A DNA stretch of 64,000 nucleotides from the IMG/VR virus record IMGVR_UViG_3300050821_002122, positions 124,001-188,000 of that record. One strand, 5' to 3'. Below the pieces are notes generated by a model, which ran no database searches, was not told the DNA's origin, and was given only the letters and a program-made list of their open reading frames with translations. Of this stretch, positions 1-64,000 are shown piece after piece; the stretch's first letter is position 1, and every line of letters starts with the position of its first letter. The stretch is from a virus. The translations under genes and the position numbers were made by a program.

Positions 1-351
1 CCTGTTATAGTTTAGCCGCATACCACTAAGTTCAGAGCCGTAAGTCAACGCCCAGGCGACTGGATTTGTCAGATCGCAGTCGCCCTCATAAAGCATGGTG
101 AGCATTTCCCTAACAACGTCTTGAACTTGGATTTCGCTGGCAGCCCAGAATATGAAATTTAGGACTTCATGTTCAAAAATAACGAACCGCGGGCTAGAGG
201 CACCCGCAGCAAGTGCAACGGTAATACGAGTATTAGCCCACGGGCTAACCAACTCGTCAACGAACAGCATGTAAATCTGTTGGTTCAAATGGTCCGATAT
301 ATAAATCCTGTCTACCTCTACCTGTTCTATGCTGTAGCGGCTTCCTTGCAT
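1..351 (-). CDS. Hypothetical protein, truncated by the window edge
   Basis: Reading leftward from the ATG at 351, 117 codons stay open to the window edge, so the C-terminus is missing. A GGAG ribosome site lies 5 bases before the ATG. The start overlaps the last 25 bases of the DNA polymerase gene, so the two are probably translationally coupled. Nothing in the visible part identifies a family; it is mixed alpha/beta in composition with an aromatic-rich middle. Confidence 0.75.
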   Translation of the reverse strand, partial: MQGSRYSIEQVEVDRIYISDHLNQQIYMLFVDELVSPWANTRITVALAAGASSPRFVIFEHEVLNFIFWAASEIQVQDVVREMLTMLYEGDCDLTNPVAWALTYGSELSGMRLNYNR

Positions 352-3300
352 TTAGACTCCTTGCCCTTATGAATGTAGATTGGCCGGATAGCTTCTACAA
401 TCTGCTTGTCCAGGTCGCTCACATTCAGTAGAGGATAATGTTTTTGTAGCCAATGACGGCATTTTTTATTAGCCCAAGGTTTGAAGATTTCTTGTAGCAC
501 ATCCTGTTCGGTTCTACCATCAGCCAACAGGCCAAGCTCTGCCGCTTCTTTTATAGAAGCCTGTATGCCAGAAACAATACTAGGTAAAGACCAATCCCAC
601 TTATGAGTAATGTCATCACGCGCCCCAAACTCCAACTCGATCTCAGGCTCTACCGGAAACTTGAAGTTGAATTCACGTTCGTAGGCCTCAGTTACACCGT
701 AAGTTGCACACCACTGGAGAATATGTGCATATGGAATAACCATAGCATACGGCACCGAATAGTAGTTCGCATCGTGAACGGCTCGATTGTACGGCACACG
801 TAACGACCATGCGTCATATTCAATACCCAGCAGTTCGCAAATCTGAGGCAAACGTTTGTAATAGTGTTCCATAATGATGCGACCAGCTTTGACGCCAATC
901 TCGGATGCCCAACCTTGGATTGGGGCATTGGAACCTCTACGCACTTGCTGCGCAATGATCTTCTTATCGCCCGTCATTGCAGCGAATAGGTGACGAATAC
1001 GACCGATTGGCGAGAATACGATGTACAGTTCTTCCGCCATCTTTTTCGTCTTGTTGGTCCAAGCACCAGCCTTCTTGAACTCAGCAAAGATTTTGTCGAT
1101 AAGACCTTGAGCGAACGGTGTGCGATCCTCCGCCAGCAAGTCCTTTAACTTCTTCTCGGCCTCAGCAGCCACCTTAGCAGGTGTCTCTTTGTTGCCAATC
1201 GTTGACATCAGTTCCAGCTTATCACCAGTCTTCGTGTCTTCGCCCAAGGTGGCCGCAGACTTACCGTAAATCAGACCGAAGATAATAGCCTTAATCGCAT
1301 CACGAAGGGGATGGTCTTTATCCACGATCTTGTTTAGCAACCGCTTCACGTTCAGGATATGGATATCACCGCGCAACTTTATATCAGCTAAAGCCTTTAC
1401 ACTTGGATGGCGGTAATCACCATCATCTTCGGCCATTGAATACATACCATCATTTGCGAATTCTGCATGATACTTCTTCGCAGCTTTGACGTAGGCCTTA
1501 TGTGCCAATTCTTGTGAGCCAAAGACACCTAAGTGCTTTACCTTTTTACGTGGACTCGGTTTTATCTGTGCTACCCAACTGCCTGCTTTCGGCCCAGGAT
1601 AAACACCTTTGTAACCAGAGCTAGTTTTTGTGGAATCAGTTCTGCGGTTTCTTGAATTCTCCAACCTAGTTGCTGGTCGTAGATTATTAATGCGATTGTT
1701 AAACGGATTGTTGTCTTTGTGGTCTACTTCAACTGGAAGGTACCCGTAAACCAGCAAAAAGGCTATTCTATGTGCTCTATACAACTCACCATTTAGGGAT
1801 AGGTACCACGAATCTTTACGTTTGGAGCCTGCCACACTTCCTATAGGTGTATTGCGGCTGCGAGCTTGTTTCCAGGTGAATTTTCCACTATCTGGGTCGT
1901 AAATAAACCACTCATCCATGAGTTTTTTTAGGTCTTTATCTTCTTGCGGAATACCAGGGATAGCTATATATGCCTGCCGCAATTTCTGACCAATGCGGAA
2001 AATACCAGCCAGCACATCGTCAAGTCCAACGTAAGACCACACACGTACCTCATGCGCGGAATAATCGTAACGCATGAGCAGATAGCCCTTAGGCGTAATG
2101 AACATGTGCTTGATGATCTTGGCCAATTTACCACGAGATGGAATCGTTTGCAAGCTTGGGTTCTTCGATGCCAGTCGCCCTGTAGCGACATCGAAATACG
2201 AATAGTCGGGTCGCAGATGATGGTCTTCAATACTGTCCGCATTAGAGCGGAGTTTTTTCAGCCAACCCTTAGCATAGGTGCCCAGCAGCTTAGAGAGTTT
2301 CGAGTAATCACCGTAGGCTGCTACGACCTGATTCTTATCCTTGTTGGCGGCAACAAAGGCTTTGTCGACCGACGATTCACCCTGCTTGGTCGTGTTGACC
2401 GGCTCGTAACCCATGACATCGAAGAATAGAGTACGCAAGTGATTACCCTTGCTAAGACTCAATGCCCAATTCAATGCCTTGGCTCTCGCTTTGCCGAACA
2501 GTCCTTTGGTTTTCAAACCGCTCTTAGCAAGTATGATATCGTTTGCCTTCACCGCCTCCGGGAACACACGGAATGCATTGCTGAGATTTTTCATCTCAGT
2601 ACGAAGCGGACTTTCTGTGGAGGTGAGATACTTCAGGTACTTCGCATCTATCAAGGACCCATCTTCGCGCAGGTGACTCAGTTGATGGACGGTATCGGAC
2701 ATTTGGTACTGCATATGACGTACGAAATACTCACCATAAGGCTTACCATCGATCAGCTGGTGATCTGCCATCTTGATCTGTTCTTGGCGCATTGCGAGAA
2801 TCGATACTACGTCCATGGCGGCATAGCGCAAGAAGTGCTTGTCGTTGGGCTTGATGTTACCGCAAGTGTTGCGATCTTCCTTGCTGAACTTCGTAGTCTC
2901 GCGGTAGTAGAAGTCGTTGCGATAGCTGCATAGCACAGCAGCCAAGTTACCTGGCTTTGATCCGAAGTTCGACAGCTCGACGATATTTTCATCGAGGTCA
3001 TGCTCACCCGCGATGATATCCCATGCGCGGTGTAGAATGATTGGTATCTTGAAATAGCGACGTATGACTCGCAGATCGTAGGGACCGTTAAAGAACACAA
3101 ACTCTTTAAGACCCTTCTTTTCTGCCTCACTGAAAAATGCCTTCAGTTCACGGCGTATGTATGCAAGTTCCTCTTTGGTCCACGGTGTCATTGGGTGGCT
3201 CAATGGAAGCACGTACCCGACGTCGGGATTCAATTCGGTGGCGAACTGCATCGTGTAGATTTTATTGAAGTGGACTGAGAGGTCTTTAGTCTCCGTATCC

Positions 3301-3998
3301 AATGCAATAGTCTTCGACTTGCGCAGGCGTACCATCAGCTTGTCGAATAATTCTATGGTGCCGATGTACTTAGGTTTAGGTTCCACGTGACCAATGTCAT
3401 GCGGATGTTTACCCAGCAATAGATTGTTCAAGTGTCTGCACCAGAAGCCCAGCAGATTGGCATACTTACCGTCTTTCTCCAACAATCGGCTGAAGTCCAA
3501 CGTCGATACGACTTTCAACTTCAGATCATGCGACTTGAGGTCATGGACCCATCCGCGCTTGTAGGTATGCTTCTCTACCTGCGGCCACATAGCGTTCATG
3601 GCTTCGTCACCGGAGACCAGTACATGCGTCGGCTGTAGTTTCTCAATAAGCTTGTGCATGTGGGCAGCGAACTCAAGTTCTGCTTGCTTGCGGGCTTTGC
3701 CCTTCAGGTGAAGGTGCCGTTTCTGATTGAAGTTCGCTACTGCGTAAGAAGCCTCGGCTGCACCTTCTTTGTAGGAGCGCACAATACCCCTGGTATACTT
3801 GATCGCGTTCTTGAATGCTGTGTTGACATTGCGGTCTTGAAGCAACCCTCGTGCTTTGAGATCGCGGCCGTCAACCGTTTGTAGGCATACCAGTACGCGC
3901 TTCTTACTTTGCTTCCAGTCAGAGCAACGAGGCATATGCAGATTGTATGCGTCCTCGTCCTCATATGGAAACTTGAATGTGGTCTCAAGCATATGCAC
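327..3998 (-). CDS. Family A DNA polymerase with 3'-5' exonuclease and an in-frame HNH-AP2 endonuclease insertion
   Basis: Replicative phage DNA polymerase, 1223 residues, unusually long for the family. Proofreading exonuclease motifs are seen in order: DTET near residue 233, NGPYDL near 305 and YAAMD near 393. Polymerase motif A (DYSAHEVR) lies near residue 646 and motif B (R-x3-K-x3-F-x3-YG as RDAIKAIIFGLIYG) near 900. Motif C reads VHDA near 1074, where most relatives have HDE. Between motifs A and B, about residues 683-850 form a complete HNH-AP2 homing endonuclease: DPDSGKFTWK start, VDHKDNN core, then an AP2-like SGYKGV...GVF segment. No intein splicing blocks are visible. The first 210 residues may be a uracil-glycosylase-like domain, as in some phage polymerases, but this is weak. 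The ATG at 3998 lies 20 bases downstream of an AGTAAATA box and after a terminator, so this gene probably starts its own transcript. Confidence 0.95.
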   Translation of the reverse strand: MHMLETTFKFPYEDEDAYNLHMPRCSDWKQSKKRVLVCLQTVDGRDLKARGLLQDRNVNTAFKNAIKYTRGIVRSYKEGAAEASYAVANFNQKRHLHLKGKARKQAELEFAAHMHKLIEKLQPTHVLVSGDEAMNAMWPQVEKHTYKRGWVHDLKSHDLKLKVVSTLDFSRLLEKDGKYANLLGFWCRHLNNLLLGKHPHDIGHVEPKPKYIGTIELFDKLMVRLRKSKTIALDTETKDLSVHFNKIYTMQFATELNPDVGYVLPLSHPMTPWTKEELAYIRRELKAFFSEAEKKGLKEFVFFNGPYDLRVIRRYFKIPIILHRAWDIIAGEHDLDENIVELSNFGSKPGNLAAVLCSYRNDFYYRETTKFSKEDRNTCGNIKPNDKHFLRYAAMDVVSILAMRQEQIKMADHQLIDGKPYGEYFVRHMQYQMSDTVHQLSHLREDGSLIDAKYLKYLTSTESPLRTEMKNLSNAFRVFPEAVKANDIILAKSGLKTKGLFGKARAKALNWALSLSKGNHLRTLFFDVMGYEPVNTTKQGESSVDKAFVAANKDKNQVVAAYGDYSKLSKLLGTYAKGWLKKLRSNADSIEDHHLRPDYSYFDVATGRLASKNPSLQTIPSRGKLAKIIKHMFITPKGYLLMRYDYSAHEVRVWSYVGLDDVLAGIFRIGQKLRQAYIAIPGIPQEDKDLKKLMDEWFIYDPDSGKFTWKQARSRNTPIGSVAGSKRKDSWYLSLNGELYRAHRIAFLLVYGYLPVEVDHKDNNPFNNRINNLRPATRLENSRNRRTDSTKTSSGYKGVYPGPKAGSWVAQIKPSPRKKVKHLGVFGSQELAHKAYVKAAKKYHAEFANDGMYSMAEDDGDYRHPSVKALADIKLRGDIHILNVKRLLNKIVDKDHPLRDAIKAIIFGLIYGKSAATLGEDTKTGDKLELMSTIGNKETPAKVAAEAEKKLKDLLAEDRTPFAQGLIDKIFAEFKKAGAWTNKTKKMAEELYIVFSPIGRIRHLFAAMTGDKKIIAQQVRRGSNAPIQGWASEIGVKAGRIIMEHYYKRLPQICELLGIEYDAWSLRVPYNRAVHDANYYSVPYAMVIPYAHILQWCATYGVTEAYEREFNFKFPVEPEIELEFGARDDITHKWDWSLPSIVSGIQASIKEAAELGLLADGRTEQDVLQEIFKPWANKKCRHWLQKHYPLLNVSDLDKQIVEAIRPIYIHKGKESKCKEAATA

Positions 3999-4018
3999 CT
4001 CTGTGTGATCGATATATC

Positions 4019-4026
4019 TATTTACT
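4019..4026 (-). promoter_or_regulatory. AGTAAATA box upstream of DNA polymerase
   Basis: The minus strand reads AGTAAATA 20 bases before the polymerase ATG. The same octamer recurs in intergenic positions on both strands of this window and resembles the T4 late promoter TATAAATA. A promoter role is inferred from position and repetition. Confidence 0.5.
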
Positions 4027-4038
4027 AGGCCACAATAG

Positions 4039-4075
4039 GAAAAAGCGACTGCTCTTGGTAGAGTCAGTCGCTTCT
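4039..4075 (-). terminator. Factor-independent terminator
   Basis: AAGCGACTG and CAGTCGCTT pair across a loop that itself holds a CTC/GAG extension. On the minus strand the stem is followed by CTTTTTCC. It ends the transcript of the leftward genes entering from 4086 and upstream. Confidence 0.85.
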
Positions 4076-4085
4076 TGGTTAGAAT

Positions 4086-4367
4086 CTAGCTTGAGGTTGC
4101 AGGACCTCCCCAATACGTAGCGATAGTCTTGCCGGCCTCATTCATCACATACGCATTCCCGTAGAGAACCAACTTCTCCCGGCGTTCACTGTTGTAATCG
4201 ATGGTCAGCGTTCGTGGATACTTGGTATGAAAATCTCCGAGGTCAGGGTCTTGCGCCTCCATGTTGAACTTGATTTGTGCTGCATCAGGAATTTGGATGA
4301 TACGGAATCCTTTTACAGGATCGGTGTCAGGCAAGTCCTCGTCGGCCATGAGTTTCAGGTATAACAT
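4086..4367 (-). CDS. Hypothetical protein (93 aa)
   Basis: No family recognised. The ATG at 4367 has an AGGAGA site 6 bases upstream. The protein is acidic at the N-terminus, and its C-terminal half is rich in alternating hydrophobic residues suggesting beta strands (around KLVLYGNAYVMNE). It is the last gene before a strong terminator. Confidence 0.85.
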   Translation of the reverse strand: MLYLKLMADEDLPDTDPVKGFRIIQIPDAAQIKFNMEAQDPDLGDFHTKYPRTLTIDYNSERREKLVLYGNAYVMNEAGKTIATYWGGPATSS

Positions 4368-4426
4368 ATAGTTCTCCTAGTAGTGGTAAGTGGCTACAGT
4401 TTCGGTCGATAGCCTTGGACCTGAAC

Positions 4427-4786
4427 TTAGATACGCAGCATCGCCGTAGCGTCACTGAGGCGTTCGGTGATATTCTTGACGCGACACAGAAGGTGCTCAA
4501 GGTCTTGCTCGATTGGAGTCATCGCACGTGAAGGTTCTTCGTTACCACCTACTGCGTCTCTGCTGTCCATCAGCGAGATCGGTGCCAGTCGGTTGACGTG
4601 TTCGATCAGGACCTGTTCAGCATTGTACAACGCTACGCCGATCTCCTCGATGAACTCTTTCGTAGGTGAGATACGCGCCGCCTCAGGAACCTTGGTCAGC
4701 GTGCCAGTGCCAACCCCAGTATTTTGGGAGCCAGTCATAGCAGAACGGATTGAAGTGCCGACGATCATTGTCTTTTTAGATGCCAT
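4427..4786 (-). CDS. Hypothetical protein (119 aa)
   Basis: No family recognised. The first 40 residues are Ser/Thr/Gly-rich and probably disordered. The remainder is predicted helical with heptad-like spacing (IEQDLEHLLCRVKNITERL). An AGGAGAAT site precedes the ATG. The next upstream gene (4801-5142) has a similar helical core, so the two may be distant relatives, but the similarity is weak. Confidence 0.85.
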   Translation of the reverse strand: MASKKTMIVGTSIRSAMTGSQNTGVGTGTLTKVPEAARISPTKEFIEEIGVALYNAEQVLIEHVNRLAPISLMDSRDAVGGNEEPSRAMTPIEQDLEHLLCRVKNITERLSDATAMLRI

Positions 4787-4800
4787 AGTATTCTCCTGAG

Positions 4801-5142
4801 TTAGCCGATGAAGTTACGGCGAATTTGTGCCAGCCAGCGCGTGCGACGCTCGACTTCGCGGCTCATGTTGCGCAGTTGGTTCTGATATCCGGTGGCCGAC
4901 GATGACGTAGGTGGTATTTTCGATTCTTCCTCTTTGCACTCTTCTGACTCATCGAATAAATCTGGATTCACCAACGGCTTAACCGTGGCAGTCAGCAGTT
5001 CGGATTCTGCTCGTAAGTTATCGACAGCTTCGATCAGGTGGTTGAAGTCTGCTTGCAGGGGAGTAAGCGGACCACTGTCTCCTGGGACAACTTCGGGCAA
5101 TTCTGCGACACGTTCTTTTGCTTTGGATTTACGGGTAGTCAT
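4801..5142 (-). CDS. Hypothetical protein (113 aa)
   Basis: No family recognised. It has a basic N-terminal tip (TTRKSKAKER), a helical middle (LQADFNHLIEAVDNLRAESELL), an acidic Glu/Cys stretch near residue 70 and a basic, aromatic C-terminus. It overlaps the upstream gene by ATGA, indicating coupled translation. Confidence 0.85.
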   Translation of the reverse strand: MTTRKSKAKERVAELPEVVPGDSGPLTPLQADFNHLIEAVDNLRAESELLTATVKPLVNPDLFDESEECKEEESKIPPTSSSATGYQNQLRNMSREVERRTRWLAQIRRNFIG

Positions 5143-5534
5143 GATACCTCCTTATAGATGATGCCGACATTTATTTCAGCGCCGACATGGTCATGTGAAA
5201 AATAGAAACGTGGGTACTGCAGGCACAACTCTACATGTATCAAACGTTCTGGTTTGCCGATATAGTGCCGATGCTTGATGAACCTATCACCATTAGTTTG
5301 CATATCGAGTAGAATTGCATTCACCATTGCGTCCAGTATCTGATTCTCGTACATACCTTCAGCGAAAGGGACATCAACGTCAAACCAATTGGTGATCGAT
5401 TGTTTGTTGAAGTATTCGTCTTGTGCCGGATCATGAGGCGGTGCCATCTTGATGACGACGTTCTCGTATTCGATGCCCAAACGTTGGGCAAGCAAGCGGC
5501 CGAAAGCCTCTGCCTCCAGATAACATTTACTCAT
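5139..5534 (-). CDS. Hypothetical protein (131 aa)
   Basis: No family recognised. The N-terminus is helical, followed by a His/Tyr-rich C-terminal half ending in beta-strand-like sequence (HVELCLQYPRFYFSHDHVG). Its size and C-terminal pattern resemble the neighbouring 128-residue protein at 5544, so the two may be diverged paralogues. Its stop overlaps the start of the gene at 5142. Confidence 0.85.
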   Translation of the reverse strand: MSKCYLEAEAFGRLLAQRLGIEYENVVIKMAPPHDPAQDEYFNKQSITNWFDVDVPFAEGMYENQILDAMVNAILLDMQTNGDRFIKHRHYIGKPERLIHVELCLQYPRFYFSHDHVGAEINVGIIYKEVS

Positions 5535-5543
5535 AGTGACCTC

Positions 5544-5930
5544 TCAGATTACGCCGAGATAACTCTCGATCTCGATGCGCAGATGACCCGCAGGGGATAT
5601 ATAGAACATTGGTAAGCGTGAGTAGAACCACACTGAGGGGTTATGCATTTTGGCCTCAGCATGAGCATGGATACAGTCTGCAATGCGGTCAAGAGTTGCC
5701 TTGACCAAGCGCGTGGTGATGTGGTCTTGCGTCAGATCGTGTATGGTAAACACATGCTGCTCTCTGTAAGCAGGTAGTATTATGAATTTCTTTGGTCCAC
5801 CGATCATTGGTGCAGCGCTCAAGTCCCATGCTGTATTGATAGCGAACAGGTTTGGAACCTGCTTCATAAGCGCAGGCTCTACCTTGCTACGTGCCAACTC
5901 ATATGGATCAAGGGTTATCCAATCATCCAT
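5544..5930 (-). CDS. Hypothetical protein (128 aa)
   Basis: No family recognised. A central helix (TRLVKATLDRIADCIHAHAEAK) is followed by strand-like sequence ending LRIEIESYLGVI. The ATG at 5930 lies one base after the stop of the 32-residue minigene at 5932-6030, which is consistent with termination-reinitiation. Confidence 0.85.
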   Translation of the reverse strand: MDDWITLDPYELARSKVEPALMKQVPNLFAINTAWDLSAAPMIGGPKKFIILPAYREQHVFTIHDLTQDHITTRLVKATLDRIADCIHAHAEAKMHNPSVWFYSRLPMFYISPAGHLRIEIESYLGVI

Positions 5931-5931
5931 G

Positions 5932-6030
5932 TTATTCCTCGGTCTTCGTTTCTATCACTGTCAGTTCGGCTGTGACCATACCGTTGAGGTTTGCTTTGAT
6001 TGCGTTGGAGACGGTTTCGGGTAAGCTCAT
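5932..6030 (-). CDS. Small coupled protein (32 aa)
   Basis: This very short reading frame encodes a 32-residue peptide that is Thr/Glu-rich at its C-terminus (ELTVIETKTEE). Its ATG overlaps the stop of the upstream gene as ATGA and its TAA lies one base before the next ATG. Without it there would be a gap of about 100 bases in an otherwise seamless operon. The codon pattern looks coding. No function is known. Confidence 0.6.
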   Translation of the reverse strand: MSLPETVSNAIKANLNGMVTAELTVIETKTEE

Positions 6031-6353
6031 GATATTCCTTTGAGAGGGTTATTGCTTTCGATATAGATATTTGGTTCAACAAATGCAGGTGCTTGAACTA
6101 CTTCGATGCCTTCGATTAAGAAAGACACCACACTACGATAGACCGACCGCCTGCAATCCGACTTTGCTAGAAAGCATTGGTCTACATTCAGATGCGAATT
6201 CTGATTCAGAAAGAAGTCACCTTTCTTCAAGTCCTTGAAATATGCTGGTACCCAATTATTGTTGTACCAAATTTCTATGCACCTGTCGTTAGGCCCATCC
6301 TGTTCCGTGGACCACACACGGGTTACTACTGCCGTTCTTGTTACTAGGTCCAT
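6027..6353 (-). CDS. Hypothetical protein (108 aa)
   Basis: No family recognised. The sequence is mostly beta-strand-like with several Trp/Tyr residues (CIEIWYNNNWVPAYFKDLKKGD) and the look of a small barrel or SH3-type fold. It is the first gene after a terminator and lies 37 bases downstream of an AGTAAATA box, so it probably opens a transcription unit running to 4086. Confidence 0.85.
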   Translation of the reverse strand: MDLVTRTAVVTRVWSTEQDGPNDRCIEIWYNNNWVPAYFKDLKKGDFFLNQNSHLNVDQCFLAKSDCRRSVYRSVVSFLIEGIEVVQAPAFVEPNIYIESNNPLKGIS

Positions 6354-6390
6354 ATTAATTCCTGATGTGAGTGGATTAACTGTGTTCTAG

Positions 6391-6398
6391 TATTTACT
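6391..6398 (-). promoter_or_regulatory. AGTAAATA box before the 6353 gene
   Basis: A minus-strand AGTAAATA lies 37 bases before the ATG at 6353, just downstream of the terminator that closes the previous unit. This position fits a promoter for the 6353-4086 gene group. Confidence 0.5.
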
Positions 6399-6403
6399 AG
6401 CCG

Positions 6404-6433
6404 AAGAAAAGGGCTCCCAATCGATGAGAGCCC
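6404..6433 (-). terminator. Factor-independent terminator
   Basis: GGGCTC (6411-6416) pairs with GAGCCC (6428-6433). On the minus strand the stem is followed by TTTTCTT. It closes the transcript of the 6441-6935 gene. Confidence 0.75.
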
Positions 6434-6440
6434 GTTGCCT

Positions 6441-6935
6441 TCATTTCTTTTGCAAGTGTTCGTACATCTTCTTCAGCGAAGACTGCACTATCGCTTTGCC
6501 TTCCTCGGTACGTATGAACGCCGGAAGATGTATGATGTTGTTGGACAGCCATACTTGTTGATCCGGCGTCAAATTATCGCCTATGGCAGAACGTAGTTGA
6601 TCGAAGAAAGCTTTCATTGGAGTTTCCTCTGGAAGAGTAGCGGTCGCTTCTGGGAACGGCGATGGCTCAGTGACAGCCGCAGGCGCAGGGGCAACCGCAT
6701 CTGGAAAAGGAGACGGCGGTGCTGCAATGGCCAGGGGTTGCGCGACTTGTGCAGTGAGGGGAGCGAACCTCTGCATCTCAGACGCGATCATGGCCTTCAT
6801 CGTAGCAGTCATGTCGGTTGTGCCGACTTGACCAAGAGCGGTGTTGTTGAGTTGACCTGCCATGTTCGATACATTGGCCAACTGTGATTGAATACTGGAC
6901 AGCATTTGCTGTATGTGATTAGCATCGTAAGCCAT
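6441..6935 (-). CDS. Hypothetical protein with Pro/Ala-rich linker (164 aa)
   Basis: No family recognised. An N-terminal helix of about 30 residues (IQQMLSSIQSQLANVSNM) is followed by a Pro/Ala-rich segment (about residues 70-105) with two copies of PSPFP, then a helical C-terminal domain of about 55 residues with LTPDQQVWLSNNI. It lies directly downstream of the Gly/Gln-rich protein and is likely co-transcribed with it. A virion or scaffold-like role is possible but not shown. Confidence 0.85.
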   Translation of the reverse strand: MAYDANHIQQMLSSIQSQLANVSNMAGQLNNTALGQVGTTDMTATMKAMIASEMQRFAPLTAQVAQPLAIAAPPSPFPDAVAPAPAAVTEPSPFPEATATLPEETPMKAFFDQLRSAIGDNLTPDQQVWLSNNIIHLPAFIRTEEGKAIVQSSLKKMYEHLQKK

Positions 6936-6955
6936 GATTACCTCCGTTGTAAGGA

Positions 6956-6977
6956 AAGGAGTGGGGCCCCACTCCTT
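6956..6977 (-). terminator. Perfect palindromic hairpin between two genes
   Basis: An 11-base arm (AAGGAGTGGGG) is followed by its exact complement with no unpaired centre, just after the stop of the 6987-8009 gene. There is no good T tract on the minus strand, so it may be a weak terminator, an attenuator or an mRNA end stabiliser. Confidence 0.45.
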
Positions 6978-6986
6978 CGTGTTACG

Positions 6987-8009
6987 TTATGCTACGTTGG
7001 TAGGATTGGCAGTCTGCGGGCCAGTAACGACAGCGCCGCTGTTACCGGCGATAACGTTGCTGTTAGTAGCGTGAGCAACCTGCACCAGGCCACCCAGAGT
7101 CTGGGCGATCTGAGCCAACAGGAAGCCCTGTTGTTGCTGTTGCTGTTGAGCCTGACCTTGTGCTTGTGCCTGAACTGCATTGGCCGTATTGTTGATGCTC
7201 AGACGCATTTCTGCGCCATCGGCGGCACGGCGACCTTCCGATTGCAGTTCGATGACGCGAGCATTCAACTCGTTGATACGGGTCGAATCCTCCAACTGGA
7301 AGCGCGAGAACAGCATGCCGCGCGTCTTGTCGCCATCGTTCTGGATTGCTTCGCGGGTTTGGCAACCCTGGGCCGATACGTTCTGGTTCAGGTTGCAGAT
7401 CGCAGTACCCAACAGAGCGCCGACGTTCTGCACCGTGTCTTTGGTATTTGCGAATGCTTGCTGCGTGCCCAGAGCCAAAGAGGCCAAGTCACGTTCCAGA
7501 GCGATGGTTTGTTGCAGCGTGACGTTGGTCAGGCCAGCAGCGGCGGATGCTACAGCAGCCTGGGTACGGCACTCGGACGCAGGGATCGATGCTTCAATCG
7601 AACCCAGTTTGGCCAGAATTTGTGTGTCGAAGATCGTGTCTTCGATGCGAGTTTCTGCGCGACCGCCTTCACCACCCTCACCACCACGACCACCGCGACG
7701 ACCGTTCATGAATTCACCTGCGAAGAAGCCGAGTGCAGCAGCACCCAGCATGCCGAAACCACCATCACGGCAATCACTGCCGCCTCGACGACCTTCTGCT
7801 GCCAGTGCTGGCAGAACCGATGCCCATATGCCGTCCATGTTGCCTCCTTTGCCGGTATCACCGAAAATGTTCACGTCAACTTTGTCTTTGATGCTGGTAC
7901 CTTCGCTCATGTTATCACCCATTTGGTTGAGTTTAGAAAGGATTGCGTCGGCACGCGCCTGGCTATGGCGCTCATGCGTGGGCAAATCTATCCCGTCAAT
8001 AGGGTCCAT
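6987..8009 (-). CDS. Gly- and Gln-rich probable structural or abundant protein (340 aa)
   Basis: No named family. The order of segments is: a helical N-terminus; an Ala/Gly hydrophobic patch (MLGAAALGFFAGEF) near residue 95; a GGRGGEGGEGG low-complexity run; a long helical region with repeated Thr/Gln/Asn patterns and conserved-looking Cys residues; a run of seven Gln near residue 295; and a Gly/Asn/Thr tail. Its long leader has three consecutive hairpins and duplicated promoter-like sequences upstream. This suggests high expression and a stabilised message, as for capsid or other abundant virion proteins, but that role is inferred only. Confidence 0.85.
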   Translation of the reverse strand: MDPIDGIDLPTHERHSQARADAILSKLNQMGDNMSEGTSIKDKVDVNIFGDTGKGGNMDGIWASVLPALAAEGRRGGSDCRDGGFGMLGAAALGFFAGEFMNGRRGGRGGEGGEGGRAETRIEDTIFDTQILAKLGSIEASIPASECRTQAAVASAAAGLTNVTLQQTIALERDLASLALGTQQAFANTKDTVQNVGALLGTAICNLNQNVSAQGCQTREAIQNDGDKTRGMLFSRFQLEDSTRINELNARVIELQSEGRRAADGAEMRLSINNTANAVQAQAQGQAQQQQQQQGFLLAQIAQTLGGLVQVAHATNSNVIAGNSGAVVTGPQTANPTNVA

Positions 8010-8222
8010 AAGTTCCTCCTTGTGTCCTATTGATTACGTCTAGCGATGAAAAGGCATCGCCACCTTTTGTCAACGGTGAGAGCCACCGTTAGCTTCGCCG
8101 CGTAGTGCGGCAAAACGAATCGATGGAGAAGGGAGTTGTATATTCTTGTTCTTGGTGAAGAGAGGAGTGTGTAGGGAAACACTGAGGCTGTTTTTAGCCT
8201 ATAGGTATAGGAGAAGGTGGAG

Positions 8223-8235
8223 GCCTATTTATGGC
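8223..8235 (-). promoter_or_regulatory. CATAAATA promoter-like box, copy 1
   Basis: The minus strand reads GCCATAAATAGGC, identical to the copy 111 bases further upstream. It resembles the T4 late consensus TATAAATA and the AGTAAATA boxes elsewhere in this window. Confidence 0.45.
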
Positions 8236-8333
8236 TCTGGTATAGCGGAGAAGGTGTCGCGGGTAAATCTGAGTATTATGGGAGAATTGCAGACGGTCGT
8301 TGTCGACCTGTAGATATTTGAGAGGAGGTAGAA

Positions 8334-8346
8334 GCCTATTTATGGC
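8334..8346 (-). promoter_or_regulatory. CATAAATA promoter-like box, copy 2
   Basis: Second identical copy of GCCATAAATAGGC on the minus strand, about 325 bases before the start of the 340-residue protein and downstream of the terminator at 8384-8425. Confidence 0.45.
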
Positions 8347-8383
8347 CTGTAGTGTGTGACGCACAGAGAGCGCGTCGATATAA

Positions 8384-8425
8384 TGAGAATAAAATTAAAG
8401 TGAGTTGCCCTGAAGCAACTCACTT
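8384..8425 (-). terminator. Strong factor-independent terminator
   Basis: An 11-bp perfect stem (8398-8408 with 8415-8425, core GTGAGTTGC/GCAACTCAC) is followed on the minus strand by TTTAATTTTATT. It closes the long leftward unit coming from 18906. Confidence 0.9.
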
Positions 8426-8428
8426 GTT

Positions 8429-8728
8429 TCAACGCCTGTTACCTAACACGATATTACGGTTGGCGATATTAATTGCGTTCAAGGCACTAGTCTCACCAAC
8501 CACCACACCTTTGGCAAAAGCATCCTTGATGGCTTGCTCCATCAGGTAAAGAATATGCCAATCGACATTAGGCTTGATGTGATCTTGCACCACGGTAGTA
8601 TCACCAAGCGTAACCGTGAGCCTGATCTTCTGGTCCTCGGCCCGACAATAAGGAGTCAGGTCAAGTTGCAGGCCTGGGCTACTCTTCATCATATCGTCTA
8701 TGCGGGCTTGTACCTCGTCAGTTTTCAT
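8429..8728 (-). CDS. Hypothetical protein (99 aa)
   Basis: No family recognised. The start at 8728 is chosen over an ATG at 8749 because it has a GGGAGG site 6-7 bases upstream and forms an ATGA overlap with the preceding gene. The middle looks like a beta hairpin (KIRLTVTLGDTTVVQDHI) followed by helices. It is the last gene before a strong terminator. Confidence 0.85.
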   Translation of the reverse strand: MKTDEVQARIDDMMKSSPGLQLDLTPYCRAEDQKIRLTVTLGDTTVVQDHIKPNVDWHILYLMEQAIKDAFAKGVVVGETSALNAINIANRNIVLGNRR

Positions 8729-9168
8729 TTCAACCTCCCGTGTAGCCATTTAGGGAACAGCATGGGTCGTAACATAGGCATCATGCAATGTCCTGCCATG
8801 AAGCCCAGGCGTGGTCTGTCAGAGCTTTCCATTTCAATGCGAGCACCTCGGGCATCTTGCATGTAGCTTTTTATCAGAGCGGGTTGGTTGTTCTTATACG
8901 TCTGTATATGGTTCACCATTTGCAAAACGTCTTGGTAGCCGTAGTCCATACCTTCTATGAAGACCAGAACCGCGAACATCCAATGCAGCATCGAGTTGGC
9001 TTTGTGGGCACGCTGCAAGAACAACAGCATATTGCTGTTGCGCCTGCGGTCTTGCATCTGAGCCAAACCAATGAAGTCCTCGCTCAGTGCATTGTGCATG
9101 ATGCCAGTATGCAGGCCCGTCATACCGCTGAGGCGATTGATGATGTCAGTCATCTGTGCATCGTTCAT
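8725..9168 (-). CDS. Hypothetical helical protein (147 aa)
   Basis: No family recognised. The ATG at 9168 is preferred to 9186 because AGGAGA lies 6 bases before it. The protein is Met-rich and largely helical, with a hydrophobic stretch (LHWMFAVLVFIEGM) near the middle that could be a buried helix or one weak membrane segment. The C-terminus is Met/Pro-rich. It overlaps both neighbours. Confidence 0.85.
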   Translation of the reverse strand: MNDAQMTDIINRLSGMTGLHTGIMHNALSEDFIGLAQMQDRRRNSNMLLFLQRAHKANSMLHWMFAVLVFIEGMDYGYQDVLQMVNHIQTYKNNQPALIKSYMQDARGARIEMESSDRPRLGFMAGHCMMPMLRPMLFPKWLHGRLK

Positions 9169-9683
9169 TTGCGTCTCCTGCCGCATAAAGCCCGGCGTTG
9201 CTTCTTGCGTTTGTTGAATGCCTTCAGTTGCAAGCGTTTGAGTATACGGTCAGATTCAATCTTAGCTACCTGTATCTCGAAGCAGACCATCGTTTTCATC
9301 ATGAGTGGGTGAACGAAATTCTCTATAAGAGAATTGTGAGTAGAAGCCATACGTGCAGTGAGGTCTGCCCGTTGCTGCTTAAGGTACTCGGTTAGAGAAG
9401 AAGCCTCTGCCGCGAACGCACTCGTAAGAAAATATGGACTGACACCAACCTTACTGGCAAGGGAATCCAGAATAGATTTTTGAAATGCGCCAAGGTGTGA
9501 TTCAGCCTCGCTCATGTCAACGCAGTCCATAGTACCAACAGGTACGTTAGTAAGTAGGTGATTTTCGATGGTTGCGATGCTCGCAAAGAAATCAGGATTC
9601 ATTGTTGAGTGAATCTGTTCATGCCAGGTATCGTCTTCCGTAACCTCAAGCAGTGGCTGCTCGGGCTTCTCTGTGTTTGGCAA
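9165..9683 (-). CDS. Hypothetical protein with basic tail (172 aa)
   Basis: No family recognised. The N-terminal 30 residues are acidic; the rest is helical with a strongly basic C-terminal tail (FNKRKKQRRALCGRRRK) that could bind nucleic acid. The start overlaps the 3' end of the AAA ATPase gene by 38 bases, so the two are probably co-translated. Confidence 0.85.
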   Translation of the reverse strand: MPNTEKPEQPLLEVTEDDTWHEQIHSTMNPDFFASIATIENHLLTNVPVGTMDCVDMSEAESHLGAFQKSILDSLASKVGVSPYFLTSAFAAEASSLTEYLKQQRADLTARMASTHNSLIENFVHPLMMKTMVCFEIQVAKIESDRILKRLQLKAFNKRKKQRRALCGRRRK

Positions 9684-11355
9684 TTTCGGCCTCCAATTCT
9701 TTTTCGGTTAGGACCTTGATGTCCTTGAAGATGGCGTTTTCGCACAGCGCCGTCAGAGTGAATTTATCCTCAACGGCCTTACACACCCGGTGCGTCAAAC
9801 GAATCAGGTTCTGGATGTCACGACCTGCGACCTCCGGGAAGTAGAGAACCGCTTTCTTGGTCTCTTCGACACTGAGTTCGACGTTGAATTCCTTCAGCAT
9901 CAGCTTCCACAGGCGCAGACGTTCAGCCGGCTTTGGCGTATCGAACTGGATTACAGCCAAGCAACGGCTCAAGAATGCATCATCGATCTGATCGCCGCGA
10001 TTGGAGGTAAGAAAGACCAGACCGTTGTGGTACTCAAGCAAACGCAAGAAGACGGCCACGATTGCATTTTGCACTGGATCGTCGCCACGTTCTTTGATGA
10101 ACACATCCGCCTCGTTTATGAGCAGGGGCATGCGCAAACGTGCAGAGCGTTGCAAGATACGGCTCAGGTTCTCTTCGATCTGCTCAGGCCGCGAGCCGAT
10201 CTGACCACTCTGAATTTCGTACAGAGGACGGCGCATCTCGTTGGCATAGACTTCTGCCGTCAGTGTCTTACCAGTACCTGGTTTGCCTTTGGCTAAGATG
10301 ACCGATGCGGAGGCCTTAGCCTTGATTGTCTTCGACTTGTTTTCTGCGTCGTTCTCGTCGCGAAGGGCGTCCAAGTTGGAGATCAGTGCGCCGATCAGGC
10401 GAGTGTGACTCTTCGGCAGAATCAACTTGTCCATCAGGTCTTCTTCGTACTTGTATACCCGCATATTGATGACGTTGATCCACACCATGCAGTGGTGCGC
10501 CATCGAGAAGACAGGCAGCATCGGGTGCGTTGGGACGATGACCATTTTGCCAGTGAGGTCAGATTTGATGACTGGCATCGAGCGATCGTTCTCGTTGTCC
10601 TCTTCGTTGTCTTCATCGCGTCCGAAATCGATGATAGCCCGCGTGGTTGTCGTACCATTCATCATCGAAACAGTCGAAGACGACCACCAGCGATGACCAT
10701 TCGTTTTGTACGCATGACCACGGCAGAGGAACTGCTCACCTTGCTGCGAACCGAAGTCAGCAAAGCGGGACATGACCTTCTCGTAATCCTCGGTCATGTC
10801 TTTATCAGGCACCAGCAGATTGCGGGCTCGCAGAATCTGTGGCAGAGTCATGCCGATAACCTGACGCCGACTGAAGTTGTGAGTTTCATGCGAATGGCTC
10901 ATGCGGATGTTGTAAGCTAAGTTGAGGGTGGCATATTCTTCGCGACCATAACCATTACGGTCACGTTTCACCTCTGGCACGAAGGTGACGTTGTAAGGGA
11001 CATACGCGACACCACGTTGGTCACTCAGTACAGAATGCAGTAATGGCCAATCGTTCTCTTTCAAATAAGCGATCAGCTTGGTAGCGAATTCCTCCACACT
11101 TTCGATTTTCTTCTGCGCCGGGTCTTTCAGCACGTTGATGAGGCGACTCACGCGGCGAATCTCATCCTCTTCCTTTTCCTTCATGACTGCTCGGAGAATT
11201 TCCAGATGCTCCAGCGCCAAATTGTCCAGATCGATATCGAGCTTCTCCCTGTCCTTCTTACGCTTGAACGTGAAGTTGTAGCCCAGGTGAATTGCATCTG
11301 CACCCAGGCGTTTCGCTACCTCTTTCAGGCAACCGGCTGTGACTGAGATTTCCAT
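9646..11355 (-). CDS. AAA-family ATPase
   Basis: A 569-residue protein with a C-terminal AAA module. Walker A is GKPGTGKT near residue 358. The Walker B region reads LLINEADVF near 412, with Asn replacing the usual first Asp, as seen in some AAA families. Sensor 1 is LTSNRGD near 440, followed by an Arg-bearing SRC motif. The N-terminal 300 residues are unique, with an acidic low-complexity stretch (DEDNEEDNENDR) near residue 250. It probably acts as a remodelling ATPase on a phage complex; the substrate is unknown. The acidic protein encoded immediately upstream, one base away, is a candidate partner. Confidence 0.9.
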   Translation of the reverse strand: MEISVTAGCLKEVAKRLGADAIHLGYNFTFKRKKDREKLDIDLDNLALEHLEILRAVMKEKEEDEIRRVSRLINVLKDPAQKKIESVEEFATKLIAYLKENDWPLLHSVLSDQRGVAYVPYNVTFVPEVKRDRNGYGREEYATLNLAYNIRMSHSHETHNFSRRQVIGMTLPQILRARNLLVPDKDMTEDYEKVMSRFADFGSQQGEQFLCRGHAYKTNGHRWWSSSTVSMMNGTTTTRAIIDFGRDEDNEEDNENDRSMPVIKSDLTGKMVIVPTHPMLPVFSMAHHCMVWINVINMRVYKYEEDLMDKLILPKSHTRLIGALISNLDALRDENDAENKSKTIKAKASASVILAKGKPGTGKTLTAEVYANEMRRPLYEIQSGQIGSRPEQIEENLSRILQRSARLRMPLLINEADVFIKERGDDPVQNAIVAVFLRLLEYHNGLVFLTSNRGDQIDDAFLSRCLAVIQFDTPKPAERLRLWKLMLKEFNVELSVEETKKAVLYFPEVAGRDIQNLIRLTHRVCKAVEDKFTLTALCENAIFKDIKVLTEKELEAEIAKHREARAATA

Positions 11356-11820
11356 TTAGTGGCTCACTTTCTGAGTTGGTGGTACGAATGCCTCGAAGTC
11401 GTAGACTTCCATTTCTAGCGTCATAGGTTCGGTGCTACCCAGCTGCATCAGATCGAGATAACCGCCCTCGCAGATGTGACTGTAGACCGGAACACCGTTG
11501 AGCGAATACTCGATGATGACCGTCATGTGCGTCGGGTCTGCGTTGTACTGCATGTACTCCTGAATCGCTGCGGCCATCTGCGCAGGATTGGCGCCCTCAT
11601 TCAGCTGCATGCGCAGTGTACCTTTAATCTTTGCATCGTTCTCGTCCTCATCTTCGTCTTCCTCGGATTCTTCATCAGGAGGCATCGGGATGACCAGGTC
11701 ATCTTCATCGTCGTCATCTTCATCGAGGTCTTCAAATTCCCACTCGGCACAAACGGCACCGAGGTTCAGCATTTCCAGTTCGTTGTTATTCGTGTCGCCG
11801 ATGATGATTCGCATTTCCAT
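11356..11820 (-). CDS. Very acidic hypothetical protein (154 aa)
   Basis: No family recognised. Residues about 28-62 are almost entirely Asp/Glu (DLDEDDDDEDDL, EESEEDEDEDEND). The flanking parts are ordered-looking, with a C-terminal beta-rich half (HMTVIIEYSLNGVPVYSHI). It could be a DNA mimic or a cofactor of the adjacent AAA ATPase, whose ATG follows its stop directly. An AGTAAATA box lies 32 bases upstream. Confidence 0.85.
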   Translation of the reverse strand: MEMRIIIGDTNNNELEMLNLGAVCAEWEFEDLDEDDDDEDDLVIPMPPDEESEEDEDEDENDAKIKGTLRMQLNEGANPAQMAAAIQEYMQYNADPTHMTVIIEYSLNGVPVYSHICEGGYLDLMQLGSTEPMTLEMEVYDFEAFVPPTQKVSH

Positions 11821-11829
11821 TTGAGACTC

Positions 11830-12171
11830 CTAGTTAGGTATGATAAAATCTTTATTTACTGCATTGGCAAAGTCGACCACTACAGAGAACGGTCGTATGT
11901 AATCCAGCATCTCAGTGTGGCCAGAATTTGCTAGTGCCTCATACACAGAGGTTTCCATCGCCTCTGTAGCCAACGCAATTAAGTCGGAGACCTTGAAACC
12001 GTAGACTGCGCACAGTTCCAATAACTGCTCCAACGTTGGCTTGTATGACCCGCGTTCTATGCGACTAACTATGCCAACATGCATCTTCGATAGTTCTGCC
12101 ACACGAGTTAGTGTTAGGTGTCTCGTTTTACGCAGGCACCTGAGGTAGACTCCTACGTAGGCCGAGATCAT
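11830..12171 (-). CDS. XRE-family helix-turn-helix transcriptional regulator
   Basis: A 113-residue protein whose first 65 residues match a classic HTH_3/Cro-CI domain: LRCLRKTRHLTLTRVAELSKMHVGIVSRIERGSYKPTL pattern, positions about 11-48. The remaining 50 residues are helical and may mediate dimerisation. It is the only clear DNA-binding repressor-type protein in the window and so a candidate to bind one of the repeated dyads (TGTCAGACA or AAACGATTTA type). Its start overlaps the upstream gene by ATGA. Confidence 0.9.
   Translation of the reverse strand: MISAYVGVYLRCLRKTRHLTLTRVAELSKMHVGIVSRIERGSYKPTLEQLLELCAVYGFKVSDLIALATEAMETSVYEALANSGHTEMLDYIRPFSVVVDFANAVNKDFIIPN
11853..11860 (-). promoter_or_regulatory. 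AGTAAATA box inside the 3' end of the HTH gene
   Basis: A minus-strand AGTAAATA lies 32 bases before the ATG of the acidic protein, the same spacing range as the other boxes. It lies within coding sequence (VNK), so it is weaker evidence than the intergenic copies. Confidence 0.35.
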
Positions 12172-12689
12172 AGGTTCACGTATGCCTTGACCAAGGTAGT
12201 CAAGTCACCCTTATACTCATCGTTGGCGCAGAACTTACCAGGTACGTCGCAGCAAGTCGCTCGCTTGAACGTATCGGTGCAGGCAGCCAATGCTGCATCA
12301 ACACGGTCTAGATTCACGGGCACATGCTTCTTATCACCATAGCGTTCATACAGATGGTCAACTAACCGAGCTAGTTTAGTAATGTCATTGAGGTCCTTTT
12401 CACCCTCGTGAAACTCGTGTATGGCATTGCTGTTATGCTGCATCATACCGAGCTTGCGCAGTGCTTCCTTGCTGTCGATATGGTAAGCAGGAAATATCTT
12501 TAGCCACAGTTCTTTACGTTGATTGCGTTTGACCAATGGTGCCCATGCCACGCAGCCTTCTGTGGTATTGCGGTCACCAAAGATTGCGATGCCACCCGTG
12601 GTCAACAGTTGAATCTTGCCACCTGGAGGATCGATATCGATGCCGAAATAGTTCCAGGTAACATCATGCGATGCATGGTAGTCTTTCAT
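12168..12689 (-). CDS. Hypothetical protein (173 aa)
   Basis: No family recognised. The N-terminal 60 residues look beta-rich (NYFGIDIDPPGGKIQLLTTGGIAIFG). A helical middle follows, then a Cys cluster near the C-terminus (AACTDTFKRATCCDV) and a further Cys in KFCAND. Metal binding is possible but unsupported. Part of the continuous leftward operon. Confidence 0.85.
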   Translation of the reverse strand: MKDYHASHDVTWNYFGIDIDPPGGKIQLLTTGGIAIFGDRNTTEGCVAWAPLVKRNQRKELWLKIFPAYHIDSKEALRKLGMMQHNSNAIHEFHEGEKDLNDITKLARLVDHLYERYGDKKHVPVNLDRVDAALAACTDTFKRATCCDVPGKFCANDEYKGDLTTLVKAYVNL

Positions 12690-12690
12690 T

Positions 12691-13008
12691 TTATTTCCCT
12701 ATGAATTGTTTGCATTTGGCTGCACACTTGACGATGGCACGACAGGTAGCAGCCTTCTTGTCGTTACCGTGGAGTTCTGTTTCGGATACGTAACTGACCG
12801 AAGCCACCACACGATGAATACCATGAGGTTGAAAGTGTTGAACACTCATGTTCAGTGCTAGCGCCAGTTCAGCAGCCTGAGTGAGATTGGTTGCGGGTGT
12901 CCATGGTTCATGATTGTGGAACGGTATCCAAGGACTATCACCCACACTGGCCCATGACAGTTCTATACCTGCCGCGATTGCGGCGTCTTCCAATATCTGC
13001 TTGTCCAT
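12691..13008 (-). CDS. Probable phage ABA-sandwich-domain protein
   Basis: A 105-residue protein with the pattern typical of the small phage ABA-sandwich family: an EPWTPATNLTQAAELALAL segment, a short strand region, then AATCRAIVKCAAK at the C-terminus. The family is widespread in phages and has no known biochemical role. Assignment rests on this remembered pattern and has not been searched. Confidence 0.6.
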   Translation of the reverse strand: MDKQILEDAAIAAGIELSWASVGDSPWIPFHNHEPWTPATNLTQAAELALALNMSVQHFQPHGIHRVVASVSYVSETELHGNDKKAATCRAIVKCAAKCKQFIGK

Positions 13009-13010
13009 AA

Positions 13011-13487
13011 TTACCTCGGCTTGGTAAGATTTCTTTCACGGATTTTATCGATCAAGGGCTGTACGCGCGTCAACTCACGCTCACCTTCTTCCATCATATC
13101 GAAGCCAGCAGCAGAGGCCAAGGCAGCCAGCGTAGTCATCACGCCACCAATCTCTTGGTTCACTACGCCGATGGGACGGGCAAATACATATGTTACCAAC
13201 TCATGAGCCTTCTCCTCGGTCATGCCGTTGGCTTGTACCAACTCTAGTGCCTCTTCAATGAACCGCAAATTGCGTTCGTGCGCGCTGGTAGTCTTTTCGA
13301 TACCGAAGCATGCGAGTACCCAAAGATGTACACGACCGCTGAATGACTCTTTATAATCACCAACAGTTTTGCCATCAAGCGCTGCATGAATTTTGTTGGC
13401 GACTTCTTGCAGGCGATTACCAGCCGGTTTGGTTACGTCGTGAAGATCAACGTACCAGTCGTGTAAAGTTTCGTTGTCGATGGTCAT
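13011..13487 (-). CDS. All-alpha NTP pyrophosphohydrolase (MazG-like)
   Basis: A 158-residue protein matching the phage all-alpha nucleotide pyrophosphohydrolase group. The hallmark ERNLRFIEEALEL segment lies at residues 71-83 with its acidic Mg-binding residues (Glu78, Glu79, Glu82). A second helix follows (QEIGGVMTTLAAL, about residues 115-127). Such enzymes hydrolyse non-canonical or excess (d)NTPs to the monophosphate and pyrophosphate and may shape phage nucleotide pools or blunt the host stringent response. It overlaps its membrane-protein neighbour by ATGA. Confidence 0.8.
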   Translation of the reverse strand: MTIDNETLHDWYVDLHDVTKPAGNRLQEVANKIHAALDGKTVGDYKESFSGRVHLWVLACFGIEKTTSAHERNLRFIEEALELVQANGMTEEKAHELVTYVFARPIGVVNQEIGGVMTTLAALASAAGFDMMEEGERELTRVQPLIDKIRERNLTKPR

Positions 13488-13753
13488 TTACTTCTCCTTA
13501 AACCAATAATGCTACCAAATAAGATACCTAAGCTTACTCCAACTGCGTAGATCGGGGAATCACCAAGAATGATGAGCCTCAAATGCGTACTTAGGTGATC
13601 GAATAACATACCCCAAATAATTCCAAATGGAACCATGAGCGCTACAATCAAAATCAGCCACCTAGCGCGGAGATGTACCACTGCATAGAACGGTATAAAC
13701 GCACCAATACCAGCAGATATCATAGCCAACACAAACGTCCAAAGATAATTCAT
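13484..13753 (-). CDS. Small membrane protein (89 aa)
   Basis: Three hydrophobic segments are visible: about residues 4-24 (WTFVLAMISAGIGAFIPFYA), 32-50 (LILIVALMVPFGIIWGML) and 66-84 (IYAVGVSLGILFGSIIGL), separated by short charged loops, with Arg/Lys at the C-terminus. It probably sits in the host inner membrane. No family is recognised. It overlaps genes on both sides. Confidence 0.85.
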   Translation of the reverse strand: MNYLWTFVLAMISAGIGAFIPFYAVVHLRARWLILIVALMVPFGIIWGMLFDHLSTHLRLIILGDSPIYAVGVSLGILFGSIIGLRRSK

Positions 13754-13998
13754 ATTTTATCCTCTTGGTAAGTATTTAAGACCTGACAGATGTGGTCAAA
13801 GTATTCATCCTGAATTTTCTGCGTTGGTTCAGTGTCGAAGTCGGCTCGGGCTATGCGAACAGTACCACAGCAGAGTACACCATTGCCGTGATGCCACCTG
13901 CCAAATGTCGGGTATTTATTTGTATCAAGCGTGTCGTTGCTCATCACTACATCCATCGTCTGCGCCTCTTCCGATAGTGTCAATTCCTTTGCGTTCAT
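13750..13998 (-). CDS. Hypothetical protein (82 aa)
   Basis: No family recognised. The mid-section FGRWHHGNGVLCCGTVRIA looks like a beta hairpin with paired Cys residues. The C-terminal 25 residues are helical (QKIQDEYFDHICQVLNTYQ). It overlaps the downstream membrane protein gene by ATGA. Confidence 0.8.
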   Translation of the reverse strand: MNAKELTLSEEAQTMDVVMSNDTLDTNKYPTFGRWHHGNGVLCCGTVRIARADFDTEPTQKIQDEYFDHICQVLNTYQEDKI

Positions 13999-14007
13999 GT
14001 GTTTCTC

Positions 14008-14277
14008 CTAGAGAGCGCTAGGCTCGGCGACAATGTACCAGTCGTCACGTATAATATCGTATGCCGTTGGGCAGTAGTCTAAGAAAAGGTTACCTTCTGC
14101 ATCGTAAGGTTGCTGTCGGTCTTTAACATAAACCTGACGAAGGGCTCTTTCGTAAGTCTGAGATCGGGTCATACGTATGACGCAGCCTCGATCAGACAAC
14201 CAGGTTGGATTGGTCACAACCAAATCGTGTTTGTCAGTTTGGTCAAAGAAGTGCCGCACGATTTCATGAAGTTGCAT
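14008..14277 (-). CDS. Small protein resembling DUF2829/Tad2-type folds (tentative)
   Basis: An 89-residue protein. The C-terminal pattern, with DYCPTAYDIIRDDWYIV (about residues 67-83) and an upstream W...CVIRMTR segment, recalls DUF2829 proteins, which end in a PT..DLLAEDW motif. Some of those (Tad2) sequester the cyclic-ADP-ribose signal of Thoeris defence. The N-terminus departs from the family consensus, so this is a weak lead. The start overlaps the preceding gene by 14 bases. Confidence 0.4.
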   Translation of the reverse strand: MQLHEIVRHFFDQTDKHDLVVTNPTWLSDRGCVIRMTRSQTYERALRQVYVKDRQQPYDAEGNLFLDYCPTAYDIIRDDWYIVAEPSAL

Positions 14278-14764
14278 TTTGTTTCCTCTTGAAGTGTGGT
14301 TTGCCGAACAGGATTTCCCAGTGCTGAGGGTTGGTGACGATCATCGGAGATTTGAAGAACCGTTTTGCCAACCGGCGGGTTCGGAATTTCAAGCTCGCCG
14401 GCAATTTCTGTTCCTTGATATCGTCAAGGGTATAGTATTTGCCCACGCGTGCGATCTTGGGTTGCGGAGGTGGTTTGCGATTCAGTCGGCCTATCGACTG
14501 AAAATGGTTGCAAGGTGACCAACTCATGGTAGAGAAATTCAGAGTAGAGGTGTAACTGATAGACGAATCGAAGTTCAGGGGTTCTCCAAGAACCATGGCC
14601 TGCTGCTCCGTCAAATGGAGAGTTGCTACTACCCGGCCATTTTCGTTTACCGTTGCGTTCACTACCTTGCCAACTACTTCACCTTCCGATGTTACTGGCT
14701 TACCGACGAAGGTAGTAGGATCGATATCAGATGGCAATCCGATGATTACGTTGATATCACTCAT
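14264..14764 (-). CDS. Hypothetical protein (166 aa)
   Basis: No family recognised. The start at 14764 is chosen because it overlaps the previous stop (ATGAGTGA) and an earlier in-frame ATG at 14794 would intrude into that gene. The N-terminal half is beta-rich with a conserved-looking VGKPVTSEGEVVGKVVNA motif. The C-terminal half is basic (KFRTRRLAKRFFKS, PHFKRKQ). Confidence 0.8.
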   Translation of the reverse strand: MSDINVIIGLPSDIDPTTFVGKPVTSEGEVVGKVVNATVNENGRVVATLHLTEQQAMVLGEPLNFDSSISYTSTLNFSTMSWSPCNHFQSIGRLNRKPPPQPKIARVGKYYTLDDIKEQKLPASLKFRTRRLAKRFFKSPMIVTNPQHWEILFGKPHFKRKQNATS

Positions 14765-15317
14765 GGCTAACCAGATCGATGTTGATTGCCACATGAGTAA
14801 GCATGCTAAATTCTACCACAATGGTAGTGTGCTCCTTACCATTGCGTTCACGAATGATTCTAAAGACTGGTTTGTCGGCCTCTGCTTCCGGACGTTGGTT
14901 AGTAATAAGACTTGCGGCAATGAAGCCTTCAACTTCTGCGTAGTCTAATTCGGTTGGCTCAGTCTCAAGCTTCAGTAGGTGTTTAGTTGTCGTAGCAAAG
15001 AGACGGTCGACTGCATTCGAGATGCCAGTCACGATTTCGATGATACGCTCATCGGTGATTGATTGGTCTATACTGGGTCGAGCGCAGATGTAGAGTGGTT
15101 TGGCCTCTATTGGTTCGGTAACTGCCTCTGCTCGTGTAAGTGACGTTGTGTGCATACCGCGTCTGAAAGTAAGACCGTTATCATCGCGCAGCGTGAGGTG
15201 CTGAAAGGTAAGAGAATTATTCAGCATGTAGATATTCGCTTGCTTGCACAAATAGGCTGGGATAGCCTCGTAGTCCTGTTGCTCGAATAATTCCCTCACA
15301 CCATTGATTGCATTCAT
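14757..15317 (-). CDS. Hypothetical protein (186 aa)
   Basis: No family recognised. A short helical N-terminus (INGVRELFEQQDYEAIPAYL) precedes a long mixed region; the end is strand-like (EHTTIVVEFSMLTHVAINID). It overlaps both neighbours in the operon. A central helix has a TKHLLKLETEPTELDYAEVE pattern. Confidence 0.8.
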   Translation of the reverse strand: MNAINGVRELFEQQDYEAIPAYLCKQANIYMLNNSLTFQHLTLRDDNGLTFRRGMHTTSLTRAEAVTEPIEAKPLYICARPSIDQSITDERIIEIVTGISNAVDRLFATTTKHLLKLETEPTELDYAEVEGFIAASLITNQRPEAEADKPVFRIIRERNGKEHTTIVVEFSMLTHVAINIDLVSHE

Positions 15318-15502
15318 TTCTTCCTCGCTTTACGTGCAGCCTTGGCCTTAGCACGATTCTTGGTTTTGAGTTTGTCGACCGGCACCTTGTTGCCAGACCG
15401 ATCCCGAGTACCTGAGTACTTCTTGTATTCCTGTAGTTTCAACTCCGCTACTGAATCATCGACTATCCACTTGATATCAGGTTGATTATTGAGAGGTATC
15501 AT
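15314..15502 (-). CDS. Small basic protein (62 aa)
   Basis: No family recognised. The last 20 residues are Lys/Arg/Ala-rich (KTKNRAKAKAARKARKK), suggesting nucleic-acid or ribosome binding; the first 40 are mixed. It overlaps the flanking genes by 4 bases at each end. Confidence 0.8.
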   Translation of the reverse strand: MIPLNNQPDIKWIVDDSVAELKLQEYKKYSGTRDRSGNKVPVDKLKTKNRAKAKAARKARKK

Positions 15503-15816
15503 ATATCTCCTATTAGGATGTCTTCGATGTGGTCAACGGAAACTTCCCACTGGTGTGGTGATGTCTCACGCCGTAGTTGAAGGCCATGGTAAAGAGTAGT
15601 TCCAAAAAGAACAGGTGGGTACCTACGACCAATCGAGCCAACCTCAAGTTCAGATAGTTCAACAACGCCCAAACTGAAGGTCATACGGCCAGGGAACTCC
15701 GTAGTAGGCTCATGTTCCGGTTTTGGATTACGCAACCGAAACCAGAAACTTTGTAGGCTATGCGTATCTAGCTCCACAGCATCGATGATTCGAGACACTG
15801 GTATGATGAGCCTCAT
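15499..15816 (-). CDS. Hypothetical protein (105 aa)
   Basis: No family recognised. The composition is strand-rich (MTFSLGVVELSELEVGSIG) with no membrane segment, signal or metal-binding motif. ATGA-type overlaps on both sides place it in the same translation chain as its neighbours. Confidence 0.8.
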   Translation of the reverse strand: MRLIIPVSRIIDAVELDTHSLQSFWFRLRNPKPEHEPTTEFPGRMTFSLGVVELSELEVGSIGRRYPPVLFGTTLYHGLQLRRETSPHQWEVSVDHIEDILIGDI

Positions 15817-16166
15817 GTTGTTATCCTATAAAAGAGGGAATTGACATCGACCTTAAGTGCCAGCGATTTGGTGAAAAGACAGTTGCGTAGAGAACGTTCC
15901 CCGTAATCCCGTATCCGCCACACTGAATAATCGTGAATCACACCAACCAGAGTTCTGCCTCGAAATTTGGCAGGGCCGTCTTCCGCGCTGCAAGGTGTTA
16001 GTTGAATCTCGAGGTCTCGCAGGGTTTGTTGCGTATCACCATCTACGGACCTGATCCATTGAACCGCACACTGCATGTTGAAACATACTACGTAGACATC
16101 GTTGGGTGTCGGATCAGTCTCGCGTAGTTTCTTTACGTTGGCGATGATGTTATCGAGCGGGTTCAT
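15813..16166 (-). CDS. Hypothetical protein (117 aa)
   Basis: No family recognised. The first 20 residues are helical, followed by a strand-rich middle (NDVYVVCFNMQCAVQWI) and another around TLVGVIHDYSVWRI. The start lies 17 bases inside the 3' end of the 274-residue gene. Confidence 0.8.
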   Translation of the reverse strand: MNPLDNIIANVKKLRETDPTPNDVYVVCFNMQCAVQWIRSVDGDTQQTLRDLEIQLTPCSAEDGPAKFRGRTLVGVIHDYSVWRIRDYGERSLRNCLFTKSLALKVDVNSLFYRITT

Positions 16167-16974
16167 CTTTATCTCCTTTGCTGTTAGCTAGTGCATCTGC
16201 TTCTTTTTCGTAATCGATACCAAACTGACTGAAATATTCTTGACGAGTAAGTGGCTTGCCGTCGTCACCCACTGACTTGCAAATGAGACCTTGTTCTGCC
16301 AATCCTTGCGTGAATTTTGTTTTATCGGCACCTATGGTAGCGGAGGCAGAACGCAACATGTGGTGAACTACTGCGACTGCGCGTTTCTGATCTAGCTCAG
16401 TGGCGGCCGCTGCCATGCGATCAAGTTCATCAACCCACCACTGACCTTCTTGGAAATTGCTCAAAGGATCGATACCTTTGTCAAGCTGGTTCATAAGCTT
16501 GTCGTTGTGTTCTCGGATGACCTCCATGCGTCCAGCCTGGTGTGCTTCCTTAATCAAGTCTTCGATGTGCCTGCGCAGTGCCTTGAGTGCAGCTGAGCCT
16601 TTAGTACTTCCCAAAGAATGTAACCTAAGATAGTTAATACGGCGCACCAAGTCCTGCTCAAAGAAAGTTGGTGTGCCGGCCACATCAGATACAGCGGTAG
16701 CAAGATCATATGCCAGTTTCAAGGATGGGCTAGGCTTGCCTACGTTACCTGCTACATGATCTGTACAGGTGTAGATTACAAATCCTTGAGAGTTATCTAC
16801 AGTAACCTCACACCAGTCATCACCAGTAAGGTCTGCGGGTATAGTGTGCCCTTTGATATGACCATCATGACTATGAATTACTAGGCTCATGCCAACCATA
16901 CTATAGAATAGGCCTACTACTGAGGCCTCCGCATTGGTGAAGTACGTATATGTTGAGGCGTCGGTGTAGTTCAT
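16150..16974 (-). CDS. Hypothetical protein (274 aa)
   Basis: No family recognised. Residues 1-80 are beta-like and aromatic. Residues 100-215 are helical with many charged residues (ALKALRRHIEDLIKEAHQAGR). The last 60 residues contain a possible small winged-helix-like segment (TKFTQGLAEQGLI). The ATG overlaps the stop of the paralogue upstream. Confidence 0.85.
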   Translation of the reverse strand: MNYTDASTYTYFTNAEASVVGLFYSMVGMSLVIHSHDGHIKGHTIPADLTGDDWCEVTVDNSQGFVIYTCTDHVAGNVGKPSPSLKLAYDLATAVSDVAGTPTFFEQDLVRRINYLRLHSLGSTKGSAALKALRRHIEDLIKEAHQAGRMEVIREHNDKLMNQLDKGIDPLSNFQEGQWWVDELDRMAAAATELDQKRAVAVVHHMLRSASATIGADKTKFTQGLAEQGLICKSVGDDGKPLTRQEYFSQFGIDYEKEADALANSKGDKDEPAR

Positions 16975-17195
16975 GTTGGTACCTTAAAGACCAAGGTGTT
17001 TAACTGGCTGTTCACGTAGGCCAACAATTCAGATATTTGGGAGACCTCACAAGGTGTTTGAGGACCGCTAAACATACTTACGAACTTGTTATCAGCATTC
17101 AGTGTTACGGTTATGCTGACACCGGATTGGTCGTCGTAGAAGGCATGTACCATCTTTTGGTAGCCAAGATTCTTGGCGATGATTTTGATTGTCAT
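16971..17195 (-). CDS. Small paralogue C of a tandem triplet (74 aa)
   Basis: Third of three adjacent related genes. Shared features are an N-terminal M-x-I-x-I-I-A, an AFYDDQSG/AYFEDNP-type motif near residue 20, a variable middle and an ending N-x-L-V-F. It lacks the extended C-terminus of paralogue A. The function is unknown; the fold is probably a small alpha/beta domain of about 75 residues. Confidence 0.85.
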   Translation of the reverse strand: MTIKIIAKNLGYQKMVHAFYDDQSGVSITVTLNADNKFVSMFSGPQTPCEVSQISELLAYVNSQLNTLVFKVPT

Positions 17196-17196
17196 T

Positions 17197-17418
17197 TTAG
17201 TCCTCGAACACTAGGTTTTGAATTTTGTTATTGATTTCTGCCAGCAGTGTTGCCACCACATCCCCAGGTTGTGAACAAGAGATTTGCCGAATGGTGTAAT
17301 GCGCGTCATAAAATACGCGTATGTAGCACGCAGGATTATCCTCATAGGAGGCTGTTACCATCCGCGTGGAACCGTTGGAGCCTATTACAAGGCTTTGGGC
17401 AATGAGCTTGATATTCAT
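17197..17418 (-). CDS. Small paralogue B of a tandem triplet (73 aa)
   Basis: The start at 17418 is preferred to the GTG at 17427 because it gives the shared MNIKLIA beginning, forms ATGA with the stop of paralogue A and has GAGGAG 9 bases upstream. It shares SYEDNP and NLVFED motifs with its neighbours. The function is unknown. Confidence 0.85.
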   Translation of the reverse strand: MNIKLIAQSLVIGSNGSTRMVTASYEDNPACYIRVFYDAHYTIRQISCSQPGDVVATLLAEINNKIQNLVFED

Positions 17419-17657
17419 TCCAAGCACTCCTCAAAGACGATGTTGGGCAGCTCGCGGTGAATCTCATTCATCAAAGCAATGATGGTAGTCATCGATGCGA
17501 ACGGAGCATTGGGCATCGAGTACATACCACCCACTTCATTCGCATCATTGAACAGAACAGCAATCCTGTATTCTGGATTGTCCTCAAAGTAGGCGTAGGC
17601 CAACTTCGTGCCTAAGTTAGAGGGCTTGATATGCCGTGCAATAATTCGTATGGTCAT
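17415..17657 (-). CDS. Small paralogue A of a tandem triplet (80 aa)
   Basis: First of three adjacent related genes. It begins MTIRIIARH, contains AYFEDNPEYRIAV near residue 20-32 and ends PNIVFEECLE, the same plan as paralogues B and C. Tandem duplication followed by divergence is inferred. Confidence 0.85.
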   Translation of the reverse strand: MTIRIIARHIKPSNLGTKLAYAYFEDNPEYRIAVLFNDANEVGGMYSMPNAPFASMTTIIALMNEIHRELPNIVFEECLE

Positions 17658-18271
17658 TTTCCATACCTCTTCTTTGCTCCTAGCTTACCAGCAATGGCGG
17701 CTTCCTCTTTGGTGTAGCGATGAGCCGTTCCGTCGGCGTGTGCCTTCTTACCGCCCTGGGATGCTATCTCACGTTGACGCTCTGGACTGATAGCCGCGAA
17801 GCCTCGTGCGTTCAGGTCTTTCACGTAGACATCGCTGACCTGACCCTCATAGGGAGGTGCAGTATGCGAGAACTTGAAGTTCCAATTCTTGATGTACCAC
17901 TGTGCCGCCGAATGAGTGTCTAACGCTACATGCGTGAAACCCAGCCTACGGCAATACTGAATTGCTTTCGCAACCAATGCCTTACCAGTACCTTTGTTGC
18001 GATGTTCGGCGTCCACATGGACAGCATAAAGATGCGGCATCTGCAATAAGGGCAAATTCAAACGAGGCCAGTATGCTGGGTCTGGCTCGTATTCAATTAT
18101 AACCGATCCGATTACCACACCTTCTTCCTCTGCGATATACGCCCAGGGAATTGGGTTAGGTATTGGTCCATCTGGCAGAGCTGGAATCTGTGGTAAGAAG
18201 CCGGTGAAGTAATGCTTGGTGGCGTAGGCCAAATGGTCTTTCCTGTTGCGATCAAAGTTCACGATTTTCAT
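17654..18271 (-). CDS. GNAT acetyltransferase with C-terminal KGG motif
   Basis: A 205-residue protein. Residues about 50-140 form a GNAT N-acetyltransferase core, with the acetyl-CoA pyrophosphate loop HRNKGTGKALVAKAI and a following strand (HVALDTHSAAQWYIKNWNFK). The last 45 residues carry the KGG-type stress motif: GFAAISPERQREIASQGG, then HRYTKEEAAIAGKLG. KGG motifs occur in general-stress and con-10-like proteins; fusion to a GNAT is unusual. The acetylation target is unknown. It overlaps the next GNAT gene by ATGA. Confidence 0.85.
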   Translation of the reverse strand: MKIVNFDRNRKDHLAYATKHYFTGFLPQIPALPDGPIPNPIPWAYIAEEEGVVIGSVIIEYEPDPAYWPRLNLPLLQMPHLYAVHVDAEHRNKGTGKALVAKAIQYCRRLGFTHVALDTHSAAQWYIKNWNFKFSHTAPPYEGQVSDVYVKDLNARGFAAISPERQREIASQGGKKAHADGTAHRYTKEEAAIAGKLGAKKRYGK

Positions 18272-18906
18272 TTTGGTGTCCTCAGATATTCGTGGAGTAG
18301 TGCGCCAGTGCGCTCATCTATGTGCGTCCTGCCGCTCTTTACGAAGCCTGCTTTGGTAAAGACTTTGATGGAGGCCAAGTTTGCGTCATCGATGTAAGCA
18401 CGCCCGGTACGCAAAGCAAAGTGACGTATAACGAAAGCAGTTGCGATGCCTTGACCGCGGAATTCTTTGAGGACAAACAAGGGACCGATGCGATTGTGCC
18501 CACTGGAATCAGTGTAAGGCCAACACACTCCGACTGGAGTTTTACCCTCATGGTAGATGACGACTAGATTGGCATCTGTTTGATGTTCAACTGCACCGTT
18601 CAAGAATGCCTCACGCATAGCGTAGTCAATAATACGATTTACCTGAAGGTCGCGAGGGTCTATGATGAAAGACAATAGGTCCCTACTGTGTACAGACCAA
18701 AGTACTTCCTTGGTCTCGTCGATGAGCATCATATGCCCACGATTCACGAGGTACAACTTGCCTTCCACTGGCGGTCGGGTCAACATCGAAATGTGACCTT
18801 TGATATTAACCGACTTTTCTAGCTGATAGGTTTCGTCACCTACCACTACGGTAGAACCTACGGGTATCATATAGGCGGGTATCATTACCTTCATGTCAAT
18901 ATGCAT
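18268..18906 (-). CDS. GNAT-family acetyltransferase
   Basis: A 212-residue protein. The N-terminal half (1-100) is unique and strand-rich. The C-terminal half (about 105-212) is a GNAT domain with the coenzyme A loop EFRGQGIATAFV, followed by ASIKVFTKAGF as in typical motif B. The ATG at 18906 has AGGAGA upstream and is the first gene of the leftward operon, 28 bases from an AGTAAATA box. Such phage GNATs can modify host proteins, but the substrate cannot be read from sequence. Confidence 0.85.
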   Translation of the reverse strand: MHIDMKVMIPAYMIPVGSTVVVGDETYQLEKSVNIKGHISMLTRPPVEGKLYLVNRGHMMLIDETKEVLWSVHSRDLLSFIIDPRDLQVNRIIDYAMREAFLNGAVEHQTDANLVVIYHEGKTPVGVCWPYTDSSGHNRIGPLFVLKEFRGQGIATAFVIRHFALRTGRAYIDDANLASIKVFTKAGFVKSGRTHIDERTGALLHEYLRTPK

Positions 18907-18934
18907 TTCGTTCTCCTGTTGTTCACTTACTGCA

Positions 18935-18942
18935 TATTTACT
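18935..18942 (-). promoter_or_regulatory. AGTAAATA box for the leftward operon
   Basis: A minus-strand AGTAAATA in the gene-free divergent region, 28 bases before the ATG at 18906. Confidence 0.5.
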
Positions 18943-18986
18943 AGACCAGGATTCTGATTAACAGAAGAATAAATACAGAAGAATGC

Positions 18987-18995
18987 TGTCAGACA
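18987..18995. repeat. TGTCAGACA dyad, copy 1
   Basis: A 4+4 inverted repeat with one central base, in the context TGCTGTCAGACAAT. It is a likely protein-binding site, repeated 58 bases away. Confidence 0.45.
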
Positions 18996-19044
18996 ATAGA
19001 CAAAAGAATGCTTAGAAGAATACTATTATGTTTTGAAAGAGTGT

Positions 19045-19053
19045 TGTCAGACA
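19045..19053. repeat. TGTCAGACA dyad, copy 2
   Basis: Second copy, extended to the 11-base dyad TTGTCAGACAA (19044-19054). The context TGTTGTCAGACAAT matches copy 1 over 14 bases with one mismatch. Confidence 0.45.
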
Positions 19054-19063
19054 ATGGCATCAC

Positions 19064-19071
19064 AGTAAATA
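19064..19071 (+). promoter_or_regulatory. AGTAAATA box for the rightward block
   Basis: A plus-strand AGTAAATA 10 bases after the second TGTCAGACA dyad and 77 bases before the first rightward gene. Confidence 0.45.
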
Positions 19072-19148
19072 TGTACTGATCCGATCAAGACTAAGGTGCG
19101 CTACATGTTAGTCCCAACTACTGATGAGCTTAATACATAAGGTAACCT

Positions 19149-20357
19149 ATGAAATACGAGTACACCATGCTGGACGGAATAAAGATGGGTCTAAATATAC
19201 AAGACAATGGCATAGCTTTGGACAAGGAGGAATTGGAGGTCTTGAGAAGGATATTCAAGAAAATGAAAGCAGTGTATTACGAACAGAACAAGGAGTATGT
19301 GATATCAAAGCCAGGCAATACGTCTAGCATACGTATAGGACTACGGCAGCACCATTCAAACGGAGACCATTGGTACCTAAATATAGATGGTAATCCAATG
19401 AATCACTTCAAAGAACAGAACGTATATGGGTACGCAGACGCAGGTCGTCAGATACGTAATACGTTTAAAGCATGCATATTGTGGTTATCAAAGCGCAGTA
19501 AAGTGGTGATAAATGAAAGCCTATATGGAAAGATAGAGAAAGGTGAGATAAACATCCACAGTTTGGAATTCGCTTCTTATACCAAGAAATTGGACTGTGA
19601 TATAGATCAATTGATTAATTCGTGGCAGGCAATGTATCGATTGGCAAACTGGACAGTAGACGGTAAGACCGAAAGCTTGGATAGGATGCTTGGTATATCT
19701 ACGCGCATTGATTCAGAGGAGTATGCCAGCTCGTTTGCCTTAGCCACTATAGAGAAATACCAAAGCAGGGTGTATCGCGTGGTGGGTCTACGCCTATACA
19801 GAAAGGACGTAGAGATAGAAGAGACCAAGACCGAAGTATCTGCTGAGATATTGGCCGACGTACGCCAACGCCTGCGGGTTGACATAGAATTCGGGTCACG
19901 CTGGCTGCACCGTAAGAAGATAAAGACGGTAAAGGAACTGGAAACATTCGTTGGCATAAATTACGATGGGGATTGGGCCAAGTTCGTTAGAACCGAGTTG
20001 AATGACCTGATTGAAAAAGCATGCTTGCGCTACATGTGGACGTTTCCGAATATATTCACTTTGTCGGAGAAAGCCAAAATACCACCTCAGTGGTTCGGGG
20101 GTGTGGTAGATGCCGAAGTCAGGCAATGGGCGCTTCAGCGCGGGATAAATCCAGATATCAGTTATAAGGCTCATGTGTCAATGGTGTGGGCACGCTTGAG
20201 TGAGCAACCTGGCTACGATAAATTGAAAGCATTGGAGTCGCCGAAAGCCTACGCTAAATCTGCTCTGAGGGCTTACAAGCAAATGGACAAACTCAAGAAT
20301 AATCAAGCACTTGCTGTAGCAGGGTTGACCTTTGATAGAAAAGAGGTGGCCCTATGA
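19149..20357 (+). CDS. Replication-initiator-like protein related to filamentous phage gpII/gpX family
   Basis: A 402-residue protein. The segment WYLNIDGNPMNHFKEQNVYG (about 75-95) parallels the EIKASPAKVLQGHNVFG region of filamentous-phage gene II proteins. It is followed by an IHSLEFASY strand, a long linker and RLRVDIEFGSRWL (about 240), which parallels the RFEARIKTRYLK segment. Family members nick and rejoin DNA to start rolling-circle replication. I cannot identify the catalytic Tyr with confidence. The gene is the first rightward one beside a dyad-bearing intergenic region, which fits an initiator next to its origin. The assignment is from pattern memory, without a search. Confidence 0.55.
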   Translation: MKYEYTMLDGIKMGLNIQDNGIALDKEELEVLRRIFKKMKAVYYEQNKEYVISKPGNTSSIRIGLRQHHSNGDHWYLNIDGNPMNHFKEQNVYGYADAGRQIRNTFKACILWLSKRSKVVINESLYGKIEKGEINIHSLEFASYTKKLDCDIDQLINSWQAMYRLANWTVDGKTESLDRMLGISTRIDSEEYASSFALATIEKYQSRVYRVVGLRLYRKDVEIEETKTEVSAEILADVRQRLRVDIEFGSRWLHRKKIKTVKELETFVGINYDGDWAKFVRTELNDLIEKACLRYMWTFPNIFTLSEKAKIPPQWFGGVVDAEVRQWALQRGINPDISYKAHVSMVWARLSEQPGYDKLKALESPKAYAKSALRAYKQMDKLKNNQALAVAGLTFDRKEVAL

Positions 20358-20866
20358 AAACCTCAGTAGTAGGCTTGGGCTACTCGCGAACACAGGGTTA
20401 CTTTGAGGCCACCGAAGGGTTGAAGGGAATGCGTCTCAAAATACCAGTGGACGCAAAACGAGGCACATTAGCGTTGGTGTATTTTACACGCATCTTCAAA
20501 GGGCCGCCAGTAACAACACATATACTAAGTGGAAATGTCCAATGGCGTTGTGAGTTCAAGGGTACAGAATTCTGGTTCGACGTTTATCATATGTGGTTAA
20601 AGGCCCGTAACGCTGCTGATGTAGAGCAAGCACTTCATGAACTTGAAATCTTACCCAAGATTCAAAAAGTATTCAAACGAGAGATGGTTGAGTGGCAAAC
20701 ACTTTGCGATTACATGCCGCGTAGTAGGCCTGACATTGCTATAGTTCAGGCCGCATTATTCAACCAGAATCCAGTTGAGGTACTGCGTGGCGACGCGAAA
20801 GTAAATAGAGCAAAGATAGAAAAATTCTTGGACTACATAAGTCCTGTTATAGACAACCTTCTCTAG
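20354..20866 (+). CDS. Hypothetical protein (170 aa)
   Basis: No family recognised. The first 80 residues are beta-rich and basic (MRLKIPVDAKRGTLALVYF); the rest is helical. It overlaps the gpII-like gene by ATGA, so it may serve in the same process. Confidence 0.85.
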   Translation: MKTSVVGLGYSRTQGYFEATEGLKGMRLKIPVDAKRGTLALVYFTRIFKGPPVTTHILSGNVQWRCEFKGTEFWFDVYHMWLKARNAADVEQALHELEILPKIQKVFKREMVEWQTLCDYMPRSRPDIAIVQAALFNQNPVEVLRGDAKVNRAKIEKFLDYISPVIDNLL

Positions 20867-20875
20867 GAGATAGAC

Positions 20876-21196
20876 ATGTGTGAATTAAGTCCAGAAGTAT
20901 TGAAGCACAACGCCATCAGCCAGTATATTGCCCTATCGTGGCCGACCGAAGGTATCATGTCATACCCAGATGAATTGGGTAGCTTAGGTGGTGTTACGAC
21001 TCGCACGGTATCACCGTTGGGTGTGGAACCCCATCATATTACCGTCGATGGTTACTACGAGCCAGAGTCCATAGATGTTGATGACGCCGTTGCCACAATG
21101 GTAAGATGCTCGCCGTGGCCGATGAAGGTAGTGTATCTGGATGTCATCAAGACCGGTACCCACATTTGGTTTGAACTTCTAGTGGTGGTAAAATGA
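20876..21196 (+). CDS. Hypothetical protein (106 aa)
   Basis: No family recognised. Preceded by a TAGGAGATAGAC ribosome site. The C-terminal half is strand-rich (MKVVYLDVIKTGTHIWFELLVVV). It overlaps the next gene by ATGA. Confidence 0.85.
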   Translation: MCELSPEVLKHNAISQYIALSWPTEGIMSYPDELGSLGGVTTRTVSPLGVEPHHITVDGYYEPESIDVDDAVATMVRCSPWPMKVVYLDVIKTGTHIWFELLVVVK

Positions 21197-21582
21197 CATA
21201 CCATAAATTAATTGATGGGCAACTGGTAGCAGCGGAAGATGGTGATTGGGTACCTCGTCTAACCTACGACGCACTGACGAAACAATTCATCGAGTACCTG
21301 AGCGCTCAGTTGGAAAAACTCAAGTTAGATCATCTGGGCAACCTAGCCATAAAAGAAGCTGACAGGTTGTGGGCAATAGAGAACGAAACACCCGTGCAAC
21401 GGGGAATCAGAGAAGGTGCCGAAGCCCAAGCTCGCGCACAAGAAGAGGTAATTGCTAAAATGGAGTTGCCTGAGAATATACGTGTCTTGCTTGAGAAGCC
21501 AGTAAAAGATAGCGCAGAATTCGATAAGCTGGTGCAAGAAACTCTTGCAATGCGTCGTAAATTTACCGTGGTGATGAGGTAA
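21193..21582 (+). CDS. Hypothetical helical protein (129 aa)
   Basis: No family recognised. After a short N-terminal segment that looks like a tail-fibre-style ID-GQLV motif, the protein is almost wholly helical and charged (FIEYLSAQLEKLKLDHLGNLAIKEADRL, then REGAEAQARAQEEVIAKM). A coiled coil is likely. Confidence 0.85.
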   Translation: MTYHKLIDGQLVAAEDGDWVPRLTYDALTKQFIEYLSAQLEKLKLDHLGNLAIKEADRLWAIENETPVQRGIREGAEAQARAQEEVIAKMELPENIRVLLEKPVKDSAEFDKLVQETLAMRRKFTVVMR

Positions 21583-21584
21583 TC

Positions 21585-21965
21585 ATGAAAGCCATGACAG
21601 CAAACCAAAGAGTCAGCAAGCAACGTGCGTTGCGGAAGAGATTGGGGTGGTATGAAGTGCGTGTGTGGGTACCTACCAAAGAGGATGCAACGAGCATCCA
21701 AGCACTAGCCCAGAAGATGCGGGAAGTCAGTGACGAACATAAGGGCATCGATCTACATGAAGCTTGCTTGGAGGCATGCGAAAGCCACCTACAAGGTGTG
21801 GTAATAAAGTTGGGGTCTTACCAACTGAAGGAGGTAATCAAGTACTGGCGATCCTATTACACTGCTGGTGGTCGTTTGCTTTGGGTGGATGGCCTGAATC
21901 ATCACCTGACCTCTGTCGAACGTGCAATACTTCTTGGAGTTGACAATGAAAATCAAACTAGCTGA
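21585..21965 (+). CDS. Hypothetical protein (126 aa)
   Basis: No family recognised. The N-terminus (TANQRVSKQRALRKRLGWYE, then VRVWVPTKEDATSIQALA) resembles small phage regulators whose strand-helix-helix unit is ribbon-helix-helix-like. The remainder is helical. DNA binding is possible but not demonstrated. Confidence 0.8.
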   Translation: MKAMTANQRVSKQRALRKRLGWYEVRVWVPTKEDATSIQALAQKMREVSDEHKGIDLHEACLEACESHLQGVVIKLGSYQLKEVIKYWRSYYTAGGRLLWVDGLNHHLTSVERAILLGVDNENQTS

Positions 21966-22131
21966 CGACCACGGCTTCGGTATCCTTACTCCAGAGATGA
22001 GTGCAATTATTGATAGAGAGGTACAAACCTTAACTGAGTTCTTATTCTGGACGCATGACTTCCCAGAACCGGTAGTCATTCGAGCCTTCGATACCGACAC
22101 GATCTATATCGATCATCCATGGGCCTACTAA
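21946..22131 (+). CDS. Small hypothetical protein (61 aa)
   Basis: No family recognised. The start at 21946 (MKIKLADDHG) has GGAG 8 bases upstream and overlaps the previous gene by 20 bases; an earlier in-frame ATG at 21922 lies deeper in that gene and lacks a site. It is acidic, with a strand-like C-terminus. Confidence 0.75.
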   Translation: MKIKLADDHGFGILTPEMSAIIDREVQTLTEFLFWTHDFPEPVVIRAFDTDTIYIDHPWAY

Positions 22132-22132
22132 C

Positions 22133-22729
22133 ATGAAAACCAGACCAACTAATGACCCCACTGAGGTGGAGGTCGAAATCATTGCTGGTGGGTGGGTCAG
22201 CTACAAGCGTGGCCTGCGGGCGATCATCGAGGAGACCAAACGACGCCACCATATTACATGCAGAGGTTATGGTACACCAATACGCCATCTGATTGGTCTA
22301 CGTCACGAGACTATCACCCGCAGTGTACCTGGTACTCCACTGGTTGCAACTCAGTTGTTGGTAATCGCGTTAGCAGGTTCGCGAATCTCAATCCGCGAAA
22401 TGTACGAGCTGAACTTGGAAGACCCAGAGATCAGAGAGGTCACCAACGATCTCAGCCTACAGATACAAGGCAAAGCAGTACATGTGATCCGCCACATGGA
22501 AGTAGAGGCTGTATTCGATCTGGCTACACCAGCCGACAACTTTATCGAAGTATGTGCCTATGCCTCCAAGCAGCGTCGGACACAAGCGATGGGAGACCTT
22601 GGTATAACTCATCCTGTTTTGGGTCACGCTCGCGGCAAACCTCAGGTACCAGCGTCGTGGATTATCAAGGCACATCTTTATACCGGAATACCAATCGCTC
22701 AACTTACGGAGATGGGAACATGCAAATAG
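22133..22729 (+). CDS. HTH-like paralogue 1 (198 aa)
   Basis: One of a tandem pair with the gene at 22720. Both have an N-terminal strand region ending Y/Q-RGL/V-x-AIIE, a middle unit like LLVIALAGSRISIREMYELNL and a C-terminal unit like WIIKAHLYTGIPIAQL. The two units within each protein resemble each other and have helix-turn-helix spacing. DNA binding is inferred from this pattern. Confidence 0.85.
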   Translation: MKTRPTNDPTEVEVEIIAGGWVSYKRGLRAIIEETKRRHHITCRGYGTPIRHLIGLRHETITRSVPGTPLVATQLLVIALAGSRISIREMYELNLEDPEIREVTNDLSLQIQGKAVHVIRHMEVEAVFDLATPADNFIEVCAYASKQRRTQAMGDLGITHPVLGHARGKPQVPASWIIKAHLYTGIPIAQLTEMGTCK

Positions 22730-23307
22730 AGAACATCGATGGCAGGCTGATTAAAGTTGTACTAGATGACAAAACCATGGTGGTTCAACGTGGTGTGTTG
22801 GCAATAATTGAGGTAGTGAAGCATCAAAGAAAAATCAAACGCAGTGGTTACTGCAAAGCTGTAAAACCTTTAGTCGGCATGACATCGGAGGTAGTGAGTC
22901 GGTGCCGGACCCAGAACAAGAATATGGCTGCATCCCAAATCCTGAAGGTACACCGCTTGAGTGGTCTACCGATTGCCGACATCTACGCGCTGGACCTACA
23001 AGAGTGCAACCCAATAGCACTACAAGAAGATGTTGTCGAACGCGTACCTGATGCAGTATGCGGTTACTGGCTAACCGTAAATGATGGTCCCGCTAACTAT
23101 CACCGTGACCATGTTGACGCCTTCTTAGGCGCGCTGACCACAGTATGTCAAGAACCGAAGCACATAATAATGGGCGAATTGGACCTCTCGATTTACCGAG
23201 TGAGTCAACAGCGTCGGTTGTCCAACATACCCGCACCGTGGATTTTGAAAGCCCACCTGTACACAGGCCTGAAACTAAGCGAGTTATCGAAATTGGAGGC
23301 ATTATGA
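22720..23307 (+). CDS. HTH-like paralogue 2 (195 aa)
   Basis: The start at 22720 is chosen because GGAG lies 7 bases upstream and it overlaps the previous stop; the frame is open further upstream but only as a shadow of paralogue 1. It contains ILKVHRLSGLPIADIYALDL (about residue 70) and WILKAHLYTGLKLSELSKL at the C-terminus, an internal duplication shared with paralogue 1. Confidence 0.85.
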   Translation: MQIENIDGRLIKVVLDDKTMVVQRGVLAIIEVVKHQRKIKRSGYCKAVKPLVGMTSEVVSRCRTQNKNMAASQILKVHRLSGLPIADIYALDLQECNPIALQEDVVERVPDAVCGYWLTVNDGPANYHRDHVDAFLGALTTVCQEPKHIIMGELDLSIYRVSQQRRLSNIPAPWILKAHLYTGLKLSELSKLEAL

Positions 23308-23648
23308 GCGACGAGAAACTGAGGCAGCAAATTACCAATATGGCCAACGATGAGTATATCTCGGATGCCAAGTTTTTGTCTGTCGTTGAGGACCTGATCG
23401 TAGATCGCCGCACTGAGTTGAACCGAGTTGCGCGAGTGGAGGCGGCCACTACTCGGGTAATTGAGGCTTTCAAGGCAGCTGGTATACCAGTCAACTCTGA
23501 ACCACTGTCCCAAGATGAACGAGCAGCTGCCTTGAAGGTAGTGTATGACACAGTACGCGGTGTAACCTACGCATCGCTTGGCAGTGTTCGTAATGAAGTC
23601 TACACTGTTGGCATGGCGATCGCTTTGATTCAGGAGTTGGCCAAATGA
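23304..23648 (+). CDS. Hypothetical helical protein (114 aa)
   Basis: No family recognised. It starts at the ATG overlapping the previous TGA (ATGA), with TTGGAGG upstream. The protein is almost all helical with regular Ala and charged residues (RVEAATTRVIEAFKAAGIPV). Confidence 0.85.
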   Translation: MSDEKLRQQITNMANDEYISDAKFLSVVEDLIVDRRTELNRVARVEAATTRVIEAFKAAGIPVNSEPLSQDERAAALKVVYDTVRGVTYASLGSVRNEVYTVGMAIALIQELAK

Positions 23649-24115
23649 ATTTAGCCTACATACTAGGTGCAGTCAGTTACGGGCGGACTGACATTATGCC
23701 TCATCTTACCTTCGTGCGGTTGGCGCCAGGTCGCGTGCCACAAACGCACATCAACGATGATATGAGAATACCAGAACTCGATTTAGTGGTGCGTTTGCAT
23801 AGCAACGTTACCGACGACGAAGCAATCGGTTACCTGTTGCAGGCAGAAATGGAATTCTACAAGCAGTTATTTGAACCAACCGCAGAACCAGACGTCTACA
23901 ACATTCACCATGGTACGGTTCACTATCGGGAGAATTTCTGGACCTACGAAAAAGATGAACGCCCGTCGGCGCTGCGGCCCCATATGTTTGTGGCACAAGT
24001 GAGTTACCACATGATGCAGCGCCTACCAGGTGTAGTAAATAACATTCAGATAAAGACCATGATCTCGAAGACCGAGTTCCGGACCTACATTAACGGATTA
24101 CAGAAGGGCTTGTGA
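23645..24115 (+). CDS. Hypothetical protein (156 aa)
   Basis: No family recognised. Mixed alpha/beta; several His and Tyr residues cluster at 85-95 (YNIHHGTVHYRENFWTY). It overlaps its upstream neighbour by ATGA and abuts the nuclease gene directly. Confidence 0.85.
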   Translation: MNLAYILGAVSYGRTDIMPHLTFVRLAPGRVPQTHINDDMRIPELDLVVRLHSNVTDDEAIGYLLQAEMEFYKQLFEPTAEPDVYNIHHGTVHYRENFWTYEKDERPSALRPHMFVAQVSYHMMQRLPGVVNNIQIKTMISKTEFRTYINGLQKGL

Positions 24116-25123
24116 ATGTCTAAGCTTATTGCTTTGGGGGACCTCCACCTCACAGATCAGCACGGTAGCGGTGGTCTCGCTAAGTATGTGGAGAAGCCCG
24201 ACGAATACGTCATGAGCGAGGTTTCAAGGGTTGTGAAATGGGGATTGAAGCATGATGTTCTCGATTACGTTTTTGAGGGCGATATCTGCGAGAACCCGCG
24301 CATGAGTTATGAGGCACAGTTGGCATTCGCTCGATGCCTGCGTCGCTATCCTGACCTTCAGTTCTGGTTGATCCCAGGTAACCACGATAAGGTTGGTCGT
24401 GACTCAGCGGAAGGTCACTCGCTGGAAATCATCAAAGAAATGCGTATCAAGAATTTGAAAATCTGTTTGACCGATGAGGTGGTTCAAATCGGTCGGACGA
24501 AGGTTAAGATGTGCCCGTGGCCTTCTACTGCATTTGACCCGAAGATGTTGAACATCGGCCACGTTGAGGTGCGTGGCTCAAAGACCGACAGTGGTCGTAA
24601 GATGGAAGGTGAGGAATTATCGAAGTCGCAGGCAGTGGTCCTGATGGGACACTTGCACACACCACACAAAGTCCGCAACACTCACTACACCGGCACTCTG
24701 TACCAAACGAATTTCGGTGAACCTCTACCAAAAGGCTTTCACTATGTTGAATGGACCAGTAGGGATGACCACGAGATTACCCATGTGCCTTTCGATCCCA
24801 AGTACAAGTTGCATAACTGTGTCATCGAATCTGAGGATGACATAAAGGCTCTGCCTCGTAGCGAGACTGACCTCATAAAGTTGGTCGTCAAAGATGGGGC
24901 CGACGTAGTGGTCCCACAGTGGTCGAACATTGTTGTAACCAAAGTTTTCAAAACAAAGAATGATCTGGTATCTATTCTCACCGAAGACCTTTTGAACGGA
25001 CATGAGTTGGTCATCCGATCCTCTGACTACTTCAACAAGTGGTTAGGAGCCCAAACGATACCGCAAGCTTTAAAGGTAAGGGCGACGCGTCTTCGCAAAC
25101 AAATATTAGGTGGTGGAAAATGA
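24116..25123 (+). CDS. SbcD/Mre11/gp47-type metallophosphoesterase nuclease
   Basis: A 335-residue protein with the full calcineurin-like metal site: GDLH at residues 8-11, EGD at 54-56, GNHD at 88-91 and GHLH at 178-181. The length and the C-terminal 100-residue extension fit phage gp47-type subunits. Relatives process DNA ends for recombination-dependent replication together with a Rad50/SbcC/gp46 ATPase. No such partner is visible in this window, so it would have to lie elsewhere or be a host protein. It overlaps the SLOG gene by ATGA. Confidence 0.92.
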   Translation: MSKLIALGDLHLTDQHGSGGLAKYVEKPDEYVMSEVSRVVKWGLKHDVLDYVFEGDICENPRMSYEAQLAFARCLRRYPDLQFWLIPGNHDKVGRDSAEGHSLEIIKEMRIKNLKICLTDEVVQIGRTKVKMCPWPSTAFDPKMLNIGHVEVRGSKTDSGRKMEGEELSKSQAVVLMGHLHTPHKVRNTHYTGTLYQTNFGEPLPKGFHYVEWTSRDDHEITHVPFDPKYKLHNCVIESEDDIKALPRSETDLIKLVVKDGADVVVPQWSNIVVTKVFKTKNDLVSILTEDLLNGHELVIRSSDYFNKWLGAQTIPQALKVRATRLRKQILGGGK

Positions 25124-25548
25124 AAGTAGGTTTTGCAGGTTCGCAACGAGGCATGACTCAGTGCCAAAGAGAGACGCTGGTCAAGGTATGTAAAGAATTA
25201 CAGATGACCGAAGCACACCACTGTGATAGTGAGGGTTCCGATATACAGGCGCATCATATCTTTCGCCGTGCTGACCGTTACCTCATGATAGCGGCACATC
25301 CACCAGCGACATCTCACCGAGCTTACTGCAACGCCGACCATTTCTATCCGCAAGCAGGGTACATCACCAGCAAAAAGAATATGGTGGATGCGACTGACAT
25401 GTTGATCGCCTGTCCCTATACAACTCAAGAGAATACCAAAGGTGTCACATGGATTACAGTGCGGTATGCACGACTGAAGGCGAAGAACTGCCTAATCATC
25501 TTGCCTAACGGACTACACATTTTGGAGATAAATGATGGCAGTAAATAG
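25120..25548 (+). CDS. SLOG-superfamily Rossmann-fold protein
   Basis: A 142-residue protein with the phage SLOG pattern: VGFAGSQRGMTQ at 3-14 (glycine-rich nucleotide loop), HHCDSEGSDIQAHHI at 33-47, AAHPP at 58-62 and RAYC next. Towards the C-terminus it has ACPYTTQ and GVTWITVRYARLKAKNCLIILPNG. Relatives (LOG, DprA, YspA types) bind nucleotides or nucleotide-derived ligands. The product is co-translated with the nuclease, but a shared function is only inferred. Confidence 0.85.
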   Translation: MKVGFAGSQRGMTQCQRETLVKVCKELQMTEAHHCDSEGSDIQAHHIFRRADRYLMIAAHPPATSHRAYCNADHFYPQAGYITSKKNMVDATDMLIACPYTTQENTKGVTWITVRYARLKAKNCLIILPNGLHILEINDGSK

Positions 25549-25774
25549 TGTAGGTACATTCTGTGTTGTAATCCACAAGCAACTTGTCGTAAAAAATTGT
25601 CCAATCCGAACCTGTACCTGGCGCGCAGAGAATGGTCAGTGTCGTTATTCTCCGCAAGCAGAATCGTATACCGCTCAAGAGTTGGCCAAGTTGCTGGACC
25701 GCCCTTCTCCCACAGATGAACCAAGAATTAAAGCTGACCTTTTCAAGGCAGTTAAAAGCGCAGTATCCAAATAG
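25532..25774 (+). CDS. Small Cys-containing protein (80 aa)
   Basis: No family recognised. A NCPIRTCTWRAENGQCRY segment gives three closely spaced Cys, with a fourth earlier (TFC), which could form a small metal-binding knuckle. Two adjacent ATGs (25532 and 25535) share the GGAGA site; either may be used. Confidence 0.75.
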   Translation: MMAVNSVGTFCVVIHKQLVVKNCPIRTCTWRAENGQCRYSPQAESYTAQELAKLLDRPSPTDEPRIKADLFKAVKSAVSK

Positions 25775-25807
25775 CCCTGAGCTTCCCTAATCCTAACGAG
25801 GACCAAG

Positions 25808-26524
25808 ATGAACTTTATACCACTCTCCGCCTACGACAAAGAAGGTCGTGATTCGACTAACCCGATCTGGGGTATCAATATCTCGGATCAATCGGTCACC
25901 GCAGTTGCCGGTGAGGTCATTCTCGCCGTGCCGCGCGACAACGGTGACCAGCGCGATTTGCTGAAGTTGCCGAAAACCTGGCTGCCGCAAGAATTGACTC
26001 GTGACATTCCGCGCCTGCGTCTGCTGAATTCGCCGGAGTTCCGCCGCGCCGTCAACGGTGACCTGATCGGCCTGATCTCCGAGGAAGATGCCGAACGTCT
26101 GTTGCGCCAGAACGGCGCCAAAGAAGAGAAAGCGCTGCTGCGTTCGCAAGAACAACACATCCGCAAAGCCGGTGCGCCACGTACCATCGCTGACTCGGGC
26201 GCAGAGATCAGTCGTCTGGACGGCATCACCGATGACGACGATGATGACGGTTCTGGCCGTAATCAAACGGTCATCATCGATACCAATCGCAAGAAGACAG
26301 TGGCGCAGGCCGCACTCGACGGCGTGGAGGATGTCGAACCTGGTATCACCCCGCAGTTCAAAATGTGGGTCGACCGCCTGAAGACGCAAAACGACATGGA
26401 TGTTCGCAACCAGCTCAAGAGCCGGTCTTCCTACAAGAAAGCGGAACTACGGTTCCTGCAACGCGAATTGCCACGCGCTCTGACGCTGGCCCACAAGCTG
26501 ATCGCAAAAGCGCTCGGCAAGTAA
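25808..26524 (+). CDS. Hypothetical protein with acidic linker (238 aa)
   Basis: No family recognised. The N-terminal 70 residues are beta-rich; a charged helical stretch follows (SEEDAERLLRQNGAKEEKALLRSQEQHI). A GITDDDDDDGSG acidic hinge lies near 140, then a helical C-terminal domain with Lys/Arg-rich surface. Codon use is more GC-rich than in its neighbours, as for highly expressed genes. A terminator follows immediately. Confidence 0.85.
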   Translation: MNFIPLSAYDKEGRDSTNPIWGINISDQSVTAVAGEVILAVPRDNGDQRDLLKLPKTWLPQELTRDIPRLRLLNSPEFRRAVNGDLIGLISEEDAERLLRQNGAKEEKALLRSQEQHIRKAGAPRTIADSGAEISRLDGITDDDDDDGSGRNQTVIIDTNRKKTVAQAALDGVEDVEPGITPQFKMWVDRLKTQNDMDVRNQLKSRSSYKKAELRFLQRELPRALTLAHKLIAKALGK

Positions 26525-26530
26525 TTACCA

Positions 26531-26558
26531 GGGAGGCCCTTTGTGGTCTCCCATTTTT
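26531..26558 (+). terminator. Factor-independent terminator
   Basis: GGGAGGCC pairs with GGTCTCCC (one G-U) across a 6-base loop, followed by ATTTTT. Confidence 0.85.
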
Positions 26559-26571
26559 CTAGGAGACTCAT

Positions 26572-27174
26572 ATGTCCAAAGTGTACGATCAGGCTACTCG
26601 CCGAAATCTCAAAGAGATACGCGCGCTTCGCGTCGGTGATGTACTTCGTGTGTACCGACAAGATAGTGAGGTGACCTTCGACTGCTTCGTCACTCACTGT
26701 AGCACCACATCCAAAACGGGTGACGAGTGGAATGTGATGGTTTTAACTCTCAGCAGTTTTGGCAAGCGGTGGTCGGAATCGCGTCGATTAGCTACCGATC
26801 GCTTTGAGGTCATCGGCAAGCTGAGCGTGGCATCTCTTGGTGTGACCGTCTCGGCCAATAAAGCTGTATCTCGCGGTATGCTTAGCTCGATGTTTCAGGT
26901 TGACGACGCTGGACATATACCAAAATCCGCTAAGATGAAAGAACCAGGAAAGCAAAGCGTACAGACCAACATCAGACGCGAGGGCCACTACAGCGAATCG
27001 GGCAAGCAACCGAAGTTCGTCATGTCAAAAGAAACTAAGACCAGCCGCGTACCGTCGGCCAAACCCCAGCAACCCAATACGCCGAAGCCTGCTAAGCCAA
27101 GTTGGTCCAATGCTCAGGTCAATGCAGCATTTGAAAAAGCAGGCAAACCAACCTCCACTAAAGCAAAGAAATAA
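26572..27174 (+). CDS. Hypothetical protein with basic, Pro-rich tail (200 aa)
   Basis: No family recognised. The first 90 residues are strand-rich (VGDVLRVYRQDSEVTFDCFVTH) and may form a small barrel. The last 80 residues are low-complexity, Lys/Pro/Ser/Gln-rich and probably disordered, ending KPTSTKAKK. A strong terminator follows. Confidence 0.85.
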   Translation: MSKVYDQATRRNLKEIRALRVGDVLRVYRQDSEVTFDCFVTHCSTTSKTGDEWNVMVLTLSSFGKRWSESRRLATDRFEVIGKLSVASLGVTVSANKAVSRGMLSSMFQVDDAGHIPKSAKMKEPGKQSVQTNIRREGHYSESGKQPKFVMSKETKTSRVPSAKPQQPNTPKPAKPSWSNAQVNAAFEKAGKPTSTKAKK

Positions 27175-27180
27175 CCGCAT

Positions 27181-27209
27181 GCGCTGCTCTCGCAAAGCAG
27201 CGCTTTTTT
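27181..27209 (+). terminator. Strong factor-independent terminator
   Basis: GCGCTGCT and AGCAGCGC form an 8-bp GC-rich stem with a 7-base loop, followed by six T. Confidence 0.92.
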
Positions 27210-27420
27210 ACGTCGCCACAGGTGGTTTTTACTGCGTTTTCCATGCTCTGGCACGCTGAAAATCGACTCTATGACGCTCTGTACGTGCAGGATGTTGCTA
27301 AAAAGCTACATTTTGCTCTGCCAGAGTGATATTTACCACATTCTTTACGATTTTTACCACTTCCACGCTGAAAATCATGCTAAAATGGAGGCACAGCAGC
27401 AAACAAACGAAAGGAACCAA
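27210..27420 (+). promoter_or_regulatory. Repeat-rich promoter region
   Basis: About 210 gene-free bases after a terminator. It contains two copies of CACGCTGAAAATC (27252-27264, 27364-27376), two of TTTACCAC (27332-27339, 27353-27360), a CTCTGCCAGAG dyad near 27315, and an extended -10 box TGCTAAAAT at 27378-27386. It drives the 27421 gene and probably those after it. Confidence 0.6.
27378..27386 (+). promoter_or_regulatory. Extended -10 sigma70-like promoter (fourth, diverged copy)
   Basis: TGCTAAAAT in the context CTGAAAATCATGCTAAAATG. It aligns with the GTTATAATAGAAGCG boxes near 37.7, 50.2 and 60.5 kb. A host-sigma70 early promoter is inferred. Confidence 0.55.
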
Positions 27421-27681
27421 ATGAAACAAATTCGATTCAGAATGCTTGATCTGCTCAACGTCGATGGCCTGACTCTGCAACAGATGATCGTGCCCCTGAC
27501 TGATACGACCGAGCAACGGCTGATTCTCGCAAAAACAGCAAGCTGGGAATACACGTTCGCACTCGATCTGTGCGGAACCGAAATGACTGTGACGACGCCG
27601 TACAATACGCTGAGCCGCAGTTACTGGAAACTCGGCGAACTGATTGCAGCGGAAGTCCCGCACGTAATCGAAACGATTTAA
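27421..27681 (+). CDS. Hypothetical protein (86 aa)
   Basis: No family recognised. The start at 27421 (MKQIRFRML) has AAAGGA 6 bases upstream and lies 35 bases after the promoter box. The frame is open upstream to 27271, but that part covers the promoter. The protein is mixed alpha/beta with QQMIVPLTDTTEQRL at its centre. Its stop codon lies in the 9-bp repeat array. Confidence 0.85.
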   Translation: MKQIRFRMLDLLNVDGLTLQQMIVPLTDTTEQRLILAKTASWEYTFALDLCGTEMTVTTPYNTLSRSYWKLGELIAAEVPHVIETI

Positions 27682-27718
27682 ACGATTTAAACGATCTAAA
27701 CGATCTAAACGATTTACA
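27674..27718. repeat. Five tandem 9-bp repeats
   Basis: CGATTTAAA twice, CGATCTAAA twice, then CGATTTACA, with exact 9-bp spacing of the CGA core (27674, 27683, 27692, 27701, 27710). The array starts over the stop codon of the preceding gene and ends about 40 bases before the next ATG. Related AAACGATTTA dyads occur at three other promoter loci, so it is probably a regulator-binding array. Confidence 0.6.
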
Positions 27719-27758
27719 CTGTTTTCTAACGTAGTTCAATCTCACTAGGAGTAATATC

Positions 27759-28064
27759 ATGGCAACCGCAAACATCGAACGTACCGTCCGTCAATTCATC
27801 CGTGCCCAGTTCTCGGCTCGTCTGCGTCACAACGAAGACAAGACCTTCGACTTCACGATGACCGGCAACAAAGCACGCTGCGGCATCACGAATCCGCGCA
27901 CTGTCGCAGCGAGTCTGGAAGAACAAGCGAAATCGTTCGCCGAAAAAGGCAACACCACGGTGTTCACGATGCCGAAGTCCCTCGGCGGCGGCACGATCAC
28001 GCTGAAAGTCGGCGATGTCAGCAGCGTGACACTGGCCGGTGTCGCAATCGACTTCGACGAATAA
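27759..28064 (+). CDS. Hypothetical protein, probably highly expressed (101 aa)
   Basis: No family recognised. The N-terminal 30 residues are helical and basic (RTVRQFIRAQFSARLRH); the C-terminal 40 are strand-rich (STTVFTMPKSL..TITLKVGDVSSVTL). Codons are strongly biased to GC-rich, preferred forms. It is flanked by a repeat array and a strong terminator, so it forms its own unit. Confidence 0.85.
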   Translation: MATANIERTVRQFIRAQFSARLRHNEDKTFDFTMTGNKARCGITNPRTVAASLEEQAKSFAEKGNTTVFTMPKSLGGGTITLKVGDVSSVTLAGVAIDFDE

Positions 28065-28081
28065 GCAATGTGCAGTAAACC

Positions 28082-28109
28082 AGAGCGGCTCAATTGAGCC
28101 GCTCTTTTT
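28082..28109 (+). terminator. Strong factor-independent terminator
   Basis: A 12-bp perfect palindrome arm (AGAGCGGCTCAA with TTGAGCCGCTCT) followed by TTTTT. Confidence 0.93.
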
Positions 28110-28129
28110 GCATTCAATCGAAGAACCAA

Positions 28130-28264
28130 ATGGAACGCTTCTATCCGTCATTGGAATTTTTTACACATGCCTGCTTTATGTTTAATGAAGACCCTATCAA
28201 ACTAATTGATAGCAAAGAGTACCACGCATGGCCGGACGGTACGGTAAGAGCATACGCAGCATAA
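28130..28264 (+). CDS. Small hypothetical protein (44 aa)
   Basis: A short frame starting ATGGAACGC with a weak GAAG site 5 bases upstream, encoding a 44-residue aromatic-rich peptide (FYPSLEFFTHACFMF). It fills the gap between a terminator and the next gene. No family is known, and a coding role is moderately supported by codon choice. Confidence 0.5.
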   Translation: MERFYPSLEFFTHACFMFNEDPIKLIDSKEYHAWPDGTVRAYAA

Positions 28265-28308
28265 TCTTAGCATTCACTAATAATCAGCATCCACTCTCGG
28301 AGCAAATC

Positions 28309-28677
28309 ATGAACACAGCTAAAGCAACGAACCAGGCCCTGAAATGGTTCAACCAGAATTTTGCAGAAAAAGACGGTAAGGATTTCTCATTGCCGCTTAC
28401 TGTGCTGTATGTAGACAACACGTGGTTATTCGCCACGCAAGTAACTTCCAACGATTGGGACACTGATCGTATCGTCTGCGTTCAACTTCAAGGCACCAAG
28501 ATCGTTAAGATCACGGCTCGCGAATTCGGTATCCTCGCGGATTCCAAGGAGGCCAACACGATTCCGAGCGCTGTTGCATACTTCGCGCAATTCGGCATTG
28601 CCACGAAACAGCGGTGGAGGAAACCTAATACCGTGAACGTGTCTACCACACATGCGGATGTGGTTAAAAATCTTTAA
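28309..28677 (+). CDS. Hypothetical protein (122 aa)
   Basis: No family recognised. The start at 28309 (MNTAKATNQ) has CGGAG 7 bases before it; the longer frame from 28228 overlaps the small gene upstream. The order is helix (NQALKWFNQNFAEK), strands (LTVLYVDNTWLFATQV) and helix, a compact alpha/beta domain with a basic C-terminus. Confidence 0.85.
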   Translation: MNTAKATNQALKWFNQNFAEKDGKDFSLPLTVLYVDNTWLFATQVTSNDWDTDRIVCVQLQGTKIVKITAREFGILADSKEANTIPSAVAYFAQFGIATKQRWRKPNTVNVSTTHADVVKNL

Positions 28678-28825
28678 GAGTTTCGGGCTGCCAGATTTGT
28701 CATGCAACCCTGGCAACAGGCTGAAGTATTATGAATTCTTGGTACCAGGCTTCGGTAGTATCGTTGCGACGACTCGCAATGACACTAGCTTCGGTATCAC
28801 TATCTATAATGGTGAGGGAATATGA
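28658..28825 (+). CDS. Small hypothetical protein (55 aa)
   Basis: This short gene starts inside the 3' end of the previous one (20-base overlap) and its TGA overlaps the next ATG as ATGA. It encodes a 55-residue product with a strand-rich C-terminus (YEFLVPGFGSIVATT, SFGITIYNG). The overlaps at both ends and coding-like codons support it; the ribosome site is weak. Confidence 0.65.
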   Translation: MWLKIFKSFGLPDLSCNPGNRLKYYEFLVPGFGSIVATTRNDTSFGITIYNGEGI

Positions 28826-29046
28826 TAAAGAAACGGAGTGCGCGTATTCAACGCAATGATGCTGGGCAGATTCCCTATACCAAATTGCGTGGTATCGGAC
28901 TGAACAAGTACAGGTCCACGCGCTACTACCTGGTTCCCCGTTCCCACGAGAACGGATTCTACAGCGTGCGGTCCATCCACTTCTGGAACCAGAACCGCGA
29001 TCTGCTCAATCCGCCGTCATCACGCTTAGTCAAGGGGAAGAAATGA
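28822..29046 (+). CDS. Small basic protein (74 aa)
   Basis: No family recognised. Net basic with many Arg/Lys and Tyr (KLRGIGLNKYRSTRYYLVPRS). It has ATGA overlaps with both neighbours. Confidence 0.85.
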   Translation: MIKKRSARIQRNDAGQIPYTKLRGIGLNKYRSTRYYLVPRSHENGFYSVRSIHFWNQNRDLLNPPSSRLVKGKK

Positions 29047-29465
29047 AACACCTCGATCTGATTTATATCTTGCGGTCGCTGTCGATCAACTATGATGTAT
29101 CCGTTGATTACGATCCAGTACCGTGCCAAATCAACCGTGCATATTTCAAGCGCGAGGGTCTGAAAGAGTTTTTGTCCAGAACTGGACTCACCAGCAAAAC
29201 AAAAGACATTGCACAGTTGGTTGTGGCTACTCGTTTTACCAACTACGAACACGAAGACAAACGCGGCGTTTGGATTCTGTTTGACACCGTCAACGGCAAT
29301 TACGATGATCCAGAAAACGGTGACGCGCACATATTCATCTTTGCGTCGCGGCACGCAGCACGCGAGCATAAACGCGAGTTGGATCGTCGTCGGCAAACTA
29401 AACCGAACACGATCACCGTCAGTGGTCCACACCGCTACTATTACGCACAAAAGGAGATACCATGA
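29043..29465 (+). CDS. Hypothetical protein (140 aa)
   Basis: No family recognised. An N-terminal helix, then a mixed region ending in the strand-like RGVWILFDTVNG, then a basic helix (ASRHAAREHKRELDRRRQ). It may bind nucleic acid through the Arg-rich helix; that is inference only. Confidence 0.85.
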   Translation: MKHLDLIYILRSLSINYDVSVDYDPVPCQINRAYFKREGLKEFLSRTGLTSKTKDIAQLVVATRFTNYEHEDKRGVWILFDTVNGNYDDPENGDAHIFIFASRHAAREHKRELDRRRQTKPNTITVSGPHRYYYAQKEIP

Positions 29466-29818
29466 AGTTCTCAGAACAAAAACACATTCGCACGGTGCTG
29501 TACTGCGAAGGAATATCGATAGAAGTATTCAGCTACCAGGGCGCGCACTACATACAAACGTGGGTGGACATTGATTGGGGATCGCCGGTTGTCAACTACT
29601 TTGTAGCAGCGCAGATTACCGGCGATCAGTACGCGGCTTACTTGCAACGCAAGCTGAGTCTTGCTGAAATCCAGCGCGCTACGCCCGTGCTGTACTACGG
29701 TGCGCACACCGCTAATCTAGATGCAGAAATGCAGATCGTCACCTACGATCAAATTCCCGAAGATCGCCGCGCGCCAGATACGGCGTTCTACGATCCAAGC
29801 CTCGATCCACTCAACTAA
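29462..29818 (+). CDS. Hypothetical protein (118 aa)
   Basis: No family recognised. It begins by ATGA overlap. A strand-rich half (RTVLYCEGISIEVFSYQGAH) is followed by a helix (ITGDQYAAYLQRKLSLAEI) and a Pro/Asp-rich tail. No membrane segment or Cys motif. Confidence 0.85.
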   Translation: MKFSEQKHIRTVLYCEGISIEVFSYQGAHYIQTWVDIDWGSPVVNYFVAAQITGDQYAAYLQRKLSLAEIQRATPVLYYGAHTANLDAEMQIVTYDQIPEDRRAPDTAFYDPSLDPLN

Positions 29819-29829
29819 AAGGAGTCACC

Positions 29830-30201
29830 ATGTCTATTACCAAATTTGGCTGGGGTCATTTCCCTGTGGGTACTACTTGTGTCATTCATCTTGACCACGG
29901 TCAGCAAGTTAAACCACCATTCACTGTAACGGTCACAGGTGTGAGCCGCAATGGTCCTAACAGCTATTGCATTGATACGGATACCCCCGGTACCGTCACC
30001 GAGTTTTTCACCTGCAACATAGACCACGTAGCGGAGATAACGAAACGAGGTCCCGGCATCGCCACCTTAATCGATGCACACAGTCAATCCTCAGAAAATT
30101 CTGGACAAACTACTCGCAAGAACACCTCGTCAAACATAAGAATCATTACGGTACTTACGTACCACGTGGTCTGTGTTATGCAATCGCGTCAGAATATCTG
30201 A
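29830..30201 (+). CDS. Hypothetical protein, C-terminal part doubtful (123 aa as read)
   Basis: Residues 1-75 look like a genuine strand-rich domain (GTTCVIHLDHGQQVKPPFTV). From about codon 75 (position 30050) the frame loses coding character and runs through the start of the next gene. A +1 shift near 30043 would give a short ending NEVPASPP with a TAA at 30068, three bases before the ATG at 30074. This may be an indel or the true extended frame. Confidence 0.6.
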   Translation: MSITKFGWGHFPVGTTCVIHLDHGQQVKPPFTVTVTGVSRNGPNSYCIDTDTPGTVTEFFTCNIDHVAEITKRGPGIATLIDAHSQSSENSGQTTRKNTSSNIRIITVLTYHVVCVMQSRQNI

Positions 30202-30491
30202 CTGACGACCAACAACTGAGCATGGATCGGCTTATCGCTGCGCTGTATGAGCGCGGCATTATGCAAGCCGCATTTAGCGCGCCGCAAGATGAGTGGCATC
30301 GCACAAGCTGCATCTTCAAAAAGAAACAACTGCGCAAAGCAATCAGGCAATTGGTAAATAAATGCCTGCTCAACCACAAGCATGAGCAACGTCGGCAAGA
30401 CACAGAAGACGCCATAGCCGCAGATCGCGACTGGGAGAATTCCGAGTGCGACAGATTTGCTGAAATCTACGACCAATCCGAAGGAGCATAG
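30074..30491 (+). CDS. Hypothetical helical protein with an apparent +1 frameshift
   Basis: From ATG 30074 the frame encodes a plausible start (HTVNPQKILDKLLA) but stops after 21 codons. The frame one base further continues without a break (EHLVKHKNHYGTYVPRG, then AIASEYLTDDQQLSMDRLI) to 30491. Removing one base near 30115 (GCAAGAAC) gives a continuous protein of about 138 residues. Only the part from ATG 30222 is otherwise accounted for. It may be a programmed +1 shift, a broken gene or a sequence error. No family recognised. Confidence 0.55.
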
Positions 30492-30492
30492 G

Positions 30493-30903
30493 ATGCGTAT
30501 CTCTTACGAAAAAGCCCGCAACTTGCGGTCGGGTCAAATGATCTGGCGTGTGATGGTCCACGTTCACGTCAACCGGTTTGTCACACCATATACGGAGCGG
30601 ATTGAGGCCTATGCCGACGCTCAGTACTTCAAGGGGAAGCGCACGCACCACGAGGACTGGCCCGGTCCAAAGAGTCTGGGGCAGCTTCTCAACGGAACCT
30701 ACGGCGGCTACTTCACAACGAAGAAACAAGCCGAAGCCTTCGTGCAAGAAATTCTTGACGGGCTGCACCCGAGTATCATCTCTGCCGCGCGTGAATACGG
30801 CGCGGAGATGGACTACATGGACGAATGCATGGGCATCTGCAACCGAGGTTTCGGCTTCTATGAGTGTGACCTCGAATCTGATTACATGACTGACCCTTTC
30901 TAA
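30493..30903 (+). CDS. Hypothetical protein (136 aa)
   Basis: No family recognised. The start at 30493 has AAGGAG 7 bases upstream. The N-terminal half is strand-rich and basic (RSGQMIWRVMVHVHVNRFV). The centre has GTYGGYFTTKKQAEAFVQEIL, a strand-helix unit. The C-terminus is acidic with Cys residues. Confidence 0.85.
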   Translation: MRISYEKARNLRSGQMIWRVMVHVHVNRFVTPYTERIEAYADAQYFKGKRTHHEDWPGPKSLGQLLNGTYGGYFTTKKQAEAFVQEILDGLHPSIISAAREYGAEMDYMDECMGICNRGFGFYECDLESDYMTDPF

Positions 30904-30915
30904 CTGGAGAACAAA

Positions 30916-31584
30916 ATGAACCACTTACTCGCAAACATCAAAGCCGGTGACCTCATCGTTTTCAACCCAGAGCATGAACAACGTGGCCACGGTACAGTGC
31001 TGCAAGTTCTGGCTGATCGCAAAGTTGAAGCCGAGGTCGGCATGCTGGGAGACAGCGTGCTTTCGGAACCGAAGGTAGTTGAGGTCAACTACTACGATAT
31101 CGAGCGCGTCAACGGCGCGTATGTTTTCAGCCGTCTCCATAATGTCTATGGTTCGATTCCTGAAATCGACATCGTGGTCAAGGTCGGCGAGGAACAGCAA
31201 CAAAAGGGCATAGCGCAAGACAAAATTCTCCAAGAGAGCCTGGAGTTCGTGGCTCGTCAGGCTCATAGCTACCGTCGCCAATGCTTGCGAAATTTGTTCA
31301 CGCAGATCAGCAGTGCGGTAAAGGAAATACGTCTCCTAGGAGAGATCAACGAGGTCTTCAAAATCGGTACTACTCTGATGGAGCAAAGCATCGATGCCGC
31401 CTCAACCCGAGCCGATGAACTATCTAAGTTCGAGACAGATATGTTGGTCTACCATCGCATTCAACATCGTCTTGCCAAAATGAGCATGGGCGAACTGCGC
31501 AAGGTCCTCACGCCGGAGGCACAGGCGGATATCCTCAAGGACCTGGATACCAACAACAACCCGAAAGATGAGGTGACGAAATGA
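30916..31584 (+). CDS. Hypothetical protein with N-terminal barrel-like domain (222 aa)
   Basis: No family recognised. Residues 1-70 resemble a small beta barrel (IKAGDLIVFNPEHEQRGHGTVLQVLAD). The rest is helical with coiled-coil potential (DKILQESLEFVARQAHSYRRQ). It overlaps the next gene by ATGA. Confidence 0.85.
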   Translation: MNHLLANIKAGDLIVFNPEHEQRGHGTVLQVLADRKVEAEVGMLGDSVLSEPKVVEVNYYDIERVNGAYVFSRLHNVYGSIPEIDIVVKVGEEQQQKGIAQDKILQESLEFVARQAHSYRRQCLRNLFTQISSAVKEIRLLGEINEVFKIGTTLMEQSIDAASTRADELSKFETDMLVYHRIQHRLAKMSMGELRKVLTPEAQADILKDLDTNNNPKDEVTK

Positions 31585-32138
31585 ACGCAAATCCTATCGT
31601 CGTCGCATTCAACGATGCGACCAATAACAAATTCGCCGATTTTGACTACACCTCGTGGATAACGTTGACGTACCGTCCGCAAGATTGCTTGGAGTCGCAA
31701 GCGAAGGCATTCGATGCCGCAGTTCGGCTCTATTTGGGCGACACACTGTACAAGACTGCTGAGTCGCAAGTCCGCATCGATCAGATGCTAAGGTTCAAGC
31801 TGGGATTTACTTCCGGCTTGAATATCGAGCTACTGACTTTCATGGACCACGTGGCTGCCTTCCGTAACAGTCTTACGCCCAATCCCAAAATCGCTCAGCA
31901 AGAAAATGTGGAAGCCGCCGACCTGTATCGCCTGCTGACGCTGTTCTACGATGATGTGCGGCCGGAATGGCCAGGTAGTATTTACGCCTGGGCAGTCGCT
32001 GCACTCACTCGCAAAGAAACTGAGTTGATCGATCATGTGCAGGCGGCTCGCAAGAAGATCAAGGGCCGCGATACTTACGCACATACGGTCTTCGGCATGA
32101 TGCACGCGCATCTCACCAAGCACAGGAGCTGGAAATGA
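31581..32138 (+). CDS. Hypothetical helical protein (185 aa)
   Basis: No family recognised. Largely helical and aromatic; segments such as YGSIYAW-type (GSIYAWAVAALTRKETELIDHVQ) suggest a compact helical bundle. It overlaps genes on both sides by 4 bases. Confidence 0.85.
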   Translation: MNANPIVVAFNDATNNKFADFDYTSWITLTYRPQDCLESQAKAFDAAVRLYLGDTLYKTAESQVRIDQMLRFKLGFTSGLNIELLTFMDHVAAFRNSLTPNPKIAQQENVEAADLYRLLTLFYDDVRPEWPGSIYAWAVAALTRKETELIDHVQAARKKIKGRDTYAHTVFGMMHAHLTKHRSWK

Positions 32139-32308
32139 ACCAACCAAAAACCATTATGCTACTCTGCATAATTTTTAGTTCAACAGTTATGTTGCTTGAA
32201 GCCTTCGGCGTGATAGAGAAGGGCCTGTCGAAATGGGCTCTGTTGTCTTCGCTGTTGACCGGTGTGGTCTTCATTGAAGTCCGCGCTTGGTTCAAACGTA
32301 AGAAATAA
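32135..32308 (+). CDS. Small membrane protein (57 aa)
   Basis: ATGA-coupled to the preceding gene. Two hydrophobic segments (TIMLLCIIFSSTVMLLEAF, residues 6-24, and KWALLSSLLTGVVFI, 33-47) and a basic C-terminus (FKRKK) indicate a two-pass inner-membrane protein with both ends likely cytoplasmic. The function is unknown. Confidence 0.8.
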   Translation: MNQPKTIMLLCIIFSSTVMLLEAFGVIEKGLSKWALLSSLLTGVVFIEVRAWFKRKK

Positions 32309-32347
32309 ATACCTGCACATTAATCAGTATCAACTTAGGAGCAACAA

Positions 32348-32596
32348 ATGACCAAAGTACAAATCGCCTTGCTCAAGCGTCTGATCGAAGCGGATCGAGC
32401 ATACCGCACTGAGGTCAAGCTATTCGGTGCAGCGCAAGATAGCCTGCGTGGTGTGAAAGTCTGCGCACGGAATGGCGTGCAATACCGGACTGCTGAAGTG
32501 CTGACTCACTACGGTCTCGCAGAGATTGCAATGATCTCTTGCGAACCTCATGTGTACCTCGGCAAATATCGACCCACCGACGAGGTGCGACCATGA
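32348..32596 (+). CDS. Small hypothetical protein (82 aa)
   Basis: No family recognised. The N-terminal helix (VQIALLKRLIEADRAY) and the later RTAEVLTHYGLAEI give a weak winged-helix look. Preceded by TAGGAGCAA. It overlaps the next gene by ATGA. Confidence 0.8.
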   Translation: MTKVQIALLKRLIEADRAYRTEVKLFGAAQDSLRGVKVCARNGVQYRTAEVLTHYGLAEIAMISCEPHVYLGKYRPTDEVRP

Positions 32597-32844
32597 AAAA
32601 GCTACTGATAGCTGTGATAGTAATTGCTGCTGTCATAGCGCACCTCGTCGTTAGCGATATGGCCGACGCGCGTATTACTATACTATACGACGGCGTAACC
32701 ATCGGGTTGATCGCTGGTGTCGCGTGGTGGTGTGCAAACAACGAAATCGCCAAAGCCGAACGACGGGCCGACATCAAGAAAGCCTTCGATCAGCTTATGG
32801 AGATAAGCGATACTGACGGGCCAAACGATGAACATCAAACGTAA
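32593..32844 (+). CDS. Small membrane protein (83 aa)
   Basis: Starts MKKLLIAVIVIAAVIAHLVV: either a signal-anchor or an uncleaved signal segment (residues 3-20). A second hydrophobic stretch lies at 35-50 (GVTIGLIAGVAWWC), then a charged cytoplasmic tail. No lipobox. ATGA overlap with the preceding gene. Confidence 0.8.
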   Translation: MKKLLIAVIVIAAVIAHLVVSDMADARITILYDGVTIGLIAGVAWWCANNEIAKAERRADIKKAFDQLMEISDTDGPNDEHQT

Positions 32845-32995
32845 AGGCCCGTCGGCTGCGACGGTGGTCTTGGCAAATATACGCACGGCCTTGGCCTCCG
32901 ATATACCGCAGCCCTCAAAGACTAAGCTGGTTGTCTTGCAATACAAAATCGCCCAGCAGATCATCGCTAACGAAATCCCCAAATATTTACAGTGA
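32828..32995 (+). CDS. Small hypothetical protein (55 aa)
   Basis: A 55-codon frame starting in the 3' end of the membrane-protein gene (17-base overlap) and ending 7 bases before the next ATG. The product is basic at the N-terminus and helical at the C-terminus (LVVLQYKIAQQIIANEI). It fills what would otherwise be a gap of about 160 bases. Confidence 0.7.
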   Translation: MNIKRKGPSAATVVLANIRTALASDIPQPSKTKLVVLQYKIAQQIIANEIPKYLQ

Positions 32996-33002
32996 GGTTG
33001 AA

Positions 33003-33227
33003 ATGAAAAAGTATATTGTACCTATAATCGCAGTCTTGCTGGGTAGCTTCGGCATCGGCTGCCTGCTCTCTGTGCAAATCCTGACATACAGAAAGGACCA
33101 TGATGTGGCCCATCTGTATTTCCTGGCATTCGCTATCGTGATGACTCTGCTCGCCACGATCATCGTCTATCAATTGATCCGCATGCATCTGCGGTTCCAA
33201 GAGCAATTCAAAAGGATGGAGAAATGA
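33003..33227 (+). CDS. Small membrane protein (74 aa)
   Basis: The start at 33003 follows AGGTTGAA. Two membrane segments are clear (YIVPIIAVLLGSFGIGCLL, 3-21; FLAFAIVMTLLATIIVYQLI, 40-59) with basic flanks. No family is recognised. It could affect the host membrane, as many small early phage proteins do. Confidence 0.85.
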   Translation: MKKYIVPIIAVLLGSFGIGCLLSVQILTYRKDHDVAHLYFLAFAIVMTLLATIIVYQLIRMHLRFQEQFKRMEK

Positions 33228-33418
33228 ACGCCATTCTAGCCGCGGTTGCCATAATATTCCTCGTCACGGTATTTATGACACCGAGCAAACAAGTAGCAGT
33301 CGACCACAATCTCAAGACAGACTGCCTCTTGCATGGCGGCGAGTTAGTTCAGCGTCTGGGTCATCAAGACTATGAATGCGCAGTCATCAAACAAATCGTT
33401 CCATTTTTCGGGAGGTAA
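33224..33418 (+). CDS. Small secreted or membrane-anchored protein (64 aa)
   Basis: The N-terminus NAILAAVAIIFLVTVFM is a signal-anchor; the following 45 residues have two Cys (LKTDCLLHGG and YECAVI) that could form a disulfide in the periplasm. ATGA-coupled to the previous membrane protein. Confidence 0.8.
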   Translation: MNAILAAVAIIFLVTVFMTPSKQVAVDHNLKTDCLLHGGELVQRLGHQDYECAVIKQIVPFFGR

Positions 33419-33419
33419 T

Positions 33420-33785
33420 ATGCTACACCTTACCAATAAGACTTTAGCAGAAGAGCCAAAGCGTGTTGTCACTATCTGCGCGGATACCGAAGGTAACTTG
33501 TGGTATTTATTTTTCAATGGATGGCGACAGCGTGGAGGCGATGTGGTTACATCAGAGGTAACCACGGATAACGATCAACTGAGTTCTCAATTGCGCACGG
33601 GACTGGCCGAGGATCAACTTCGGTATTCGTTGATCGAAGAGAAAGCTAAACAACTTCGCTGTGAGTTAGAATCAGAGCGCTGTCAGGTATGGGCTGAGCG
33701 CCTAAATTATGACGACAAAGCACCGTTAATGCTGAACCGTGCGACTCTGAAACAATATTATCTAGGCCTGACGGCGTTTAACTGA
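33420..33785 (+). CDS. Hypothetical protein (121 aa)
   Basis: No family recognised. The start at 33420 has a near-ideal GGGAGGTAAT site. The first 45 residues are strand-rich (VVTICADTEGNLWYLFFNGW); a charged helix follows (SLIEEKAKQLRCELESERCQVW). Confidence 0.85.
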   Translation: MLHLTNKTLAEEPKRVVTICADTEGNLWYLFFNGWRQRGGDVVTSEVTTDNDQLSSQLRTGLAEDQLRYSLIEEKAKQLRCELESERCQVWAERLNYDDKAPLMLNRATLKQYYLGLTAFN

Positions 33786-33794
33786 AAGGGCAAC

Positions 33795-34019
33795 ATGCGC
33801 AAACAATCCATTGACTCACGCATTCTGGAGATTTTCACTGACCTGCTCGACGACCCCAGCAACGTAACCATCGATTGCAAACTTGTTGGTCTTGGTCTCA
33901 AACTCGACGAATTGAAGTTGGCCTTCGACGCACTTGAACTCATGTTCGGCTACCCTTGTGTCATCAGCCTGGGTAGCGTGACCATCCGCGATGTAATAAC
34001 CTTCTACAAAGGAAAGTAA
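33795..34019 (+). CDS. Acyl-carrier-protein-like small helical protein without the Ser attachment site
   Basis: A 74-residue protein with the ACP helix pattern: RILEIFTDLLDDPSNVTI, then LVGLGLKLDELKLAFDALELMFG, then TIRDVITFY. In true ACPs the second helix begins with D-S-L, where Ser carries phosphopantetheine. Here the equivalent is L-K-L-D-E-L, so it probably cannot be charged. It may be an ACP mimic or a convergent fold. Confidence 0.45.
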   Translation: MRKQSIDSRILEIFTDLLDDPSNVTIDCKLVGLGLKLDELKLAFDALELMFGYPCVISLGSVTIRDVITFYKGK

Positions 34020-34700
34020 ATGAACTTCACGGCCCAACAGTATTACGACGATATCATTAGCCACGCTTACAAAGGTGGTCTGCATCTGCTTTCGCAGGTT
34101 GCAGTCTCATCTGCCGATGTGCCGTACTGTATTTCTGAAGTTGAAGCCCGTGCAGTTCATTTGTCTTTCTACTTGCCTGATCGGCAATTCGTTTTGGTAG
34201 CGGAGCATCACGAGTTGGTGACCGCTACCAACACATATCGCTACTGGACTTTCAAGCTTGATGCAGCTTGGAAGATGGGAACCAAGCCAGAGACCAAGAC
34301 AGGTATCCTCTTGTCGAAGGTCGGATGCACATACAATCCTCTGTTCGCTGGCTTCAGGACGATCAAATCCGATGTGCTGCGCGGTGTCTGGTACTGGTCC
34401 ATGATACAAGCGCACATTGGTCCCCATAATATATCGGCTGAGGCCTTGATGACCAGCCCACTACACTTCATCAAATATGCCCGTAATCATCTGGACACTG
34501 GTCCTTTCCATTTCTTGGAAATCAATTGGGCACCAATCAAAACTTTCTGTGGCTCCAATCAACACATGGAGGACAGGAAGATGATGCAGAGGAAATGCAA
34601 AGACATCTTCTGGTCACGCTTTACACAACCACAGCTGGTTGCAAAAATAGCTGAATTTTACCGTGGTGCATCTTTCCCTAACCAACTGCAAGGAGCATAA
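34020..34700 (+). CDS. Hypothetical protein, paralogue of the 61089 gene (226 aa)
   Basis: No named family. It shares with the protein at 61089-61790 the N-terminal LLSQVAVSSADVPYCI/FLAQVHISTDDMPYHV segment, a TYRYWTFKLDA/YYRYWSLELIA segment and a C-terminal Q-x2-C-x3-YW-x-RF signature. The two genes are 27 kb apart, so an old duplication is likely. The function is unknown. Confidence 0.85.
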   Translation: MNFTAQQYYDDIISHAYKGGLHLLSQVAVSSADVPYCISEVEARAVHLSFYLPDRQFVLVAEHHELVTATNTYRYWTFKLDAAWKMGTKPETKTGILLSKVGCTYNPLFAGFRTIKSDVLRGVWYWSMIQAHIGPHNISAEALMTSPLHFIKYARNHLDTGPFHFLEINWAPIKTFCGSNQHMEDRKMMQRKCKDIFWSRFTQPQLVAKIAEFYRGASFPNQLQGA

Positions 34701-34701
34701 A

Positions 34702-34914
34702 ATGTCCAAACGTTTCATCTGCGAATTCTCAAGCCAATCGCTGGCGCGTTTTGAATGCGCAGTCAAATCTTTCTCTCATCCGCGGGTTACGTTGATGATC
34801 GAGGAAAGCAAGGGTCACAACGATCACGCTCTGTATGCCAATGCCAAGAATTGGCCAGAGGACCTCACTGGCTTCTGGCGGGCACTGGATCAACAGCCGG
34901 CGACGGTGCAGTAA
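34702..34914 (+). CDS. Small hypothetical protein (70 aa)
   Basis: No family recognised. The start at 34702 (MSKRFICEF) has AAGGAGC 5-8 bases upstream. Basic in the first half with His residues in the middle (KGHNDHALY). The stop codon lies inside an AGTAAATA box. Confidence 0.8.
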   Translation: MSKRFICEFSSQSLARFECAVKSFSHPRVTLMIEESKGHNDHALYANAKNWPEDLTGFWRALDQQPATVQ

Positions 34915-34917
34915 ATA
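34910..34917 (+). promoter_or_regulatory. AGTAAATA box before the 34943 gene
   Basis: AGTAAATA overlaps the stop of the preceding gene and lies 25 bases before the next ATG. Confidence 0.45.
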
Positions 34918-34942
34918 GCTTACACAAACTTTAGAGGAAAAT

Positions 34943-35155
34943 ATGGATACTCAAAACCTGCTGCGTGGTGCCTTCGCTTTTGAACCAAACGAGAAGGCGG
35001 GTTACAGGTTGGCTGAAAACCTTACCGTCGTTGTGCGGGAATGCATCTGGACGGTGGACGGCGTGTTTTATCGCTGTGACTTCCCGAACGGCCAAGCATC
35101 TGGACTTTTGCCGGCGAATGAATTGATGTCGCTTTCTTACCCGCAGGCTGTATAA
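34943..35155 (+). CDS. Small hypothetical protein (70 aa)
   Basis: No family recognised. Strand-rich middle (LTVVVRECIWTVDGVFYRCDF). It has its own AGTAAATA box upstream and a hairpin downstream, so it may be a monocistronic unit. Confidence 0.8.
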   Translation: MDTQNLLRGAFAFEPNEKAGYRLAENLTVVVRECIWTVDGVFYRCDFPNGQASGLLPANELMSLSYPQAV

Positions 35156-35160
35156 ACCAC

Positions 35161-35192
35161 AGACCAGACACTCACTCGGTGTCTGGTCTCAT
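35161..35192 (+). terminator. Perfect 11-bp hairpin, likely terminator
   Basis: AGACCAGACAC pairs with GTGTCTGGTCT over a 7-base loop. The tail (CATTACATT) has few T, so termination may be inefficient. Confidence 0.6.
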
Positions 35193-35210
35193 TACATTCA
35201 GGGAGGTAAA

Positions 35211-35672
35211 ATGAACGTACAACGCATGCACGAGGTGCTAGCAGCAGTCCCAAATTATTGCAGGATCGATACCAAGGCGAGTTGGTCTGATGTAGCAGCA
35301 ATTCGCAAGCTCTTTGATCTCAAAGTTTTGGAACTGGTTGAGACTGTACACCATTCGCGGTGGCATCATATCGCATATGAGCATAAAGATGCCACATTAA
35401 CTTACGACGGTTGTATCGAATTGAGCATAGACAAACAAGCTCGGGTTCACATGACTGTGTGGAATGGTGATAGCTACGTCGGCCACCCTACAAAGAAGCG
35501 TGAGACCTATATTTTCACCGGCGACTGGTTTGCTATTGCTGCTGTGTTTCATGCGGTCGAAAAAGCTTTTACCAGGCGTGTCACCCAACAGCTTAAAGAG
35601 GAAGACGAGGCTGCTTTTCAAAAGCGAGTGGAAGAACGTTCGCATAAACTACTGGAGGCTGAAGATGAATGA
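35211..35672 (+). CDS. Hypothetical protein (153 aa)
   Basis: No family recognised. Preceded by GGGAGGTAAA. An N-terminal helical part, a strand-rich centre (ATLTYDGCIELSIDKQARVHMTV region) and a long charged helical C-terminus (QLKEEDEAAFQKRVEERSHKLLE) likely to form a coiled coil. Confidence 0.85.
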   Translation: MNVQRMHEVLAAVPNYCRIDTKASWSDVAAIRKLFDLKVLELVETVHHSRWHHIAYEHKDATLTYDGCIELSIDKQARVHMTVWNGDSYVGHPTKKRETYIFTGDWFAIAAVFHAVEKAFTRRVTQQLKEEDEAAFQKRVEERSHKLLEAEDE

Positions 35673-36257
35673 ACACAAGTACATCCGCGACTATGCTATG
35701 CATGCGCAGCACTCGATAAAGCCAATACCGCTATATACGCATCGGCCATTCCATGGCAGGATTTGGTCAGAGCAGGTCTATACGCAAGAAGCATAGATGC
35801 CACACTCAGCACGGAAGAGATTGTCCGTGCTGTTGCGTACTCCAATGTTTACCGAAAATATGGCTTCGCTAAAATCAACGATTGGTTTCTCAGCAATCCA
35901 GATGAAGTATTCACGCGCAACCAGTGGTTCGATTGCGCCTGTGGTCTGAAGGTTTACCTACGCAAGTCCAAGCATTCGATACGCGGTGAGTCGCATACGT
36001 GCATCGACTTGGCCAACGTATCGGTAGCAGAGGAATATCGTATGCAGGGCGTGTATGCGACCCTACTATCGCATTTGGAACTACTCGCCAAGATCACCGA
36101 GCGCACGCTCTTTGTGGAAGGCGTGATAACAGAAGAACATTTCGGTATCTATGAGCGTCGCGGCTTCACGCAATGCCGCGCTGACGGTAGTTATAAAGAA
36201 AATTCTTTCTTCAAGGTGTGTCATGAAAAAGACGAAGCTGAACGCACAGAAACGTGA
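35665..36257 (+). CDS. GNAT-like acetyltransferase with an apparent -1 frameshift near its start
   Basis: The C-terminal part has GNAT character: strand TCIDLANVSVAEEYRMQGVY (acetyl-CoA loop region with Q-G-V-Y) and a motif-B-like EEHFGIYERRGF. That frame has no ATG upstream; only a TTG at 35763 with a poorly placed site. The ATG at 35665 (after TGGAGGCTGAAG) opens another frame (MNEHKYIRDYAMHA). Going back one base near 35706 joins it to ALDKANTAIYASAIPWQDL and the GNAT part, giving a continuous protein of about 197 residues. It may be a programmed -1 shift, a broken gene or a missing base. Confidence 0.6.
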
Positions 36258-36558
36258 GTTGGTAGCTGCGTGGGAGGCGCTGAAGGTAGCTCAAGCTAAG
36301 CCTCTTGAGCGAGGTGCCATAGCGAAGTCGGTCAAAGGCTCTACAGTACGCCGCAAGATGCCCACGCTGTTCATTCCACCGGAGCGTGATAGTCGGGCAT
36401 TCAAGTCGTTAGACAGCGGTAAAGGTAGTACCGCTTTACCAGAAGCCAAGCAGTATTCTGGCAACAAAGTAATCGGCGTGGCGGTTCTCCACAAAAGCTG
36501 CCTGCAGCCGATCTTTAACGAAGAAGCCGCGCAGGAAGTGGCCAAAATGAGGAGGTAA
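36223..36558 (+). CDS. Hypothetical basic protein (111 aa)
   Basis: No family recognised. The start at 36223 overlaps the GNAT gene by 35 bases and has AAGG upstream. Lys/Arg-rich first half (KKTKLNAQKRELVAAWEAL); the rest is low in structure except VIGVAVLHKSCLQPIF. Confidence 0.8.
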   Translation: MKKTKLNAQKRELVAAWEALKVAQAKPLERGAIAKSVKGSTVRRKMPTLFIPPERDSRAFKSLDSGKGSTALPEAKQYSGNKVIGVAVLHKSCLQPIFNEEAAQEVAKMRR

Positions 36559-36559
36559 T

Positions 36560-36925
36560 ATGGAAATACCAATTGGTACAATCATTGATGTGATAAAGCA
36601 GTATCCAGATATCGGCAGGAAATGTACTGCCGAGATTGCTATGTACCGGCATATGGGCTGTTCTACGCCTCAGCTTGAGGCGTGCATGATTCAGACTGCG
36701 GCAGAGCGCGATGAGTTGACGGTGGTCAGTGGTGACCAACCGATTGACGGTAAACGACATTTCATTATCGCCCGGATGGTTGACTGGAACCCTCAGTTCT
36801 CCGAAACTCCTTTTGTTCACTACGACTGGGAAGCAGCACGCAGCGAACAGCGCCGCCTTGCTAATCAGCACAAATGTCAAGGCTTCGGTATGTATCACCT
36901 ACTTAGTATTTTCAGGAGAGACTGA
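36560..36925 (+). CDS. Hypothetical protein (121 aa)
   Basis: No family recognised. It has a GGAGGTAAT site. The last part (DWNPQFSETPFVHYDWEAARSEQRRLANQHKC, residues about 75-105) resembles a small conserved phage module in which a W/F-VH-x-D segment precedes an Arg-rich helix. Confidence 0.85.
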   Translation: MEIPIGTIIDVIKQYPDIGRKCTAEIAMYRHMGCSTPQLEACMIQTAAERDELTVVSGDQPIDGKRHFIIARMVDWNPQFSETPFVHYDWEAARSEQRRLANQHKCQGFGMYHLLSIFRRD

Positions 36926-37353
36926 TGATTTCTAACCTACCTCATCTCTACAAGGACAGATCGATGATTACCCTAAACCTGCGCTTGCGCAAGAACACCG
37001 AGCAGCAAGTACCACTGAACGTACCAGTAATTATCTGGCAGCCAGCATGCGAACCGGTCAACGTCTGTCATTTCTTTGGTCGGGTACCGCGTCACTTCGT
37101 GACCTACAGCACACTGGGCGGCTACAACGTTCCAATGGAACAGGCAGAACAAATCCACTACGTCACTGTCGGTAATATCGATCCAGATTATGTGTGGCGT
37201 ATTCCGGTAGCTGAGTTTGCTACCAAGCGGTTCCTGTGGTCGGCCCTGCCTTCGTTTGCGTTGAGTGAGATGATGGACTACCTTAAGATCGTGAATGAAC
37301 CTGTTCAAGAGCAGGAACAAGAAACCGATGAAGCCGAAGAGGACGACGAATGA
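36925..37353 (+). CDS. Hypothetical protein with acidic tail (142 aa)
   Basis: No family recognised. Two starts are possible: 36925 (AGGAGA site, overlaps the previous stop) and 36964 (AAGGA site). The core is mixed; the last 20 residues are almost all Glu/Gln/Asp. It overlaps the next gene by ATGA. Confidence 0.8.
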   Translation: MISNLPHLYKDRSMITLNLRLRKNTEQQVPLNVPVIIWQPACEPVNVCHFFGRVPRHFVTYSTLGGYNVPMEQAEQIHYVTVGNIDPDYVWRIPVAEFATKRFLWSALPSFALSEMMDYLKIVNEPVQEQEQETDEAEEDDE

Positions 37354-37586
37354 CAGTCACATACGAAGGCGTATCTTTCACCTGCCCAGACTGGGCTCTA
37401 TACATTGCAGCAGACGGCGACGGATCGGTGCATGCGTTTGAGCGTAAACCTCATCGCAATGAGGGACCGGCTACGCACTACTGGAAAATAGTCGGCGGCT
37501 TCCGCTTCAAAACTGCCTACGTCGGTATGCTATCGCCAGGTCCTTATGAACTTCAACGCATAACCGAAGACCAGCAAATCGTATAA
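37350..37586 (+). CDS. Small hypothetical protein (78 aa)
   Basis: No family recognised. Strand-rich (YEGVSFTCPDWALYIAADGDG). Its TAA stop lies inside a 17-bp GTATAAA-TCG-TTTATAC dyad. Confidence 0.8.
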   Translation: MTVTYEGVSFTCPDWALYIAADGDGSVHAFERKPHRNEGPATHYWKIVGGFRFKTAYVGMLSPGPYELQRITEDQQIV

Positions 37587-37597
37587 ATCGTTTATAC
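37581..37597. repeat. GTATAAA-TCG-TTTATAC dyad over a stop codon
   Basis: A perfect 7+7 inverted repeat with a 3-base centre. Related dyads occur at 50254 and 60283, and a 9-bp array of the same core at 27674, each near a sigma70-like box. It is a candidate operator. Confidence 0.55.
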
Positions 37598-37685
37598 CAT
37601 TGTTTGCACCACAAGGTGCCAGATGCTTAAAAATTAAGCAAATGTAGTGTTTTTACGACATTATTTCAATTCAGCATGAAATCGT

Positions 37686-37702
37686 GTTATAATAGAAGCG
37701 TA
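37686..37702 (+). promoter_or_regulatory. Sigma70-like promoter, GTTATAATAGAAGCGTA
   Basis: A consensus TATAAT at 37688-37693 with an extended TG two bases before it. The whole 17-mer is identical at 60454, and TATAATAGAAGCGTA recurs at 50213. It is probably a strong early promoter read by host RNA polymerase. Confidence 0.75.
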
Positions 37703-37716
37703 ATACCCGATAAATC

Positions 37717-37731
37717 TCCCTATGTAAAGGA
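37717..37731 (+). promoter_or_regulatory. TCCCTATGTAAAGGA ribosome-site element, copy 1
   Basis: A 15-mer, 7 bases before the ATG at 37739. It contains the AAAGGA Shine-Dalgarno. Five identical copies exist in the window. Confidence 0.7.
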
Positions 37732-37738
37732 GCCTCAA

Positions 37739-37957
37739 ATGAGTAAAAAAGTAGCAGCAGAAAAACCACAGGCCAGAGAAGAAACTCCAAAACCGCAGGT
37801 TATCGACTATGAAACGGCGGAGAGGGAATATGGTGAGGGTTGGAAAGAACTGCCAACACGCAAGCGCAATAGTTTAGCTAAGGATGCCATGCATCACCGG
37901 AATTATTTAGCATTATGTGCAGGTATCATGGGTTTCAGAGCGGCCAAGGGGAAGTGA
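37739..37957 (+). CDS. Small charged protein (72 aa)
   Basis: No family recognised. The start at 37739 (MSKKVAAEKPQ) follows the TCCCTATGTAAAGGA element. The N-terminus is Lys/Glu/Pro-rich and probably disordered; the second half is helical and basic. Confidence 0.85.
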   Translation: MSKKVAAEKPQAREETPKPQVIDYETAEREYGEGWKELPTRKRNSLAKDAMHHRNYLALCAGIMGFRAAKGK

Positions 37958-38015
37958 AATGACTACACCCTCACTGTATCAAACCACTTGAAGTAATTTC
38001 GATCTAGGAACTAAC

Positions 38016-38594
38016 ATGAAAATCAAAGTCTTAGCACTGTGGGTGCAGCGTGATATGAATCACGTATGCTGTATTCTACCAGACGGTACAGTGGCTAGTG
38101 TCTGCCATGTCCCAGAATGGGAGGAGCTGGAGAGACAGCCTGCTCTCAATACTTGGATGGACGGCATGTTGGCCGGCCAGCGTAAGATCGAAAGCTACTT
38201 GTCTGTTGCGGCAATGCGTAAATTTACGCCCACTGGTATAGTAGTTCCGAAAGAATTCGCTCACCTTGTCAAATCTGAATATGAGCGCGCAGAGGCTGAG
38301 CGCAAAGCCGCGAAGGCCAAGCGCCTGACGAAGCGAAAAATCTCTATGCTGAAAGCTGGCACGTGGATTCAAATCGCGTGGCCTGATGGCCCTGATACTT
38401 TGGTACTCTTGCTGTGTCATCTATCGCGTGACGAACTCGGCGACGTTCCGCTTGACTGTTTTGATCCGATCAACTCTAGCAGCCGCAAACATAACCGTCC
38501 GCTGTGCAGTCAAGTCGTGGCCGCTTGGGGTACAGTCAAAAAGCCAATAGGGTGGCTTGACGGCGATAACGACTGCGACGACTGGGACGATTAA
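38016..38594 (+). CDS. Hypothetical protein (192 aa)
   Basis: No family recognised. Segments in order: a strand-rich N-terminus with Cys pair (HVCCIL), a long basic helix near 90-110 (YERAEAERKAAKAKRLTKRK), a strand-rich domain (GTWIQIAWPDGPDTLVLLL), and an acidic C-terminus (DGDNDCDDWDD). Confidence 0.85.
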   Translation: MKIKVLALWVQRDMNHVCCILPDGTVASVCHVPEWEELERQPALNTWMDGMLAGQRKIESYLSVAAMRKFTPTGIVVPKEFAHLVKSEYERAEAERKAAKAKRLTKRKISMLKAGTWIQIAWPDGPDTLVLLLCHLSRDELGDVPLDCFDPINSSSRKHNRPLCSQVVAAWGTVKKPIGWLDGDNDCDDWDD

Positions 38595-38602
38595 CTAAAC
38601 CT

Positions 38603-38626
38603 GGGGCTTCGGCCCCGTCACTTTCC
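38603..38626 (+). terminator. Hairpin with UUCG-type loop
   Basis: GGGGC-TTCG-GCCCC, a very stable tetraloop hairpin, 9 bases after the stop. The downstream T content is low (GTCACTTT), so termination is plausible but not certain. Confidence 0.6.
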
Positions 38627-38638
38627 CTATGTAAAGGA
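38624..38638 (+). promoter_or_regulatory. TCCCTATGTAAAGGA element, copy 2
   Basis: Identical 15-mer 7 bases before the ATG at 38646. Confidence 0.7.
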
Positions 38639-38645
38639 AACCAAA

Positions 38646-38870
38646 ATGGCATACCTCTGTCTCGAAATCAGTGGCAAGCAACTCATGAGCATTATAAATA
38701 ACAATGCTGATGGTATGAGCAAAGCGCAGTTCACCACAACCATTACAAGGTTGGCGCATAGCACGCAATTCACGCATTCGGCGGATGAACAAGCCGCGTT
38801 GCTCGCACGCCTGACTAAGATTCTTACTTCAGAACGTAGTGAATCGCAAGGTGAAGACTACTATTTGTAG
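38646..38870 (+). CDS. Small hypothetical protein (74 aa)
   Basis: No family recognised. Helical, Thr/Ser/Ala-rich (AQFTTTITRLAHSTQFTHSADEQ). It has its own TCCCTATGTAAAGGA element and a hairpin upstream. Confidence 0.8.
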   Translation: MAYLCLEISGKQLMSIINNNADGMSKAQFTTTITRLAHSTQFTHSADEQAALLARLTKILTSERSESQGEDYYL

Positions 38871-38920
38871 GCAAAAGTCGCCTGAACGAGGCTGACGGAA
38901 CTAGTTACATAAATTTTATT

Positions 38921-38935
38921 TCCCTATGTAAAGGA
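38921..38935 (+). promoter_or_regulatory. TCCCTATGTAAAGGA element, copy 3
   Basis: Identical 15-mer 5 bases before the ATG at 38941. Confidence 0.7.
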
Positions 38936-38940
38936 ATACC

Positions 38941-39183
38941 ATGAACATCAAAGACTTAGTAAAGCAGTACACCGATGGACTTATCAGCGAACTTGAGTTA
39001 GTGCATACTATGCAGGTTTCACCCAAACTGCTGGCACGCATTCAAACGGCGTTGAGCCTACCGTACAACGCATCACATAAGATTTATGTAGTCGATCTGA
39101 TTAGCGATGACCCACGTGACGCTCCTGTTTCTGGTGGTAAGCCTAAGCGGTACGACCTCGTGCGAGAAGATAACTTTGATTAG
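38941..39183 (+). CDS. Small hypothetical protein (80 aa)
   Basis: No family recognised. N-terminal helical part (IKDLVKQYTDGLISELELVHTM) resembling a short HTH-like or zipper segment, then a strand (HKIYVVDLISDD) and a basic tail. Confidence 0.8.
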   Translation: MNIKDLVKQYTDGLISELELVHTMQVSPKLLARIQTALSLPYNASHKIYVVDLISDDPRDAPVSGGKPKRYDLVREDNFD

Positions 39184-39192
39184 GAGGTTGTG

Positions 39193-39516
39193 ATGAAAAA
39201 TCGTTTTGTATCGGCAGTCAAACCTGCAGAGTATGCAGATCGCCTGCATGAGATTCAGCAGGTGCTCTCTGTAAAGAAGGCGGAACTCGCGGCCTTGGAA
39301 GAAGAGAAAGACGCATTGTGCCGCTATCTGCTGCGTGTGTCCAAAGGTAAATCGTTTGAATACGACGGCGTAAAGTACCGCAAGATCGTGAAAATAAGGC
39401 ACAACTCACGCATGATTTTGGACCAAGCAAAGGTTCTGAAATTACTGCGCAATAAAACGCCATACGTAAAATCCACCTGGAATACGATCAGTGTTGATTT
39501 TGTTTATGAGGAATAA
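39193..39516 (+). CDS. Hypothetical coiled-coil protein (107 aa)
   Basis: No family recognised. The ATG at 39193 has TAGGAGGTTGTG before it. Residues 15-50 form a likely coiled coil (LHEIQQVLSVKKAELAALEE); the C-terminal half is strand-rich and basic. Confidence 0.85.
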   Translation: MKNRFVSAVKPAEYADRLHEIQQVLSVKKAELAALEEEKDALCRYLLRVSKGKSFEYDGVKYRKIVKIRHNSRMILDQAKVLKLLRNKTPYVKSTWNTISVDFVYEE

Positions 39517-39518
39517 TC

Positions 39519-39656
39519 ATGACCAAAGAAGAGAAAAAGATTAAGAAGCAAAAAGCGGCTAGAACCAAGACTTTGATGGAGGTTTGCCGCACCGTGTGTA
39601 GCGCCTCCGCCTTGCTACTGAGCCTATACGCAAACTATCATAATATGTTTCACTGA
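39519..39656 (+). CDS. Small basic, possibly membrane-associated protein (45 aa)
   Basis: A 45-codon frame immediately after the previous stop with a GAGGAATAATC site. The N-terminus is very basic (KEEKKIKKQKAARTK), then a hydrophobic stretch (VCSASALLLSLYANY) that could be a single membrane segment. Confidence 0.7.
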   Translation: MTKEEKKIKKQKAARTKTLMEVCRTVCSASALLLSLYANYHNMFH

Positions 39657-39670
39657 GGTATTTACAGCCT

Positions 39671-39678
39671 AGTAAATA
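39671..39678 (+). promoter_or_regulatory. AGTAAATA box before the 39718 gene
   Basis: An intergenic AGTAAATA 39 bases before the ATG, just upstream of a TCCCTATGTAAAGGA element. Confidence 0.5.
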
Positions 39679-39696
39679 CGTAACGTATTATCCCAT

Positions 39697-39711
39697 TCCC
39701 TATGTAAAGGA
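39697..39711 (+). promoter_or_regulatory. TCCCTATGTAAAGGA element, copy 4
   Basis: Identical 15-mer 6 bases before the ATG at 39718. Confidence 0.7.
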
Positions 39712-39717
39712 AAAATC

Positions 39718-40146
39718 ATGAAATGCACCATGCGCAATGCAGGCGATGCCGACACCGTTCACGCCACCATCCGTATGACGGCCGCCGAGTACAAAGAACT
39801 GCATGCCTACATGCACACGAAAGGCGATACGATCCGGTTCCCTTACGGTGCATACATCGTAGTTCGCGGCCGGGGCTGGTACCGCGCAGTAATCGACAAT
39901 TCTTATAAGGCGGTTGAAAACATCCGCTTTGTCTGTACCGTCATCCACCGCTTCCTGCGCGACAAAGAAGAGGCTACAGTGGCCGCAATCAAGGCTCTTA
40001 TACCGCAGGTCATCCACAACACTAAACTCGTGGCCTTCTCGACGTTCCATTCGCCGGAAGATCGCGTGTACCTCAAGAACCAACAACCACCCAAGCCGGC
40101 GGAACCGCACATGCTCCAGCGCTTGGCCGCCAAATTCGCTCACTAG
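39718..40146 (+). CDS. Hypothetical protein (142 aa)
   Basis: No family recognised. The order is strand-rich N-terminus, TAAEYKELHAYM helix, strand (GAYIVVRGRGWYRAVI), helix (RFVCTVIHRFLRDKEEATVAAI), then a Pro-rich tail. Codons are GC-rich and biased. The upstream AGTAAATA and TCCCTATGTAAAGGA elements suggest strong expression. Confidence 0.85.
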   Translation: MKCTMRNAGDADTVHATIRMTAAEYKELHAYMHTKGDTIRFPYGAYIVVRGRGWYRAVIDNSYKAVENIRFVCTVIHRFLRDKEEATVAAIKALIPQVIHNTKLVAFSTFHSPEDRVYLKNQQPPKPAEPHMLQRLAAKFAH

Positions 40147-40154
40147 GAGGCTGC

Positions 40155-40466
40155 ATGAACTCTATGAACAACCACACCGAACTGGCTGCGGCCGTCCGAC
40201 GATACAAAGATACGCAAGTTGTACCAGAAATTGGTCAACTGATTGACTGCAACATGGCTTATATCAGGCAGGACGAAGCACAGCCTGGCAGAGCATCGAC
40301 GGCGATGACAAAGATTCGTTTCATCGCCGGCGAATGGAAACAGGTACCGCAGAACCAGGCTGGCATGTACGTGTTCTTTAACAATGAACCGGAGGTGATG
40401 CATTCGCAATTCCGCGTGACCTCCGTCATTCCATCGCGGGCCGGCTGCTACGCTGATCTGATATGA
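40155..40466 (+). CDS. Hypothetical protein (103 aa)
   Basis: No family recognised. Preceded by TAGGAGGCTGC. An N-terminal helix precedes a strand-rich C-terminal half (KIRFIAGEWKQVPQNQAGMY). It overlaps the J-domain gene by ATGA. Confidence 0.85.
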   Translation: MNSMNNHTELAAAVRRYKDTQVVPEIGQLIDCNMAYIRQDEAQPGRASTAMTKIRFIAGEWKQVPQNQAGMYVFFNNEPEVMHSQFRVTSVIPSRAGCYADLI

Positions 40467-41254
40467 ACGATCTGGTTCTCTACACGGAGGCTCGCATCGA
40501 CATAGCGAATCTCTGGCTACATAGCATACTGATGACGAGTTTCCGCACTGAGAAGCCCAAGGTGCGGAAACTAATCGATCAATTAAATACATTGCTGACG
40601 ATGTACCAGAAACGGTTCCCTGACTTGATCGATAAGAAGACCGAGCTTCAACTTGAGATACGTTTGCTCACACGCGGTACGCCAGTCACTGAACCAATGT
40701 CGGTAGCTGATTGCAATGCGATAGGTTTGGATGCCGCGCAGGGTCTTAGCGAACAACAGAAAGTCGCTATTGGGGAGATACTGAAAAAGGCTTATCGCAA
40801 GTGTGCTATGATCTGTCACCCAGACCGTGGCGGGGATTTGGAAGACTTTCAAGAACTGAAGGAGGCTTACGCTGCATACGATTTACAGCGCATCACCGAA
40901 CTTTATCTTTTGCTGTCAAAGAAGCGTAACCTCTTCTGGCAGTCAACGGACGAGGGGGTAGAATTCGCGTCTACCCAATTAAATAGAACGCAGGTTCAGA
41001 TGGCAGGCATGCGCGCTTCACCGCAGTACCGTGTCGTACAGTATCACATAGCTGGCTGGCCGGATCGTGCGCAAGATTCTATGCGCTCAATTCTATTGTC
41101 TCAGATTCAAACTTTGATGAACGAACTCAACTACCTAAGGAACAATCATGGCCAAGGCACAAAAGAAAGAAACGAAAGCATCCAAATCGAAGGACACCAA
41201 GAAGAAAGCCAAGGTGATTCCAATCGAGAAAGCAATCAGCAAGAAGAAGGCTGA
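40463..41254 (+). CDS. J-domain (DnaJ-like) protein
   Basis: A 263-residue protein. A J domain lies at about residues 95-150: helix II (EILKKAYRKCAMIC), the invariant HPD at 119-121, a Gly-rich loop (RGGD) and helix III (FQELKEAYAAYDLQ). J domains stimulate DnaK-type ATPases, so it probably recruits host DnaK to a phage substrate. The N-terminal 90 residues are helical and unique. The last 36 residues (Gln/Glu/Ser/Asn-rich) overlap the start of the next gene by 107 bases, unusually long. Confidence 0.88.
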   Translation: MNDLVLYTEARIDIANLWLHSILMTSFRTEKPKVRKLIDQLNTLLTMYQKRFPDLIDKKTELQLEIRLLTRGTPVTEPMSVADCNAIGLDAAQGLSEQQKVAIGEILKKAYRKCAMICHPDRGGDLEDFQELKEAYAAYDLQRITELYLLLSKKRNLFWQSTDEGVEFASTQLNRTQVQMAGMRASPQYRVVQYHIAGWPDRAQDSMRSILLSQIQTLMNELNYLRNNHGQGTKERNESIQIEGHQEESQGDSNRESNQQEEG

Positions 41255-41849
41255 CGGCAAAGACCTGACTCCACTGGAGAAGGCGCGTCTCGCTCGCGCA
41301 TCCGGCAAAGGCAAGGCCAAATCCAAAAAGAAAAACGCGCTGCCGATCTTCAAAGCACCGGAAGACTTCAAGCCACACTTCCTCGAGGTTCTCATCAAGA
41401 CCGACAAGGACGGTCTGCTGTCGAACGCAATCAAGGCGACTCGCTACCAAGGTCGCTACGATCCGCAGGCTGACGACAAGAAGAAAGCAGACCTCGGCTC
41501 CTACGATCCAGCAACGCTACTGGGCATCCTGAGCCGCCTGTCGATGACGACATTCGTGACCAACGTCACCAAACGTCTGCCAGCGAACAAGACGTACAAA
41601 ATCCTGATGCGCGTCAACAAGAAATCGGCCGACGATTCGATCTCGGTTGCGATCAAAACGATCTCGGTCGCCGAGAAGTCCAAGAAAACTGGCCGCGTCA
41701 AGGCTGTTGAGATGGACAAGAAAGACCCTGAGTACCGCAAGATTCGCAAGGCCAGCCGCATCCTGCCAGCGGCGTTCAAGAACGTTCTGATGCCGCCAAA
41801 GCGGGTGCGCGGCACCAAGGTCAAGAAAGAGGCAGAAGACGATGAATAA
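41148..41849 (+). CDS. Lys-rich protein with ordered C-terminal domain (233 aa)
   Basis: No named family. Residues 1-65 are strongly Lys/Ala-rich (AKAQKKETKASKSKD; KGKAKSKKK). Residues 70-215 look folded (FKPHFLEVLIKTDKD, TYKILMRVNKK), and the tail is mixed-charge. The N-terminal composition resembles histone H1-type tails and the proteins at 43455 and 52099. A DNA-binding or packaging-assisting role is inferred. The ATG lies within the J-domain gene, after CTAAGGAACAATC. Confidence 0.85.
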   Translation: MAKAQKKETKASKSKDTKKKAKVIPIEKAISKKKADGKDLTPLEKARLARASGKGKAKSKKKNALPIFKAPEDFKPHFLEVLIKTDKDGLLSNAIKATRYQGRYDPQADDKKKADLGSYDPATLLGILSRLSMTTFVTNVTKRLPANKTYKILMRVNKKSADDSISVAIKTISVAEKSKKTGRVKAVEMDKKDPEYRKIRKASRILPAAFKNVLMPPKRVRGTKVKKEAEDDE

Positions 41850-42411
41850 TAATCAAAGCATGAGCCACACTTCGACTCCTCGGGAGTTCGTGCGTGGCGA
41901 AATTGACCCAGCACTGTCCAAGTCACTCGATGCGCGGTTCGCCGCAGGCAACGTGTACGGGCCTGGGGCACTGATCAGATCAGCATATTGGCCTAATCTG
42001 CGTGGCACCTATGCATCGATCCTGAACGCCTTCGAGCGTCCGATTCAGCACAAACTGGAACTTCGCTATCAGGCGCTGCGTACCCCTGAGGGTAAGTACA
42101 CTATCTCCGAGTTTCCAGAGTACGAATTCGACGGCGTTGATTTGGAACGCAGTGTCGTCGAATACCTGTACAACACGCGAATCGTCGGCAAGCTCATGTG
42201 CCCGTGGCCGCAGAACGACGAGGTTCTGCCGTACTCTGTACTTGTCACCGTACCTGAGTTCATGACCATTCGCCTGCTCAGAATGAATTGGGAACTGGCT
42301 CAGGTTTACATGGAGGCGCAGCGAATCGTCGCCAAACAAAAGGCGAAGGAACCGAAGGTAGTAAATACGGATCAAGAAGCAAACGATACGTCTTTTTCTT
42401 TACCTCCGTAA
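41842..42411 (+). CDS. Hypothetical protein (189 aa)
   Basis: No family recognised. Overlaps the previous gene. The centre is mixed with several aromatic positions (YPNLRG-like SAYWPNLRGTYASIL; KYTISEFPEYEFDGV); the end is Lys/Asn/Asp-rich and probably disordered. Confidence 0.85.
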   Translation: MNNNQSMSHTSTPREFVRGEIDPALSKSLDARFAAGNVYGPGALIRSAYWPNLRGTYASILNAFERPIQHKLELRYQALRTPEGKYTISEFPEYEFDGVDLERSVVEYLYNTRIVGKLMCPWPQNDEVLPYSVLVTVPEFMTIRLLRMNWELAQVYMEAQRIVAKQKAKEPKVVNTDQEANDTSFSLPP

Positions 42412-42416
42412 ACCGT

Positions 42417-42431
42417 GCCTAGTAAATAAGT
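42417..42431. repeat. 15-bp direct repeat flanking the tRNA-like element, left copy
   Basis: GCCTAGTAAATAAGT, identical to 42590-42604. It includes an AGTAAATA box. Confidence 0.8.
42421..42428 (+). promoter_or_regulatory. AGTAAATA box before the tRNA-like element
   Basis: AGTAAATA ends 5 bases before the first base of the tRNA-like acceptor arm. Confidence 0.45.
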
Positions 42432-42433
42432 CA

Positions 42434-42590
42434 TGAGAGTTAGCTTATTGGATAAAGCGATACTACGGCAGCATAAGTCTTGCACCGATACGATCCGCCG
42501 GCCTGCAGCTCGTCGAGCGCGGCAATAAAGACCGAGTCACCGCTAGCAGCAATCCGATGTATAGAAGGTAGTTCGATTCTCCCACTCTCG
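42434..42590 (+). ncRNA. tRNA-like element with about 90 extra bases in the anticodon arm region
   Basis: The two ends fit a tRNA. The acceptor TGAGAGT (42434-42440) pairs fully with ACTCTCG (42584-42590, one G-U). The D arm is GCTT/AAGC with a GG in the loop (42443-42458). The T arm is GGTAG-TTCGATT-CTCCC (42567-42583, one mismatch). Instead of a 17-base anticodon arm there are about 100 bases, closed by ATAC/GTAT and containing a GCTCG-T-CGAGC hairpin. No normal anticodon loop is visible. It may be an interrupted tRNA, a degenerate tRNA or a new small RNA with a tRNA-like end. Confidence 0.45.
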
Positions 42591-42604
42591 CCTAGTAAAT
42601 AAGT
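42590..42604. repeat. 15-bp direct repeat flanking the tRNA-like element, right copy
   Basis: GCCTAGTAAATAAGT, the second copy, lying between the tRNA-like element and the tRNA. Confidence 0.8.
42594..42601 (+). promoter_or_regulatory. AGTAAATA box before the tRNA
   Basis: AGTAAATA ends 17 bases before the first base of the tRNA. Confidence 0.45.
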
Positions 42605-42618
42605 AGTGTGCAGTTTAT

Positions 42619-42697
<79 letters not shown>

Positions 42698-42776
42698 AGT
42701 TTTTGCAGGGTAGTAAATTAAGGTTGCAGGGACGTTTGTGAGTGTCGAAAACTCTCAACCATAAAAGGAGGTGCTT

Positions 42777-43397
42777 TTGAGTCTTCCAATAATGGTCAGA
42801 GCCGAACAACTTATCGCTGTTTCCGAGGCAGGTTTAAATAAAGATCATACTGACGTATGGTACTTAAAATGGATACGCCTCCGTAATAGCTCAAAGAGAC
42901 GTGGATTATCTTGTCATCTTAGTTTTGCTCAGTACCTTAAAAAGGCAGTATCAGCGGGAATTAAAAATCCTGATGAAATAGGGATACGAAAACATCAATA
43001 TAATCTAGGGAGGTTTGGCGACAAAGGTAACTATACAAAAGCAAACTGTAGATTTATTACAGTGGTTCAAAACAGAAGGGAGTCATGCTTAAATGGCGGA
43101 ACTCAAGCTAGTTCCACTAAACAAAAGGGAAGATCAGCAGAGACACATAGCTATATAGCTAATCGCGCTGACGCATTATCTGGTAGAACTAAACAGACTC
43201 ACGAGTATCTGAATCGATCAGCAGTAAAGAGAAGTAAATCATTTAAGGTTAAGTCACCTTCCGGTGTTTATTACCGCGGAATAAATCTTAATGAGTTTTG
43301 TACGGCAAATGATCTAACGATGTCAGCTATGTCCCGTGTTTGTATGGGGAAAGCAGCACATCATAAAGGCTGGACAGGAAAATATTTGAAGGTGTAG
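42777..43397 (+). CDS. Homing-endonuclease-like protein with NUMOD-type C-terminus
   Basis: A 206-residue protein. Residues about 35-105 contain the phage endonuclease pattern RRGLSCHLSFAQYL, then LGRFGDKGNYTKANCRFIT followed by N-R-R-E. The C-terminal segment (SGVYYRGINLNEFCTANDL, then SRVCMGKAAHHKGWTGKYL) fits NUMOD/IENR-type DNA-binding repeats of homing endonucleases. TTG at 42777 is the likely start, 5 bases after AGGAGG. The base composition is AT-richer than its neighbours, supporting recent acquisition beside the tRNA. Confidence 0.75.
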   Translation: MSLPIMVRAEQLIAVSEAGLNKDHTDVWYLKWIRLRNSSKRRGLSCHLSFAQYLKKAVSAGIKNPDEIGIRKHQYNLGRFGDKGNYTKANCRFITVVQNRRESCLNGGTQASSTKQKGRSAETHSYIANRADALSGRTKQTHEYLNRSAVKRSKSFKVKSPSGVYYRGINLNEFCTANDLTMSAMSRVCMGKAAHHKGWTGKYLKV

Positions 43398-43454
43398 TAA
43401 ATGGTAGTGTACTAACCCGGGTTCGTAGTTAAATCTCATATCAAGGAAACTGAA

Positions 43455-44273
43455 ATGCCTATCAAAAAATCGAAGTCGAAAGCCAAAGACACCAAAAAGA
43501 AAGCCAAGGACAAGGCTCCGAAGCTGAGCAAGAAAGAGCTGAAAGCGCAGGCTGCGGCGGCCGAAGCGAAGGCAGCGAAGAAAAAAGGCAAGGGCAAGAA
43601 AGACAAAGCCGCCAAAGGCAAGAAAGCCAAGGCTCCTGAAGCGCCAGCCGCAAGCAACGGCAATCTGTTCCTGAGCATCACCGCTGCAACGACTGCCGCA
43701 TCGACCAAGGATGTCAAAGTCTCGGCAACGCACTACGAAGTCAACGGCCGGATCATTCCACGCGCCAGCGTCATCGCTGTCGTCGGTCTGACGATCTACC
43801 ACAACGTCATCATCAACCTCGGCGGCATCGCCGACATGACCGAGAAAAAGGGCATCACTTGCTACGTGCTGGACGACGAGCAAAACGTGGTCGCCTTCGA
43901 TCAGAGTCGCGTGTTCATCTCGGCTGACGGTCAACCCGTAGCCGCCGCAGACAGCGACGACGAAGACGGCGACGATGACGACCTGGAAGTCGATGAGGAC
44001 GACGAAGAGGAAGACGAGGACGGCGAAGAAGAGTCCGAAGACGACGACGAAGAGGAAGAAGAGGACGACGAAGACGACGAGGAGGAAGACGACGAAGAAG
44101 AGGAAGAGGAGGAAAAGCAGAAGAAAGGCAAGAAGGGCAAGAAAGCTGCCAAAGGCAAGAAAGGCAAAAAGTCCAAGAAAGACGAGGACGAAGAGGAAGA
44201 GGAAGAAGACGATGAGGACGACGAAGACGACGACGGCGAGTCCGAAGACGGCGACGAAGAGTTCGACATCTAA
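43455..44273 (+). CDS. Lys-rich and Asp/Glu-rich bipolar protein (272 aa)
   Basis: No named family. Residues 1-65 are Lys/Ala-rich like the proteins at 41148 and 52099. Residues 70-165 form an ordered strand-rich core (KVSATHYEVNGRIIPRASVIAV, residues about 78-98). Residues 170-272 are almost wholly Asp/Glu with a Lys-rich block in the middle. Opposite charged ends could let it bind DNA and a basic partner, or self-associate. Codons are GC-rich and biased, suggesting strong expression. Confidence 0.85.
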   Translation: MPIKKSKSKAKDTKKKAKDKAPKLSKKELKAQAAAAEAKAAKKKGKGKKDKAAKGKKAKAPEAPAASNGNLFLSITAATTAASTKDVKVSATHYEVNGRIIPRASVIAVVGLTIYHNVIINLGGIADMTEKKGITCYVLDDEQNVVAFDQSRVFISADGQPVAAADSDDEDGDDDDLEVDEDDEEEDEDGEEESEDDDEEEEEDDEDDEEEDDEEEEEEEKQKKGKKGKKAAKGKKGKKSKKDEDEEEEEEDDEDDEDDDGESEDGDEEFDI

Positions 44274-44284
44274 GTAACCAAGGG

Positions 44285-44318
44285 AGGAGGCCATCTAGCA
44301 GGGCCTCCTCTCTTCATT
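44285..44318 (+). terminator. Factor-independent terminator
   Basis: GAGGAGGCC pairs with GGCCTCCTC across an 8-base loop, followed by TCTTCATTT. Confidence 0.75.
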
Positions 44319-44333
44319 TGTGAGGTGCGAATT

Positions 44334-44645
44334 TTGGCTACTAAACGACTAGAATACTTTGCTCTGTATTCTGAGAAGTGTTTGACATGCAAGCATTTGG
44401 TGGAGATCGGTAAGGTAGACAACCGAGATTGCCACTACAGTAAAGGAAACACAGAATGCCCAGCGTCTGAAGTTCGCCTGGTCATAGTAGGCGAAGCACT
44501 ATCGTATGCTCAGCAGGTGATTGAAGCGCGTGATAAACGTCACGCTAAAAAAGAGGCGCGTTTGATGAAATATGTCGGCGCGCAATCCCAGGCTTTTAAG
44601 TCTCAGTTCTACGACTTCCTAGACAGAGGCGGCAAATCTAAATGA
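44334..44645 (+). CDS. Zinc-binding-like protein (103 aa)
   Basis: TTG at 44334 is the likely start: GAGGTG lies 6 bases before it. Four Cys in the order C-x2-C-x13-C-x8-C (KCLTCKHL, RDCHYSK, TECPASE) suggest a small zinc site in the first half. The second half is helical and basic. No family is recognised. Confidence 0.75.
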   Translation: MATKRLEYFALYSEKCLTCKHLVEIGKVDNRDCHYSKGNTECPASEVRLVIVGEALSYAQQVIEARDKRHAKKEARLMKYVGAQSQAFKSQFYDFLDRGGKSK

Positions 44646-44655
44646 GGCCCGAGTA

Positions 44656-45372
44656 ATGAACAACTCAACATCCAATAATAAAATCTGCACATTCACCAAG
44701 ATCAAAGCGTGGTATATGCCGGTCGACGCAGAGACCTATAAGCTTATGAAAGCGGCTGATGCACCATTGACCCGTGTTCATGAGAACATGATGCCCACAC
44801 TACTGATGCTGCTGAAGTCGCGCAAGCTGCGTGCCAAGGCAATAGACTTCAACGAAGCGCTACTCAATCCGTATCTCGATGAATTGGGCAGGCGTTGGCA
44901 GAAGAAACCACACCGCAAGGCAACGATTACGTCGTCCGTCTTAAAGTTTGAAACCGAACATGCATCAGCCGCAGAGCTAGCACGCGAAGCCATTCCGAAA
45001 CTGGAGACTTCCCTGCGCCGCTTCTTCCAACGGTGGGGCTTCGTTGCTGAGTTTCAGACTTCCGAACATCGAGGCAAGATCAAGTTCCATGTCTCATACA
45101 AATTCGACTCAAACAAAATGCCCATCATTCCACTGGTGGAAGAACCTGAGAGTCTGCCGCAGATACGTTTGAACCTCGGTTACGTACGCCTTACGCTCAC
45201 ACTCGGCTCGAAAGAGGTTGAGACCAACATTGCGCTCGCAGCAGGCACTGATTGGAATTCCATTCACACCTCACGCTGTCTGTATTCGCAGATCAGTGAT
45301 GTGCGTGCCATGATCGGTGCGCTTGCAGGCATCGTGTCGAAAGACGAACACAACGGCGACAACAAGTTATGA
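44656..45372 (+). CDS. Hypothetical protein (238 aa)
   Basis: No family recognised. Helical first 130 residues with Leu/Lys-rich helices (MPTLLMLLKSRKLRAKAIDF), then a strand-rich second half (KIKFHVSYKFDSNKMPIIPL; YVRLTLTLGSKEVETNIAL). It overlaps the next gene by ATGA. Confidence 0.85.
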   Translation: MNNSTSNNKICTFTKIKAWYMPVDAETYKLMKAADAPLTRVHENMMPTLLMLLKSRKLRAKAIDFNEALLNPYLDELGRRWQKKPHRKATITSSVLKFETEHASAAELAREAIPKLETSLRRFFQRWGFVAEFQTSEHRGKIKFHVSYKFDSNKMPIIPLVEEPESLPQIRLNLGYVRLTLTLGSKEVETNIALAAGTDWNSIHTSRCLYSQISDVRAMIGALAGIVSKDEHNGDNKL

Positions 45373-45587
45373 ACGCCCCCAAATATCGCCTACAGCGCGA
45401 TCATCAGTTTCATCTATCTACGGACGGCAAGAACACACTCTGTGGTCTGAGTGGCGACAAGTTCATTGTCTACTCTTCCAACCACAGTGGACCGTGTACT
45501 TGCCGCAGATGCAAAATGCAACTGGGTAGATCAATCATAAATGGGGAATACGATGGTAAAGAAAGCGGAAAAGACGGCGGAATATAA
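45369..45587 (+). CDS. Small zinc-ribbon-like protein (72 aa)
   Basis: It has CGLSGDKF and then CTCRRCKMQLG, a C-x-n-C-x-C-x2-C arrangement like small phage zinc ribbons. The last 12 codons overlap the remnant of the topoisomerase start at 45553, so the original layout was already overlapping. Confidence 0.8.
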   Translation: MNAPKYRLQRDHQFHLSTDGKNTLCGLSGDKFIVYSSNHSGPCTCRRCKMQLGRSIINGEYDGKESGKDGGI

Positions 45588-45672
45588 TTCAAGCCACATC
45601 GAAGTGCAAGGTGGTCTGGAAGGTATCAAAACGGGATTAACCAATGCAATTTACCAACGTACAAAATCCTAA
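45553..45672 (+). pseudogene. Displaced 5' remnant of the topoisomerase large-subunit gene
   Basis: A 39-codon frame whose first 27 residues match the start of the intact topoisomerase gene 1.1 kb downstream: EYNSSHIEVQGGLEGIK here and DYNSSHITTHSGLDGIR there, after similar Lys-rich starts (VKKAEKTA and KKTDKAA). After about position 45633 the match ends and the frame runs to a stop. I infer that the endonuclease gene at 45720 inserted here and brought a substitute 5' end with it. The remnant keeps a GGGGA site, so a short peptide may still be made. Confidence 0.8.
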
Positions 45673-45719
45673 GTACGCAATTTAATGGCATCGTCATTAA
45701 ATGTATCTAGGTGACTGCT

Positions 45720-46649
45720 ATGAAGAAATGGAAATCAGTTCCAACTGGAGATATTGGCAACGTAGGTGACGCGGTCCGACTTGGACCGCGTGCTTACTTG
45801 AAAGCCGGTAATGGTAGATGGGGTCTCGTGATAGACAGGCGTTTGATAGCTCAAATCAAACGCCTGTATGTCGTTCAAGGTATGAACTTGCGTGAAGTAG
45901 CTGAACTTCTGGTTTTGCCAGGCCATCCAAACATAAGCCACAGCCTAGTGCAGAGAATATGCAATCAAGAAGGTTGGATACGTTCACACTACGGTCGGCG
46001 TGAGGCTGCTTTGGCTTATCTCAAGAGGAATAAGAAGAAGATAGCCATCTTATTTACCAAACATGCCCTTACAGTTCGGGAGCTAGGATTTGTTACAAAT
46101 GTTAGAATACCATTTTTGTCTGAATTCATTTCTGACGATCTTGGTCTTAATAGAGATACCACAGGTATGCGTCCGATTAAGGATCGTGCCATCAATAGTA
46201 AAGAACTGCATATAGTTCCCAGAAATACATGGAATAGAATTCTTAGAACCGACCCAAACGATTTGACTGTAGCTGAGTACAAAGCAGCTATTAGAAGACT
46301 GACTGATGTGGTGTACCGAAGATTCTTCAATGAGGCTCATAAGGAAAGAAACTATGATGTCCACGTAGACCATATTTTCTCTTTGAGTGATGGGTACTAC
46401 ACCCGCAAAGGCGGTAAGCGCATAAAGCGCGATGAGGTTGTTCCATTTAAATATATGGTTCACCCAGAGAACATGCATATCGTCACACGCCAAGTAAATC
46501 TCTTGAAAGGTGAAAGATCAAACCACACCTTAGCACAACTTATAAAGAAAGTAGAAGCCTCTTCAATTCAACTCAAACCCATTAATCGCCGCAAAGAATT
46601 ACGCGTAATGGCAAATAAGATAAATCTGGAGCCTTATGAAGAAGACTGA
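45720..46649 (+). CDS. HNH homing endonuclease inserted at the topoisomerase start
   Basis: A 309-residue protein. An N-terminal HTH-like region (LYVVQGMNLREVAELLVL) precedes a helical middle and an HNH-type site near residues 210-260: VHVDHIFSLSDGY, then PFKYMVHPENMHIVTRQVNLLKG. ATG 45720 is preferred to GTG 45711, with AGGTGA upstream. Its last 14 bases overlap the topoisomerase start. The region is AT-rich compared with its neighbours. Position, composition and the remnant upstream all fit a free-standing homing endonuclease, comparable to mobA between T4 genes 60 and 39. Confidence 0.85.
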   Translation: MKKWKSVPTGDIGNVGDAVRLGPRAYLKAGNGRWGLVIDRRLIAQIKRLYVVQGMNLREVAELLVLPGHPNISHSLVQRICNQEGWIRSHYGRREAALAYLKRNKKKIAILFTKHALTVRELGFVTNVRIPFLSEFISDDLGLNRDTTGMRPIKDRAINSKELHIVPRNTWNRILRTDPNDLTVAEYKAAIRRLTDVVYRRFFNEAHKERNYDVHVDHIFSLSDGYYTRKGGKRIKRDEVVPFKYMVHPENMHIVTRQVNLLKGERSNHTLAQLIKKVEASSIQLKPINRRKELRVMANKINLEPYEED

Positions 46650-48612
46650 TAAAGCTGCTGATTATAATAGCAGTCACATAACTACACACAGCGGACTTGA
46701 TGGGATTCGAGTCAACCCGTCAATGTACCTCGGTAGTACCGGCGTCGATGGCGTCTACAAGTCGCTGGGCGAACTGACGGACAACGGCGTCGATGAGTAC
46801 CTCGCTGGCCGCAACAAAGCGATTCGTGTACACATCGATGCGGACGGTTCGTACTGGGTGCTGGATCAGGGTAACGGTATTCCGCAAGGAACCAAAGAGG
46901 TGCATATGCATGTCAATGGAAAAGATATCGTCAACAAGCTGCCCACGATGCAGGCAGTGTTCGGTGAGCTACACACCTCGGGCAAGTATCGCTCTGACGC
47001 CTACAAGACTTCGATTGGTACGCACGGTATCGGATCAAAGGGCACCAACGCCACCGCTGAATACTTTGATGTCAATACGTTCTACAAGAACGAGTGGTAC
47101 TCGATTGGATTCAAACGTGGCAAGCTTACGTCGAAGGTCCAGAAACTCAAGAAGGCACCGAAGGGACCAGACGGAAGCCTGAAGAGCGGTACGTGTATTC
47201 ACTTCAAACCTGATGCGAAGATATTCTCAGTCACATCGTTCCCAACTTCCATGCTTGTCGAATGGGCGAAGGTTACGTCGTATCTGAATCCTGGGCTCGC
47301 CATCGTGTTGTCAGGCAATCTGAAAGGCCAGAAAACGAAAGGCGGTCGTCTGGTCTTCTTGTCCAAGAAAGGACCGATCGAATACGTTGAGAAGCGTATT
47401 GCAGAATTAAAAACCGAGATGATCGGCAAGGGCAAAGTTTTTGAGTACAAATCCGATTTAGCTGATGTGGTCGTCGCGTTCACGATCCATGATTCGGCTG
47501 ATATACGAGGCTTTACGAATGGTCTGTCGAACAAAGAGGGCGGTACGCACGTTACATCGATTGTCGATGCGCTATACGACGGGCTATGTATTGCACTCAA
47601 GGCTGCAGGCAAAGAGAAACTGGTGTTTGCGAAGCCAAAGAAAGGCGAGAAGGGCAAACGCACGGTATTCAAGACAGCCGACTTCAAAGAGGGCCTCGTA
47701 GGCCTCATCAATGCGAAATTGCACAAAGCAGAATTCTCATCGCAAGATAAGGGCAAGCTGACTGATGCGCGGATGGCGAAAGACTTTCTTGCGTTGGCCA
47801 CCAAAGCAGCCACCGAGTTCTTTGCGAAGAATCCGAAGCTAGCGGCTACCTTGGCCGAACGCGCTGCCAAATTGGCGGCCCTAAAGTTCAACTTTGCGAA
47901 CTCCAAGAAGCTGGTGGCATCACTCAATCAGCTCAAGCGCAAGGGTATGCCTACGAAGTTCATGCCAGCGTTGAGCGACACGAAGGTAAAAGACCGCGAA
48001 CTGTTCATCGTCGAAGGTGATTCGGCAGGCGGCCCAGCTAAGCAAGCGCGCTTCCCGTGGCAGGCTGTATTGCCCATCAAGGGCAAGATCAGCAACGTCA
48101 TCAAGATGAAGGGTGACAAAGGACTGGACTCCGAAGACATCCTCCATATACTGGCGGCATCGGGCTTCGATCCGAAAGCCGCTGACCCTTATGCAAAAAT
48201 GACGGTCAGTAAAATAATACTGTTAGCCGATCCAGACCCGGACGGCTGGCACATTAACAGTCTTCTGTTGGCTTTGTACTACAAGTTTATGCCTGAGGCA
48301 TTTGCACGTGGCATGATTTACGTGGCTCGCACGCCGGAGTTCTATGCAATCCACGGCGGGAACCTATATCTGGATAATGGCGCGCAGGCGCTGCGTAAGA
48401 AACTCGCAGCAGCCAAGGTACCGAAGACCGCTGTCGTGAATCACATCAAAGGCTGGGGTGAAATCAACCCAGTGCTGATGCGTATTCTGGCAATGGATGC
48501 ATCAACCAGAACCTTGATTCAGATCGAATCACTGACGGACGCGGACGAGAAGTTCCGCAAGCTGATGGCTGACGACACCGAAGAGCGCAAGCAACTGATG
48601 GGGGTACAATGA
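46636..48612 (+). CDS. Type II topoisomerase large (ATPase/TOPRIM) subunit
   Basis: A 658-residue GyrB/ParE/gp39-type subunit. GHKL ATPase motifs: E46 with DN at 49-50, D77-x-G-x-G81-IP and GTHGIGSKG at 128-136. TOPRIM motifs: EGDSAGG near 459 and DPDPDG near 533. These bind ATP and the metal used in strand cleavage. The start at 46636 has GGAG 5 bases upstream and overlaps the endonuclease gene by 14 bases. The first 27 residues are a diverged copy of the remnant at 45553. It overlaps the small subunit by ATGA, giving coupled, equimolar synthesis. Confidence 0.95.
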   Translation: MKKTDKAADYNSSHITTHSGLDGIRVNPSMYLGSTGVDGVYKSLGELTDNGVDEYLAGRNKAIRVHIDADGSYWVLDQGNGIPQGTKEVHMHVNGKDIVNKLPTMQAVFGELHTSGKYRSDAYKTSIGTHGIGSKGTNATAEYFDVNTFYKNEWYSIGFKRGKLTSKVQKLKKAPKGPDGSLKSGTCIHFKPDAKIFSVTSFPTSMLVEWAKVTSYLNPGLAIVLSGNLKGQKTKGGRLVFLSKKGPIEYVEKRIAELKTEMIGKGKVFEYKSDLADVVVAFTIHDSADIRGFTNGLSNKEGGTHVTSIVDALYDGLCIALKAAGKEKLVFAKPKKGEKGKRTVFKTADFKEGLVGLINAKLHKAEFSSQDKGKLTDARMAKDFLALATKAATEFFAKNPKLAATLAERAAKLAALKFNFANSKKLVASLNQLKRKGMPTKFMPALSDTKVKDRELFIVEGDSAGGPAKQARFPWQAVLPIKGKISNVIKMKGDKGLDSEDILHILAASGFDPKAADPYAKMTVSKIILLADPDPDGWHINSLLLALYYKFMPEAFARGMIYVARTPEFYAIHGGNLYLDNGAQALRKKLAAAKVPKTAVVNHIKGWGEINPVLMRILAMDASTRTLIQIESLTDADEKFRKLMADDTEERKQLMGVQ

Positions 48613-50102
48613 GCAAGAAAGAGAAAGTGAATAGTGGTCTGAAGGCTCGTACCATTCGACAAAGCATCACCGCATTTGGCATGCGGGCCCTCAAGCTCTA
48701 CGGCGATGAGGTGAACTTGGACCGAGCGACGTTGGATATCGGCGATGGCTTGAAGCCAGTTGCGCGTCGCATTGCCTACGGCTCATCGCAAGTAGCGAAA
48801 GAGAAATTCGCCAAGTCTGCACAGATCGTTGGTCACGTGATGGGTGTCTATCATCCTCACGGCGATAGCTCGATCTACGGCGCAATGATTACGATGGTCA
48901 ACTCATGCACGCCACTGATGCATGGTGACGGTAACTGGGGATCGATGCTGGACGGTGCAGGCGCCATGCGCTACACCAATGCGCGTCTTTCGCACTTCGG
49001 CAGAACTGGCTTCGATCCGAACTACATCAATCCGGCTGTCACATCGATGGTACCGAACTACGATGACAAGACTCTGGAACCTGTCAGCATCCCGTTCCCA
49101 TTGCCCGTCGTGTTGTTCAATGGTGGTGAAGGCATCGGCTATGCTACGGCATCCAATCTGCCGGCATTCACGCCTGATTCGGTGGTAGAGATTCTGAAAC
49201 GAATGCTCAAGGGTGAGAAGTTGAAGGTAGCCGACTTCGCAAAGACGTTGAAGCCGGTCTACAAGTGGGGCGGTGAATTTGTCAACACGAAAGAGAATAA
49301 GGCTGCGTGGCTTGAGATGTTCACCTCGAACAAAGCCTCCGTTCAGTTCCAAAGCCCATTGATGGTCGATACTGCAAAGCGTACTATCGTCATCAACGAG
49401 TGGGTGAACGGTTTGAACGTGCTGAAGTTCATCGACTGGTGCAAGGCTCTCCCAGAAGTGCAGAGCGCGCATCCTACGAAAGGCACAACCGAGTTCACTA
49501 TCACGCTGAAAAAAGGCTACAACTCGGTCCAATTCGATTCGTTGGTCAAGAAGGTCCAACTCAAGACACGCTGCCGAACCTCGTTCAACATTAACGTTAC
49601 TTCGCGCAAGGCCATCGTCAATGACGGTGTGGTTGATTATGAGGTAGCTTTGTTGAGTCTATCCGTACCGCAGCTTGTGCTGGCGTGGTTGCGCTATCGC
49701 ATTGAGGTCGAAACCAAGAGCCTCACATATCGGATTGCAAAGCAGGACGAACTGATCGCCTACAGTGAATTGCTGATCTATGCTGCGTCGAAACTCGATG
49801 TCATCATACCGATCATCAAGAAGTCGAAACAGCCGCGCGTTGACTTGGCGGCGAAGCTCAAGATCACCGAGCAGCAGGCCGATCAAATTCTCGATCTAAC
49901 GCTGCGCAAGCTGACGCGGTTGGACCAAGACGAAATTGAGGCGCGTCGCAAAGAACAGATCAAGCATCTCAAGCAATTGAAAGAGTGGCTGGCGAAGCCC
50001 AAGCGGAAGGTCGCTGCGGATATTGATCTAGCGATGGAGGCGATCAAAGCGGATCGTGACTACGCGAAAAAAGCAGCGACACAGGTCCTGAAGGTTGCTT
50101 AA
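48609..50102 (+). CDS. Type II topoisomerase small (cleavage) subunit
   Basis: A 497-residue GyrA/ParC/gp52-type subunit. The catalytic Tyr122 lies in AMRYTNARLS. The DNA-gate region (YHPHGDSSIY, 81-90) and the GEGIGYATASNLP segment are present. It is much shorter than bacterial GyrA and ends after the coiled-coil part, so the DNA-wrapping C-terminal domain is absent, as in T4 gp52. With the large subunit it should relax or decatenate DNA during replication rather than supercoil it. Confidence 0.95.
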   Translation: MSKKEKVNSGLKARTIRQSITAFGMRALKLYGDEVNLDRATLDIGDGLKPVARRIAYGSSQVAKEKFAKSAQIVGHVMGVYHPHGDSSIYGAMITMVNSCTPLMHGDGNWGSMLDGAGAMRYTNARLSHFGRTGFDPNYINPAVTSMVPNYDDKTLEPVSIPFPLPVVLFNGGEGIGYATASNLPAFTPDSVVEILKRMLKGEKLKVADFAKTLKPVYKWGGEFVNTKENKAAWLEMFTSNKASVQFQSPLMVDTAKRTIVINEWVNGLNVLKFIDWCKALPEVQSAHPTKGTTEFTITLKKGYNSVQFDSLVKKVQLKTRCRTSFNINVTSRKAIVNDGVVDYEVALLSLSVPQLVLAWLRYRIEVETKSLTYRIAKQDELIAYSELLIYAASKLDVIIPIIKKSKQPRVDLAAKLKITEQQADQILDLTLRKLTRLDQDEIEARRKEQIKHLKQLKEWLAKPKRKVAADIDLAMEAIKADRDYAKKAATQVLKVA

Positions 50103-50115
50103 TTTTTGAGCAGCT
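50099..50115. repeat. 17-bp direct repeat, copy 1
   Basis: TTAATTTTTGAGCAGCT, beginning inside the stop region of the topoisomerase gene. An identical copy lies at 50165. Confidence 0.7.
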
Positions 50116-50164
50116 TACCTGCGTGCTAGTCGGCACCAGTGCTGTTGTAAATTTGCTACTCTGA

Positions 50165-50181
50165 TTAATTTTTGAGCAGCT
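50165..50181. repeat. 17-bp direct repeat, copy 2
   Basis: TTAATTTTTGAGCAGCT, identical to the copy 66 bases upstream. It lies just before the sigma70-like promoter. Confidence 0.7.
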
Positions 50182-50188
50182 ATAGACC

Positions 50189-50227
50189 TTGCTGAATTGA
50201 AATGTTTCATGATATAATAGAAGCGTA
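50189..50227 (+). promoter_or_regulatory. Sigma70-like promoter
   Basis: -35 TTGCTG at 50189-50194, an 18-base spacer and -10 TATAAT at 50213-50218, followed by AGAAGCGTA as in the promoters near 37.7 and 60.5 kb. Confidence 0.75.
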
Positions 50228-50253
50228 AGAACCGTATTAATCGACCAGAACCA

Positions 50254-50268
50254 TATAAACGATTTATA
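50254..50268. repeat. TATAAA-CGA-TTTATA dyad
   Basis: A perfect 6+6 inverted repeat with a 3-base centre, about 36 bases downstream of the -10 box, followed by CTGTTT as at 60.3 and 27.7 kb. Confidence 0.55.
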
Positions 50269-50353
50269 CTGTTTAACAAGTTTCAACGGTTCAGGTGATG
50301 GTTCACCCGTCGCTTTCGTCTGGACCTATTCTTAGACGGGAAAAGGAAATACC

Positions 50354-50935
50354 ATGTTGCACGCAACTCAAGACGACAGCAAGAAATTGCAAATGCAAAT
50401 CGGTCAGATCATCAGCGCACACCCGGCTCGGCAGTTTATTTTTGCCGATAACCGACGTCTGTATGAGGTCTGCAGGTTCTCAAAACTTCAGCTCCGACAA
50501 CTCCGCGATGAGGTTAACGATGTTCTTAGCGGAACCGCATTCTGCAAGGCTCACGGCGTCTGGAATTATTCTGAATACGGTGACGGTTGGTTCGTGTTCA
50601 CCAAATTCGTTGGTAGTGACAACGATAATTCGCCAGATGTTATCGACTACCTTTGCGATAACTTCATCGCTGCAAAGTATGAATTCGCAGCAGAGAGCAA
50701 GAACGGTCGGGCTGCCAAATTGGCAGAGCGTGCTGCCAAATTGGCAGAGCGTATCAAGCGGGATGCAATCATCATGCTGAGCGTCAGCAAAATCATGTTG
50801 CAGCACGGTGTCGAACACGCTGCGGCAATGTCGAACAAATACGATGCCGAACGGAAAGCAATCATGATGGCCGAAGGCATGACGCAGCAAGAAGTCGACC
50901 TCGCCATCGACGAAGAAATCAACAACGACTGGTAA
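50354..50935 (+). CDS. Hypothetical protein with tandem internal repeat (193 aa)
   Basis: No family recognised. The N-terminal 110 residues are mixed; residues about 118-134 consist of a repeated AAKLAER unit encoded by two identical 21-bp units (50711-50752). The remainder is helical. It is the first gene after the promoter near 50.2 kb. Confidence 0.85.
   Translation: MLHATQDDSKKLQMQIGQIISAHPARQFIFADNRRLYEVCRFSKLQLRQLRDEVNDVLSGTAFCKAHGVWNYSEYGDGWFVFTKFVGSDNDNSPDVIDYLCDNFIAAKYEFAAESKNGRAAKLAERAAKLAERIKRDAIIMLSVSKIMLQHGVEHAAAMSNKYDAERKAIMMAEGMTQQEVDLAIDEEINNDW
50711..50752 (+). repeat. Two identical 21-bp tandem units inside a gene
   Basis: GCTGCCAAATTGGCAGAGCG plus T, repeated exactly. Each unit contains the 13-base palindrome TGCCAAATTGGCA. 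It arises by recent tandem duplication within the coding sequence, in frame. Confidence 0.9.
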
Positions 50936-50989
50936 TCAATTAGGGCTTAGCAGGGGCTCCCTTTGAACGTCCCTGCAATTGGAGGCATC

Positions 50990-51583
50990 ATGGCACGTAG
51001 TATCCACATCGAATCCCAATCCGGTCACCTGCTGTTCGGAACCTGTCGTGACGACGGTGCAATTGAACTCAGCGGCCGACCAATCAGTACTGACGTAAGC
51101 AAAGACTTGAAAAAACGGTTCAAGCGCGACCCTCACTACGTTACGGCCGTCGTAAACCTGAGAGGACCTGATGGCACTTTCGATGACTTGCGCGCTGCAT
51201 ACTTTGAAGAGACCAACGCACTGGCTCGGGCGAACGCAACATTTTGGTCGATCAAAATCTCTGAGCGGCCAGTTACACCAGGTCACAATCTTCCGGCCAC
51301 GGAAACCGGCGGCATCGCGGTCGAGCATGCCATCGACGTTGGTGAACAAACCGTGTTTGACGAATTGGAACTCGGGCAGATTTTCAAGTACGCGGCTGGT
51401 CACCCAAAACTTACGCATGCGATCAAAGTCGGTCGCTCTACCGCACTCATCAACATCGAAATCCATCACTACGATGGTATGGTTCTGATGCGAGCGCGTC
51501 ATGACTCAACCAAAGAGCGTCTTCGTAAGGATACGCAAGTCGCAATTGTATGTCCGAAGCAAACGAAAGAGGTGACAGCATGA
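50990..51583 (+). CDS. Hypothetical protein (197 aa)
   Basis: No family recognised. Starts at 50990 with TGGAGGCATC upstream. Strand-rich throughout (ALINIEIHHYDGMVLMRA), no membrane segment. ATGA overlap with the next gene. Confidence 0.85.
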   Translation: MARSIHIESQSGHLLFGTCRDDGAIELSGRPISTDVSKDLKKRFKRDPHYVTAVVNLRGPDGTFDDLRAAYFEETNALARANATFWSIKISERPVTPGHNLPATETGGIAVEHAIDVGEQTVFDELELGQIFKYAAGHPKLTHAIKVGRSTALINIEIHHYDGMVLMRARHDSTKERLRKDTQVAIVCPKQTKEVTA

Positions 51584-51957
51584 GAGAGATGATAGACAGA
51601 ATTTTTGCGCGCCTTGGAATTCGTGAGGCAGAGTATTTGATCGAAGGCATGGCGCGCGTTGGTCCGAAAACAACGGGTGAGGACATGTGGTTTCAAGTTC
51701 GTATGAAACCGGATGCGAAACACAAAGAACCAAGCGTCAAGGTTCGTCTCAAAGATTCGCGGTTTGAGGACGACAAGAAAAACACCTCAGTCGTCAGCAT
51801 AAATAAACCTCGCGTCATAAAAGGCCCAGACCTTAATAAGGCTGCTATGCAGCGTGTGAAGGTTGTCTTAGACAGAGCGCGACCAACCTTGCTAGGTTAC
51901 TGGGAGGGTACAGTGCGTGATACTGAGGATGTATTAGACGCAATGCGCCCGAAATAA
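51580..51957 (+). CDS. Hypothetical protein (125 aa)
   Basis: No family recognised. The N-terminal helix (REMIDRIFARLGIREAEYLI) precedes a basic centre (KVRLKDSRFEDDKKN) and a helical C-terminus. A strong terminator follows. Confidence 0.85.
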   Translation: MREMIDRIFARLGIREAEYLIEGMARVGPKTTGEDMWFQVRMKPDAKHKEPSVKVRLKDSRFEDDKKNTSVVSINKPRVIKGPDLNKAAMQRVKVVLDRARPTLLGYWEGTVRDTEDVLDAMRPK

Positions 51958-51965
51958 GTTTCAAG

Positions 51966-52010
51966 TTGCTGGCCGTGGTTTGCACATTGTTCACGGCCAG
52001 CAATTTTAAA
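51966..52010 (+). terminator. Strong factor-independent terminator
   Basis: TTGCTGGCCGTG pairs perfectly with CACGGCCAGCAA over a 14-base loop, followed by TTTTAAA. Confidence 0.85.
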
Positions 52011-52039
52011 CCGAGCCCAGTTATCTGGAATCGGAGTGC

Positions 52040-52047
52040 AGTAAATA
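52040..52047 (+). promoter_or_regulatory. AGTAAATA box before the Lys-rich protein
   Basis: An intergenic AGTAAATA 51 bases before the ATG at 52099, between a terminator and the gene. Confidence 0.5.
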
Positions 52048-52098
52048 AACAATGTGCAATGCACAAACCTAACCCTTCTTAAATCTAAGGAAATCGAA

Positions 52099-52545
52099 AT
52101 GGCCAAGACCGACATCGCAGCAACCCTGAAAGCTGCCGCCAAACACATCACCACGCTGGAACGTGCAAACGCAAAGCTGACCAAGGACAACGAAAAGCTG
52201 GAGGCCAAACTGGAAGGCGGCGCCAAGCCAAAGAAAGCCAAGAAAGCCGACAAGGCTGAGAAAGCCGACAAGAAAGAAAAGAAAGCCGGCAAGAAAGTGA
52301 AAGCCGAGAAGTCGGAAAAGAAAGAAAAGAAAGCCGGCAAAAAAGTCAAAGCTGACAAAGCCGAAAAATCCGAGAAGAAGGAAAAGAAAGCCAAGAAAGC
52401 CGACAAAGCTGAAAAGGGCGACAAGAAGGCTGGCAAGAAAGTGAAAGCCGACAAGAAAGAAAAGGGTGGCAAGAAAGCCAAGAAGGCTGACAAGGCCGAA
52501 AAAGGTGGCAAGAAGTCGAAGAAAGACGATGACTTCCTGCTGTAA
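52099..52545 (+). CDS. Histone H1-like Lys/Ala-rich protein (148 aa)
   Basis: The first 40 residues form an amphipathic helix (LKAAAKHITTLERANAKL; coiled-coil-like). The remaining 100 are repeats of KKAKKADKAEK and KKAGKKVKAEK type, ending in acidic DDDFLL. The composition matches bacterial histone-H1-like nucleoid proteins. The start at 52099 is chosen because AAGGAAATCGAA precedes it. It has its own AGTAAATA box and terminators on both sides, so it is probably strongly and late expressed. DNA compaction is the likely role. Confidence 0.8.
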   Translation: MAKTDIAATLKAAAKHITTLERANAKLTKDNEKLEAKLEGGAKPKKAKKADKAEKADKKEKKAGKKVKAEKSEKKEKKAGKKVKADKAEKSEKKEKKAKKADKAEKGDKKAGKKVKADKKEKGGKKAKKADKAEKGGKKSKKDDDFLL

Positions 52546-52566
52546 GCTGAAGTCGGTAATGTGACG

Positions 52567-52604
52567 AGAGAAGCCAGGTCCTGCATCTGGCTTCTCTTTC
52601 GTCG
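52567..52604 (+). terminator. Strong factor-independent terminator
   Basis: AGAGAAGCCAG pairs with CTGGCTTCTCT across 9 bases, followed by TTCGTCGTTT. Confidence 0.8.
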
Positions 52605-52645
52605 TTTCTGCGCGTTATGAACCACGCCACCCTCTAGGGGAAATC

Positions 52646-52843
52646 ATGTTTTACATCGCTTTCAATCGCGGCTTCCTTGAAAAAGATTACACCGACGATC
52701 GTCCTGTCTTCACTCCTAATCCCAGGAAGGCCCATAATTTTACTACATGGGAAGAGGCGGACATTGCAGCAAAGCGGGCAACCGCTCATCGCATCTGCGC
52801 TCCCTACTATGCTATCTTGACTGATGTGGTACCGGAGAAATAA
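52646..52843 (+). CDS. Small hypothetical protein (65 aa)
   Basis: No family recognised. Strands then helix (NFTTWEEADIAAKRATAHRI) then strand (YAILTDVVPE), a compact pattern resembling small phage proteins with a W-E-E-A helix. It abuts the next gene directly. Confidence 0.8.
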   Translation: MFYIAFNRGFLEKDYTDDRPVFTPNPRKAHNFTTWEEADIAAKRATAHRICAPYYAILTDVVPEK

Positions 52844-53788
52844 ATGGCTAAATCGAATTTTGGTAAGAACAACTTCGACCGACTGGAGGCTGCAGGTTTG
52901 GTCTCCGTCGAAGGTGACGATGGGCAGGTGAAGAAAGAAAAGCTCCAGGCGCGCATCAAAGGTCTGCGCGAACTCGCAGAGAAGTTTGTACGCATCGAAG
53001 CAGGTGTTGCCGAAGCCTACCTGATGGAAAAGCCGCAGCAACTCAAACGCCTGAGTGCGGTTTTGACCGCCGTTAAGAAACTGCAAGCATCGGGTCTGCC
53101 GATCGGTGCAAAGCAGCATGTAGCGACCTGCATCAACGAACTGGTCAGCATTCGTGAAGGCATCTACTCGTCTGCCAACGCAGTAGATAAAAAGACGCTC
53201 ACCATGATGGCGGCCACCGAAGCGCGCAAGCAAATACTGGCACTCGCTGTCTCTTCGGAGAACCGTGTCGAGCGCTTGGTAGCTGATTCGTCTTCGACCT
53301 CCGATCTTGAGGATTTTTTCAAGAACGCTTCCGATGTGATTCTGAAGCACGCTGATAAAGCGAACCAGCTTCAGGCGATCAAGGACAAGGCCTTCGTCAT
53401 CGTGCGATTGCCAATCGTACCAGCTGACGGTAAGTTCTCTTCGGAGAAGTTGGCCAAGGTCGGCTTCGATGCTGAATCATTGGGTGGCTACCCAGTTCTG
53501 AATAACCAGATGGTGATCGGTATCAATCCGCGTCACTTGCTGGGTGAACACAGTGGCGAAGTTAAGGGTGAGAAAGCAGCCAAAGCCATCCGCGATGAGG
53601 CCGAACGCCTGCTCAAGAAGTTGAGCAAGACGACGAAAACGAATCTGCATTTCGTTTCGTCCAAAGCGTATTCGTACAAAGGCGGCACGTGGTTCTGGTT
53701 GATGACCGACCGTGATATCGATCTCTTGGCAAAGATCAGCCCTGGCAGTCATGTGGCTATCCAGCGGTGGGGCTTTGCTTTCAACTAG
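52844..53788 (+). CDS. Hypothetical protein (314 aa)
   Basis: No family recognised. The N-terminal 190 residues are helical and charged (KLQARIKGLRELAEKFVRIE; RLSAVLTAVKKLQASGL). The C-terminal 120 include strands around FVIVRLPIV and a GTWFWLMTDRDIDLL segment. Biased, GC-rich codons suggest good expression. Confidence 0.85.
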   Translation: MAKSNFGKNNFDRLEAAGLVSVEGDDGQVKKEKLQARIKGLRELAEKFVRIEAGVAEAYLMEKPQQLKRLSAVLTAVKKLQASGLPIGAKQHVATCINELVSIREGIYSSANAVDKKTLTMMAATEARKQILALAVSSENRVERLVADSSSTSDLEDFFKNASDVILKHADKANQLQAIKDKAFVIVRLPIVPADGKFSSEKLAKVGFDAESLGGYPVLNNQMVIGINPRHLLGEHSGEVKGEKAAKAIRDEAERLLKKLSKTTKTNLHFVSSKAYSYKGGTWFWLMTDRDIDLLAKISPGSHVAIQRWGFAFN

Positions 53789-53797
53789 GAGAACAGT

Positions 53798-54310
53798 ATG
53801 GTGTACAATCAGCTTATCGTGATACCGACACCGGACACGATGGAATATCTTTCATCAGTGATGGCAGGTTCCCCACTCGATCTCGATCTGCGTATGTTCA
53901 AAGTCGAGGTCATGCTCACGCAGGACGAAATGGAGCCGGAGCCGGATCGCATCTACCAGGCCAAGGCAACGAGCTTGAAGATTTGGTACGATAGTTTCAT
54001 AGGTGCCAGCTCTTTGATACTCAGCATGGTATCGCCTGATCTGGATCGGCGTTGTATCGAACTTCACGAGCAAGGCGTTTTGCGTGAGTTCTACAACTAC
54101 TACAACCCGCACATGAAAATCGTGCCTTACATGCCGGCGCTGAGTCATCACTACAAGACCTTCGTCAACGCGGTAGCTAATGCTCTGTGTTCCAATGAAC
54201 GTCCGCTGGAATTCACTTCGGAATTCGTGACGCAGATCAGCCTGATCGCGCCGCCCGATTTTGAGTACAACCAGGCCATGTTGGCAGAACGCAGTAACAG
54301 GCGGATTTGA
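53798..54310 (+). CDS. Hypothetical protein (170 aa)
   Basis: No sure family. The segment YNPHMKIVPYMPALSHHY (about residues 103-120) recalls the H-x-T/K-h motif of 2H phosphoesterase or LigT-like phage proteins, but only one such motif is clear. The N-terminus is strand-rich (NQLIVIPTPDTMEYL). It overlaps the HNH gene by one base (TGATG). Confidence 0.8.
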   Translation: MVYNQLIVIPTPDTMEYLSSVMAGSPLDLDLRMFKVEVMLTQDEMEPEPDRIYQAKATSLKIWYDSFIGASSLILSMVSPDLDRRCIELHEQGVLREFYNYYNPHMKIVPYMPALSHHYKTFVNAVANALCSNERPLEFTSEFVTQISLIAPPDFEYNQAMLAERSNRRI

Positions 54311-54774
54311 TGGGTACGCCGTCTGCTCATCCCAAGTCCATAATACTGGACTACTGCTGGGCGTGTGGTGCTCGATTCGTCAGTGAAGGCGGAACCGAGA
54401 CACGACACGACCATCACTTAGTGCCTCGGGCCTACGGCGGTGCAGACGGCCCCACAGTGACACTATGTACTAAAGATCATACCAAACTTCATGCAATAGC
54501 GGTAAGCATGAAGGCCAACAAACCGTATTTCATGCAACTTACAGGAGAGACACAGCAGACAAAACAACGACTGATGTATATGGCCAATGTGGTGTACAAT
54601 TCGGAACTAGCCACCCGCAACGACCCAAACAAGGCAGCGCAAGCTTGCGTAACCTTGAACCAGAAACATAAAGCGATGATTGACCGCCTAAAACAAGCGA
54701 CCAATTCTCGTTCCAGAGAGGCTGTACTGCTAGCTGCACTAGAGCACCTCTACAACAGAAAATTTCCACACTAG
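54310..54774 (+). CDS. HNH endonuclease-domain protein
   Basis: A 154-residue protein with a zinc-stabilised HNH fold: C16-x2-C19, then DHHLVPRAYGG (H35-H36) and C53-TKDH-TKLH (H57, H61). The 90-residue helical extension ends with a ribbon-helix-helix-like SREAVLLAALEHLY. It may be a free-standing homing nuclease or a nuclease acting on host DNA. There is no disrupted gene next to it. Confidence 0.85.
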   Translation: MGTPSAHPKSIILDYCWACGARFVSEGGTETRHDHHLVPRAYGGADGPTVTLCTKDHTKLHAIAVSMKANKPYFMQLTGETQQTKQRLMYMANVVYNSELATRNDPNKAAQACVTLNQKHKAMIDRLKQATNSRSREAVLLAALEHLYNRKFPH

Positions 54775-54815
54775 GTTCAATGAAAGGTCCCTACTCTCTT
54801 TACCCATAAGTTTTA

Positions 54816-54840
54816 AGCCGTTCTGGTACGGCTGTTCCTT
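54816..54840 (+). terminator. Short hairpin, possible terminator
   Basis: AGCCGT pairs with ACGGCT across 6 bases, followed by GTTCCTTCTC. Confidence 0.45.
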
Positions 54841-54866
54841 CTCACAAAAATTATAGAAAGACAAAA

Positions 54867-55556
54867 ATGGGTCAACATAAGAAAGATACGCTGGATAACA
54901 ATGCAACCGCGAACACGGATACTGTTCAACGCTGCGGGGATTGCCTCCACCATGGCAGGCATGCTCATCCTCAAATGCAAACCATCTGCAAGCTGAAAGG
55001 CATCAGGACGTTTGCGCTAGCACCGAAATGCTTCACGCCGGACATCACACAGATTGCCGGCAACTCTGATTCGTTTGCGGCGATAGCGATGCTATTCGCA
55101 GAGTACACGCCGCGACAGAAACGGATACTGATCGGGGTCCTCAAGCAACCGCAGAAGAAATTCAAGCGCGAGCTACCGTTCGGTACCAGGGTGTATTTCC
55201 ACGGCCTTGGTAAGGACTATATCAGCAACTACATGAGTGGCATGGTCGCCGGCACAACATCAAGCGGTCAGCTAATCATCACTGGATCACCGGATCGGAA
55301 TACGCGAGGCAGGTCGTACTTCGCGTACATGAACGACAGCGATGAACTGATGACTGCGCGAGAATGGAAGGTCAAGAAAGCCGAACTGAAAGCGGCGGGT
55401 AAGATTCTCGATCCACAGTCTCTCGTATTACCAAAAGGCTCTCCAGCACCAAATGAACCGGTGACGATTGACTCAGCACCAGATGCTTGGTATGATCGAC
55501 AGGAGAAGACAAAGAAGAAACGAGGCATTCAGGATTTGGTTATCAAAATTTCCTGA
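54867..55556 (+). CDS. Hypothetical protein with N-terminal Cys cluster (229 aa)
   Basis: No family recognised. C-x2-C near residue 23 (CGDCLHH), C41 and C55 may bind zinc. A helical region follows, then strand-rich GTRVYFHGLGKDYI. The tail is Lys-rich. It shares the RCGDCLHHGRH style with small phage metal-binding proteins. Confidence 0.8.
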   Translation: MGQHKKDTLDNNATANTDTVQRCGDCLHHGRHAHPQMQTICKLKGIRTFALAPKCFTPDITQIAGNSDSFAAIAMLFAEYTPRQKRILIGVLKQPQKKFKRELPFGTRVYFHGLGKDYISNYMSGMVAGTTSSGQLIITGSPDRNTRGRSYFAYMNDSDELMTAREWKVKKAELKAAGKILDPQSLVLPKGSPAPNEPVTIDSAPDAWYDRQEKTKKKRGIQDLVIKIS

Positions 55557-55569
55557 CCTCGGAGGAATC

Positions 55570-56535
55570 ATGTTGCGTCAAATATTAGGGATTCAAGGCA
55601 CTAGCTTCAAGAAAATCGTGCCAGCATTGTATGCGTACTTGTTTAACCGCATCGACATGGATAAGTTCATTGCCTACGTCGGTGACCGCAAGGAAGGTCT
55701 ACGCATCAAGGACATTGCTCGCGGTAATGGTTACATAATGAAGAATTGCAAGCTGTATGCCTATGCTTGCTATGTGGCCCGCAAGAAAGGGGAGAAACTG
55801 CCGTCCGCTAAGTCGTTCGAGGTAGATGCATACGACTCGCTGCTGTTACGACGACTGAATCTCAAGAACCTAAACATCAATCATTTCAGGACTTTCACGC
55901 TAGCCGAATTTGAAAAGGTGGTCAACGATATGGTGACCAGCTCAGAGATAAAGAACTACTGTGGTAAGTTCGTTTCAAAGAAAATGTCCTTCTTGATGAA
56001 GTCCTTCGGGGAATCACGAGAGGATATCGAAGCCCACTTGAAAGAGATGGCCATCGTCGCAGTCTACAAGCAGTACCCGCGATTCATGACGCACCTTCAC
56101 ATGCTAAACGTGGCGAAGGCGCAAATCCACAACAAAGGTCACACGTTCATTACTGCATCGACCAGCAAGTCGCGGCAGAAATTGACTCAACACGAGGACG
56201 GTAGTTTCGAGGCCGTCCACGTTGATATCTCTACGTGTACCGAAGTTCCGGCCGGTCCACAGTACGGCGCAGAACTGAAAGAACGACTCACTGCTTTATC
56301 CCAAGTGGAAGCGTTCTTGCCGCAACGCACAAAAGAGTTTTTGCTGTGCGCTGCTGGTCACTATCATGAAGGCTTATCGGTCTTCATGAAGGTATCAAAT
56401 TCCGACGCAGTAGATCACATGAGTCACGATAGATACATGGCCAAGGTTCAGGAGTATTTCGGAACCAATCAAGAGAAGGTTGACCGTCTGTATGAAAACA
56501 TTCGGGCACGCATTCATCAAACTTCGGTGAGGTAA
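55570..56535 (+). CDS. Hypothetical protein, possibly sigma-factor-like (321 aa)
   Basis: The start at 55570 has CGGAGGAATC upstream. It is helical throughout. The segment MAIVAVYKQYPRFMTHLHML followed by AKAQIHNKGHTFI resembles sigma region 2 of divergent phage sigma factors (a YP-F-x-HL-x3-N-x-AKA-x2-HN pattern). The C-terminal part (DRYMAKVQEYFGTNQEKV) could be an HTH. If correct it is a candidate reader of the AGTAAATA boxes. This is a weak, pattern-based idea. Confidence 0.5.
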   Translation: MLRQILGIQGTSFKKIVPALYAYLFNRIDMDKFIAYVGDRKEGLRIKDIARGNGYIMKNCKLYAYACYVARKKGEKLPSAKSFEVDAYDSLLLRRLNLKNLNINHFRTFTLAEFEKVVNDMVTSSEIKNYCGKFVSKKMSFLMKSFGESREDIEAHLKEMAIVAVYKQYPRFMTHLHMLNVAKAQIHNKGHTFITASTSKSRQKLTQHEDGSFEAVHVDISTCTEVPAGPQYGAELKERLTALSQVEAFLPQRTKEFLLCAAGHYHEGLSVFMKVSNSDAVDHMSHDRYMAKVQEYFGTNQEKVDRLYENIRARIHQTSVR

Positions 56536-56537
56536 CT

Positions 56538-56816
56538 ATGGACACGGTGGCTATTCAATCTGAATTCGCGGCAGGCTTTCGTCTGACTTACGACGAGTAC
56601 AAAAAACTCGTCACCGCAATGACTGCCGATGAAGTGATTACATGCCTTGAACTGCTACGATGTGTAAAGCATCGTTCGCAGTACAGAGCAGATAGAGAAA
56701 CCCGTATTCGCAAGTGGTTGGCTGATCCGAAGCCAAGTTTTTCCAAGCCCTTGAACCCACATGAGTTTGATTCACTCAGACCCAAGTGGCCGATCAAGTA
56801 TCAGTTACCTCACTAA
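56538..56816 (+). CDS. Small hypothetical protein (92 aa)
   Basis: No family recognised. Helical N-terminal 60 residues (YDEYKKLVTAMTADEVITCL), then a Pro/Lys-rich tail. It is followed by a perfect terminator. Confidence 0.8.
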   Translation: MDTVAIQSEFAAGFRLTYDEYKKLVTAMTADEVITCLELLRCVKHRSQYRADRETRIRKWLADPKPSFSKPLNPHEFDSLRPKWPIKYQLPH

Positions 56817-56821
56817 CACCC

Positions 56822-56855
56822 AAGAGCGACGTAGATATCTACGTCGCTCTTTTCG
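56822..56855 (+). terminator. Strong factor-independent terminator
   Basis: A 15-bp perfect arm (AAGAGCGACGTAGAT with its complement) followed by TTTTCG. Confidence 0.93.
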
Positions 56856-56894
56856 CATCAGTAGTAAATGAAGTATGACTAAAAGGGAGGTCGT

Positions 56895-57137
56895 ATGAAA
56901 GGTCGTCTAGTAGCAATCGGAATAGTAACTTTGGCCGCAGGTCTCACCGATCGGATTTTTACACCGATCGCAAGTTTGGCTGCCAATGCAACAATCGTCA
57001 ATCAACTTGACCACAGCAACGCTGCATCACTCGCTAATACAGCCGTCGGCAACGGTGAGTGGATTCCCCACACGGTTATCCTGATCGCGTGGTTTGCAGC
57101 AGTTTCCATCATCCTCTACATCGGAAAAAAGAAATGA
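56895..57137 (+). CDS. Small membrane protein (80 aa)
   Basis: An N-terminal segment (RLVAIGIVTLAAGL) and a C-terminal one (HTVILIAWFAAVSIILYIGKKK) frame a polar, Asn/Thr/Ala-rich loop of about 45 residues. Probably two passes with the loop in the periplasm. An AGTAAATG sequence lies at 56863-56870, 24 bases upstream. It overlaps the SPFH lipoprotein gene by ATGA, suggesting that the two act together. Confidence 0.85.
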   Translation: MKGRLVAIGIVTLAAGLTDRIFTPIASLAANATIVNQLDHSNAASLANTAVGNGEWIPHTVILIAWFAAVSIILYIGKKK

Positions 57138-58063
57138 AAAAGACTATCGCAATTACCCTACTGGCCCTGAGCGCAAGCTTGGCACTCACAGGCTGCTATC
57201 GAAAAGCGCAGGACGAATTCGTTGAGATCAAACCAGACGAGACTGCATTCTTGGTCTCGCTGGAAGGTGACACGAAAACGAACCAAGCAAAGTTCGATTC
57301 AGTGGCTGTTATGGAGGAACACAAAATCTCCGCCAAGCGCGTCATCATTCCTCACAAGCTGCTGAACACGTGCCCAAGCTGCACGACTGCGGAGTATGTA
57401 GACGTACCCACAGCACGCCTGTTCACCGTCACACGCAAGATGGTTTCGCGTGAATGGACGGCTACCGATAAAGGTACGAAGAAAGAGAACCAGGCGATTT
57501 CGGTTGAGTCGAATGAGTCCATCGACTTCGACCTAGGAGTCATGATTACTGCACACATCGCAGAAAGTGACACCGCTACGTTCCTCTACAACTATTCGGG
57601 CAGCCAGTTGTCCGACATCATGGATGGCGATGTGCGCTCCATCGTGGGCAAAGAGTTGGCCGATCAATTCGGTACCCATTCTTTGGAAGAGGATCGTCAT
57701 GACAAGATCGCCTACTTCCATGCGACGTTCGATAAGGTGGCTAAATTCTTCAAAGACAAAGGCATTACCATCGACTCGCTGGGTTCAGCAGAAGGTATGA
57801 CGTACCACGACAAAGCCATCCAGACGGCGATCAACAACAAGTTTGCTGCCGAAATGAGCAAGGCGGCAGCGCGCGATCAAGCGGATGCAGCAGCTATCTT
57901 GGTCGCTAACAAGGATGCTGTTTTGATGCAGCAGAATTTCGAGATACGAAAACGCGAACTGGATATCGAAGAATTGCGCGCTCGGAAATTCAACGGTGTA
58001 CTACCAACGACGGTGATGTTGGGCACTGGTCAAACAACTATCATGGGCGTCCCCTTGAAGTAA
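57134..58063 (+). CDS. SPFH/Band 7-domain lipoprotein
   Basis: A 309-residue protein. A lipoprotein signal is clear: two Lys, a hydrophobic stretch and the lipobox LTGC with Cys21. Residues about 40-200 are strand-rich (TAFLVSLEGDTKTNQ). Residues about 215-290 include the long charged helix typical of SPFH proteins (FDKVAKFFKDKGITIDSLGS, then KAIQTAINNKFAAEMSKAA). SPFH proteins form membrane-bound oligomeric rings. A phage-encoded lipoprotein version may shape or seal the host envelope, for example in superinfection exclusion; this is inferred. Confidence 0.75.
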   Translation: MKKTIAITLLALSASLALTGCYRKAQDEFVEIKPDETAFLVSLEGDTKTNQAKFDSVAVMEEHKISAKRVIIPHKLLNTCPSCTTAEYVDVPTARLFTVTRKMVSREWTATDKGTKKENQAISVESNESIDFDLGVMITAHIAESDTATFLYNYSGSQLSDIMDGDVRSIVGKELADQFGTHSLEEDRHDKIAYFHATFDKVAKFFKDKGITIDSLGSAEGMTYHDKAIQTAINNKFAAEMSKAAARDQADAAAILVANKDAVLMQQNFEIRKRELDIEELRARKFNGVLPTTVMLGTGQTTIMGVPLK

Positions 58064-58067
58064 TACC

Positions 58068-58096
58068 GAGCGGGCCAACTTGGCCCGCTCTTTTCA
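58068..58096 (+). terminator. Strong factor-independent terminator
   Basis: GAGCGGGCCA-ACT-TGGCCCGCTC, a 10-bp perfect stem followed by TTTT. Confidence 0.93.
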
Positions 58097-58108
58097 CAGG
58101 AGTATAAA

Positions 58109-58426
58109 ATGATTACCGTATTAGAAGAAATCGCTGTAGAGAAATCTTTGGCACAACACTATCGAAGCGGCTACAAGGTCGACATTGGTAACGTGATCCC
58201 AGGCACTGTAGTACTTCAGCAATGGTCTCATAAAGATGATGACGGCGAGACAACTGACAAGATATTCACCACCGTACTTGTGGTCTTCCGTCAACTTCAG
58301 GGCGAGACTGCATGTTCTGCCATCGATGAAAATTCGCACATCACCAACGATATGCGACTACCAGCGAACACACAGGTCGTCATCATGACGCCAACTATCC
58401 CAATGAACTGGGATGCAAAGCCATGA
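58109..58426 (+). CDS. Hypothetical protein (105 aa)
   Basis: No family recognised. Strand-rich (GNVIPGTVVLQQWSHKD, KIFTTVLVVFRQLQ). It overlaps the next gene by ATGA. Confidence 0.85.
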   Translation: MITVLEEIAVEKSLAQHYRSGYKVDIGNVIPGTVVLQQWSHKDDDGETTDKIFTTVLVVFRQLQGETACSAIDENSHITNDMRLPANTQVVIMTPTIPMNWDAKP

Positions 58427-58545
58427 CGCAAGAACTAGCGGCTGAATTGATCGAGAGCCTCGGAGACGATCCAGCATTCGAGGCTAACCCGGTTTTAACA
58501 CTAGCCCAGGCACTACTCAACTCGACAGGAGATTCAAATGAATGA
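58423..58545 (+). CDS. Small acidic protein (40 aa)
   Basis: A 40-codon frame between two ORFs: ATGA overlap upstream and an 8-base overlap downstream. Helical, acidic product (ELAAELIESLGDDPAFEAN). No family known. Confidence 0.7.
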   Translation: MTQELAAELIESLGDDPAFEANPVLTLAQALLNSTGDSNE

Positions 58546-58855
58546 CAGGGAAATTGCAAAAGATATTCTGACGAATCATATGGCTAAATATGAAGCAGCT
58601 ATGGGAGTCGTTCAGAGTCGCGTCGTGATGAACGCATTGAAGCAGTTCATCAATCCACCGACGGCCTTCATCGCGCATGTGGACGGCGACGGTATCATGA
58701 TCTCGGCGTACCCGTATCTCGATCCGAAGCATGAGATGAATCACATGGTGATCGCCGACGTCTCGCAGACAGGCAAGGTTAACCGCGATCCCTCGTTTGA
58801 GAACGTGGTACGCAATATCCTCACGCAATGCGGTCTGCAAGTAGTCTTCGACTGA
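58538..58855 (+). CDS. Hypothetical protein (105 aa)
   Basis: No family recognised. AGGAGA lies 7 bases before the ATG. A helical N-terminus, a strand pair (AFIAHVDGDGIMISAYPYL) and a C-terminal helix-strand (VVRNILTQCGLQVVF). Codons are GC-rich and biased. Confidence 0.85.
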   Translation: MNDREIAKDILTNHMAKYEAAMGVVQSRVVMNALKQFINPPTAFIAHVDGDGIMISAYPYLDPKHEMNHMVIADVSQTGKVNRDPSFENVVRNILTQCGLQVVFD

Positions 58856-58907
58856 ATTTGATTATGAGTCCCCAGCAAATGGGCTTGTCAATCAAATAGG
58901 AGTCTCT

Positions 58908-59141
58908 ATGTCTTCGACAGTTAGCTATATGGGCTTGGCCATCACCGTACCGTCTGGTTTCAACTACGTCGCAATGGACCAAAATTTCTTTGTCTATGCG
59001 TTCAAGAATCAGCCAACGTTTGATCCCAATGCCAATGAGTGGGTATTTCCAACGGACCTCAGCACCGTGTCGTATCTTGGTACGCTGCACCAACTATCAT
59101 TAGCACCCGTGAGTGGTCTGACTGTCATCTTAAACCTATAA
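58908..59141 (+). CDS. Small hypothetical protein (77 aa)
   Basis: No family recognised. Strand-rich and aromatic (YMGLAITVPSGFNYVAMDQNFF region). Preceded by TAGGAGTCTCT and an ATTTGATT/AATCAAAT inverted repeat (58856-58897). Confidence 0.8.
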   Translation: MSSTVSYMGLAITVPSGFNYVAMDQNFFVYAFKNQPTFDPNANEWVFPTDLSTVSYLGTLHQLSLAPVSGLTVILNL

Positions 59142-59150
59142 GGAGTTACC

Positions 59151-59696
59151 ATGCTTAATATGCGTGTAGAGGCTGTCATCCGCGTGATACGCAATCTGTT
59201 AATGCCTCAAAATTCTGCGAATGAGTTTCGAGTCGAAAACCTGGGTACCGAACGTCATATGCGAGGCATCGTCTTCGGTTTCGATATCACGCTGTACGAT
59301 AACACTGACCGACCGGAAGGCTCCGCGCGCAAAGAGAGTCGGCGAGGTATTCAAGTTCTCGTCGCCGGTCACTCGTCGGTTTTCACATCGACGAGTAAGA
59401 CTCACGATGACCGCGATGACACCTGGACAAACCTCAGCAACCACGACTCGTGCTGGCACAGTTCGATGGCAAGTGAACTGACTCAAATTTACTTTGAGAT
59501 GTGTGAGGAGGTAGATGCTAATCAGCGCCCATCTGACATTGTTTCATACAACACGTTTGATGTGTTTCGCCCTCTTCGTTTCGTTGATGTAGTGTGGGAA
59601 CCGACAGAGGATAGGACACTGTCCGGTTATCGTAAAGTACTATCGGTCATCAACGTACCGAGAGAAAAGTTTGAGACATTGGGGAGACGCGGATGA
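59151..59696 (+). CDS. Hypothetical protein (181 aa)
   Basis: No family recognised. The N-terminal helix is followed by a strand-rich region (GIVFGFDITLYDNTD; GIQVLVAGHSSVF), an acidic helical segment and a final strand-rich part. Probably a two-layer alpha/beta domain. ATGA overlap with the next gene. Confidence 0.85.
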   Translation: MLNMRVEAVIRVIRNLLMPQNSANEFRVENLGTERHMRGIVFGFDITLYDNTDRPEGSARKESRRGIQVLVAGHSSVFTSTSKTHDDRDDTWTNLSNHDSCWHSSMASELTQIYFEMCEEVDANQRPSDIVSYNTFDVFRPLRFVDVVWEPTEDRTLSGYRKVLSVINVPREKFETLGRRG

Positions 59697-59923
59697 GCTT
59701 CTACGACTTCTTGGGTGCGACTGCGATTCTGCTGTGCGTTATTTTCTTGGGCTTTCAACCGCAACGCGACAAAGAGGCTGAGGCATTAACTCTGGTACAG
59801 GAGAATTGTTACGACGGTTTGGTTTACGTCCACTTCAAACATGGTAACGACAATTGGGCTACTGTGAAAGTCGATAAACAACTCGGTATCCCTCTGCAAT
59901 GTTCTACTAAGGAGAATAAATGA
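59693..59923 (+). CDS. Small membrane-anchored protein (76 aa)
   Basis: The N-terminal hydrophobic stretch (FLGATAILLCVIFLGF, residues 6-21) acts as a signal-anchor. The rest is polar with two Cys (QENCYD and LQCST), perhaps a periplasmic disulfide. ATGA overlaps on both sides. Confidence 0.8.
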   Translation: MSFYDFLGATAILLCVIFLGFQPQRDKEAEALTLVQENCYDGLVYVHFKHGNDNWATVKVDKQLGIPLQCSTKENK

Positions 59924-60291
59924 AGCTCAGAGAATTAAACCTTGGTTACACTGTCACAGGCCACGGAGCCGCCGCAGCTCACCTGTCGTCAGACGCAATA
60001 GATGCGTACAATAAAGGCCCTATCAGCGAGGGGTCAGGTGGCCCTCTCCACTACCTGATGGTGGCTTCTGACGACAGAAAAACTATAGCGATGGTATTCG
60101 GTGATAGTGCTGCCGATGCAGAGGCAAATCATCACACGATAACCAATGCAGTAAATAACATTCAGAAAGTGCCACCGTTTCTGATGACTGCTTTGGCTGC
60201 GGTCGAAAAGATCAAAGCCGATGAATCGCTATCATTGGAAGACGTACTGGCACTGAAACTGGTACGCACGTATTTTGCACCAACAGTATAA
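59920..60291 (+). CDS. Hypothetical protein (123 aa)
   Basis: No family recognised. The middle (GPLHYLMVASDDRKTIAMVF) is strand-rich; the C-terminal 60 residues are helical (DESLSLEDVLALKLVRTYF). Its stop codon lies within the 23-bp dyad at 60283. Confidence 0.85.
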   Translation: MKLRELNLGYTVTGHGAAAAHLSSDAIDAYNKGPISEGSGGPLHYLMVASDDRKTIAMVFGDSAADAEANHHTITNAVNNIQKVPPFLMTALAAVEKIKADESLSLEDVLALKLVRTYFAPTV

Positions 60292-60310
60292 ATCGTTTAT
60301 ACTGTTTTTC
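60283..60310 (+). repeat. 23-bp dyad over a stop codon, with T tract
   Basis: Perfect arms ACAGTATAAA and TTTATACTGT around TCG, followed by TTTTC. The core is the same TAAATCGTTTA dyad as at 37581 and 50254. It could be an operator, a weak terminator or both. Confidence 0.6.
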
Positions 60311-60453
60311 ACCACTGTCACGCTTCCATGTGCTATGTCACATGAGCACCAAAATAGCACCATATTTGTTGCAGAAATAGCACAAATATGGTGCTATTTT
60401 GCACATTTATTAAGCACATTTATTGATCTTTTTCGTGTATTTTTCGACAATAT
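60311..60453 (+). promoter_or_regulatory. Repeat-rich control region
   Basis: It includes CATGTG/CACATG (60328-60343), the 20-bp inverted repeat at 60350-60401 and two copies of GCACATTTATT (60401-60411, 60414-60424). Its repeat density is the highest in the window, between a stop codon and a strong promoter. Confidence 0.55.
60350..60401. repeat. Perfect 20-bp inverted repeat
   Basis: The left arm 60350-60369 (starts CAAAATAGCACC) is the exact complement of 60382-60401, with a 12-base loop. It is AT-rich and ends in TTTT, so it could be a bidirectional terminator or a tandem operator. Confidence 0.7.
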
Positions 60454-60470
60454 GTTATAATAGAAGCGTA
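60454..60470 (+). promoter_or_regulatory. Sigma70-like promoter, GTTATAATAGAAGCGTA
   Basis: TATAAT at 60456-60461 with an extended TG upstream; the 17-mer is identical to that at 37686. It lies 26 bases before the ATG at 60496. Confidence 0.75.
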
Positions 60471-60495
60471 CACCACTACCCAGAAAAGGACCAAA

Positions 60496-60714
60496 ATGAA
60501 ACCCGAGCGAATCATGCGCCCGCGAGCTACACAGAAAATCTGCCGACAGAAAGTGCGCGCAATGCTGTACGTTGCCAACATTCTGCCGCAAGACTTCGAT
60601 CAACATATCGAAGCCGACGTTGATGGAAAATACGACGCGCGACAGGTACAAGTTTTCTGTCTCAGCGCCTTAGCAAAATCTTTGACTACTATTGAGGAGA
60701 ATCAAAATGGCTGA
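60496..60714 (+). CDS. Small basic protein (72 aa)
   Basis: No family recognised. Basic N-terminus (KPERIMRPRATQKICRQKVR), then helical. Preceded by AAAAGGACC. First gene after the promoter near 60.45 kb. Confidence 0.8.
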   Translation: MKPERIMRPRATQKICRQKVRAMLYVANILPQDFDQHIEADVDGKYDARQVQVFCLSALAKSLTTIEENQNG

Positions 60715-61075
60715 CGTAACTGGTCCAATCGGATCGCTTCCAAATTCCACCCATACTGCTGCCGGCAACTGCGACGAACATCCAGATCGGCCGGCTTACC
60801 GTCGCATTCAAGGGGAGACTGATTCGTTCGGCAGCGAGATGCACGATCTCTGCAAAGAGTGCTACGACGCGCATATCGAGGCCGTCAATAATGCAGACAC
60901 CAGCGGCGTTTGCGATTGGTGTAATCAACATAAGCCCGCACTACGCAACCGCCGCGACTTTGAAGAAGGGATGAGTGGTCGCGTCTACGAAGTTTGCTCT
61001 GACTGCATCAAAGCTGAAAACGCCCGCATACAAGAAGAGTTCGATGATGACGACTACGACGATTACCACGACTAA
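60707..61075 (+). CDS. Zinc-finger-like protein (122 aa)
   Basis: The start at 60707 has TTGAGGAGA upstream. Three C-x2-C pairs plus C-x-E-H (CDEHPDRPAY, CKECYD, CDWCNQH, CSDC) suggest one or two zinc sites of the treble-clef type. The C-terminal 15 residues are nearly all Asp/Tyr. No family recognised. Confidence 0.8.
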   Translation: MADVTGPIGSLPNSTHTAAGNCDEHPDRPAYRRIQGETDSFGSEMHDLCKECYDAHIEAVNNADTSGVCDWCNQHKPALRNRRDFEEGMSGRVYEVCSDCIKAENARIQEEFDDDDYDDYHD

Positions 61076-61088
61076 CCGGGAGAACAAA

Positions 61089-61790
61089 ATGAAAGACCAA
61101 GCCTATTTCGATACCGTTATCGCTGCGATGCAGCCCATCGGTTTTAAGTTCCTTGCGCAGGTTCATATCTCGACCGATGATATGCCGTATCATGTGACGG
61201 TGGCATGGGCGCGCTGCACGGACCTCCTCTTCTACGTCGAGGGCAAGAACCTCATCACTCGCATGACGTACACCGAGGACCGCCGTGACAATTGCCCAGA
61301 AGCGGATACCTACTACCGTTATTGGTCTCTAGAACTCATCGCCGATTTCAGCGACTGGGACAAAGCCTCTGCACTTGAGACAATGCGCGATGTGACCAAA
61401 CCACCGCTGTATTACGAAGAATCTTATATGTGGGACGAACCACGCGTACCCGTCTATCGCATTGAACCTCAGTTGGCAGGATTCTGGAATCATATGTCGT
61501 CATCTCACATGAATCACCGTGAGTGGCGCTTTGAACCATCAGCCGATAGCAATACTGACGTACCAATCGAGCCGATGATTGCTGAACTCGCAAAGTTCAA
61601 AGACAGTATTTCAGATTGTCTGTCAGCGTCACCGTTCCCTACTCTGCTGCCATCGTGGCCACCGACGTATGTGTTCGGGGGTAGTAGCTACGGCAAGGAT
61701 AAGCAGTATCAGCAGTGTACCAATCTGTACTGGACTCGCTTCGGCGATAAACGCAAGATACTGCGCAAGCTGATTAAGAAACTCAACTAG
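61089..61790 (+). CDS. Hypothetical protein, paralogue of the 34020 gene (233 aa)
   Basis: The start at 61089 has CGGGAGAAC upstream. It shares segments with the 34020 product in the same order: FLAQVHISTDDMPYH, YYRYWSLELIA, a central LAGFW/FAGFR and the C-terminal QQCTNLYWTRF. The function is unknown. Confidence 0.85.
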   Translation: MKDQAYFDTVIAAMQPIGFKFLAQVHISTDDMPYHVTVAWARCTDLLFYVEGKNLITRMTYTEDRRDNCPEADTYYRYWSLELIADFSDWDKASALETMRDVTKPPLYYEESYMWDEPRVPVYRIEPQLAGFWNHMSSSHMNHREWRFEPSADSNTDVPIEPMIAELAKFKDSISDCLSASPFPTLLPSWPPTYVFGGSSYGKDKQYQQCTNLYWTRFGDKRKILRKLIKKLN

Positions 61791-61798
61791 GAGGGATG

Positions 61799-62170
61799 AT
61801 GAGTAAAATCAAACTGCTGGTACATACACCAGTGTCTGTTATGCTGTTCAACGCAATGTGTGAAAGCGTGAGCCAGGATAAACTTCTGGAGATTTATGGT
61901 CTCGCTGCTACACCAGATGTAGTGGTCGATGTAAAGCTTACCGTCAACGGCGTCGAACTTGACGCGGAACGAGTGCTAGCATCATGCTGGGAACAACTGT
62001 TAGTTCGCTATGAACAACGAGTCACGCAGGATGCAAAGGCGATGGTTGGTGGCGCCGGTCTGCAAGAACTCGCCGATACTTTTGAGGAGATGAAGACCCG
62101 AATCGAAAACGAATTCAGCAGTGTGCAGCACATCGTCGAAGAACGCATCAAGAAATTTACGGAGATTTAA
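61799..62170 (+). CDS. Hypothetical protein (123 aa)
   Basis: No family recognised. The second of two adjacent ATGs (61799) is preferred because GGAGG lies 5 bases upstream. The C-terminal 45 residues (ELADTFEEMKTRIENEFSSV) form a likely coiled coil. Confidence 0.8.
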   Translation: MSKIKLLVHTPVSVMLFNAMCESVSQDKLLEIYGLAATPDVVVDVKLTVNGVELDAERVLASCWEQLLVRYEQRVTQDAKAMVGGAGLQELADTFEEMKTRIENEFSSVQHIVEERIKKFTEI

Positions 62171-62413
62171 ATGACCAAACAAGACATGCAGATATGTACC
62201 CTGCGCGAACTCATGTTGGCACACAATGCCTATCAACGTTCGCTGTCTGAGTTTTCAAAAGCATTGGGTGCTATGCCGACGCCCAGGATGCAAGCATACA
62301 TCGGCGGGTTGGCCGCAGTAGCACAAGACCCTAGGGAATTTACAGCATCGGACTTTGATAACTTGCTGCATGTGGTCAAGCTCGATTCCGTCCACCAAAT
62401 CACCGGAGCTTAA
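62171..62413 (+). CDS. Small hypothetical protein (80 aa)
   Basis: No family recognised. Abuts the previous stop with no gap. Helical (LRELMLAHNAYQRSLSEFSKAL). Confidence 0.8.
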   Translation: MTKQDMQICTLRELMLAHNAYQRSLSEFSKALGAMPTPRMQAYIGGLAAVAQDPREFTASDFDNLLHVVKLDSVHQITGA

Positions 62414-62414
62414 A

Positions 62415-62747
62415 ATGGCACTCGACATTCAAGATATCATGCAGGTCCTCAGCAGCGACTTACCGCAACCAGCGTTTCAGGCAATGCGCAGTCTATTGGC
62501 CATCCAGTACGAGCCTTCCCGAGATACGGTCCTCATGCACATGAGGCTCGATCAAAACCGCAACCCGCATAACGATAACCACCCGAACATATGCCCGCGG
62601 CGAAAAGACAGTCAGATCATAAGCGATCTCAAGTTCAAGCACGCTGACGACATACTGCTCCACCAATACAGGCAGGCCTATCGTGCGTGGCTGGACTTCA
62701 ACAACTTTCAAAAAGACCGCTGGACCGACTGCTACAGGAGAGCATGA
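62415..62747 (+). CDS. Hypothetical protein (110 aa)
   Basis: No family recognised. The start at 62415 (MALDIQDIM) has CGGAGCTTAAA upstream. A helical N-terminus, a His/Asn-rich centre (RNPHNDNHPNICPRR) and an aromatic helical end. ATGA overlap with the next gene. Confidence 0.8.
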   Translation: MALDIQDIMQVLSSDLPQPAFQAMRSLLAIQYEPSRDTVLMHMRLDQNRNPHNDNHPNICPRRKDSQIISDLKFKHADDILLHQYRQAYRAWLDFNNFQKDRWTDCYRRA

Positions 62748-63016
62748 TGCAAGTACAAGTCAATGTATGGCAAGAGAATCTGTTAAAGCCAGCCAGCAAG
62801 CCCTTCATCGTGTTTCAGATGAAAGTCAGTGTGGGTTCGGAGTCAACTGCCTCTGACGTTGTTGAATTTGCCAAGGCTGGCTTCAGCTTGGCAAACATCA
62901 GCGATCATGGTGCGGCCGATTTTTACTCAGGCTTGCGCTCTGCATACCACAGTCTGCTATCGTGCTATAGCTTCCAGTCGGAACCACGTATCGAAGCCCA
63001 AATTACCGAATGGTAA
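62744..63016 (+). CDS. Hypothetical protein (90 aa)
   Basis: No family recognised. Two adjacent ATGs (62744 and 62747) follow AGGAGAGC. Strand-rich N-terminus (FIVFQMKVSVGSES), then helical. Confidence 0.8.
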   Translation: MMQVQVNVWQENLLKPASKPFIVFQMKVSVGSESTASDVVEFAKAGFSLANISDHGAADFYSGLRSAYHSLLSCYSFQSEPRIEAQITEW

Positions 63017-63025
63017 TTCAACTAG

Positions 63026-63040
63026 TCCCTATGTAAAGGA
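63026..63040 (+). promoter_or_regulatory. TCCCTATGTAAAGGA element, copy 5
   Basis: Identical 15-mer 7 bases before the ATG at 63048, about 23 kb from the other four copies. Confidence 0.7.
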
Positions 63041-63047
63041 CCGCAAA

Positions 63048-63338
63048 ATGCAACGTACAATCCGTACCGTATTCTTTAACTACAAAGGTGAGACTGTCCA
63101 TACCAACATGGCGGTCCATCACAACTCTGCGGTGAACCGCGCATTCAGCAACATGGCGTTGAACGTCTACAGGGCTTCCGTAGCCCAGGTCTTCGATACC
63201 GAAACTGCTTTGCTCTACGCAGAGATCGTGCGCTCCAAATCCAATGAGGTCAAGGCGACTTGGCGCGCTGATCCGAAAAATCACAAAGACCCTCTGCGCA
63301 TGAGCGCCCAGGCCTTTTTCTACGAAAGACAGCGATGA
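63048..63338 (+). CDS. Hypothetical protein (96 aa)
   Basis: No family recognised. Strands first (RTIRTVFFNYKGETVHTNM) and then helices; basic overall. Its ribosome site is the TCCCTATGTAAAGGA element. ATGA overlap with the next gene. Confidence 0.8.
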   Translation: MQRTIRTVFFNYKGETVHTNMAVHHNSAVNRAFSNMALNVYRASVAQVFDTETALLYAEIVRSKSNEVKATWRADPKNHKDPLRMSAQAFFYERQR

Positions 63339-63633
63339 AAATTCCACTCATGGAAATTAATGACACGGAACTGAGGTCTGCTGTTATGGTTGCTTCAGTA
63401 TTCGGAAGACCACGTCTTCCATTGTCTGGTACACATAAAATGTGGTGCTGTCAGACTGCTGAACTGATGCCTGATCAGCGTATAGAGCTTAGAGCGTATG
63501 TTCGATCTAGTGGCTACACACATTTTCAGAGGTAGAGAAATACACGCCACCAATCGGCGCTGGCGCAATTACAGGCGGATACAGCGAAGATTCGCTGACG
63601 CTGATCCGCAGGCCACGTCAACCGAAACCATAA
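63335..63633 (+). CDS. Hypothetical protein with an apparent -1 frameshift near its end
   Basis: From ATG 63335 the frame stops at 63535 after 66 codons (ending YTHFQR). The -1 frame beyond about 63525 stays open with coding-like codons (EVEKYTPPIGAGAITGGY, then SEDSLTLIRRPRQPKP) to TAA 63631-63633, just before the next ribosome site. A fourth-to-fifth T change in CATTTTC would join them into about 98 residues. It may be slippage on TTTT or a missing base. Confidence 0.55.
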
Positions 63634-63643
63634 GGAGAACAAG

Positions 63644-64000
63644 ATGCCTAATCGCAAAGAAATATTGGTACACCTCGATGAGTACCTTCACTCAGAATAC
63701 GTCATGGACTTTGACGACGGCGTATGTGCTTACAAAGTGCGTTCCTATCACCTGGAAGGCGTTATCAAAACTCTCGACCCAGAACATTTGTACGACGGTA
63801 TACTTAACCACTTCGGCCTCAATGAGGACGAGGACGAAGATTCAGCAAGAGAGAAAGCCACAGCCAAATGGACCTCTCGTCGTAAGATCGTTGATTGGCT
63901 CCTGCAATACGATGGTCAGCTTGACCTGAGGGATGAAGCAGATGGGTCAAGTAATGATACCAGGCCAAACGCCTGGGTAGTCGGTAATCCGAAAAAGACG
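63644..64000 (+). CDS. Hypothetical protein, truncated by the window edge
   Basis: Starts with TAAGGAGAACAAG before the ATG at 63644; 119 codons are open to the window edge. The visible part has an acidic helical stretch (LNEDEDEDSAREKATAKW) and no recognised domain. Confidence 0.8.
   Translation, partial: MPNRKEILVHLDEYLHSEYVMDFDDGVCAYKVRSYHLEGVIKTLDPEHLYDGILNHFGLNEDEDEDSAREKATAKWTSRRKIVDWLLQYDGQLDLRDEADGSSNDTRPNAWVVGNPKKT

Follow-up and report, generated by a model that had tools for sequence, protein, structure and literature searches.

A homing endonuclease can persist in an essential gene through splicing, as in introns and inteins, can sit at an intergenic site, or can split a gene whose halves then reassemble. 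Phage DNA polymerase genes, such as those of SPO1 and Bastille, are well known to carry group I introns with HNH endonucleases (PMC11878797). Split genes with homing endonucleases occur in T4-like phages, as in gene 43 of Aeromonas phage 25, nrdA of Aeh1, and T4 gene 60 (PMC2988022). Two further elements lie in actinobacteriophage DNA methylases: ShiLan, in which the HNH endonuclease is out of frame with the host protein and the distribution is patchy, and a lone LAGLIDADG insertion, which has no detectable splicing element and a vertical distribution (PMC11855218). Free-standing HNH-AP2 enzymes of phages (IPA-HNH or HNN-AP2; PMC10448857, PMC2248197) often adjoin polymerase genes (29%; PMC10448857).

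Here we describe a window of 64,000 nucleotides (positions 124,001–188,000 of the 189.7-kb virus record IMGVR_UViG_3300050821_002122) in which an HNH-AP2 enzyme is embedded in the reading frame of a family A DNA polymerase. Like the introns of SPO1 and Bastille, it places an HNH enzyme inside a phage polymerase gene, and its nuclease half resembles I-HmuI; unlike them, the insert has no ribozyme or splicing element that we could find, and its DNA-binding part is AP2 and not NUMOD-type. As in the T4-like split genes, the endonuclease is kept inside an essential gene without splicing, with a product that would still assemble, but the products are separate polypeptides there and a single predicted chain here. 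Both methylase elements share with our locus an endonuclease-bearing insertion in a phage gene, with no internal stop and no detectable intron or intein (PMC11855218). The HNH endonuclease is, however, out of frame in ShiLan and in frame here, and the methylases are non-essential, whereas no DNA polymerase besides the host protein was found in our record. The lone LAGLIDADG insertion is a nearer parallel than ShiLan, but it belongs to another nuclease family. Compared with the free-standing HNH-AP2 enzymes, the window copy has the same domains, length and conserved residues; they have their own start and stop and end at FANHG, while the window copy has neither start nor stop and runs into polymerase sequence at both ends.

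Phage methylases have already provided examples of endonucleases that are lone and in frame, or hidden; what is new here is an in-frame endonuclease as part of an essential polymerase, with two examples at a single site. Within our partial coverage of the literature no account of an in-frame HNH-AP2 enzyme inside a DNA polymerase came to light, an absence that is weak evidence. The locus indicates a further route of survival, with the endonuclease kept as a domain in the protein, in a tolerant loop of the only DNA polymerase found in the record.

An HNH-AP2 enzyme in the polymerase frame

All features of the window described here lie on the minus strand. The polymerase ORF (327..3998; 1223 aa, with a GTG start as called) encodes a family A DNA polymerase with a 3'-5' exonuclease domain and is open throughout. 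In Pfam, DNA_pol_A, the 3'-5' exonuclease, HNH_3 and AP2 are all matched in the one frame from 3998 to 327, which bears out the initial annotation of a full HNH-AP2 endonuclease that lies in frame between motifs A and B and returns to polymerase sequence without a stop. The catalytic motifs of polymerase and exonuclease are all present in the fused ORF. Specifically, it contains motif A (DYSAHEVR, residues 645–652; 2043..2066), motif B in the O-helix (RDAIKAIIFGLIYG, residues 899–912; 1263..1304), motif C (VHDA, residues 1074–1077; 768..779), and the exonuclease motifs DTET, NGPYDLR and YAAMDVVS (residues 234–399; 2802..3299). Motifs A, B and C and the polymerase fold (Z 31.3 to 4dsj) place the protein in family A. 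Elsewhere in the 189.7-kb record, which may be incomplete, we detected no DNA polymerase of family A or B and no Pol III alpha. The nearest isolated phages by polymerase are the jumbo phages BcepSaruman, BcepSauron and Achromobacter phage Motura (46–52% identity), and none of their polymerases has such an insert.

The polymerase alignment, used as a query, retrieved 47 viral loci, of which 44 contain most of the polymerase. Alignment with insert-free polymerases, as the initial annotation had proposed, sets the insert at residues 680–863 (1410..1961; 552 nt, 184 codons), with a border uncertain by 1–3 codons. By aligned columns it sits between LRQAYIA and HPS, the native loop being whole on both sides, and thus between motif A and the O-helix of the fingers. 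In family A polymerases this loop, which precedes the conserved GDIH, is known to lie at the base of the fingers, before the O-helix. The distance from motif A (DYS) to GDxH is 48 residues in uninserted relatives and 232 in the window, a difference of exactly 184; it is 235 in locus L010, 94 in L019 and L028, and 48 in nearly all others. Because the closest relatives (L011 and L030, 63–64% identity) have an uninterrupted, full native loop, the insert is a clean addition. The absence of the insert from these relatives also goes against an ancient, conserved part of the polymerase, the case that the initial annotation had named as speaking against recent invasion.

The insert contains an HNH_3 nuclease motif (residues 740–783; 1650..1781; Pfam E 1.4e-13), in which H743, D759, H760, N768, N772, N781 and N784 are kept, followed by an AP2 DNA-binding domain (residues 794–845; 1464..1619). 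This is the domain order of an HNH-AP2 homing endonuclease. The AP2 domain scores 28.2 bits in Pfam, below the cut-off of 33.3 bits, and is supported by a later structure match (Z 8.6 to the WRI1 AP2 domain, 7wq5). After FANDG, a C-terminal linker (residues 852–863; 1410..1445) is modelled as disordered and leads into the polymerase; the linker sequence is MYSMAEDDGDYR in the window, and L010 has a similar one, VISLATGEVDCT. The span first given for the insert, 1445–1960, covers the nuclease, but the 12-codon linker (1445–1410) has to be added, so that the insert runs from 1961 to 1410. Likewise, the view that the endonuclease uses the inserted length fully holds for about 486 of the 552 nt, the other ~66 nt being not nuclease.

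In extent, the insert equals a whole free-standing HNH-AP2 enzyme. Free-standing enzymes start ~10–15 residues before Y(D/N)PxTG and end at FANHG. Of the conserved HNH-AP2 positions, 31/36 are kept in the insert, near the rate of free-standing enzymes; for conserved residues, the two inserts keep 86% and 81%, compared with a mean of 89% in free-standing enzymes. Because these positions are kept at about the free-standing rate, the nuclease, judged by its sequence, does not look decayed. The base composition of the insert differs from that of its host gene. Its GC3 (0.38) is below that of any segment of 552 nt taken from the gene outside the insert (mean 0.57, minimum 0.435); the L010 insert is also low (0.46, compared with 0.68 and 0.59).

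The insert is not arranged as a free-standing gene, having no stop of its own at its end and no good ribosome site before M694. We therefore rejected a separate nuclease made from an internal start, for which M694 lacks a clear ribosome site and no stop follows the nuclease. The L010 insert has no Met at the position matching M694. Among ~150 HNH-AP2 ORFs in other contigs, only that of L010 (represented by three locus ids) continues in frame at both ends into polymerase, which rules out chance read-through; most of those examined reach a stop within 11 residues of the match.

A second insertion and the history of the loop

In the second case, L010 (IMGVR_UViG_3300047557_001921), an HNH-AP2 enzyme interrupts the polymerase without loss of frame, at the very residue that bears the insert in the window. 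The two inserts are 52% identical over 178 residues, while the polymerase regions are 43% identical. In trees of 95 and 133 HNH-AP2 enzymes, the two inserts are sisters (SH-aLRT 99). In the polymerase tree, the window groups with the insert-free L011 and L030 (support 99), and L010 lies outside 25 polymerases. A forced clade of the window and L010 polymerases is rejected (lnL difference 99, AU p 1.5e-16). The path length between the two inserts is 0.7–0.8, compared with ~2.3 between the polymerases; these values were summed from trees under different models and are only indicative.

Because the inserts are sisters while a clade of their host polymerases is rejected, transfer by homing is indicated. 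The simplest history of these sequences would be that the element was transferred to one and the same site in each of two lineages, the outcome expected of homing. Recent homing is not directly visible, because only two inserted alleles are known and they are 52% identical. The presence of the same site in two host lineages makes the case open to experimental test. The initial annotation described neither this second case, at the matching residue of a distant polymerase, nor the further invasions of the loop.

Single-sequence queries for close relatives gave no matches or weak ones only, a search of genome contigs with the insert alignment gave no relative, and the fusion is absent among the matches listed from isolated phages (50,697 records). 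The own genome of the window contains a second HNH-AP2 gene outside the window (L008:1459-1989; G000:C1 ~118949-119440), which is free-standing, encodes 176 aa, is 31% identical to the insert, and overlaps the end of a 334-aa ORF.

In a further relative, L021, the same loop holds a different homing endonuclease (phrog_3339) as a separate ORF (L021:6105-7270). Here the polymerase stops at the loop, and the N-terminal part of the polymerase, the endonuclease and the C-terminal part of the polymerase overlap by ATGA on both sides. L021 is thus a split gene, with the host gene broken into separate ORFs, and it represents the split form at the loop that is fused in the window. In sister lineages of L021 the loop is longer by up to 46 residues, and the L021 loop halves align to this extension. 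The loop is thus a hot spot, and it marks a place in the fingers of family A polymerases where insertion occurs naturally.

The polymerases of L009, L010, L032, L039 and L100 are encoded in two ORFs, broken at another loop between motifs B and C; the junctions of L010, L032 and L039 have tight or overlapping stop and start codons. The polymerases of these two-ORF relatives look, by sequence, like naturally two-chain family A enzymes. A tolerated domain insertion in the polymerase of this clade is plausible, since its polymerases tolerate breaks and additions in surface loops. The breaks lie at L010:6885-6935, L032:6305-6330, L039:6310-6345, L009:6255-6915 and L100:3375-4450, and in L009 and L100 unrelated small ORFs lie between the polymerase halves.

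Splicing, structure models and the fate of the insert

No match to a group I or group II intron or to another RNA family was obtained with Rfam in the first 6 kb of the window (E<=5) or in L010 (E<=1), and at relaxed thresholds no intron or RNA element was found at the insert site in L021, L046, L056 or L006. When the group I model (RF00028) was run against the own genome, it gave only a sub-threshold candidate, ~19 kb from the insert; this candidate (G000:C1:106471-106744, L187; 21.3 bits, E 2.9e-4) is on the minus strand and outside the window. At the insert no ribozyme core is found, and the RNA of the insert folds into no more structure than its shuffles (z +1.07). With ~66 nt free, the initial statement that there is no room for a group I core holds. 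Group I introns can escape covariance models, and in some cases the ribozyme is undetected on one side (PMC11878797).

An intein was considered and rejected: Pfam finds no Hint splicing domain, and the insert ends in ...DYR before HPS, not in HN-(C/S/T). The initial annotation was therefore also right that intein splicing blocks are missing. Nor does the window have a split-gene arrangement, being one open frame with no stop and start. Because no RNA or intein element was found, the frame has no stop codon, and an internal ribosome site that would convince is missing, one polypeptide is the default reading of the sequence. The first reading, an unspliced in-frame HNH-AP2 enzyme in the polymerase, is thus supported at this level.

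The polymerase part (residues 425–1208, with the insert) was modelled with a mean pLDDT of 79. The predicted model matches the Bst, M. smegmatis and Klenow polymerases (Z ~30), with ~400 aligned residues that flank the insert on either side; for Bst Pol, Z is 31.3 with 405 residues aligned, again on both sides. The HNH half has low confidence in the fusion model, in which only one homologue is aligned there. When the insert is modelled alone with 20 relatives, the block means are 90–98 over most of the first 160 residues, falling once to 75 where one domain gives way to the other, and the tail is disordered. The nuclease half of this model matches I-HmuI (Z 5.7, 81 residues), and the remainder matches plant AP2 domains (Z 8.6), in agreement with the profile search.

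We consider it probable that an essential polymerase here bears, in a loop that permits it, a homing endonuclease that persists by being translated as part of the protein and is not spliced out. A complete HNH-AP2 homing endonuclease gene would have inserted at a single codon position of the polymerase gene, one that falls in a permissive surface loop where the fingers begin. Having lost its own start and stop context, it would now be read in frame, unspliced, as a polymerase domain. The polymerase would fold around the inserted domain, with its flexible linker at the C side and its nuclease residues kept, and would stay active. The domain would then nick or cut insert-free polymerase alleles of co-infecting phages, and repair would copy it into them. 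We infer that the ORF is translated as one protein, that the polymerase is active, and that cleavage and homing take place; the nuclease is probably a permanent extra domain of an essential enzyme. Much more speculative, and improbable in our view, is a self-contained homing machine, namely a nickase tethered to a polymerase that could extend from its nick. If it existed, one protein would carry out both cleavage of the rival allele and repair synthesis, and a selfish domain would be a stable, functional part of the replisome.

The HNH-AP2 enzyme might instead no longer home and serve the polymerase as an accessory domain, for example as a DNA-binding processivity aid or in replication nicking. 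The retention of nuclease and AP2 residues nearly as in free-standing enzymes, the presence of the module in two diverged polymerases, and the DNA-binding nature of the AP2 fold are what such domestication would lead one to expect. We nevertheless regard it as unlikely, given the patchy distribution of the insert (it is absent from all other relatives examined, the closest included), the disagreement between insert tree and host tree, and the foreign base composition. A single insertion in the common ancestor of the L010 and window polymerases would likewise make the inserts sisters, by vertical descent. Because L010 branches outside 25 polymerases, however, it would need about seven independent, exact losses, each restoring the 48-residue loop, and the inserts are less diverged than the polymerases; we judge this history very unlikely.

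It is also doubtful, and distinctly improbable, that the insert is removed to give a normal polymerase, whether as an unrecognised minimal intron, by ribosome bypassing, or by proteolytic or protein splicing. HNH-bearing introns are common in phage polymerase genes (PMC11878797), and an unspliced insertion could be costly in an essential enzyme. Against removal stand the occupation of most of the insert by the nuclease, the lack of an RNA family match, of excess structure, of an intein domain and of an HN-(C/S/T) end, and the frame, which is kept without a stop codon in both cases. The record is of environmental origin, as would suit a broken gene or an assembly artefact, but another sample yielded a second contig in which the arrangement recurs at the identical residue, and all motifs are intact, so we give this explanation almost no credence. 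The reading that we favour thus remains that of a homing endonuclease kept as a polymerase domain.

Other interruptions of the polymerase gene

Several relatives have their polymerase gene interrupted at other positions. In L046 (5800-6800) and L056 (3200-4100), an HNH ORF interrupts the polymerase just before motif A, after GRTSASNPR. In L046 the polymerase resumes exactly at NLQQVPSR; this looks like an intron, yet has no Rfam match. Intein-like insertions are present in the polymerase genes of L040 (5909-6480), in frame at motif A, and of L052 (4900-5560), near exonuclease motif III. In BcepSauron (L005:425-1000), an HNH ORF lies directly upstream of the polymerase. Its sister BcepSaruman (L001), with a nearly identical polymerase, lacks this ORF, which suggests a recent gain or loss.

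Follow-up and report, generated by a model that had tools for sequence, protein, structure and literature searches.

A candidate mobile cassette in phage topoisomerase genes: a free-standing HNH endonuclease and a recoded 5' end of the host gene

The DNA considered here (the window) is a stretch of 64,000 nucleotides, positions 124,001 to 188,000 of a viral IMG/VR record of 189,689 bp (IMGVR_UViG_3300050821_002122). It contains two adjacent genes for the subunits of a type II topoisomerase. Between the large-subunit (GyrB-like) gene and the conserved gene that usually precedes it lie an endonuclease-like gene and a short second copy of the topoisomerase start (Table 1). The remnant opens with an ATG at 45553 and its reading frame is closed by a stop at 45672. 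The complete GyrB-like gene (46636-48612) is a single open reading frame of 658 amino acids, full length in comparison with the corresponding gene of locus L001. The small reading frame at 45369-45587 was found in no relative.

Table 1. Features of the topoisomerase locus in the window
Feature	Coordinates	Strand	Remarks
Conserved 238-aa gene	44656..45372	+	Directly 5' of the topoisomerase in insertion-free relatives (tblastn)
72-aa ORF with CxxC-like pattern	45369-45587		Between the 238-aa gene and the stub; 3' end overlaps the stub start
Displaced topoisomerase 5' end (remnant)	45553..45632	+	Start codon and ribosome-binding region kept
Degenerate stretch from remnant to endonuclease	45633..45719	+	May contain an eroded remainder of the old 5' end (..ATGTATCTAGGT..)
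Free-standing HNH homing-endonuclease-like gene, 309 aa	45720..46649	+
HNH core HVDHI ... HPENM ... N..K	46362..46508	+	Residues invariant in three divergent relatives
GGAG	46628..46631	+	Within the endonuclease coding sequence; from its sequence, probably the ribosome-binding site for the new topoisomerase start
Recoded replacement topoisomerase 5' end, codons 1-26	46636..46713	+	Overlaps the endonuclease stop by 14 nt
Resident remainder of topoisomerase II large subunit (GyrB-like)	46714..48612	+	phrog_543, E=5.5e-125; 67% amino acid identity to L001
Topoisomerase II GyrA-like subunit	48609..50102	+	PF00521, E=2.3e-71

An earlier, sequence-only reading of this DNA claimed that the topoisomerase start occurs on both sides of the endonuclease, and this is the case. 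The remnant product begins MVKKAEKTAEYNSSHIEVQGGLEGIK... and the working N-terminus, starting at 46636, begins MKKTDKAADYNSSHITTHSGLDGIR... A tblastn comparison of the working N-terminus with the window's own upstream DNA gives 56% amino acid identity over 25 residues (E=4e-7), and the DNA match between the two copies outscores all shuffled controls (2000/2000, p<=0.0005). The same reading described proteins that align well over diverged DNA. The two example strings that it quoted are correct, and over 16 aligned codons the copies have 10/16 residues in common, yet 27/48 nucleotides; seven of the ten codons for shared residues are spelled differently. It placed the duplication in the first 27 codons. 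The duplication stands, and the 3' limit of the recoded region can now be set at about codon 26 (46713).

The recoded end is foreign in composition. Its GC content at third codon positions (GC3) is 0.35 and that of the endonuclease 0.39, against 0.63 for the rest of the topoisomerase gene; the first 26 codons of 24 other genes in the window have a GC3 of 0.57 +/- 0.07 (sd). Because the recoded end and the endonuclease are alike in this low GC3, the composition fits their joint arrival. We also considered whether the remnant is nearer than the working copy to the uninterrupted allele of L001, and found no support for this; the distances are equal. A possible second, eroded remnant in 45633-45719 is not significant (p=0.69 with a protein profile, p=0.03 with DNA).

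The endonuclease gene has its own start and stop codons. Its product appears to consist of a helix-turn-helix-like N-terminal part and an HNH C-terminal part resembling endonuclease VII. Pfam gave no HNH domain match, and PHROGs gave weak matches to endonuclease VII (phrog_1035, E=0.004 for the window enzyme, and 0.011). The H-x-D-H-I...H-P-x-N...N-x-x-K pattern is invariant in three divergent relatives. A single-sequence structure model was unusable (pLDDT 33). When the 309-aa protein was compared by tblastn with 50,697 phage records, a single phage matched, Burkholderia phage BcepSaruman, which stands in those records under two accessions (33% identity, 99% query coverage, E=9e-42). The helix-turn-helix-like N-terminal part of this homologue matches the N-terminal part of an HNH endonuclease, phrog_7545 (E=9e-8). 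A peptide-pattern search of IMG/VR and GTDB genomes revealed no further relatives of the endonuclease itself. One distant HNH relative is present in the phage genome of locus L012, where (L022, 1081-2460) it is fused in frame ahead of a Holliday junction resolvase (RuvC-like). Here too, the 5' end of a DNA-processing gene is the part concerned.

Many homing endonucleases reside in introns or inteins, so a self-splicing element of this kind has to be considered as an explanation of the insert. We find it hardly credible and rejected it. Rfam has no group I or group II intron match at E<=1, a duplicated coding sequence is unlike the product of an intron, and an intein is excluded because of the stop codons and the separate start codon. 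The catalytic motif, the presence or absence of the gene among phages and its location outside any intron or intein together lead us to class it, from its sequence, as a putative free-standing HNH homing endonuclease.

Phages without the insertion, with which the sequence-only reading had proposed a comparison, reveal what the locus looked like before. In the closest IMG/VR relative (L001, 189,544 bp), whose topoisomerase is 67% identical to that of the window, the 238-aa gene is followed by a gap of 33 nt and then by an uninterrupted topoisomerase gene. Judging from its sequence, this empty allele shows the ancestral order. By tblastn, the 238-aa gene precedes the topoisomerase in all related IMG/VR and Burkholderia phage loci except L015, which has no match to it. 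We screened 15 IMG/VR loci (redundant ones included), 10 annotated phages and the window for a duplicated start. A convincing duplication upstream of the topoisomerase was found in just the two loci having this endonuclease; the window and L011/L012 also give weak matches on the reverse strand (E=0.03-0.04), which are due to chance. One further locus, L010, has an unrelated HNH-AP2 endonuclease gene in the same intergenic gap (4441-4983; HNH_3 plus AP2, PF13392, E=1.6e-15; phrog_99), with no stub beside it. Since a different endonuclease is found there, the gap upstream of the topoisomerase may be regarded as a hot spot for such genes.

BcepSaruman is the second of these two loci. It and the window phage are both large and only distantly related; their topoisomerases are 48% identical. 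As in the window, the endonuclease homologue (BcepSaruman_171) immediately precedes the GyrB-like gene, so that one site and one endonuclease family are met with twice. The sister phage BcepSauron lacks the endonuclease. With near-identical genomes and a fixed site, BcepSaruman and BcepSauron form a natural plus/minus pair. They are 96% identical up to position 3996 of the BcepSaruman locus (L003) and 98.9% identical from 5052 onward. The BcepSaruman stub starts at 3928 and equals BcepSauron at 38/39 nt over the compared codons, up to ...CGCTTTCCTGAA. The bases that come next in BcepSauron, AACATTCAAAAA, are absent from BcepSaruman. The working 5' end of BcepSaruman (4983-5051) is very different. 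From codon -20 to codon -2 relative to the MYIG motif it has 35/54 nt (65%) in common with BcepSauron, and among codons for the same residue 8/13 are changed, versus 0/76 in the next 82 codons (Fisher p=1.8e-8). The 246 nt on the 3' side of the working end are all identical to BcepSauron (246/246), and from 5052 (AATCCCGGCATG...) the two phages agree for 594 nt before the next mismatch.

A resident-like stub, a divergent working end and an identical gene body therefore show that in BcepSaruman the resident 5' end was displaced, and that a foreign replacement end, which came with the endonuclease, is in use. The host gene continues in frame from a foreign gene end, and its native end has been left on the other side of the endonuclease. 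The resident type of the BcepSaruman remnant, the foreign spelling of the working 5' end and the abruptness of the junctions give good support to insertion with exchange of the flank, as proposed earlier for the window. Among 14 relatives we found no donor of the recoded end; the closest, L006, matches at 37/54 nt. Junctions in the window are not exact, because the window phage is without a close sister genome. Even so, homology of its stub stops at the place equivalent to the BcepSaruman junction, and the junctions in the topoisomerase gene agree, both within about 3 codons.

The same comparison bears on a simpler scheme in which the start of the topoisomerase gene was partially duplicated in tandem, the copies drifted apart, and the endonuclease later landed between them. 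Two tandem copies of one gene start are what such an event would leave. In BcepSaruman, however, the dead copy is the sister allele, the working copy is divergent and the neighbouring DNA is identical. Drift after a local duplication cannot give this pattern, because it is the dead copy that matches the sister and the working one that has diverged. We rejected local duplication for BcepSaruman on this comparison and consider it very improbable overall.

Could the remnant instead have a function that accounts for its retention, as a leader peptide or a small regulatory gene? A start codon and a reading frame of about 40 residues are indeed retained in both phages. But beyond the homologous part their sequences are wholly different, and no relative has a separate gene at that place, nor a conserved one unrelated to the topoisomerase. 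Such a role is improbable.

We suggest, with a probability of roughly 0.78, that the endonuclease and the recoded 5' end of the gene that it has entered constitute one mobile cassette. The most likely target of nicking or cutting by the endonuclease would be a point about 20 codons into an uninterrupted topoisomerase gene, immediately ahead of the NPxMYxG motif. During repair a copy of the cassette would be inserted between the resident 5' end and the gene body: the left broken end, with the resident start, would be joined to the donor's stub region, while the right end would recombine in the gene body just past the cassette. The resident 5' end would stay behind as a stub, usable as a left homology arm if homing is active. 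Since its ribosome-binding site is retained, the stub probably guides ribosomes toward the endonuclease. A full-length essential topoisomerase would be restored by the 5' end that the cassette brings along, whose start codon overlaps the endonuclease stop. The overlap is present in both phages (14 nt in the window, 11 nt in BcepSaruman), and so is CTGGAG in the last endonuclease codons, which could serve as a ribosome-binding site; the two genes may be translationally coupled. The divergent spelling of the new end should hide the target from the endonuclease and thereby provide self-protection. The divergence of the 5' ends does not by itself prove selection for resistance. The recoding might have been selected, or it might be merely the natural divergence of the donor allele, and the sequence is compatible with both.

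A less elaborate explanation is ordinary intronless homing with asymmetric repair. If so, the donor's endonuclease was located between genes, upstream of an intact divergent topoisomerase, and the replacement 5' end is a passenger. The right end would have recombined at the conserved NPGMYIGG, and the left end would have been joined with little homology, leaving the stub. The right crossover in BcepSaruman does fall at a strongly conserved motif, HNH endonucleases can occupy that intergenic spot without a stub, as in L010, and free-standing phage endonucleases are known to co-convert flanks (PMC2988022). Against this explanation, the same anatomy is found twice, with the same overlap between endonuclease stop and gene start. 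In addition, NPVMYIG is encoded out of frame just before the BcepSaruman endonuclease (p=4e-4). This piece looks like an eroded older topoisomerase start, as if part of the stub from an earlier host had travelled with the cassette; the donor itself would then already have had a remnant. For these reasons we regard asymmetric repair with a passenger end as rather unlikely, and prefer the mobile cassette.

The window and its relatives hold other insertions. Intein-like inserts are present at DPDPDG/HIN of the toprim domain in GyrB of L003/L004, L006, L008, L010, L012, L013, L014 and L016, the last of which has a further one at SIG/THGIG, within an ATPase motif. In the window, the reading frame for a family A DNA polymerase (327-3998, minus strand) is enlarged in frame by about 180 aa that include HNH_3 (E=1.4e-13) and AP2 domains; no intein motifs were recognised in this insert by eye. 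The polymerase is uninterrupted in six relatives, at about 1040-1060 aa. A tRNA-Met (CAT) gene at 42619-42697 is directly followed by a second HNH endonuclease gene (42771-43397; phrog_2081, E=5.5e-11), before which we found no duplicated gene end.

In our search of the literature, which was made in open-licence papers and is hence weak evidence, we found no description of a phage endonuclease with a replacement 5' end, and the arrangement is absent from the titles and abstract excerpts of papers naming BcepSaruman. Several known systems come near to it. The closest in host gene and enzyme class is mobA of phage T4 (genes 39/60), which is likewise a free-standing HNH endonuclease in the gene for a phage topoisomerase large subunit (PMC2988022, PMC5009743). 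The sequence-only reading drew this parallel, and it holds for the enzyme and the gene. It is only partial, because mobA splits its host gene into two polypeptides and supplies neither a replacement gene end nor a remnant; a linked 50-nt insert, which is bypassed, has been proposed to give protection against self-cleavage (PMC2988022, PMC5009743). The topoisomerase large subunit of the window is unsplit. Aeromonas phage Aeh1 mobE, in nrdA, is also an HNH endonuclease inside an essential phage gene, but it leaves an enzyme encoded by genes in pieces, whereas the cassette described here would restore one full-length gene (PMC2988022). T4 SegF, SegG and SegE, with their marker exclusion, cut the endonuclease-free allele in a neighbouring gene and co-convert flanks. 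They are located between intact genes, and a displaced gene end has not been described for them (PMC2988022).

Closest in logic, we believe, are endonuclease ORFs of fungal mitochondria that carry a replacement C-terminus, known from atp6 of Allomyces and from atp6, atp9, cox2 and nad3 of Glomus (PMC3630166). There too the endonuclease in an essential gene is accompanied by a foreign version of one gene end, whose divergence is largely synonymous, and the native end is displaced. For the two ends of Glomus atp6, identity is 63.5% at the DNA level and 91% at the protein level (PMC3630166), the former value being close to the 65% of BcepSaruman. In the fungi, however, it is the 3' end, or C-terminus, that is replaced, the remnant is downstream and the enzymes are of the LAGLIDADG or GIY-YIG type (PMC3630166). 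In the phages it is the 5' end, or N-terminus, with its own start codon; the remnant is upstream and the enzyme is HNH. The phage cassette would work like the fungal ORFs, and we do not file it among them, as its N-terminus is replaced and its enzyme is HNH. It may be described as their mirror-image, N-terminal phage form, for which we found no published description.

If correct, this means that in a compact phage genome a selfish endonuclease can inhabit an essential gene with no need for an intron, intein or split protein. Annotators and phylogeneticists should be aware that an essential phage gene can have a 5' end of other ancestry than the rest. Since the plus/minus pair exists in isolated phages, BcepSaruman and BcepSauron, which have the same host species, the mechanism is directly testable. 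An endonuclease that brings a recoded replacement for the part it destroys would follow, in DNA phages, the logic of engineered rescue gene drives. In synthetic homing-rescue drives, the nuclease inserted into an essential gene is accompanied by a copy of the missing part that is recoded and resists cleavage. They are engineered, RNA-guided and used in animals, whereas the phage cassette is natural and protein-guided. We would give even odds to the broader suggestion that phages possess a natural homing-rescue drive, in which an endonuclease aimed at an essential gene always travels with a recoded, cleavage-resistant start and uses the dead stub as a homology arm. The same topoisomerase codons would then have been entered in separate phage lineages, and relatives fronting other genes, such as the HNH and RuvC-like resolvase fusion of the L012 phage, may be variations of one strategy.
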